Shown here: positions 1 to 23,749 of the stretch, piece by piece
Numbering within the stretch: position 1 is the first letter of the stretch
How the letters are laid out: every line of letters begins with the position of its first letter
IMG/VR virus record: IMGVR_UViG_3300017779_000157
Coordinates: 1-23,749 of that record
DNA from: a virus
DNA length: 23,749 bases
Strand: one strand, 5' to 3'
Program-made: the position numbers and the translations under genes
The notes under the pieces: generated by a model
The model's input: the letters and a program-made list of their open reading frames with translations, nothing else
Told to the model about the DNA's origin: nothing
The model's database searches: none

Positions 1-1
1 C

Positions 2-1837
2 TTTGACGAGTCAAAGCAAAGGGCTGTTTCGACCTTTGTGCCGGCTCAAGACTTGGTTGTTCCTTACGCTGCGGCTGATTTACAGTCGGCATCTAGGGTT
101 ACTCATGTTTTGCGTATGGATTATAACCAAGTTCGCAAGATGCAGATTGCTGGGTTTTTTAAGGACATCGAGTTACAGGCGTCTGACGCGGAGCCTGACG
201 AGGTTCGGCAAAAGGTTGATGAGATACAGGGTACATCTCGCACCTATCAGGACGAAATCTACACGTTGTTGGAGATGCATGTTGATCTGGACGTTGAGGG
301 ATTTGAGGACATGTCTCCTGATGGGGAGCCAACGGGTATTCATCTGCCTTACATTGTTACTTTGGACGAGGCTTCTGGCAAGGTTCTAGCGATACGCAGG
401 AACTTTGAGGCTGAAACAGACTTTGCCAAGAAGCGTCAGTTCTTTGTTCACTACCGGTTTATGCCCGGTCTTGGGTTCTATGGCTTTGGTTTGATCCACA
501 TGATTGGCGGTTTGGGCCGCGCTGCGACCAGTATTCTGCGTCAGTTGATTGATGCGGGTACTTTGGCAAACCTGCCGGCTGGATTTAAGGCTCGGGGTGT
601 GCGGTTACGCAACGATGACGAGCCATTACAGCCCGGAGAGTGGCGTGACATAGACGCCCCTGGGGGCAACATTAGGGACTCTATTATACCATTGCCGTAC
701 AAGGAGCCTAGTGCCACTCTAGCACAGCTTCTAGGCGCTCTGGTGGAGGGCGGACGCCGCTTTGTATCACTGGCTGACGAACAGACCAGTAATATGAACC
801 AAGAGACACCTGTTGGTACGACTGTTGCTATGCTTGAGCGTGGCATGAAAGTGATGTCAGCCATTCACAAGCGGCTGCATTATGCTCAGAAGAATGAGTT
901 CCGTATTCTGGCTCGTATCTGTGCAGAGAATATGGATCAGGAATATCCGTATGATGTAGCTGGTGGCGAAAGAAGCATTAAGGCGCAGGACTTTGACGGT
1001 CGGGTAGATGTTATACCGGTGTCGGATCCTAACATCTTCTCGATGGCGCAGCGGGTTACTTTGGCTCAAACGCAGTTGCAGTTGGCGCAATCTAATCCTC
1101 AGATGCATAACTTACACGCGGCATACCGGCGTATGTATCAGGCGTTGGAAGTACAGAACATTGATGAGATACTACCACCGGCACCAAAGCCCAAGCCGTT
1201 GGACCCTGCTATTGAGAACGCCCGTGGTTTGATGGGTGAAATACTGGTGGCCTTTGAAGAACAGGACCACGATACTCATATAGCTATTCACGTTATGTTT
1301 ATGAGAACGCCTTTAATTATGACTTCTCCACAAGTTATGGGTACGTTCTACGCACACCTTCAAGAACATATCTCAATGAAGGCGAGGGCGAGTATCGTTC
1401 AAGAGATCCAAGAGTTGGTTCAGAAGGTACAGCAACAAGTACAACAAGGTTTGATCGATCCTATGGTGGCGCAGATGCAAATCCAAGAAGTACAGCAGCA
1501 AATGCAGAACCCTGCTGAGATGGAGAAGGCTGTTGCGGCGCAAGAGCTAGAGATTATGAAAGCCACTCTGGATGAGATTACGCCTCCGGGTCAAGATCCT
1601 ATGTCGGATCCATTGGTACAGATCCGCATGAAAGAGGTGGAGATTAAGGACAAGGAGCTTCAGCGTAAGGCACAAGAGGACGAGGCCCAGATTATGCTTG
1701 AGTCTGCTAAGATGGAGCAACGCGCTGTTACGGATGCCGCTCGGATTGAAAGCACTGAAGAGATTGCTCAAAACAGGAACGAGGTTAACCGAGAGCGTAT
1801 AGACGTTCAACGTCAAGCTATGGCTCGTAGGGGGTAA
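2..1837 (+). CDS. Portal protein, N-terminus cut by window edge
   Basis: The reading frame is open from the first full codon (position 2) to the TAA at 1835-1837, so the gene starts upstream of the window; about 611 residues are visible. The portal is the dodecameric ring at one capsid vertex through which DNA is packaged and ejected. The visible sequence has the podoviral portal pattern: the segment EDLVVPY-like (here QDLVVPYAAADL) near the left edge, a glycine-rich stretch around 470-540, and the block DEQTSNMNQETPVGTT near 777-824 followed by a helix that I associate with P22-type/marine podovirus portals. The last ~200 residues are rich in Gln, Glu and Lys and should form the long helical barrel/coiled coil seen in P22-type portals. 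Terminase would be expected just upstream. The family call rests on pattern recognition, not on a search. Confidence 0.85.
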   Translation, partial: FDESKQRAVSTFVPAQDLVVPYAAADLQSASRVTHVLRMDYNQVRKMQIAGFFKDIELQASDAEPDEVRQKVDEIQGTSRTYQDEIYTLLEMHVDLDVEGFEDMSPDGEPTGIHLPYIVTLDEASGKVLAIRRNFEAETDFAKKRQFFVHYRFMPGLGFYGFGLIHMIGGLGRAATSILRQLIDAGTLANLPAGFKARGVRLRNDDEPLQPGEWRDIDAPGGNIRDSIIPLPYKEPSATLAQLLGALVEGGRRFVSLADEQTSNMNQETPVGTTVAMLERGMKVMSAIHKRLHYAQKNEFRILARICAENMDQEYPYDVAGGERSIKAQDFDGRVDVIPVSDPNIFSMAQRVTLAQTQLQLAQSNPQMHNLHAAYRRMYQALEVQNIDEILPPAPKPKPLDPAIENARGLMGEILVAFEEQDHDTHIAIHVMFMRTPLIMTSPQVMGTFYAHLQEHISMKARASIVQEIQELVQKVQQQVQQGLIDPMVAQMQIQEVQQQMQNPAEMEKAVAAQELEIMKATLDEITPPGQDPMSDPLVQIRMKEVEIKDKELQRKAQEDEAQIMLESAKMEQRAVTDAARIESTEEIAQNRNEVNRERIDVQRQAMARRG

Positions 1838-1858
1838 ATCCCTAGTTAGAGATGTGTT

Positions 1859-2338
1859 ATGATAGATCCTGTCACAGCCTTTGCAGCAGCTAACGCGGCC
1901 TTTAAGGGCGTTAAAATGCTTGTTGGCGCCGGCCGTGAAATGCAGGATGTTAGCAAACAGCTTGGGCAGTGGTACTGTGCTGTTGCGGACATAACCAAGG
2001 CAGAGTCTCAGCGTAAGAACCCAACGTGGTTAGATAAGAAGACGCATGGAACCGATAACATAGAGCAAGAAGCTATGGATATCGTGATCCGCAAGAAGAC
2101 CTTAATTGAAAAAGAGAAAGAGATTAAGTTCATGCTGGACTATAGGTTTGGCTTGGGGACTTACGACGAGATGTTGGGTATGCGGCGCAAGATACGCGCT
2201 GAACGGGAAGAGACTGTTTATAAGGCTATGGAAGCCAAGCGCCAAATACAGAACAACATGGCTATTGGTGCGTTAAGTCTTGGAATAATTGGTGTTTTAG
2301 GTGGTGGTATGTATTTAATAGTATTGGTTACGCAATGA
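1859..2338 (+). CDS. Conserved small protein with C-terminal membrane anchor
   Basis: A 159-residue protein starting at ATG 1859, 21 bases after the portal stop, with a short purine-rich stretch (agag) upstream. Residues 1-25 are Ala-rich and weakly hydrophobic; residues 65-130 are highly charged and helical (Lys/Glu/Arg-rich), with likely coiled coil; residues 135-156 form a clear membrane segment (Gly/Ile/Leu-rich) followed by only a few residues. This is a tail-anchored layout. Its stop overlaps the next start by four bases (ATGA at 2335-2338), so translation is probably coupled. It begins the block that contains holin and endolysin. A role at the membrane during lysis is possible, but a spanin would normally have an N-terminal anchor, and I do not recognise a named family. 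Confidence 0.75.
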   Translation: MIDPVTAFAAANAAFKGVKMLVGAGREMQDVSKQLGQWYCAVADITKAESQRKNPTWLDKKTHGTDNIEQEAMDIVIRKKTLIEKEKEIKFMLDYRFGLGTYDEMLGMRRKIRAEREETVYKAMEAKRQIQNNMAIGALSLGIIGVLGGGMYLIVLVTQ

Positions 2339-2601
2339 TAAACGCGCTTATTTTGTCTGTAAGTCTTGCGGGGGTGGCTAATCCTGAACACGTACAGTGT
2401 CATCTGTGGAAACGGCTTACGGGCGAAAACGGTCAAAAGGTTTGTGTTTATAGATTTACAGCGGGTTATGGTGGTTTGGGGTATCACTACCCTACGAAAA
2501 GTTTTTCCGAGTGTCCGAAGGTATTTAGTTGTATTTACGAGAGGAAGGATAAACGCCCTAGTTTATCGGAGATATTAGATGGCCTGAAAGGAGGTTTCTA
2601 A
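2335..2601 (+). CDS. Small exported-looking protein with four cysteines
   Basis: An 88-residue protein whose ATG at 2335 overlaps the upstream stop (ATGA). Residues 1-14 are hydrophobic (MINALILSVSLAG) and look like a short signal peptide or anchor with an Ala-x-Pro region after it. The remainder has four cysteines at about residues 22, 38, 60 and 67 and several aromatic residues, as expected of a small disulphide-stabilised periplasmic protein. No lipobox is visible, so it is not an obvious o-spanin. The ORF ends at 2601 sharing one base with the next gene. Function is unknown; position in the lysis block suggests an envelope role. An overlapping frame (2366-2578) also stays open but has no ribosome binding site or family features. 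Confidence 0.65.
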   Translation: MINALILSVSLAGVANPEHVQCHLWKRLTGENGQKVCVYRFTAGYGGLGYHYPTKSFSECPKVFSCIYERKDKRPSLSEILDGLKGGF

Positions 2602-2801
2602 TGACTATGGAGAAGTTTTTGGCGTGGAAGGTTATGCCTCGGCTTATGATGTTGGTAATGACGATTATGTATATTCGTGTGATTGAGTGGTTTATGTCGT
2701 TGCCGCAGGATGTTGTCAGTACGCAAGCTACTGCGCTGACTGCAACCGTAACGGGCGCCATGACGGGCGCATTCGCCGTATGGTTAGGATCAGAAAAATG
2801 A
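2601..2801 (+). CDS. Small two-TM membrane protein, holin-like candidate
   Basis: A 66-residue protein starting at ATG 2601, one base inside the preceding stop, with a good GGAGG ribosome site about 6 bases upstream (around 2590). Residues 12-32 (Met/Leu/Ile-rich) and 42-62 (Ala/Thr/Gly-rich) are two membrane segments joined by a short loop, with a charged N-terminus (MTMEKFLAWK). Size and two-TM topology fit a class II holin, but the next gene is a better match to a known holin family, so this one could be an antiholin or an accessory membrane protein. I recall similar small proteins beside lysis genes in marine phage contigs, but no functional name is secure. Confidence 0.65.
   Translation: MTMEKFLAWKVMPRLMMLVMTIMYIRVIEWFMSLPQDVVSTQATALTATVTGAMTGAFAVWLGSEK
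2786..2789 (+). promoter_or_regulatory. Ribosome binding site fixing the holin start
   Basis: AGGA lies 8 bases before ATG 2798. A second ATG follows at 2801 (spacing 11). This site favours 2798 over the far upstream in-frame start at 2687, and so sets the holin length at 151 residues. Confidence 0.5.
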
Positions 2802-3253
2802 TGGCATTACTAGGCAGTTTACTAGGCTTCGGGAGTTCATTTCTCCCCGAGGTGCTTAGTTATTTTAAAGCTAACCAACAACAAAAGCATCGTATGGAGA
2901 TGATGCAACTAGAGACAGAACTTGCTCAGAAACGTTCTGAGATGAAGCTGGTTGAGTTAGATAAGCAGGCGGATATCGCGGAAACGAAGGGGTTGTATGA
3001 GCATGACCGATCTATCGACGCTGGCGGATTTATCAACGGTCTTCGGGGTAGTGTTCGTCCTATTGTTACTTATGCCTTTTTCGGATTGTTCGTAGCCACG
3101 AAGGTAGTGATTATGGTTAAGGTTACGCAGGCTGGTGGCGATTGGATGCAGGCAGTTGATCTAATGTGGGATGGAGAAACCTCTGGTTTGTTCAGTGCTG
3201 TGTTAGCGTTTTGGTTTGGAAATAGAGCAATCTCTAAATATGCGGGGAAATAA
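2798..3253 (+). CDS. Probable three-TM holin (GTA-holin-like)
   Basis: A 151-residue protein. The frame is open further upstream (to 2687), but I choose ATG 2798 because AGGA at 2786-2789 lies 8 bases ahead and the upstream extension overlaps another gene. Layout: an N-terminal hydrophobic segment (residues 2-20), a long charged helix likely to form coiled coil (25-66), a second hydrophobic segment after the motif LRGSVRP (87-108), and a third ending in FWFGNRAISK (128-147). This hydrophobic-coil-hydrophobic-hydrophobic pattern with RP and FWxGxR signatures matches the family called 'holin of 3TMs, for gene-transfer release' (Pfam GTA_holin_3TM). It would form lesions in the inner membrane to let the endolysin encoded 2 bases downstream reach the peptidoglycan. 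Topology and motif are seen; the family name is from memory. Confidence 0.75.
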   Translation: MMALLGSLLGFGSSFLPEVLSYFKANQQQKHRMEMMQLETELAQKRSEMKLVELDKQADIAETKGLYEHDRSIDAGGFINGLRGSVRPIVTYAFFGLFVATKVVIMVKVTQAGGDWMQAVDLMWDGETSGLFSAVLAFWFGNRAISKYAGK

Positions 3254-3255
3254 TT

Positions 3256-3711
3256 ATGGGATACAAGTTAGGAAAGCGAAGCCTATCAAGGCTAGAAGGT
3301 GTCAACGAAGAACTGGTAACGGTCGTGAAGTACGCTATCGGCGTTACGAAGCAGGACTTCAGTGTGATTTGCGGTCTGAGAACGATAGACGAACAGAGGG
3401 CGTTGGTCGCAAAAGGGGCCTCGCAAACCATGAAATCAAAACACATTGACGGCAACGCTGTTGATCTGATGGCTTACTGCGAGGGCGGTGGCCGGTGGGA
3501 GCTAAACTTATACGACGAGATTGCTGATGCCATGAAGGAGGGCGCCGCGGCTGCGGGAGTGAAACTACGGTGGGGCGCTGCGTGGACTATTGACGATCTA
3601 GGAGATTATCCTGGGACGGCGGAACATGCGATGGTTTCCTACATAGACACTCGTAGATCTCAGTCACGTAGGCCCTTCATTGATGCTCCACATTTTGAAC
3701 TGATGTTCTGA
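3256..3711 (+). CDS. Endolysin, M15-family zinc peptidase
   Basis: A 151-residue single-domain enzyme predicted to cut the peptide part of peptidoglycan (L-alanyl-D-glutamate or D-Ala-D-Ala endopeptidase class). The zinc site is complete: S61-K-H63-I-D-G-N-A-V-D70 matches the SxHxxGxAxD motif, giving ligands His63 and Asp70, and D143-A-P-H146-F-E matches the C-terminal DxxH motif, giving the catalytic Asp143 and third ligand His146, as in T5 endolysin and Listeria phage Ply500. The substrate-side motif GLRTIDEQ (40-47) is also typical. There is no signal peptide or separate wall-binding domain, so it should depend on the upstream holin for access. It starts 2 bases after the holin stop and overlaps the next gene by one base. 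Confidence 0.92.
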   Translation: MGYKLGKRSLSRLEGVNEELVTVVKYAIGVTKQDFSVICGLRTIDEQRALVAKGASQTMKSKHIDGNAVDLMAYCEGGGRWELNLYDEIADAMKEGAAAAGVKLRWGAAWTIDDLGDYPGTAEHAMVSYIDTRRSQSRRPFIDAPHFELMF

Positions 3712-3926
3712 TGCATGTATTCGTTCTCATGCTGTATCTAGGGTATGGGGACGAGCGCACTTTAGTTATTGATGACATGTACTTTAAACAGGTGAACTAC
3801 TGCAACAAGGTAGCGGAGTCATTGGTTAAGAGGTACTCTACTCATGGGATTGGGTTATCAGATCGCGCTGTAGCGTACTGTGTGCCAACACGTTTAGAAG
3901 ATCCAACGAAACATTCTATTTATTAA
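3711..3926 (+). CDS. Small exported or membrane-anchored protein with Cys pair
   Basis: A 71-residue protein whose ATG at 3711 shares a base with the endolysin stop (TGATG). Residues 1-12 (MHVFVLMLYLGY) are hydrophobic but short, like a minimal signal or anchor. The rest has two cysteines (Cys31 and Cys57) in the pattern ...F...YC...A...L...AYCVP, which could form one disulphide. I recall small proteins of this shape in marine podovirus contigs, always without a known role. Adjacent to the endolysin, it may act in the periplasm during lysis. No lipobox is visible, so a lipoprotein o-spanin is not supported. Confidence 0.6.
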   Translation: MHVFVLMLYLGYGDERTLVIDDMYFKQVNYCNKVAESLVKRYSTHGIGLSDRAVAYCVPTRLEDPTKHSIY

Positions 3927-3936
3927 GGAGACAGTC

Positions 3937-4260
3937 ATGTCTGTAGAAAAATCACTTCGACCTAAATTACGCCCTAAAAAGAAGAAGGAAAAGACTCAAG
4001 CGGAGCGTATTGATGAGATGGTTGCGGACGTTTTGCACCCAGATGGGGCTCCCGGCACAGATTATAAAGATGATGACGGTAAGATGCGTAGTCCTGAACA
4101 AGACACAAAGCCTCGGGAGCAAAAAGATTTTATCGATAAAAAAGATAAGGGCAAAGCTCTGAAGAACGGCGGCATGATTAAATCTAAGGGATATGCCGCT
4201 GGTGGACGAGTTCGCTCTGGTGATGTCCGGTTCAACAACAAAAGGGGTATGACGTATTAA
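3937..4260 (+). CDS. Basic/acidic patchwork protein with C-terminal Lys-Gly module
   Basis: A 107-residue hydrophilic protein with a strong AAGGAG site at 3925-3930, six bases before ATG 3937. Residues 8-20 are nearly all Lys/Arg/Pro; residues 25-70 are mixed charge and probably disordered; residues 76-92 read KNGGMIKSKGYAAGGRV. That last segment closely matches repeats in the protein at 10842-11129 and shorter copies at 10192 and 10452, so this gene carries one copy of a module dispersed over the genome. No enzymatic motif and no membrane segment is present. It shares a base with the next gene (TAATG at 4258-4262). A role in the virion or in DNA/RNA binding is plausible from charge alone; function is unknown. 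Confidence 0.75.
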   Translation: MSVEKSLRPKLRPKKKKEKTQAERIDEMVADVLHPDGAPGTDYKDDDGKMRSPEQDTKPREQKDFIDKKDKGKALKNGGMIKSKGYAAGGRVRSGDVRFNNKRGMTY

Positions 4261-4934
4261 TGCCATATTTACAAAGTAACATCCCACATTTTAAATGCTG
4301 GGTGCGGCGTGAATACACATATAATCATAACGGGTATCACGGGGAGTTCTTACATGCGATGGCGATTGCCGTCACCACCATGCCTAATAGGTGCTTGAGT
4401 TTTCAGGTTATCTTCACTGGTTGTGAAGCTGACATAGAAGACACACCTAACGTGCATGGTGGCGCAATGTGGGCAAGAATGCCAATCACGGCGTTAGTGG
4501 CGGATATTCCATACGAGGAGTGGCCTATGCCAATGGCGGTGCATTCGGCCCAACCTTGGGATTGTTCATCGCATACTCATGCGGTTTACAAGTTAGACAG
4601 GGCAACGCCTTGTCCTTGGATGGCAAAGATAGACAGTGAGTTCTATCCTGCAAAGTATTTGTTTACAGTAGATTACACGGACAGCGAGATAGCTGATGAT
4701 CCTGCCCAGCATAAGCAGAGCCATGTATTGGAGTTGTTGGATGCGGGTGAATACACGGGTAATATTGTAGCTTTGCCTAACAATCGAGTGCGGGTAACGC
4801 ACCCTGCTTGGTTTGAAACGGGGGAGGGCGCCCCTGACTTTCGCCCATCTCAGCACATTCACTACTCCAAGTCTGACTTAGATTACACGTTAGACGTTAC
4901 TAAAATCTTCGACAATATATACAACGACGATTGA
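4260..4934 (+). CDS. Conserved marine-phage protein of unknown function
   Basis: A 224-residue globular protein starting one base inside the preceding stop. Its opening MPYLQSNIPHFKCWVRREY and aromatic, His- and Trp-rich middle (WDCSSHTHAVYK, PCPWMAKIDSEFYPAKYLFTVDY) are features I recognise from many marine phage contigs, where the protein sits near head genes and is left unnamed. There is no signal peptide, membrane segment or obvious enzymatic motif. Residues 150-200 look like beta-sheet (ELLDAGEYTGNIVALPNNRVRVTHPAW). Its position between the lysis block and the GroES/scaffold genes would fit a structural or assembly role, but that is only inference. Confidence 0.75.
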   Translation: MPYLQSNIPHFKCWVRREYTYNHNGYHGEFLHAMAIAVTTMPNRCLSFQVIFTGCEADIEDTPNVHGGAMWARMPITALVADIPYEEWPMPMAVHSAQPWDCSSHTHAVYKLDRATPCPWMAKIDSEFYPAKYLFTVDYTDSEIADDPAQHKQSHVLELLDAGEYTGNIVALPNNRVRVTHPAWFETGEGAPDFRPSQHIHYSKSDLDYTLDVTKIFDNIYNDD

Positions 4935-4966
4935 CAACGTCATAAGACGGCCATACGGATACAATC

Positions 4967-5179
4967 ATGGATGTCGTAGACTTTTCTAAGTACTTATACA
5001 AAGTTCTTCGTGCAAGGGAGAGTGACATTGCATTCGCTATGTCCCAAGGTAGCGTTAAAACTTGGGAAGACTACAAGATGCTTGTCGGGGAAATTCGGGG
5101 CCTTTCCCTAGCACAAGAAGAAATCAAGACCCTGTTGGAGAGTAATCAAGACGATGTCGAAGACATTATTTCTTCCTGA
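4967..5179 (+). CDS. Small helical protein upstream of the co-chaperonin
   Basis: A 70-residue, acidic, probably all-helical protein. It starts at ATG 4967, 32 bases after the previous stop, with no strong Shine-Dalgarno sequence in front. It contains no cysteines or membrane segment. Sequence segments FSKYLYKVLRARE and VKTWEDYKMLVGEIRGL are reminiscent of small genes that occupy this place in other marine podoviruses. Its last 26 bases overlap the start of the GroES-like gene, so the two are likely translated together. A role in capsid assembly is possible by position only. Confidence 0.65.
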   Translation: MDVVDFSKYLYKVLRARESDIAFAMSQGSVKTWEDYKMLVGEIRGLSLAQEEIKTLLESNQDDVEDIISS

Positions 5180-5621
5180 ACATGTAGCTAAAAAAGTTAA
5201 GGACAATCGATCTAAAGATGTTTCCGAAACAGCGTATGTTCCCCCCGAAGCTCGGGTGTTAGACCCTTCCCTTCTGGACAAGACCTTGATGGAAAGATTA
5301 CCACAACCTACCGGATGGCGGGTTTTGGTTATGCCATATCAAGGAAAATCAAAAACAGCTTCTGGCCTGCATATACCGGACGAGGTTCGGGAAAGAGAAA
5401 CTATTGCTACTGTTGTGGCATATGTTCTCAAGTTGGGCCCTCTGGCATATAAGGATCAAGACAAGTTTGAAGGCACACCTTGGTGCAAAGAAGGCCAATG
5501 GGTTTGTATCGGCAGATACTCCGGATCTCGATTTAAGATTGATGGCGGAGAAGTCCGTATTCTTAATGACGATGAAGTAATCGCAACATTGTTGGAGCCA
5601 GATGATGTCAGACATGTCTAA
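5154..5621 (+). CDS. GroES-like co-chaperonin
   Basis: A 155-residue protein with a ~50-residue N-terminal extension and a GroES-type (Cpn10) domain from residue 54 to the end. Visible landmarks are the first strand GWRVLVMPY (54-62), a mobile-loop-like segment GKSKTASGLHIPD (64-76) ending in a Leu/Ile tripeptide as in bacterial GroES, the second strand block ATVVAYVLKLGP, and the closing GGEVRILNDDEVIATL. The protein would cap host GroEL and help fold phage proteins, by analogy with T4 gp31 and related phage co-chaperonins; the nearest candidates are the scaffold and capsid proteins encoded just downstream. ATG 5154 overlaps the previous gene by 26 bases; a GGAG lies 13 bases upstream, slightly far. 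A shorter start at 5289 would remove only the extension. Confidence 0.85.
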   Translation: MSKTLFLPEHVAKKVKDNRSKDVSETAYVPPEARVLDPSLLDKTLMERLPQPTGWRVLVMPYQGKSKTASGLHIPDEVRERETIATVVAYVLKLGPLAYKDQDKFEGTPWCKEGQWVCIGRYSGSRFKIDGGEVRILNDDEVIATLLEPDDVRHV

Positions 5622-6495
5622 CGAGGTAGAAGAAGAAATTGAAGTTGAGATTGAGGGTCAAGAAGAGGAGCCTAAAGAAGCGAAGGCTTCTCCTGAACCA
5701 GAACCCGAGGTTGAAATTGTTCCTGAACCTGTAGCGGAAGATCCGGAAGAACTGGATGAGTATAGTAAGGGTGTGCAGAAACGCATACGCCAACTTAACC
5801 AGCGGTATCGTGATGAACAGGTTAGCCGAGAAGAAGCGACTAAGATTGCGGAAAAGCTAGCTGAACAAAACAGGCAGCTTCAGGCAAGAGTTCAACAATT
5901 AGATACTGGGTATCTTAATGAATACGGAAATCGTGTTCAGTCTGAGACATCCGCTGCGGAGAAAGCATATCTTCAAGCCGCGGACGAGGGCGATACTGAA
6001 GCAATGTTGGCCGCGCAAAAGGCTTTAAACAGGGCTCAGTACGATGAAAGCCGCTTTGAAGCTGCCAAACATCGGGTAGAACAACAGGCGCAACAACCTG
6101 TTCAACAGCCGGCCGCTCCTCAACAACAACAGTCACCACAAGTAGATCCTAAAGCAGATGCTTGGGCTAAGAAAAACACTTGGTTTGGTGACGATGACGT
6201 AATGACGGCGTCTGTGTTTGCTATCCACAATAGGATGGTTACTCAAGAAGGGTTTGACCCAACGTCCGATGACTACTATACAGAGGTAGATAGGCGAATG
6301 CGTTCGGAGTTTCCAAACAAGTTTGCTGTTAAGAAATCGGGAGGGGGTGCCCAGGTCGCTTCTGCTGCATCCTCAGCCTCTCGTAACACTAACCAGAAGC
6401 GTACTAAGTCGGTCAGGCTGACCCAGAGGCAAGTTGTGATGGCGAAGAAACTTAACGTCCCTCTCGCTGAATACGCAAAATTTGTGAAGGATTAG
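5605..6495 (+). CDS. Capsid scaffolding protein
   Basis: Starts are possible at 5602, 5605 and 5614; GGAG at 5594-5597 favours 5605 (7-base spacing). The protein of about 296 residues has a very acidic N-terminus (about residues 8-50, Glu/Pro-rich), a long helical coiled-coil region (about 55-165), a Gln/Pro-rich linker, then a conserved block W-F-G-D-D-D-V-MT...IHNRM...G-F-D-P-T-S-D-D-YY.E.D.R.R.EFP (about 193-241) and a short basic C-terminal helix (LTQRQVVMAKKLNVPLAEYAKFV). Charge layout, coiled coil and a basic C-terminal capsid-binding helix are typical of podoviral scaffolds, which shape the procapsid and then leave. Location between co-chaperonin and capsid genes supports this. It overlaps the co-chaperonin stop by 17 bases. 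Confidence 0.82.
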   Translation: MSDMSNEVEEEIEVEIEGQEEEPKEAKASPEPEPEVEIVPEPVAEDPEELDEYSKGVQKRIRQLNQRYRDEQVSREEATKIAEKLAEQNRQLQARVQQLDTGYLNEYGNRVQSETSAAEKAYLQAADEGDTEAMLAAQKALNRAQYDESRFEAAKHRVEQQAQQPVQQPAAPQQQQSPQVDPKADAWAKKNTWFGDDDVMTASVFAIHNRMVTQEGFDPTSDDYYTEVDRRMRSEFPNKFAVKKSGGGAQVASAASSASRNTNQKRTKSVRLTQRQVVMAKKLNVPLAEYAKFVKD

Positions 6496-6498
6496 ACC

Positions 6499-6957
6499 AT
6501 GGCTGAAAGAAAAACTCGAGAAAGCTCAACTCGCGAAAATACTGAGCGGCGTAAACCATGGGCTCCGCCCCAACGATTAGAGGCTCCCGACCCCCCGGTG
6601 GGTTATGTGCAACGATGGATCCGAATATCCATGCGTGGTGAGGAAGACAAGACTAATGTCTATGCCAAACTTCGCGAAGGATGGGAACCTGTTCGCGCAG
6701 ATGAGTACCCCGACCGTGCTTACCCCACAATAGATGAGGGTCAGTATTCAGGGATAATCGGTAACGGTGGACTAATGCTTTGCAGACTGCCTGAAGAAAC
6801 AGCGAAAGAACGAGCCGATTACTACGGGTTACGGACCCGAGATCAAATGGTCGCTGTAGATTCTGACTTAATGAAGGAGCAACATCCTTCAATGCCGATT
6901 AGTAATAACCGGCAATCCCGTGTAACTTTCGGAGGTCGCGGAAGCGGGTCCGAATAA
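6499..6957 (+). CDS. Conserved hypothetical between scaffold and capsid
   Basis: A 152-residue soluble protein beginning three bases after the scaffold stop. The N-terminus (1-25) is Arg/Glu-rich and likely disordered. The middle is conserved in my memory of marine phage contigs: VGYVQRWIRISMRGEEDKTNV, KLREGWEPV, YPTIDEGQYSGIIGNGGLMLCRLPEETAKER, DQMVAVDSDLM, ending in SRVTFGGRGSG. It always seems to sit between scaffold and capsid genes, which suggests a head assembly or minor capsid role. There are no catalytic motifs and only one cysteine. Function is not established. Confidence 0.75.
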   Translation: MAERKTRESSTRENTERRKPWAPPQRLEAPDPPVGYVQRWIRISMRGEEDKTNVYAKLREGWEPVRADEYPDRAYPTIDEGQYSGIIGNGGLMLCRLPEETAKERADYYGLRTRDQMVAVDSDLMKEQHPSMPISNNRQSRVTFGGRGSGSE

Positions 6958-6973
6958 AATTTGAGGTGCTATC

Positions 6974-7618
6974 ATGGCAAATTCTAATGTCGCTTTCGGG
7001 TTCCGCCCGTATGGTGTTTTAGGTTCCGCCGCTAACACCACTGGTACAACTGAATATCGTATTGCCGCTGGCAACACTAATAGGATCTACCAAGGTATGG
7101 CGGTTATTCCGCTTGCTGCGGGGGTCATTGACGATCTGCAAGCTGCGGCTGGCGGTAACGTTTCTACTATTGGTGTGTTCAATGGATGTGAATACGTTTC
7201 TTCAACTACTGGTGAAACGATCTTTTCCAACAACTGGCCTGGATCTGGCGCGGACACTAACTTCCCTGTAAAAGCGTTTGTTTACGACAACCCTGCACAA
7301 CTGTTTACCATCGCAACGTCTAACGTTGTTGCTGGTGCTAACACTGAGGCAGAAATTCGTGCTGCGGTTTTCGCTAACATTGCGTTAGCTACAGGTAATA
7401 GTGGTTCTAATACCACTGGTATTTCTTCTGCAACTGCGGATTTAAATACCATCGCAACCACCAACACATTGTTCTGTCGTATTGTGGGTGTTCTTGATGA
7501 CCCAGAAAATAACGACTTTACTGTTGCTGGTATCCCGTTAATCGTTCGTTTAAACAACCACTTCAATGCGCCGACAGGCTCCATTGCAGCGGCCACTGTT
7601 TCAACAACTGGCGTATAA
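6974..7618 (+). CDS. Probable capsid-associated structural protein
   Basis: A 214-residue protein with GAGGTG at 6963-6968, five bases before ATG 6974. It is rich in Ala, Thr, Asn, Gly and Val with few charged residues and few helices, a composition typical of beta-rich virion proteins. The opening MANSNVAFGFRPYGVLGS matches a family start (MANxNxPFGxxP) that I associate with structural proteins next to the capsid gene in marine phages. It could be a head decoration (cement) protein or a minor capsid protein. It lies immediately before the major capsid gene, whose ribosome site begins inside this gene's stop codon. Confidence 0.75.
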   Translation: MANSNVAFGFRPYGVLGSAANTTGTTEYRIAAGNTNRIYQGMAVIPLAAGVIDDLQAAAGGNVSTIGVFNGCEYVSSTTGETIFSNNWPGSGADTNFPVKAFVYDNPAQLFTIATSNVVAGANTEAEIRAAVFANIALATGNSGSNTTGISSATADLNTIATTNTLFCRIVGVLDDPENNDFTVAGIPLIVRLNNHFNAPTGSIAAATVSTTGV

Positions 7619-7633
7619 GGAAGGGTATAGATA

Positions 7634-8539
7634 ATGGCTATTTCTCGCGCACAACTAGCGAAAGAGCTAGAACCCGGCCTGAACGCACTGTTTGGAATGG
7701 AATACGACCGATACGAAGGTCAACACGCAGAAATCTACACAACAGAATCTTCGGACAGAGCGTTCGAGGAAGAAGTTATGTTGAGTGGATTTGGCGCTGC
7801 GCCCACTAAGGCAGAGGGCAGCAATGTAAGTTACGATGATGCCAACGAAGCGTACACCGCTCGTTACAATCACGAAACTCTGGCGTTGGCCTTTTCGATT
7901 ACGGAAGAAGCAATCGAGGACAATCTCTATGATCGTCTTGGATCACGCTACACAAAAGCCCTTGCTCGTTCGATGGCTCACAGTAAGCAAGTTAAAGCCG
8001 CTGCGGTTCTTAACAATGCGTTTACTGCGGGTGCTTCAGCGGGTGGTGACGGTGTTGCACTTTGTTCCGCAGCCCACCCACTGACTAACGGTGGAACCCT
8101 TAACAACGTGTCAGCCGCTGATTTGAACGAAACCTCTCTTGAGGACGCTCTTATCAACATCGCTGGTTTCGTTGATGAGCGTGGTCTGAAGGTTGCTCTT
8201 CGTGGTTTGAAGATGATTATCCCACGGCAACTACAGTTTGTTGCAGAGCGGATCCTTGCTTCCAACCTTCGTTCGGGTACTGCGGACAATGACACAAATG
8301 CAATGAGATCTATGGGAATGTTGCCCAGCGGTTATGCTGTTAACGACTTCCTCAATGACCCCGATGCGTTTTTTGTTCTGACCGATGCTCCCCGTGGATT
8401 TATCCACTTTGAGCGGACGCCTCTTTCAACCAACATGGAAGCGGACTTCGACACTGGTAACATGCGGTTTAAAGCCCGTGAGCGTTACTCGTTTGGGTTC
8501 TCAGATCCTCGTTGCGTTTTTGGATCTCCTGGCGTATAA
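7634..8539 (+). CDS. Major capsid protein
   Basis: A 301-residue protein preceded by a strong AAGGAAGGG site (7617-7625). It has the layout of an HK97-fold capsid subunit related to Mu gpT-type major head proteins: N-terminal helix and extended arm (1-50), E-loop-like region (50-90), spine helix with alternating charged residues (about 90-130), the A-domain motif DERGLKVALRGLKMIIPRQLQFVAERIL (read as residues 181-208) and a C-terminal beta segment FKARERYSFGFSDPRCVFGSPG. It is followed at once by a strong terminator, as expected for the most heavily expressed head gene. No protease gene is visible nearby, so maturation probably relies on scaffold exit rather than cleavage. The fold call is from pattern recognition. 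Confidence 0.88.
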   Translation: MAISRAQLAKELEPGLNALFGMEYDRYEGQHAEIYTTESSDRAFEEEVMLSGFGAAPTKAEGSNVSYDDANEAYTARYNHETLALAFSITEEAIEDNLYDRLGSRYTKALARSMAHSKQVKAAAVLNNAFTAGASAGGDGVALCSAAHPLTNGGTLNNVSAADLNETSLEDALINIAGFVDERGLKVALRGLKMIIPRQLQFVAERILASNLRSGTADNDTNAMRSMGMLPSGYAVNDFLNDPDAFFVLTDAPRGFIHFERTPLSTNMEADFDTGNMRFKARERYSFGFSDPRCVFGSPGV

Positions 8540-8571
8540 TATTGCGATACAACCTCCCTGTATTGTAAACT

Positions 8572-8604
8572 GGGGCCGTCTTCGGATGGCCCCTTTCTTT
8601 TTTT
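8572..8604 (+). terminator. Rho-independent terminator after capsid gene
   Basis: Stem GGGGCCGTC (8572-8580) pairs with GATGGCCCC (8585-8593) over nine base pairs, one of them G-T wobble, closed by a TTCG loop (8581-8584). C(UUCG)G is an exceptionally stable tetraloop. An 11-base T-rich tract with one C follows (8594-8604). This is a textbook intrinsic terminator reading on the + strand, 33 bases after the capsid stop. Confidence 0.95.
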
Positions 8605-8636
8605 AAAAACATATTGTATCATGTTTTCATCCCTGA

Positions 8637-8655
8637 CAGTTGCATGGTGCGACTG
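8637..8655 (+). promoter_or_regulatory. Small leader hairpin downstream of the terminator
   Basis: Arms CAGTTGCA (8637-8644) and TGCGACTG (8648-8655) pair over eight bases, seven Watson-Crick and one G-T, around a TGG loop. It lies 13 bases before the ribosome site of the next gene. It has no T tract, so it is not a terminator. It may be an mRNA 5' stabiliser, a processing site or part of a phage promoter. The rest of the 139-base gap (8540-8678) shows no convincing sigma-70 -35/-10 pair. Confidence 0.5.
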
Positions 8656-8667
8656 ACCAACCCAGAC

Positions 8668-8672
8668 AGGAG
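8668..8672 (+). promoter_or_regulatory. Ribosome binding site fixing start at 8679
   Basis: AGGAG lies six bases before ATG 8679. The frame is open from 8640, but that earlier start overlaps the leader hairpin and has no ribosome site, so 8679 is the real start. Confidence 0.6.
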
Positions 8673-8678
8673 AATAAC

Positions 8679-9134
8679 ATGGGTACAACAACTTTTTCAG
8701 GCCCTATTAAGGCTGGAACAATCAAGAACACCACCGGAACAACGGTTGGTTCGGACATGAAAAACACTGGATTTGTGGTCATGTCCCAGACAGCAGCGAT
8801 TGACCAGACGGCCACAACCACAACCACAGACATTATAATTCCCCCGAACAGCCAGTTGATTTCAATTGATGTGACTGTAACCACGGCGTGGAGCGGCGCA
8901 GCTACAACTCTTGGTCTTGGTGGTGTTGGTGCGGCAACCTCTCTAACTGCGGCTGGAGCCATTCAGGGCAACGCAGTAGGTATTGTGGCTGCAAGCCCAG
9001 GTACTGATGCAACGCGCACAGGAAAGTGGCTGAACACAGGCACAGGAGATCACAGGCTGATCGTGACCGCGGCAAACACAGGAAATGGTGTTGGCGCAGT
9101 CACTGTTGTCTATGCACAAAGCAACAACGCTTAG
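8679..9134 (+). CDS. Probable virion structural/decoration protein
   Basis: A 151-residue protein rich in Thr, Gly, Ala and Val with few charged residues. The opening MGTTTFSGPIKAGTI and the block TTGTTVGSDMKNTGFVVMSQ are features I recall from structural proteins of marine phage contigs placed just after the capsid gene. The middle (60-90) looks like alternating beta strands and turns, and residues 115-148 look like a further strand pair. Small beta-rich proteins at this place are often head decoration or head-fibre subunits. It is the first gene of the transcription unit after the capsid terminator. No enzyme motif, cysteine or membrane segment is present. Confidence 0.75.
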   Translation: MGTTTFSGPIKAGTIKNTTGTTVGSDMKNTGFVVMSQTAAIDQTATTTTTDIIIPPNSQLISIDVTVTTAWSGAATTLGLGGVGAATSLTAAGAIQGNAVGIVAASPGTDATRTGKWLNTGTGDHRLIVTAANTGNGVGAVTVVYAQSNNA

Positions 9135-9144
9135 GGGTAAATAG

Positions 9145-9747
9145 ATGGCAGGTTCAGATATTATAGCAACAACGATTGTAGACTCCCAAGCGGCGTCTAC
9201 AACATACGTTGCCGCTGCAAATAGGCCAGCTACGACTTTTACAATAGCCAACTCTTCTTTTACTGCGGGTCACGCTCGTAAGTTAAGTGTGACAACATCT
9301 GGAACGGGTGATAACGGAAAAACGGTTACTATAGTTGGTACTGGCTTAGACGGAGAATCTCTTACAGAAGTGATAACTTCTACGGGTTCTGCGGCTACCG
9401 TGTCAGGTACTGAGTATTTTAAAACCATCGTTTCTGCTACATGTAGTTCTCAGTATGCAGCAAATGTTTCGGTGGGAATGTTAAGTGAGGCATCTGCGTC
9501 CTTTTATGACCAGAGAACTCGATTAAAAGCATTCTCAACTATCTCTAACAGTGCTTCTCACAGAGTAACTTTTATTGATGGTTTGGCGCCCGGCTCTGGA
9601 ACTTCTTCTTTTATTACAAAAACTAGCGGCGTTAACAACGCAGCGGATGATGTATATATTCCTGAAGAAGGGGTTTTGTTTAAGGTTGGTTTAATCATAA
9701 CATATGACGTAGCTGGAGCGCACATGGTTACTGCGTTCCACGCCTAG
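9145..9747 (+). CDS. Probable beta-rich structural protein
   Basis: A 200-residue protein with AGGGG at 9133-9137, seven bases before ATG 9145, ten bases after the previous stop. It is rich in Ser, Thr, Ala and Gly, with strand-turn patterns throughout (for example KLSVTTSGTGDNGKTVTIVGTGLDG, residues 46-70, which looks like a small beta sandwich). It probably forms part of the virion surface, paired with the preceding gene. The last strand ends in YDVAGAHMVTAFHA. No recognised named family; the structural call rests on composition and position. Confidence 0.7.
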   Translation: MAGSDIIATTIVDSQAASTTYVAAANRPATTFTIANSSFTAGHARKLSVTTSGTGDNGKTVTIVGTGLDGESLTEVITSTGSAATVSGTEYFKTIVSATCSSQYAANVSVGMLSEASASFYDQRTRLKAFSTISNSASHRVTFIDGLAPGSGTSSFITKTSGVNNAADDVYIPEEGVLFKVGLIITYDVAGAHMVTAFHA

Positions 9748-9750
9748 ATC

Positions 9751-10026
9751 ATGGCTGACAAGCCTATAAAGCGGAATAAGAAAAACTACCGCCCCACTAA
9801 GTCTGGGGCGGGGATGACCAAGGATGGAGTTGCGGCCCATCGAAGAGCCAACCCTGGTTCTAAGTTAAAGACCGCGGTTACCGGCAAGGTTAAGAAGGGC
9901 AGTAAGGATGCAAAGAGGCGCAAGTCTTATTGCGCTCGTTCTGCAGGACAGATGAAGAAGTTTCCGAAGGCTGCAAAAGATCCAAACAGCAGGCTTCGTC
10001 AAGCAAGGAAGCGTTGGAAATGTTAG
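9751..10026 (+). CDS. Very basic small phage protein
   Basis: A 91-residue protein with 31 Lys/Arg and only four acidic residues by my count. It starts three bases after the preceding stop. The sequence RPTKSGAGMTKDGVAAHRRANPGSKLKTAVTG, then KRRKSYCARSAGQMKKFPKAAKDPNSRLRQARKRWKC across residues 14-91, is a short-protein type I have seen in many phages, including marine ones, without assigned function. Two cysteines (Cys61 and the C-terminal Cys91) are separated by 29 residues. High charge suggests nucleic acid binding, maybe packaged with DNA, but this is inference. Its last seven bases overlap the start of the next gene. Confidence 0.75.
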   Translation: MADKPIKRNKKNYRPTKSGAGMTKDGVAAHRRANPGSKLKTAVTGKVKKGSKDAKRRKSYCARSAGQMKKFPKAAKDPNSRLRQARKRWKC

Positions 10027-10244
10027 GTAAGCAGTTCATAGTTATCGTGGCTACTGCTTTTATTGGCGGCGTTGGCGCGGTTACCTATAGCTGGGCAAGT
10101 TGGGCAACTAATACTTTAATTTCTGTAGATAAAAAAACGGAAGTTATTGCATCAGAGATATCGTACATAAAGTTGTACATGGAGCGTGATTATGGCTATG
10201 TCCCGAGGGCAGATGAAACAGCAAGTGTCAAATCCACCCAGTAA
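10020..10244 (+). CDS. Small N-terminally anchored membrane protein
   Basis: A 74-residue protein. The frame is open back to 9930, but ATG 10020 has AAGGAAG at 10005-10011 and begins directly before the membrane segment, so I choose it. Residues 6-25 (FIVIVATAFIGGVGAVTYSW) form one membrane helix, followed by a soluble helical region (30-60) and a short polar tail. It overlaps the basic gene before it by seven bases and the one after it by 53 bases. A single N-terminal anchor with a periplasmic helix is the layout of an i-spanin, but the length of the soluble part is short and no partner o-spanin is visible, so I only note the possibility. Confidence 0.6.
   Translation: MLGKQFIVIVATAFIGGVGAVTYSWASWATNTLISVDKKTEVIASEISYIKLYMERDYGYVPRADETASVKSTQ
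10181..10184 (+). promoter_or_regulatory. Ribosome binding site fixing start at 10192
   Basis: GGAG lies seven bases before ATG 10192, inside the previous gene. It favours 10192 over the in-frame GTG at 10186 (which would be too close) and over ATG 10198. Confidence 0.5.
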
Positions 10245-10452
10245 GGCGCCTAAAGGGCTCGTTTACTATAAGAAGGGTGGAAAGGTTTCTGCTAAATCAA
10301 AAGGCAGTAAGATATGTCCTGCGGGAAAAGCGTGGGCCCAGCGCACATTTGATACATATCCCTCTGCTTATGCGAACATGGCCGCTTCTAAATACTGTAA
10401 AGACCCAAACTATGCAAAAGGCGCAAAGGGCAAAAAGAAGAAGAGAGCGTAA
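10192..10452 (+). CDS. Basic small phage protein with Lys-Gly module
   Basis: An 86-residue protein with start at ATG 10192 set by GGAG at 10181-10184. Residues 27-32 (KKGGKV) repeat the Lys-Gly module found in the neighbours. The following block SKICPAGKAWAQRTFDTYPSAYANMAASKYCKDPNYAK (about 39-76) is a conserved small-protein signature I recall from marine phages, with cysteines at 42 and 69. The C-terminus is a run of Lys/Arg. It shares a base with the next start (TAATG). Function unknown; net positive charge suggests contact with nucleic acid. Confidence 0.72.
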   Translation: MAMSRGQMKQQVSNPPSKAPKGLVYYKKGGKVSAKSKGSKICPAGKAWAQRTFDTYPSAYANMAASKYCKDPNYAKGAKGKKKKRA

Positions 10453-10829
10453 TGGGTGAGCTAAAGAAATGGCGTGATCAGAAGTGGGTAAGGATAGGAA
10501 CCGATGGCAAGATTAAAGGTGAGTGCGGTACTTCAAAAGACAAGAAGAACCCTGACCGATGCCTTCCGCTGGCTAAAGCACGTTCTCTTTCTAAAAAAGA
10601 TAGATCTGATACTGCAAAGAAAAAAAAGGCGGCTGGCAGAAAAGGAAAAACCGTTGTCAGCAACACCAAAAAAGCCAAGGTCAAAGGATACCGACTCGGC
10701 GGAGAAGTCAACGGAGCAAAAAGGCCGTACCAAGGCAAAAGCAAAAAAGGCGAAGCGGTCGCGAAAGGCTGCGGAGCGGTAATGGCCGACAGGCGCAAAA
10801 GCACCAAGGGCGTGGTGCGTCAGTTTTAA
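10452..10829 (+). CDS. Basic phage protein with WxRI/CxxC-like N-terminal domain
   Basis: A 125-residue, strongly basic protein overlapping the upstream stop by one base. The N-terminal 50 residues (KKWRDQKWVRIGTDGKIKGECG, then NPDRCLPLAKARSLSKKDR) follow the pattern 'W-V-x-I...G-K-x-x-x-C-G...P-x-C-x-P-x-x-K-A' of a small domain of unknown function common in phages and large viruses (I think DUF5872-like, not verified); Cys25 and Cys37 could bind a metal together with other groups. Residues 56-77 are Lys-rich. Residues 74-86 (KAKVKGYRLGGEV) are a copy of the dispersed Lys-Gly module. The end (GEAVAKGCGAVMADRRKST) is another recurrent marine-phage motif. Function unknown. Confidence 0.72.
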   Translation: MGELKKWRDQKWVRIGTDGKIKGECGTSKDKKNPDRCLPLAKARSLSKKDRSDTAKKKKAAGRKGKTVVSNTKKAKVKGYRLGGEVNGAKRPYQGKSKKGEAVAKGCGAVMADRRKSTKGVVRQF

Positions 10830-10841
10830 AGGAGTACGGAT

Positions 10842-11129
10842 ATGAAAAAACCTACAGATGACCAAGCCGGTTTGAAAAAACTGCCTACAGCGGTTCGTAA
10901 CAAAATGGGCTACATGAAGAATGGTGGTAAGGTCAAAGCCAAAGGTATGGCAATGGGCGGCAAGGTAAAGTCCAAGGGTTACGCTATGGGCGGTAAAGTC
11001 AAAGCCAAGGGCATGGCAATGGGCGGTAAGGTCAACACTAAAGGCATGGCAATGGGCGGCAAGGTCATGGGCTACAAAAACGGTGGCGCAGTGACGGTTA
11101 GAACTAACCAGAAACCACATATGAGTTAA
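10842..11129 (+). CDS. Lys-Gly-Met repeat protein
   Basis: A 95-residue protein with a strong AAGGAG site (10829-10834) seven bases before ATG 10842. The N-terminal 25 residues (GLKKLPTAVRNKMGYMKNGG) are a unique head; the rest is made of four in-register 11-residue repeats with consensus V-K-A-K-G-M-A-M-G-G-K, followed by a degenerate fifth. Only two acidic residues (Asp6, Asp7) are present, so the protein is very basic and contains no hydrophobic core; it is probably disordered or wraps around a polyanion. Single copies of the same unit occur in the proteins at 3937, 10192 and 10452. A nucleic-acid-compacting internal virion protein is possible; no experiment or family name supports it here. 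Confidence 0.78.
   Translation: MKKPTDDQAGLKKLPTAVRNKMGYMKNGGKVKAKGMAMGGKVKSKGYAMGGKVKAKGMAMGGKVNTKGMAMGGKVMGYKNGGAVTVRTNQKPHMS
10932..11063 (+). repeat. Four tandem 33-bp coding repeats
   Basis: Units at 10932-10964, 10965-10997, 10998-11030 and 11031-11063 are in frame and encode V-K-A/S-K-G-M/Y-A-M-G-G-K with one unit reading VNTKGMAMGGK. They differ mainly at silent or conservative positions, consistent with tandem duplication followed by selection on the protein. Confidence 0.9.
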
Positions 11130-11133
11130 GGCC

Positions 11134-11799
11134 ATGACAGTATCAGGATCCAGGGACTTCAACCTCGATGTCGGTGAGGTCATCGAAGAAGCATATGAAC
11201 GCTGCGGGATTGAAGTTCGCACTGGGTATGATGCTCGTACCGCTCGTAGATCGTTAAACCTTATGTTCGCTGATTGGGCGAACAGGGGCATTAACATGTG
11301 GACGGTCAAATCGGAAACGGTAACTTTAACGCAAGGGACTAGCGCAATAACGTTGGCCGCGGACGTTGTTGATGTCTTAGAGATTGTGTTGCGCCGCGAT
11401 GGAACAGACTTTGAGATTACAAGAATTAGTCGTGGGGAATATGTCACTCTTCCTGACAAGACTACTCAGGGTCGGCCTAGCCAGTTTTATTTTGATCGTC
11501 AGATTACGCCTATCTTAAATCTTTGGGCAACACCTGAAAACTCTACAGATCAACTGGTTTATCATTATGTTCGCCGCATTGATGATGCAGATACGCTGGT
11601 TAATACAACGGACATGCCGTTTAGGTTTTATCCCTGTATGGTAGCTGGCTTGGCGTATTACATTGCAATGAAGAGAACGCCAGATCGTATTCAAATGCTA
11701 AAGACTGTCTATGAGGAAGAGTTCCAACGAGCGTCTGATGAGGATGAGGCAAGAGTCCCCTTAAAACTACAGCCTAGCTTTCAATACTTGAGGGTCTAG
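11134..11799 (+). CDS. Head-tail adaptor, P22 gp4-like
   Basis: A 221-residue protein opening the tail block. The N-terminal helices FNLDVGEVIEEAYERCGIEVRTGYDARTARRSLNLMFADWANRGINMWTV (from about residue 8 to 57) are the signature of a family of adaptor proteins in marine podoviruses related, as I recall, to the P22 tail accessory factor gp4. Residues 60-130 are beta-rich; the C-terminal part has a helix pair (PFRFYPCMVAGLAYYIAMKRTP and IQMLKTVYEEEFQRASDEDEAR). It would bind under the portal after packaging and seal the head. The gene overlaps nothing; it starts five bases after the repeat gene. The gp4 assignment is from pattern memory; T7 gp11-like gatekeeper is the alternative name for the same role. 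Confidence 0.72.
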   Translation: MTVSGSRDFNLDVGEVIEEAYERCGIEVRTGYDARTARRSLNLMFADWANRGINMWTVKSETVTLTQGTSAITLAADVVDVLEIVLRRDGTDFEITRISRGEYVTLPDKTTQGRPSQFYFDRQITPILNLWATPENSTDQLVYHYVRRIDDADTLVNTTDMPFRFYPCMVAGLAYYIAMKRTPDRIQMLKTVYEEEFQRASDEDEARVPLKLQPSFQYLRV

Positions 11800-11800
11800 C

Positions 11801-12268
11801 ATGGCATATGCTTCGGACAAAAACGCTTATGGAATATCTGATCGATCCGGATTTCGGTATCGTCTAAAAGACATGCGCGTTGAGTGGACCGGAGCTAAGG
11901 TAGGTAAGGACGAGTTTGAAACAAAGCACCCGCAGCTCTTCCCTCCTCGGGTTGGGCCCGATCCTCAAGCATTAAAAAACCCACGGCCTGAGTCTAATCT
12001 AGAAGAGCAAAGAAACTTTCAATATGGGTGGAACCCTGTCGGTGGTATTGGGGATGGAATCTTAACACCCAATACGTTTATTCTTAAAGGTGAAGTTGGT
12101 AATATCACTATAACCATAGGCCCTAGTCAGGAAGATGTTGCCAATGTCGTAGGTGTTTATGGCACTGGCGCTTTAGGTTCTGTCACCATACCCTCAGCTT
12201 CAGCACCAAGATTTGACAGCACATCTATTACACTAGACTCAACAACCGATACTTTTGATGAGGGATAA
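11801..12268 (+). CDS. Structural protein with one copy of the GTG-beta unit
   Basis: A 155-residue protein with GAGGG six bases before ATG 11801. The N-terminal part (MAYASDKNAYGISDRSGFRYRLKDMRVEWTGAKV, then FETKHPQLFPP and DPQALKNPRPESN) is a conserved opening that I associate with structural proteins downstream of the adaptor in marine phages. The C-terminal part includes V-V-G-V-Y-G-T-G-A-L-G-S-V-T-I (about residues 116-130), a single unit of the beta repeat that fills the protein at 14525-15685, and ends in FDSTSITLDSTTDTFDEG. It is likely a small tail or neck component. No enzyme motif is seen. Confidence 0.72.
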   Translation: MAYASDKNAYGISDRSGFRYRLKDMRVEWTGAKVGKDEFETKHPQLFPPRVGPDPQALKNPRPESNLEEQRNFQYGWNPVGGIGDGILTPNTFILKGEVGNITITIGPSQEDVANVVGVYGTGALGSVTIPSASAPRFDSTSITLDSTTDTFDEG

Positions 12269-12271
12269 GAC

Positions 12272-12922
12272 ATGACTTTACAAAGCGTAGGAATAGGAAG
12301 CAGTGCAAATGATGGCAATGGGGACACCCTTCGTTCTGGTGCCACTAAAATAAATGCGAACTTCACTGAGATATATGCGGCTCTTGGCAACGGCACCACA
12401 CTTACAGATATAATAGACGGTAACGGTCTTATTAATGTAAGTTCTGGAGCCAATAAGATAGTTTTCTATTATGCTAGTTTAAGCGACTTACCTAGCGCCG
12501 GGACATATCACGGCGCGGTAGCGCATGTTCATGCGACAGGCGGGTTATATTTCGCACATGGTGGAGCGTGGATTAGGTTAAACGATGAAACAACTGGTCC
12601 TGTTACGCAGTATACTGCGGGTGTAAACGGATCGACTGCTTATACATTTACTGGGCCTGGCGCCACATCTGGAAACAACCCAAACTTTACTTTCTACAAG
12701 GGACACACGTATCTGTTAAACAACACGGCAAACGTAAGCAGTCATCCATTGCAGATAAGAGTAGCTTCAGGAGGTTCCGCTTTCACAACGGGTGTTACGG
12801 ACAACTATAATTCAACGTCAGGGTTAACACAGTTCATTGTTCCTCACGAACCCTCTGACAGTTCTTTGGTCTATCAATGCACCAACCACAGTGGTATGGT
12901 CGGAAACATAACAATAGTGTGA
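12272..12922 (+). CDS. Fibre-like protein with C-terminal cupredoxin-like domain
   Basis: A 216-residue protein starting three bases after the previous stop. Residues 6-38 hold the motif GIGSSANDGNGDTLRSGATKINANFTEIY, common at the N-terminus of marine phage tail fibre proteins. Residues about 112-216 look like a beta sandwich with a copper-type ligand pattern: His158 (in SSHPL), then Cys203-T-N-His206-S-G-Met209 close to the C-terminus, preceded by the strand LVYQC and followed by VGNITIV. Cys-x2-His-x2-Met is the ligand-loop spacing of amicyanin. The domain could bind copper or only keep the fold. There is no signal peptide, so it is not a free periplasmic carrier. It probably decorates the tail. 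Motif seen; copper binding inferred. Confidence 0.75.
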   Translation: MTLQSVGIGSSANDGNGDTLRSGATKINANFTEIYAALGNGTTLTDIIDGNGLINVSSGANKIVFYYASLSDLPSAGTYHGAVAHVHATGGLYFAHGGAWIRLNDETTGPVTQYTAGVNGSTAYTFTGPGATSGNNPNFTFYKGHTYLLNNTANVSSHPLQIRVASGGSAFTTGVTDNYNSTSGLTQFIVPHEPSDSSLVYQCTNHSGMVGNITIV

Positions 12923-12926
12923 TGTC

Positions 12927-13790
12927 ATGAGCTTTACTTATAGTACTTTAAAGACAGCAATCCAAGACTACACTGAAAACGATGAAACTGGGTTTCTTCG
13001 TAACCTTCCTTTGTTTATTGAAATGACAGAAGAAAGAATACTAAAGAACGTTCAACTTACTACATTTCAAAAAAATGCTTCTGGTGTGTTAAGCCAAAAC
13101 AATCAATTCTTACAAACACCTTCTGACTTCATTGCCCCGTTTTCTTTAAGCATGACTGTTAACAATGAAAAAGTTTTCCTGCTGTTTAAAGATTTAGATT
13201 TCGTACAGACGTACAATCCAAACCCTGCAACAACGGGTGTTCCTATTTACTACGCTCAGTTTGATGATGAGAGTTTTCTTGTAGGGCCAACACCAAATTC
13301 AAATTATACGGTGGAGCTAGCTTACTTTTATAGGCCTACAAGTTTAACTAAAAGCAACTTTACTCTGACCATGGGCCTGAGACAGGCGGGGGCTACTGCA
13401 TTTACTACTGGAGAAACGGTTACTGGAAATCTAAGTGGGCAGTCAACTACCGTTGCTTCCGTTCCTTCTGTTATTACTCTTGAGGTTCAAATTCCATCTG
13501 GATCTTTTACTGTTGGAGAAACAATAACGGGATCAAGCAGCGGAGCATCGGGGGCTATTACGGCCATCGGCCCAGATACCACCACCACTTTTCTTAGTGA
13601 CGATGGAAGGATGACCTTGTTGTATGGGTGTTTGTCTGAAGCATACACATACATGAAAGGTGATGCTGATATGATGACCTTGTATGAAGGTCGATTTAGA
13701 GAGGGATTGTCCAGGCTTAAAAACTTGGGAGAGGCGCAAGAGATTGCAGATGAATATCGTTATGGTCCGATCCGGAAAGCTAGAACATGA
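12927..13790 (+). CDS. Adaptor-like tail protein with inserted beta module
   Basis: A 287-residue protein. The N-terminal ~145 residues (YSTLKTAIQDYTENDETGFLRNLPLFIEMTEERILKNV at 5-42, LQTPSDFIAP, and YYAQFDDESFLVGPTPNSNYTVELAYFYRP) and the C-terminal ~70 residues (FLSDDGRMTLLYGCLSEAYTYMKGDADMMTLYEGRF...) together form an adaptor-like fold seen in marine podovirus tail proteins. Between them, about residues 150-216, lies a Thr/Ser/Gly-rich insert with two related halves (TTGETVTGNLSGQSTTVAS and TVGETITGSSSGASGAITA). The gene is AT-rich (41 GC of 120 bases in 13021-13140). It likely sits in the neck beside the 11134 protein. ATGA overlap links it to the next gene. Confidence 0.72.
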   Translation: MSFTYSTLKTAIQDYTENDETGFLRNLPLFIEMTEERILKNVQLTTFQKNASGVLSQNNQFLQTPSDFIAPFSLSMTVNNEKVFLLFKDLDFVQTYNPNPATTGVPIYYAQFDDESFLVGPTPNSNYTVELAYFYRPTSLTKSNFTLTMGLRQAGATAFTTGETVTGNLSGQSTTVASVPSVITLEVQIPSGSFTVGETITGSSSGASGAITAIGPDTTTTFLSDDGRMTLLYGCLSEAYTYMKGDADMMTLYEGRFREGLSRLKNLGEAQEIADEYRYGPIRKART

Positions 13791-14074
13791 ATATGCCATT
13801 TGAAATGTCTGTTGGTAGTGTTGGGGTTAAAACTACTAACAATCGAGGATTTACCCCTGAAGAAGTTGCAGAACTATGCGTTGATCGACTTATGCTCGTT
13901 TCAAATGACGCACCGCCCGTTATAAAAGATCAAGCCTTGGCTCACAAGGAACGTATGAAGGCTGTAATTGCAGTCTACATGAAACAGGCTATCCAAAGTG
14001 ATAGAACTACTGTATATAATGCAATCAGTGATGCTGGTCATAAAAAACTAGCCGAATATATAAGGAAAATGTAA
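13787..14074 (+). CDS. Small conserved helical protein in tail block
   Basis: A 95-residue, probably all-helical protein whose ATG overlaps the upstream stop (ATGA at 13787-13790). A second start at 13793 is possible. The core RGFTPEEVAELCVDRLMLVSNDAPPVIKDQALAHKERMKAVIAVYMKQAIQSDRTTVYNAI (from about residue 20) is conserved in my memory of marine podovirus contigs, in the same place. No membrane segment or catalytic motif. It could be an assembly factor or a minor tail component. Its stop is immediately followed by the next start. Confidence 0.7.
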   Translation: MNMPFEMSVGSVGVKTTNNRGFTPEEVAELCVDRLMLVSNDAPPVIKDQALAHKERMKAVIAVYMKQAIQSDRTTVYNAISDAGHKKLAEYIRKM

Positions 14075-14509
14075 ATGGCTTTTAATGGCAACTTTATGTG
14101 TACCTCTTTCAAAGTAGAAGTTTTGAAGGGTGTCCACAATTTTACCGCAGCGTCTAACGTGTTTAAGCTGGCGATGTACACCAACAGTGCAAGTTTTACA
14201 GCGGCTACCACAGCTTACACCTCTAGCAATGAAGTTAGTGGTACAAACTACACGGCTAAAGGTAACGCTATAACCACAGTTACTCCTGTCGCATCTAGCA
14301 CAACGGCTCTTGTAGACATGGACAATGTTGTATTTAGCAACGTGACTATTTCTGCCGTTAGAGGCGCATTGATCTTTAACGAGGCAGCTTCAGGTGATCC
14401 AACGGTATGTGTGCTTGACTTCGGTTCTGACAAGGCTGCAAGTGCAGGTGACTTTACAGTAGTGATGCCAACCGCAGACGCGAGTAACGCTATTATCCGC
14501 ATCGCCTAA
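14075..14509 (+). CDS. Probable minor tail/structural protein
   Basis: A 144-residue beta-rich protein starting at the base after the previous stop (TAAATG). The opening MAFNGNFMCTSFKVEVLKGVHNF, the middle KLAMYTNSASFTAATTAYTSSNEVSGTNYTAKGNAIT, and the end CVLDFGSDKAASAGDFTVVMPTADASNAIIRIA define a family recurrent in marine phage tail modules. Low charge and high Thr/Ala/Ser content suit a virion protein. Likely part of the tail or fibre base next to the repeat protein. No named function. Confidence 0.72.
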   Translation: MAFNGNFMCTSFKVEVLKGVHNFTAASNVFKLAMYTNSASFTAATTAYTSSNEVSGTNYTAKGNAITTVTPVASSTTALVDMDNVVFSNVTISAVRGALIFNEAASGDPTVCVLDFGSDKAASAGDFTVVMPTADASNAIIRIA

Positions 14510-14524
14510 GTAAAGGGATAACCC

Positions 14525-15685
14525 ATGCCACTACCTTTTTCTGGCTGGGGCCGTGGCGGTTGGAGTTCTGGCTCTTGGAATAGCTTACAAGTAGGTGTAT
14601 CCGTTACAGGCGTAGCGGGTACAGGGGCTGTTGGTAGCGTAAGCACTACCAGTGGTGTTACTCAACCTGTCACGGGTGTATCGGGTACAGGGTCAGTAGG
14701 CTCTGTAACGGTTATTGGCGCAGCAAACCTAACGGCTACAGGTCTGACAGGCACTGGGTCAGTAGGCTCTGTAACGGTTACTGGAGTCGCAAACTTAACT
14801 GCTACAGGTATAACAGGCATTGGGTCCGTGGGGTCAGTGACCACTACGGGCGTAGCTAACATAGCAGCTACGGGGGTTAGCGGCACATCTGTGCTTAACA
14901 CTGTTGTAACTGAGTCTGATGGTAATCTTACGGTACTGGGCCTTAATTCTATAGGATCAGTCGGTACAGCATCTGTATCGTCAAACTCAGTAATTCCTGT
15001 AACGGGTGTTTCTGGGACAGGTTCAGTAGGTGCCGCTACATCTAGAGTTGGTATTAACGCCAACATAACAAGTGGTGTGGTAGGTACAGGCTCGACAGGT
15101 AGCGTTACAATAGACCTAACGGCTAACATACCCGTAACAGGGGTCACAGGTACAGGCGCAGTAGGCAGTATAACTCAAACGAGTTCTGTAAACCAGTTAG
15201 CAACAGGGGTTGTTGGCACTGGGGCAATAGGTACTACAAGTAATACCAGCGGCGTAAATCAGACTGTAAATGGTGTATCGGGTACAGGTGCTTCTGGTTC
15301 GGTAGCTGTAAGCGCCAAGGCTAATACTACTGCAACAGGAGTATCTGGCACTGGCGCGGTAGGCAGTATAACGCAGACAAGCTCTGCAAATATACCAGCC
15401 ACAGGAGTATCTGGCACTGGCGGTGTTGGCTCTGTAACTATAACAGGCGTAGCTAACCACACCGTTACTGGTGTAGCAGGCACAGGGTCTTCGGGCGCTT
15501 CAACTATTGATTTTGGGTACTATGCCACAGGGGTAGCAGGCACAGGCGCTGTAGGTACTGTTAGTGTAAACCAAGAGTTTTCTGTAACGGGCGTATCTGC
15601 TGTAGGAGAGGTAGGTAATAATGCGTTTGTTTGGAACGAGATTATCCCTGATAACACCGCAAATTGGAAAAAGATTGCGTCTTAA
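14525..15685 (+). CDS. Beta-repeat structural protein (16 GTG units)
   Basis: A 386-residue protein with AAAGGGATAA before ATG 14525. Residues 1-26 (MPLPFSGWGRGGWSSGSWNS...) form a Trp/Gly-rich head, residues 27-367 are about 16 units of ~22 residues with core [VA]-T-G-V-x-G-T-G-x-V-G-S-V-T, and residues 368-386 (FVWNEIIPDNTANWKKIAS) form a compact tail. Two units (fifth and sixth) are degenerate. Charged residues are almost absent in the repeats, which suggests a beta-solenoid or a chain of beta hairpins, as in fibre shafts. It lies directly upstream of the tail fibre and might be a second fibre, a spike shaft or a decoration. The unit also occurs singly in the genes at 11801 and 20550. Function inferred from composition and position. 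Confidence 0.78.
   Translation: MPLPFSGWGRGGWSSGSWNSLQVGVSVTGVAGTGAVGSVSTTSGVTQPVTGVSGTGSVGSVTVIGAANLTATGLTGTGSVGSVTVTGVANLTATGITGIGSVGSVTTTGVANIAATGVSGTSVLNTVVTESDGNLTVLGLNSIGSVGTASVSSNSVIPVTGVSGTGSVGAATSRVGINANITSGVVGTGSTGSVTIDLTANIPVTGVTGTGAVGSITQTSSVNQLATGVVGTGAIGTTSNTSGVNQTVNGVSGTGASGSVAVSAKANTTATGVSGTGAVGSITQTSSANIPATGVSGTGGVGSVTITGVANHTVTGVAGTGSSGASTIDFGYYATGVAGTGAVGTVSVNQEFSVTGVSAVGEVGNNAFVWNEIIPDNTANWKKIAS
14603..15625 (+). repeat. About 16 degenerate 66-bp coding repeats
   Basis: In-frame units of roughly 66 bases, each encoding TGVxGTGxVGSVT and a variable spacer. The core is well kept at protein level but the DNA has diverged, so the array is old or under diversifying exchange. 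Some neighbouring pairs (for example around 14690-14830 and 15330-15440) are closer to each other at DNA level, suggesting recent local duplication. Confidence 0.85.
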
Positions 15686-15733
15686 CGATAGGCGCGGTAC
15701 AAACTAAACAACTTATCTGCTTAGGAAACTCAC

Positions 15734-18130
15734 ATGGCTAGTACATATGGAAATGATCTTCGGCTAGAAGAGATTGGTGATGGCGAACAATCTGGTACGT
15801 GGGGCGCTACAACTAATACAAACCTAGAATTAATTGCAGAAGCTCTTAGTTTTGGCACTGAAGCCATTACCACCAACGCCGATACGCATACCACAACAAT
15901 TGCAGATGGAGCCACTGATCCGGGTCGCTCTCTGTATTTAAAGTATACAGGAACGCTAGATAGTACCTGCACCATTACAATCGCGCCCAACTCTATTAGC
16001 AAGACATGGTACATTGAGAACGGCACAAGCGGCTCTCAAAGCATTATTATCTCGCAAGGCTCTGGGGCCAACGTAACAATTCCAACAGGCCAAACCAAAA
16101 TCGTGTACTCAGACGGCGCAGGTTCTGGCGCAGCAATGGCAGAGATTGGTACTTTAGGCGTCACTAATCTTGCTGTAACTACCAACGCAACTGTTGGTGG
16201 CACTCTTGGCGTCACGGGGGTTCTAACAGGTACGTCATTAGATATTAGCGGCAATGTAGATGTTGATGGAACTCTTGAGACGGACGCGCTTTCTATTAAC
16301 AGTACAGCCGTTACGTCCACTGCGGCTGAATTAAATATTCTTGACGGCGTTACTGCTACAACCGCAGAACTCAACATTATGGATGGCGTTACTGCCACAA
16401 CTGCTGAGTTAAACATTATGGACGGCGTTACGTCCACCACTGCCGAGTTAAACATTTTGGATGGCGTCACAAGCACTGCGACTGAAATAAACCAATTAGA
16501 CGCTATTACTCGCGGCAGTATTCTGTACGGCAATGCTTCTGGCGCAACGGCTAGATTAGCCAAAGGCGCGGCTGATACTGTTCTTACTTCTGATGGTACA
16601 GACATTTCATGGGCGGCGGCAGGGGCCACTGCTGGTGCTTTGTCTAAAACAGCGACAGGGGCAGTAGCTATACGAAAAGGAGTTCAAATACGGCCTGATG
16701 GAAATGCTGAACAAGTAAAACTAGCTGCTGCTGGGGTAGTCCCCGTTAAACTTTCTGGCCCAACTACATATACGACTTCAAGTACGGGATACTCTTACTG
16801 GGCTATAGCCGTAAATCCATCCTTTACAGAATTTGTTCACGCTTTGCAGGCTGCAAGTGGTAAGATAGTTGCATGTACTATAAATGCAGATGGGACTGTA
16901 ACAACTTCTTCTGAAAGTAGTTGGGCGGCTGATCCAGCTACTAATTCAAATTATCAATACGGAGGGACTGCTACTGCGGATCGTGCCTATGTAATTGGTT
17001 TATACGGGAACAACGGTCAGGCATATGTTCGTGGAGCTTACACAACTGGAAATGCAGGTAGTGTAGTTGTAAATTCCGCAAATACAGTAGCTATAGACGG
17101 CGGTAATGCTGCGGGGAATTGGGAAATAGGGTCTTTTGAAGAAGGTTATTTTTTCGTTGTTAAGTTTGAAGATTCTAATGCCTACATAAAATTTGGAAGT
17201 CAAGATGCTTCTAACGGCCAAATTTCTTTGGCTAGTAGTTGGACTACGATAGCTTCCAATTACAGTACAAAAAACATCGGCGTTGGTGTAGATTACCATA
17301 CTAAAAAAGTAGTTGTTCTCACAACCTCTAATGCCAACACTAACGCTGATATATATTGCACGACAATTCAAAGAGGCTCTGGAACAGCTTCAGGCACTAA
17401 AAGTGCTACTGTCGATGCTGGTTGGAACAGTAGTAATTATGGTGGAATTGGTTTCATAGCTTTGACTCAAGATGGAACTAGCAAAAAAATGATTTACGCT
17501 AATCAATATGGCAAAGAGGGTCAGGGTGGCGCTACTAATAATACTACTTATGGAACTAAGGGTTGGTTTACCATAATTGATACAAGCGGAACAGACCCCG
17601 TATGGCAAAATAAATCAGGAAATAATTTATACGATTTTCCAAAGGAGGGTGATCCGAACATAAACGGTACAAGTCGTCCATATGGATCAAACACTACGGG
17701 GGCTAGGATTATTACAAGTTCTGGAACTATAGTTACTATTACCACTGATGGTACAGAATCAGGAACTAGCTTAGTCGAAAACTCTTTTAATGTAGGTGGT
17801 GTATCCCACATGGCTTTGTACAAGCAAGATGGCTCTGCGGTAGCTGTTAATGATGGTTACGGTGGCAGTACGTCGGGGACAGTTGTTCCCTTTGGCTTTG
17901 CCAATCTGGGCGCGACAATAGGTATATCCAGCAATGCTGTAAGTAATGGTGGTACTGTTAATATTACTACTGTTGGTGGTTTATCAACAGGCCATAGCGG
18001 TCTTTCTCCGGGATCACGGTATTATGCGAACCCCACCGATGGAGCTATAACAAGTGCACAAGGTACGGACGATCAACAGTCTGTTGGTTTAGCTGTTAGC
18101 AGTACTGAAATCTTAATTGGAGTTGAGTAA
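15734..18130 (+). CDS. Tail fibre, probable receptor-binding protein
   Basis: A 798-residue protein with AGGAAA before ATG 15734. Residues 1-40 (NDLRLEEIGDGEQSGTWGATTNTNLELIAEAL) are the virion-attachment domain common to marine phage fibres. Residues 45-190 are beta-rich shaft with GTLGVTG-type turns. Residues 193-257 contain five 13-residue AELNILDGVT-type repeats. Residues ~290-710 form a large Asn/Ser/Thr/Gly-rich domain with lower GC DNA, the likely receptor-binding part. The C-terminus (FANLGATIGISSNAVSNGG...GLSPGSRYYANPTDGAI...VGLAVSSTEILIGVE) is a small recurrent domain at the ends of marine phage fibres. It overlaps the tail-assembly-chaperone-like gene by one base. Confidence 0.85.
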   Translation: MASTYGNDLRLEEIGDGEQSGTWGATTNTNLELIAEALSFGTEAITTNADTHTTTIADGATDPGRSLYLKYTGTLDSTCTITIAPNSISKTWYIENGTSGSQSIIISQGSGANVTIPTGQTKIVYSDGAGSGAAMAEIGTLGVTNLAVTTNATVGGTLGVTGVLTGTSLDISGNVDVDGTLETDALSINSTAVTSTAAELNILDGVTATTAELNIMDGVTATTAELNIMDGVTSTTAELNILDGVTSTATEINQLDAITRGSILYGNASGATARLAKGAADTVLTSDGTDISWAAAGATAGALSKTATGAVAIRKGVQIRPDGNAEQVKLAAAGVVPVKLSGPTTYTTSSTGYSYWAIAVNPSFTEFVHALQAASGKIVACTINADGTVTTSSESSWAADPATNSNYQYGGTATADRAYVIGLYGNNGQAYVRGAYTTGNAGSVVVNSANTVAIDGGNAAGNWEIGSFEEGYFFVVKFEDSNAYIKFGSQDASNGQISLASSWTTIASNYSTKNIGVGVDYHTKKVVVLTTSNANTNADIYCTTIQRGSGTASGTKSATVDAGWNSSNYGGIGFIALTQDGTSKKMIYANQYGKEGQGGATNNTTYGTKGWFTIIDTSGTDPVWQNKSGNNLYDFPKEGDPNINGTSRPYGSNTTGARIITSSGTIVTITTDGTESGTSLVENSFNVGGVSHMALYKQDGSAVAVNDGYGGSTSGTVVPFGFANLGATIGISSNAVSNGGTVNITTVGGLSTGHSGLSPGSRYYANPTDGAITSAQGTDDQQSVGLAVSSTEILIGVE
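16310..16504 (+). repeat. Five 39-bp AELNILDGVT repeats in fibre gene
   Basis: Five in-frame units encode V-T-[SA]-T-[AT]-A-E-L-N-I-[LM]-D-G, the last degenerate (VTSTATEINQLDA). This repeat type is widespread in phage tail fibres and probably forms trimeric shaft turns. DNA identity between the middle copies is high. Confidence 0.9.
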
Positions 18131-18426
18131 TGAAACCCTATTATAATTATTTAGAAGCTATAAATGACCCGTGGCTTTTGCGCCAAGTCGCGCCTTGGAA
18201 CTTCTACCGACAACCTAATGTGCCAGCCGTTTTGTTAGAAGAACAATATAGAGAATGGCGAGATATAAAATTGCAAGAAACAGATTGGCGATTTGCGTCA
18301 GACCAAACTCCCTCTGATGCTTGGACAACATATCGTCAAGAATTACGAGATTTACCTACTGCCGCTGGTTGGCCTGACAGCTTATCTTCTGATAACTTTG
18401 TACCGCTAGACCCTAACGGTGAGTAA
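18130..18426 (+). CDS. Tail fibre assembly chaperone-like protein
   Basis: A 98-residue protein sharing a base with the fibre stop (TAATG). Residues 38-85 match the small domain LLxxTDWxxxxDxxxxxxxWxxYRxxLRDLPxxxxxP: here LQETDWRFASDQTPSDAW, then TYRQELRDLPTAAGWP. That is the pattern of the phage tail assembly chaperone domain (Phage_tail_APC as I recall) found right after fibre genes in many phages. The N-terminus (MKPYYNYLEAINDPWLLRQV) is helical. It likely helps fold or attach the preceding fibre. The motif is clear; biochemical role is by analogy. Confidence 0.8.
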   Translation: MKPYYNYLEAINDPWLLRQVAPWNFYRQPNVPAVLLEEQYREWRDIKLQETDWRFASDQTPSDAWTTYRQELRDLPTAAGWPDSLSSDNFVPLDPNGE

Positions 18427-18435
18427 GGGGCGTAT

Positions 18436-20550
18436 ATGCCGTTAACAAAGCTACAGTTTAAGCCCGGAATAAACCGAGAAACCACTTCGTATAGCAACGA
18501 AGGTGGTTGGTTTGATAGCGACAAAGTTCGTTTTCGTATGGGCTTTCCTGAAAAAATAGGCGGTTGGGTACGTCAGTCTATATATAACTTTCTAGGAACG
18601 TGTCGTGCGTTGCATCCTTGGGTAACTTTGTCTGGTGATAAGCTAATTGGTGTCGGTACGTCGTTTAAATATTATATTAATGAAGGTGGGTCTTACCACG
18701 ATATAACTCCAATACGAGTTGCTTCTTCTGCTGTTACTTTTGCCGCAGGGGCAGATACATTAAACGGCGCAATAAACGCTTCAACGCAATCTATTATTTT
18801 AAACAGCGTAACAGGTTTTCCAACAGGTGGTGGTCTTATTAAGATTGGCACAGAACAAATAAACTATGCAGGTATTACAAGCTCAACATTAACTGGTTGT
18901 GTGCGCGGGGTTAATGGAACTACAGCGGCATCTCATTCAAACAGTGCTTCTGTTACTTGTGCAACATTAACTGTGACTGATCCAAACGGAAGCGGCGCAG
19001 TGGTGGATGACTTCGTTACATTTTCAGGGGCGGCATCCCTTGGTGGGGTAATTACCGCAGCGGTGCTTAACCAAGAGTACCAAGTTACACGGATCATTAA
19101 CGCTAATATTTTTCAGATTGAGGCTCGATCTGTTGCTACAATACAAGAAATTACTACGACTTCGGGTTTAAACCCCACGTTTGTTTTTGCTAACACTAGC
19201 GACAGTAGCAACGGCGGCGCTTCTGCTGTTGGAGATTATCAAATCAACGTTGGTCTAGACACCTCTGTTTTAGGTTCGGGGTGGGGCGCAGGAGTATGGG
19301 GTCGTGGTACGTGGGGCTCTGCTTCAGACTTAACGGTCCCTGGTGATACGATGCGTATCTGGAGTCATGATAATTTTGGCGAAGACCTGTTAATAAATGT
19401 TCGGGACGGGGGTATTTATTATTGGGATAAATCTTCAGGATTAAACAACCGCGCTGTTTTACTTTCTGGTCTAGCAAACGCAAACAAAACCCCTACCATT
19501 GCTAACCAAATTCTAGTCTCCGATAAAGATCGTCACATTATTGCTTTTGGCTGTGACCCGGAAACAAACATTGGAACACAAGACCCGTTGCTTATTCGGT
19601 TTAGTAGCCAAGAAAGTTTGACTGATTGGGCGGCTGAAACAACAAACACTGCTGGAGACTTACGTTTGGGTTCAGGTTCTAAGATTATATTGGCTGTTGA
19701 AACGCGCCAACAGATCTTGGTTTTTACAGATGTTTCCCTTCATGCCATGCAGTTCCTTGGACCGCCGTTTGTATTTGGTATAAACACCGTTTCTGAAAAC
19801 ATTACCACGGCTAGTCCCATGTGTGCTGTTGCTGTTAACGACAGCGTATTTTGGATGGGAAGAAATGAGTTTTATGTATACTCAGGAGCGGTAGAGCGGC
19901 TTCCTTGCACCGTTAGAGATTACATCTTTTCAGACTTTAATGAAGACCAAATTGAAAAAGTTTCTGCGGCTACTAACTCTTCCTTCTCGGAGGTTTGGTG
20001 GTTTTACCCTTCTGCAAGCAGCGAAGAAAATGATAGATATGTTGTTTTTAATTACGCGCAACAAATCTGGTACTATGGGGTTCTTAATCGCACTTTTTGG
20101 ATTGATCGAGGTGTTGATAAAACACCGTTAGCGGCAAGCAGCGACCACTATCTTTACAACCATGAAGTTGGTTTTGACGATGGCAGCACTGTACCAGCAT
20201 CCGCAATAACCTCTCGTATTGAAAGTAGCCAGATGAGTTTAGGGGACGGAGATCAGTTTGCATTTCTATCTCGAATTATTCCGGACATAACGTTTAGAAA
20301 CTCTACGACCACCACCCCCGCAGTCACATTTACTTTGGGCGTAAGAAACTTTCCAGGCGGTCAATATTTAAACACAGACGCAAGCAGTATAGGTAAAACC
20401 TCTTCCGTTCCTGTTGAACAATTCACAACAGAAGTCAGGACGCGGTTACGTGGGCGGTCTTTTAACCTAAAGATTGAAAGCACTGAAACGGAAATGGGTT
20501 GGAGATTAGGCACACCTCGAGTTGAGGTTAGACCTGATGGTAGGCGCTAA
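18436..20550 (+). CDS. Tail nozzle/DNA stabilisation protein, P22 gp10-like
   Basis: A 704-residue protein with AAGGGG before ATG 18436. The opening LQFKPGINRETTSYSNEGGWFDSDKVRFRMGFPEKIGGW (from residue 6) is typical of the P22 gp10-type tail accessory factors (Phage_stabilise), which close the tail after packaging. Residues ~99-177 are an extra beta module (SIILNSVTGFPTGGGLIKIGTEQINYAGITSSTLTGCVRGVNGTTAASHS) found in other phage and virus proteins. The rest has repeated aromatic strand motifs (GSGWGAGVWGRGTWG, LINVRDGGIYYWD, HAMQFLGPPFVFG, VWWFYP) expected for a beta-propeller nozzle like T7 gp12/P22 gp10. It overlaps the next gene by one base. Assignment is from motif memory. Confidence 0.8.
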   Translation: MPLTKLQFKPGINRETTSYSNEGGWFDSDKVRFRMGFPEKIGGWVRQSIYNFLGTCRALHPWVTLSGDKLIGVGTSFKYYINEGGSYHDITPIRVASSAVTFAAGADTLNGAINASTQSIILNSVTGFPTGGGLIKIGTEQINYAGITSSTLTGCVRGVNGTTAASHSNSASVTCATLTVTDPNGSGAVVDDFVTFSGAASLGGVITAAVLNQEYQVTRIINANIFQIEARSVATIQEITTTSGLNPTFVFANTSDSSNGGASAVGDYQINVGLDTSVLGSGWGAGVWGRGTWGSASDLTVPGDTMRIWSHDNFGEDLLINVRDGGIYYWDKSSGLNNRAVLLSGLANANKTPTIANQILVSDKDRHIIAFGCDPETNIGTQDPLLIRFSSQESLTDWAAETTNTAGDLRLGSGSKIILAVETRQQILVFTDVSLHAMQFLGPPFVFGINTVSENITTASPMCAVAVNDSVFWMGRNEFYVYSGAVERLPCTVRDYIFSDFNEDQIEKVSAATNSSFSEVWWFYPSASSEENDRYVVFNYAQQIWYYGVLNRTFWIDRGVDKTPLAASSDHYLYNHEVGFDDGSTVPASAITSRIESSQMSLGDGDQFAFLSRIIPDITFRNSTTTTPAVTFTLGVRNFPGGQYLNTDASSIGKTSSVPVEQFTTEVRTRLRGRSFNLKIESTETEMGWRLGTPRVEVRPDGRR

Positions 20551-20843
20551 TGTCTAGAAACTTAGTTCGTCCGTTTTTTCCAATACCTCCTTCTGAATAT
20601 AATCAAGAGTACTTTAACGAAGTACTACGGGCATTTTCTGTTTTTCTAGACCAAAGTCAAAACCCCGGTGAAGGTAGAAATACTGCCTTGGTGCTTACAG
20701 CATTACCTAATAGTGATCAGGGTTTGGAAACAGGGTCTTTGTTTCAACACAATGGCTTTGTAAAGATAACTATCGCAAACCAACCAAACTTGTTAGGTGT
20801 GCTTGCAACGGGTGCCGTTGGGTCTGTTACTGTAACTGCATAA
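20550..20843 (+). CDS. Small conserved tail-block protein ending in GTG-beta unit
   Basis: A 97-residue protein starting one base inside the upstream stop. The first 45 residues (MSRNLVRPFFPIPPSEYNQ, then EVLRAFSVFLDQSQNPGEGRNT) form a conserved opening that I associate with the gene after the gp10-like gene in marine podoviruses. The C-terminus reads GVLATGAVGSVTVTA, a single copy of the unit repeated in the 14525 protein. The rest looks beta-rich. It may be a small tail-tip or fibre-linked protein; function unknown. A 55-base gap follows, with no visible terminator. Confidence 0.72.
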   Translation: MSRNLVRPFFPIPPSEYNQEYFNEVLRAFSVFLDQSQNPGEGRNTALVLTALPNSDQGLETGSLFQHNGFVKITIANQPNLLGVLATGAVGSVTVTA

Positions 20844-20898
20844 AGGCGTGGAAAAGAAAACTACGTTCTGTTAGTATGATGTCAAAAGGATTTAAGCC

Positions 20899-21636
20899 AT
20901 GGGTCTTATAAAATCATTAGCTGGGTTAGCCGGCCTTGCAGTTGGCGGACCAATGGGCGCAGCTCTAGCTGTAGGCGCTACCGAAGCCGCGCAAGGTGGA
21001 GACTTTAAAGACATCTTGGGCAGTGGTTTAAAAGGGTTCTTTGGCGGCACGGCAATCAACTCGGGCCTTGGCGCACTGAAGGGCGCCGGCATGATGAACA
21101 CTTCAAGCCCCGCGGCCTTGGCTCAAGCAGGGGGTGCGGCGGGTAAAGCTGTGCCTCTTAGCGGAATGGCGGGTGGCGGCGGCGGCGGTGGGATTGCATC
21201 TCTGGGTCGAAACATTTTTGGCGGTGGGCCTGCCGGCGGTGGCGGCACAGGCTTGATGGGATTAATGAGAGACAACCCGTTGCTAACGTCCCTAGCGTTA
21301 CAGATGTATGACGAGAACAGATACCCTGACGGTGTTAAAACCAGCACTCCCCTGCAAGAAAGACAGTTAGCCACTGGAGAAAGACTTCCTGACTATGAAG
21401 GCAGGGTGTTTACTCCTATGCGTTACGCCGCTCAAGGGGGCATGATCGAAGGACCAGGGACCGGCACCAGTGATGATATCCCCGCAACGATCTACCAAAA
21501 CGGAGAGCCGGTACAAGAAGCACGGTTGTCTGACGGTGAGTTTGTTCTTCGTGAGAAGGATGTTCTGGCTGTTGGTGATGGGGACAGAGAAAAAGGCGCC
21601 GCTCGATTGTACGCGATGCAACGAAATATAGGATAG
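20899..21636 (+). CDS. Putative internal virion/ejection protein with GPGTGTSD module
   Basis: A 245-residue protein with AAAGGA before ATG 20899. The N-terminal ~80 residues are Gly/Ala/Leu-rich (GLIKSLAGLAGLAVGGPMGAAL...) with no charged clusters, consistent with an amphipathic or membrane-inserting region. A Gly run follows (around residues 90-115). The C-terminal ~70 residues contain QGGMIEGPGTGTSDDIPA and ARLSDGEFVLREKDVLAVGDGDREKGAARLYAMQ, a module widespread in marine phage ejection or tape-measure-like proteins. It likely leaves the capsid with the DNA and inserts in the envelope. It opens the last gene group of the window. Confidence 0.72.
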   Translation: MGLIKSLAGLAGLAVGGPMGAALAVGATEAAQGGDFKDILGSGLKGFFGGTAINSGLGALKGAGMMNTSSPAALAQAGGAAGKAVPLSGMAGGGGGGGIASLGRNIFGGGPAGGGGTGLMGLMRDNPLLTSLALQMYDENRYPDGVKTSTPLQERQLATGERLPDYEGRVFTPMRYAAQGGMIEGPGTGTSDDIPATIYQNGEPVQEARLSDGEFVLREKDVLAVGDGDREKGAARLYAMQRNIG

Positions 21637-21640
21637 GGCC

Positions 21641-22723
21641 ATGGCTGATCAAACACAAACCGTTCAACAGTTGCAGCTCCTTCCGGAGTATCAAGAGAAG
21701 TACCTGAAAGACCTATTGGCTAACGTATCATCGATTAGCGAGAAATCTCCCCTTGCAGATGTGGCCGCACCTGATGTCATGCAGTTTACCCCCAACCAGC
21801 TAGAGGCAATCCGCCTTGGTCGGGCAGGCATTGGCGCCTACGAGCCCATGATGCGGGAAGCAGAGGCTAGTTTTGATACAGCGGGTACAGCATATGACTC
21901 TGGTATTTCTGCACTAGCAGGAACTACAGGCGGCTTTGATCTAAGCGGCTATGCTGGAGATGTGGCCGAGGGTCAAGAAGGATTGCGCGGAACAACGCAG
22001 ATGTTTGCGGACAGCGCCGATCAGTACATGAACCCATACGAAGACACTGTTGTTCAACAAGCGTTGGCCGATATTCAACTGGCTGGACAGGAACGTGCTG
22101 CCAAGATTGGTGGCGCAGCGGCTGGCGCAGGGGCCTTTGGCGGATCTCGCATGGGCGTAGAGAATGCTATGCTTAATCGAGACATCCTAGCGCAGTCGGG
22201 CAGAACCGCTGGGCAACTACGTCAGACCGGATATGAAAGCGCACGTAAGGCGTTTGAGGATCAGATGGCGCGAGAAGGTCGGGCTGCTACGGGCATCGTG
22301 AACATGGGCAGTGATTTGGCAAACAAGGGCATGTCTGCTTTTGAAAACCAGATGAACCGCGGTCAACAGGCCAGCCAGATCTTTGGGCAACTGGGTCAGG
22401 GTATTGCCGGCTTGGGTGCTAAGGAAGCAGCCTTGGGAGACATGGCGCAGAAGTCAGCGCAGAGTGACGTTAACGCTCTGTATAACATCGGATCGTTGGA
22501 ACAACAGCAGCAACAGCGTGAGTACGATGTACAGCGGCAAGGACAGATGGAACAGGCTTATGAGCCGTACAGAAGGTTTGGCTTTATGTCTGACATCTTC
22601 CGTGGCGTTCCGTCTACTAGCAGCACTTTATCGCAAACTACTGTGCCATCACCCAGCCCACTTAACGCTGTCATGGGCAACGCGATGGGCCTTGGGGCGT
22701 ATCAAAACTTCTCCGGTTATTAA
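21641..22723 (+). CDS. Putative internal virion protein (helical, PYxxxVV/AFGGSR)
   Basis: A 360-residue protein starting four bases after the previous stop. It is mostly helical and rich in Ala, Gln and Gly. The core YMNPYEDTVVQQALADIQLAGQ (from about residue 129), then AAGAGAFGGSRMGVENAMLNRDIL and AGQLRQTGYESARKAFEDQM, is a signature of a family of virion internal proteins in marine phages. C-terminal 60 residues are Ser/Pro-rich. Its position next to the Gly-rich ejection candidate and an equally large Ala-rich protein downstream suits an ejectosome set like T7 gp14-16 or P22 gp7/16/20, though I see no sequence identity to those. Confidence 0.75.
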   Translation: MADQTQTVQQLQLLPEYQEKYLKDLLANVSSISEKSPLADVAAPDVMQFTPNQLEAIRLGRAGIGAYEPMMREAEASFDTAGTAYDSGISALAGTTGGFDLSGYAGDVAEGQEGLRGTTQMFADSADQYMNPYEDTVVQQALADIQLAGQERAAKIGGAAAGAGAFGGSRMGVENAMLNRDILAQSGRTAGQLRQTGYESARKAFEDQMAREGRAATGIVNMGSDLANKGMSAFENQMNRGQQASQIFGQLGQGIAGLGAKEAALGDMAQKSAQSDVNALYNIGSLEQQQQQREYDVQRQGQMEQAYEPYRRFGFMSDIFRGVPSTSSTLSQTTVPSPSPLNAVMGNAMGLGAYQNFSGY

Positions 22724-22735
22724 GGGATCAACGTT

Positions 22736-23749
22736 ATGCAGAATGAGGTCTTTAATCGGAGGTTGTTTCAACGCAAAGATGGCGCTCGGACGCGGCTTAA
22801 CCAACTGGCTAGAGCCGATCAGCCTTCGGGCATACTTGCATCCAGCCAACCCTTGATTGATGAGGCGATGAAGTCGGTTCGCAGACCGGAAACCTCAGCC
22901 ATACCTATGGATGTTGCTAAGGGTATGAGCGCGGGAAGAGCCGATGGTATGCCCATGGCCCCCGCACCAATGCCTATGCCGATGGCGCCACCTCCTGCAC
23001 CAATGCCCATGGCCCAAGCTCCACAGCCCCAGCCTAACCTTAATCCTATGCGCCCTGGTGTTAGGACCATGGCTTTAGGTGGAGAGACAATCCCAGGCTT
23101 TGATAGTTTATTCCGGAGTGCTGCAACACAAGAGAGAATGGCAAAAGCAAAAGAAGAAGGGGACGCCCGTAGAGCGGCTGTTGCCCCTTTAGAAGGCGCA
23201 AGTTTAAACGTAACTCCAGAAGCAAGAGTCCGTATTCAAGAACGGGCGGGAACTGTTGCAGGAGCCGAAGAGAAACTTCCGGACACATCCTTGTTTACTG
23301 CTGAACAGATGGAACAATACGCAGAGATAATGGCAGACACAGAGATGTCACCAAAAGAAAAAGTAACGGCGCTTGATGTGTTGGCAGGGGGTGATCCGGA
23401 TGCTAAAGACAGGAAAGCCTCTGTTGATGACACCTTGAAGAAGAACAAACTTGGCAAGATAAACAGGAAAGCCTCGTTCCCCAAAATACTGACGGACATT
23501 AACGATATGGTTATATCCAAGGCTGGCTTTGATATTGCCAAGAGTGCTAACCCCAGAGCGGCGGTAGCCTTTGCAGAGGGCATGTCAGGCGCAGCACAAA
23601 CAGTCCTTGGTCTTGAGGCTGATGCTCAGAAGACCGCTGCGGCTAACGCTGAAGCAGAGCGCCTGTTGAGACTGAAGGCATCGTTACGTGCTTCTTCTTC
23701 TAAGACAGGATTTGAAGACGAGCCCACATATCGTGAAGCCGCGTTTCAA
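22736..23749 (+). CDS. Putative large internal virion protein, C-terminus cut by window edge
   Basis: The frame runs from ATG 22736 (AAGGGA site at 22722-22727, partly in the previous stop) without a stop to the last base, giving 338 residues of an unfinished gene. The opening MQNEVFNRRLFQRKDGARTRLNQL and the segment PSGILASSQPLIDEAM are familiar from marine phage internal proteins. Residues 73-105 are a Pro/Met/Ala low-complexity run (MPMAPAPMPMPMAPPPAPMP). After MALGGETIPGFDSLF, the chain is helical, charged and coiled-coil-prone (residues 120-338). The likely role is a large ejection protein, by order with the two genes upstream. Function is inferred. Confidence 0.75.
   Translation, partial: MQNEVFNRRLFQRKDGARTRLNQLARADQPSGILASSQPLIDEAMKSVRRPETSAIPMDVAKGMSAGRADGMPMAPAPMPMPMAPPPAPMPMAQAPQPQPNLNPMRPGVRTMALGGETIPGFDSLFRSAATQERMAKAKEEGDARRAAVAPLEGASLNVTPEARVRIQERAGTVAGAEEKLPDTSLFTAEQMEQYAEIMADTEMSPKEKVTALDVLAGGDPDAKDRKASVDDTLKKNKLGKINRKASFPKILTDINDMVISKAGFDIAKSANPRAAVAFAEGMSGAAQTVLGLEADAQKTAAANAEAERLLRLKASLRASSSKTGFEDEPTYREAAFQ

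Follow-up and report, generated by a model that had tools for sequence, protein, structure and literature searches.

The motif His plus Cys-x2-His-x2-Met in a tail-type phage protein raises the question of whether a marine virion carries a true copper site, and what such a site would do there. The window (the whole stretch of DNA that was analysed, 23,749 nucleotides) encodes a 216-aa protein for which the preliminary description claimed a cupredoxin-like domain at 12605-12922, with His158 and Cys203-x2-His206-x2-Met209 as an amicyanin-type ligand set, fused to a fibre-type N-terminus. All four residues lie where they were placed, and the span is correct within a few codons, residues 109-216 corresponding to about 12596-12919. 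We consider it fairly likely, taken as a whole, that a virion appendage here bears a genuine cupredoxin whose type 1 copper site is intact. The protein is laid out as follows.

12272..12922, + strand: ORF of 216 aa with a gp9/gp10-type N-terminus, a His-rich middle domain and a C-terminal cupredoxin
12281..12451, + strand: T4_gp9_10_N domain, residues 4-60, the probable virion-docking and oligomerisation end (Pfam and a profile match to T4 gp10)
12455..12592, + strand: middle domain, approximately residues 62-107, with the His cluster H80, H85-x-H87 and H96 (counted in distinct copies)
12596..12919, + strand: cupredoxin domain, residues 109-216, equivalent to the C-terminal domain of PHROG 677 (phrog_677, AlphaFold2, structural match)
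12743..12745, + strand: His158 (CAT), predicted first copper ligand, within an H-P-L/F motif
12878..12880, + strand: Cys203 (TGC), predicted thiolate ligand
12887..12889, + strand: His206 (CAC), predicted second His ligand
12896..12898, + strand: Met209 (ATG), predicted axial ligand, replaced by Gln in a minority of relatives

The N-terminus can now be sharpened from fibre-type, which was correct, to T4_gp9_10_N (PF07880). Residues 4-60 score 26.1 bits against a Pfam cut-off of 25 and align to positions 2-60 of 175, the first third of the profile only. A profile of the relatives matches T4 gp10 residues 2-41. No signal peptide is visible at the N-terminus of the 216-aa protein. Judged from homology and gene order, the protein is probably located in the virion. 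This placement is based on the match to phrog_677, the T4_gp9_10_N domain, the position between connector and adaptor genes, and the similar domains found on proximal tail fibres.

The fold of the C-terminal domain was examined with two AlphaFold2 models. In the model of the whole protein (98 rows) the domain has pLDDT values mostly between 85 and 95, and the remainder is less certain. The domain modelled alone (approximately 108 residues) reaches a pLDDT of 88.9 and a pTM of 0.82. When the domain model was compared with the PDB (Foldseek, realigned), all of the best 50 matches listed were copper proteins, with Z from 8.6 to 11.0. Hyphomicrobium nitrite reductase matches best, through its N-terminal cupredoxin (2dv6_A; Z 11.0-11.1, 2.2 Å over 94 residues); rusticyanin and two-domain laccases come next, with Z about 9. 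As Foldseek gives the domain moderate TM-scores (about 0.43-0.58), the Z after realignment is the more reliable guide. The cupredoxin fold that had been proposed from the letters alone is therefore what structure prediction and overlay on known copper proteins recover.

Sequence kinship to copper proteins emerges at the level of the family. The domain of the 216-aa protein as a single sequence has no cupredoxin match in Pfam or NCBIfam, PF00127 included, and phmmer with the same domain found nothing in the PDB. In contrast, a profile built from 14 phage domains places amicyanin first in the PDB (E 1.3e-4), then copper nitrite reductase (1.7e-4) and more amicyanins, and its first non-cupredoxin matches appear only at E about 0.3. 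Recognition thus needs a family profile or a model. The profile alignments to amicyanin and nitrite reductase put Cys, His and Met on copper ligands; in HMMER, His158 coincides with the His ligand of nitrite reductase but is shifted by one residue from that of amicyanin. In hhalign, 90 phage domains align with amicyanin at E 3.8e-6 with all four residues on ligands, so the proposed amicyanin-type spacing is borne out against real type 1 copper proteins. Pfam Copper-bind (PF00127) is matched by 32 of the 90 members at E up to 0.1, and one relative, S-CAM4, is above the cut-off (21.5 versus 21.2). Another Pfam family, PF25489 (At5g54830-like), also gave weak matches in 32 of the 90 members; a one-genome search with controls found nothing and the lead was left unused.

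The domain has the ligand spacing of amicyanin but is not an amicyanin. The amicyanin model TIGR02657 (cut-off 110.2 bits) does not match the 216-aa protein, and relatives score 14.5-17 bits. In plastocyanin and amicyanin the first His ligand is followed by an Asn that braces the Cys loop. Here the residue is Pro159, and Pro rather than Asn occupies the position in 238 of the 245 copies that have a residue there.

The conservation of the ligands is nearly absolute. Among 251 distinct copies, 229 read HCHM, four read HCHQ, three have none of His/Cys/His, and 15 are cut off or incompletely aligned. His, Cys and His are thus kept in 233 of 236 complete copies and absent together in three, with no partial set, and the axial Met is exchanged only for Gln where the site is otherwise intact. 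Gln is a known alternative axial ligand in stellacyanin-type sites. This all-or-none loss, with Met to Gln as the sole change in an intact site, is what a working type 1 site predicts. One of two further IMG/VR scans used a pattern containing the ligands. A ligand-blind scan, in which copies were chosen solely by the strand preceding His158, gave 16 non-redundant copies (HCHM in 14, HCHQ in two). The invariance count of one alignment from which copies lacking a complete site had been excluded is not counted as evidence here. The four ligand positions fall within the seven most conserved columns of 57 domains sharing less than 70% mutual identity. Across the 50 distinct DNA sequences of the close family, dN/dS is about 0.04 and the ligand codons vary synonymously (CAT/CAC, TGT/TGC). 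A chance motif is ruled out by the conservation of the four ligands, and a frameshift or false ORF by the dN/dS. Together with the structural and profile matches, these data make a cupredoxin fold with a type 1 copper site very probable. The option raised earlier, that the domain lost its copper and kept its fold, is disfavoured for the 216-aa protein; the three site-less copies elsewhere lost His/Cys/His together.

Some of the copies are of interest in their own right. Two of cyanophage type (L271:1981-2292 and L268:1981-2292) have Gln for the axial Met (YYWCHHHTGQG), as in stellacyanin-type sites. Degenerate copies in which the ligands were lost together are at L206:4117-4398, L248:2530-2802 and L169:4297-4956.

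The phage is pelagiphage-like. Its capsid protein is 71% and its portal 45% identical to those of HTVC023P, and HTVC027P is also among its named relatives. Two neighbours flank the cupredoxin gene.

11801..12268, + strand: upstream neighbour, 155 aa, also kept by related phages without the cupredoxin gene (BLASTP: HTVC023P, HTVC027P, 023Pt_psg01, CRP-901, DSL-LC04)
12927..13790, + strand: downstream neighbour, SU10-type adaptor (Pfam SU10_adaptor, E 1e-18)

As far as detected, the orthologues of these two genes are directly adjacent in HTVC023P, HTVC027P, 023Pt_psg01, CRP-901 (where the downstream orthologue is a weak match only, E about 1e-9) and DSL-LC04. The cupredoxin gene is therefore an insertion here, between two connector genes. 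Within the close IMG/VR family the upstream neighbour is kept at all 74 loci with room upstream, and the downstream neighbour, by the same measure, at 61 of 75 loci with room downstream. In 023Pt_psg01 (L102:2694-3791) a cupredoxin with the same site (HQI ... CTAHSGM) is fused to the N-terminus of the SU10-type adaptor. Given the insertion in one case and the adaptor fusion in the other, the domain is a mobile virion module that was used more than once within one phage group. Further along, 14525-15685 encodes a 386-aa protein of VTGVSGTGSVGSV-like repeats, and this repeat type recurs at the end of the 155-aa neighbour (11801-12268); in CRP-901 both proteins resemble one fused gene.

The domain is not peculiar to this phage. 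Residues 107-216 align with positions 301-409 of 412 in phrog_677 (baseplate wedge tail fiber protein connector) at E 6e-44. Two stretches of the protein match this profile, the best on its C-terminal quarter, and the 216-aa protein is about half the profile length. At E up to 1e-5, tblastn detected the domain in 315 phage records, whose names are those of cyanophages or marine viruses, with roughly 32-44% identity among the matches listed; most are annotated as the baseplate wedge tail fibre connector. P-SSM2 and S-CAM1 have it in their proximal tail fibre proteins as well, and further large proteins of cyanophages contain it. IMG/VR holds 576 relatives of the domain, and the two further scans confirmed more than 560 each, at least. 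A DNA search for near phage records returned none, the domain was not found in a plasmid search, and a scan of genome contigs gave one match, a bacterial cupredoxin lipoprotein. The arrangement had been called unusual: the domain does sit on a tail-type protein without a visible signal peptide, but it is widespread in marine phages. No report of a cupredoxin domain on phage tails was found in the literature searched, which was largely open-access. Hundreds of marine phages conserve the domain, and this points to metal-bearing tails, with copper the probable metal, on many virions of the ocean.

The middle domain contains a second cluster of His residues at 12509-12559 (H80, HVH at 85-87, and H96). 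The pattern is HHHH in 48 and DHHH in three distinct copies; H85, H87 and H96 are kept in these 51, and H85 and H87 are lost together in all others. In T4 gp37, HxH motifs form iron sites, and such sites have been proposed for marine phages (PMC11705849). The cluster in the middle domain is possibly a second metal site, to judge from the residues that are retained.

How would such a protein work? The gp9/gp10-type N-terminus would dock the protein to the tail or connector, probably as a trimer, with the C-terminal cupredoxin projecting outward. The site would take up copper, or possibly another metal, after the virion leaves the reducing cytoplasm. Copper is very low in the bacterial cytoplasm, and so loading probably follows assembly or release. 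By locking the exposed domain, the metal may make it a rigid module that resists proteases, and the locked module may contact the next fibre protein or the cell surface. A metal-locked appendage domain of this kind is preferred on two grounds: baseplate proteins repeatedly carry the domain at their distal end and fibre proteins contain it too, and no redox partner is visible. That the site binds copper in the virion seems probable to us; that its role is structural or in attachment, rather than in electron transfer, is about an even call.

The same fold could hold Zn or Fe, or be filled opportunistically, with the metal purely structural. Intracellular assembly would favour Zn over Cu, and iron-binding HxH sites are known from phage tails (PMC11705849), with an HxH cluster adjoining the domain in this very protein. 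However, His, Cys, His and Met/Gln in amicyanin spacing on a cupredoxin fold are the type 1 copper set, and a conserved Met with Gln as its only substitute is atypical of Zn sites. We regard another metal as rather unlikely.

In a redox or sensing domain, reversible Cu(I)/Cu(II) cycling at the host surface would tune attachment or trigger the tail. The type of site is that of electron carriers and its ligands are kept as strictly as an active site; in addition, plastocyanin and copper enzymes are present outside the cytoplasm of marine hosts. On the other hand, no redox partner is visible within the 23,749-nt window, and it is hard to see what circuit a one-electron carrier attached to a virion would serve, which leaves a redox role decidedly unlikely. 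A broader proposal combines several of these elements: the virions of abundant marine cyanophages and of pelagiphage-like phages would be copper proteins, their type 1 tail site would be filled from seawater or from the periplasm of the host, and attachment or tail firing would be controlled by the metal or redox state of that site, beside a second His-based metal site in the same protein. This is conceivable, though we would not expect it.

A copper version of the 'Ferrojan horse', in which bound copper mimics a metal ligand for a metal receptor in the host outer membrane, borrows from the iron version, which was put forward for marine phage tails carrying HxH sites (PMC11705849), and the named-phage matches to the domain are almost all marine. 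It appears highly doubtful: a cupredoxin site lies buried and its copper is held tightly, the iron idea is itself unproven, and no receptor is known.

A fold-only adhesin, in which the metal was lost and the residues were kept for packing, is very improbable: three copies elsewhere did lose the site yet keep the fold signature, so the metal is not needed for the fold, but packing alone predicts single-ligand losses, of which His/Cys/His show none in 236 complete copies, and the axial residue varies only to Gln in intact sites.

The preferred reading, a metal-locked cupredoxin on the appendage, has wider implications. So far, discussion of metal on phage tails has been confined almost entirely to iron. 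If marine cyanophages do have a conserved type 1 copper site in their gp9-like baseplate protein, and if it was transferred to a pelagiphage-like tail protein, marine virions would join the pool of copper ligands. A domain hitherto labelled only by its baseplate position would gain a name that bears a function. If the reading is true, the colour, copper content and copper-dependent adsorption of cultured cyanophages offer a direct and simple experiment.

Several known systems resemble this protein in part. The plastocyanin gene petE of cyanophages is a separate metabolic gene (PMC3037559), and a petE-like auxiliary metabolic gene is ruled out here, as no leader can be seen and the domain is joined to a docking domain. 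Among bacteria, plastocyanin-like lipoproteins and a fasciclin-type protein (Gemmatimonadota) come close; these are cellular rather than virion proteins, and most have lipoprotein-like leaders. One bacterial plastocyanin-like lipoprotein (L099) has an FSYQCTNHSGM loop, and in two Gemmatimonadota sequences (L342 and L343) a fasciclin-repeat protein carries at its end an HPF-type cupredoxin with C-x2-H-x2-M that may be a cellular cousin of the phage domain. To our knowledge, T4 gp9 and gp10 themselves have no cupredoxin domain. Likeness to their N-terminal domain (PF07880; PDB 2fl8, 5hx2) is limited to the docking end, residues 4-60. The HxH iron sites of T4 gp37 and Alteromonas phage R22Y (PMC11705849) share the presence of metal on the tail and the HxH motif of the middle domain; their iron, however, is bound octahedrally between the chains of needle fibres, whereas the putative type 1 copper site here lies within one chain. 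The gp9-like proteins of marine cyanomyoviruses (PHROG 677) have the same domain in their C-terminal 108 or so residues, with all four ligands kept, but are about 390-500 aa long, against 216 aa here, and belong to contractile-tail phages. Closest by profile and structure are amicyanin (PDB 1aac) and copper nitrite reductase (2vmj; the N-terminal domain of 2dv6), which share the fold and the ligand spacing. These are enzymes or electron-transfer proteins exported to the periplasm, and Asn follows their first His, whereas the phage domain has Pro at that position, comes without a signal peptide, and is fused to a docking domain.
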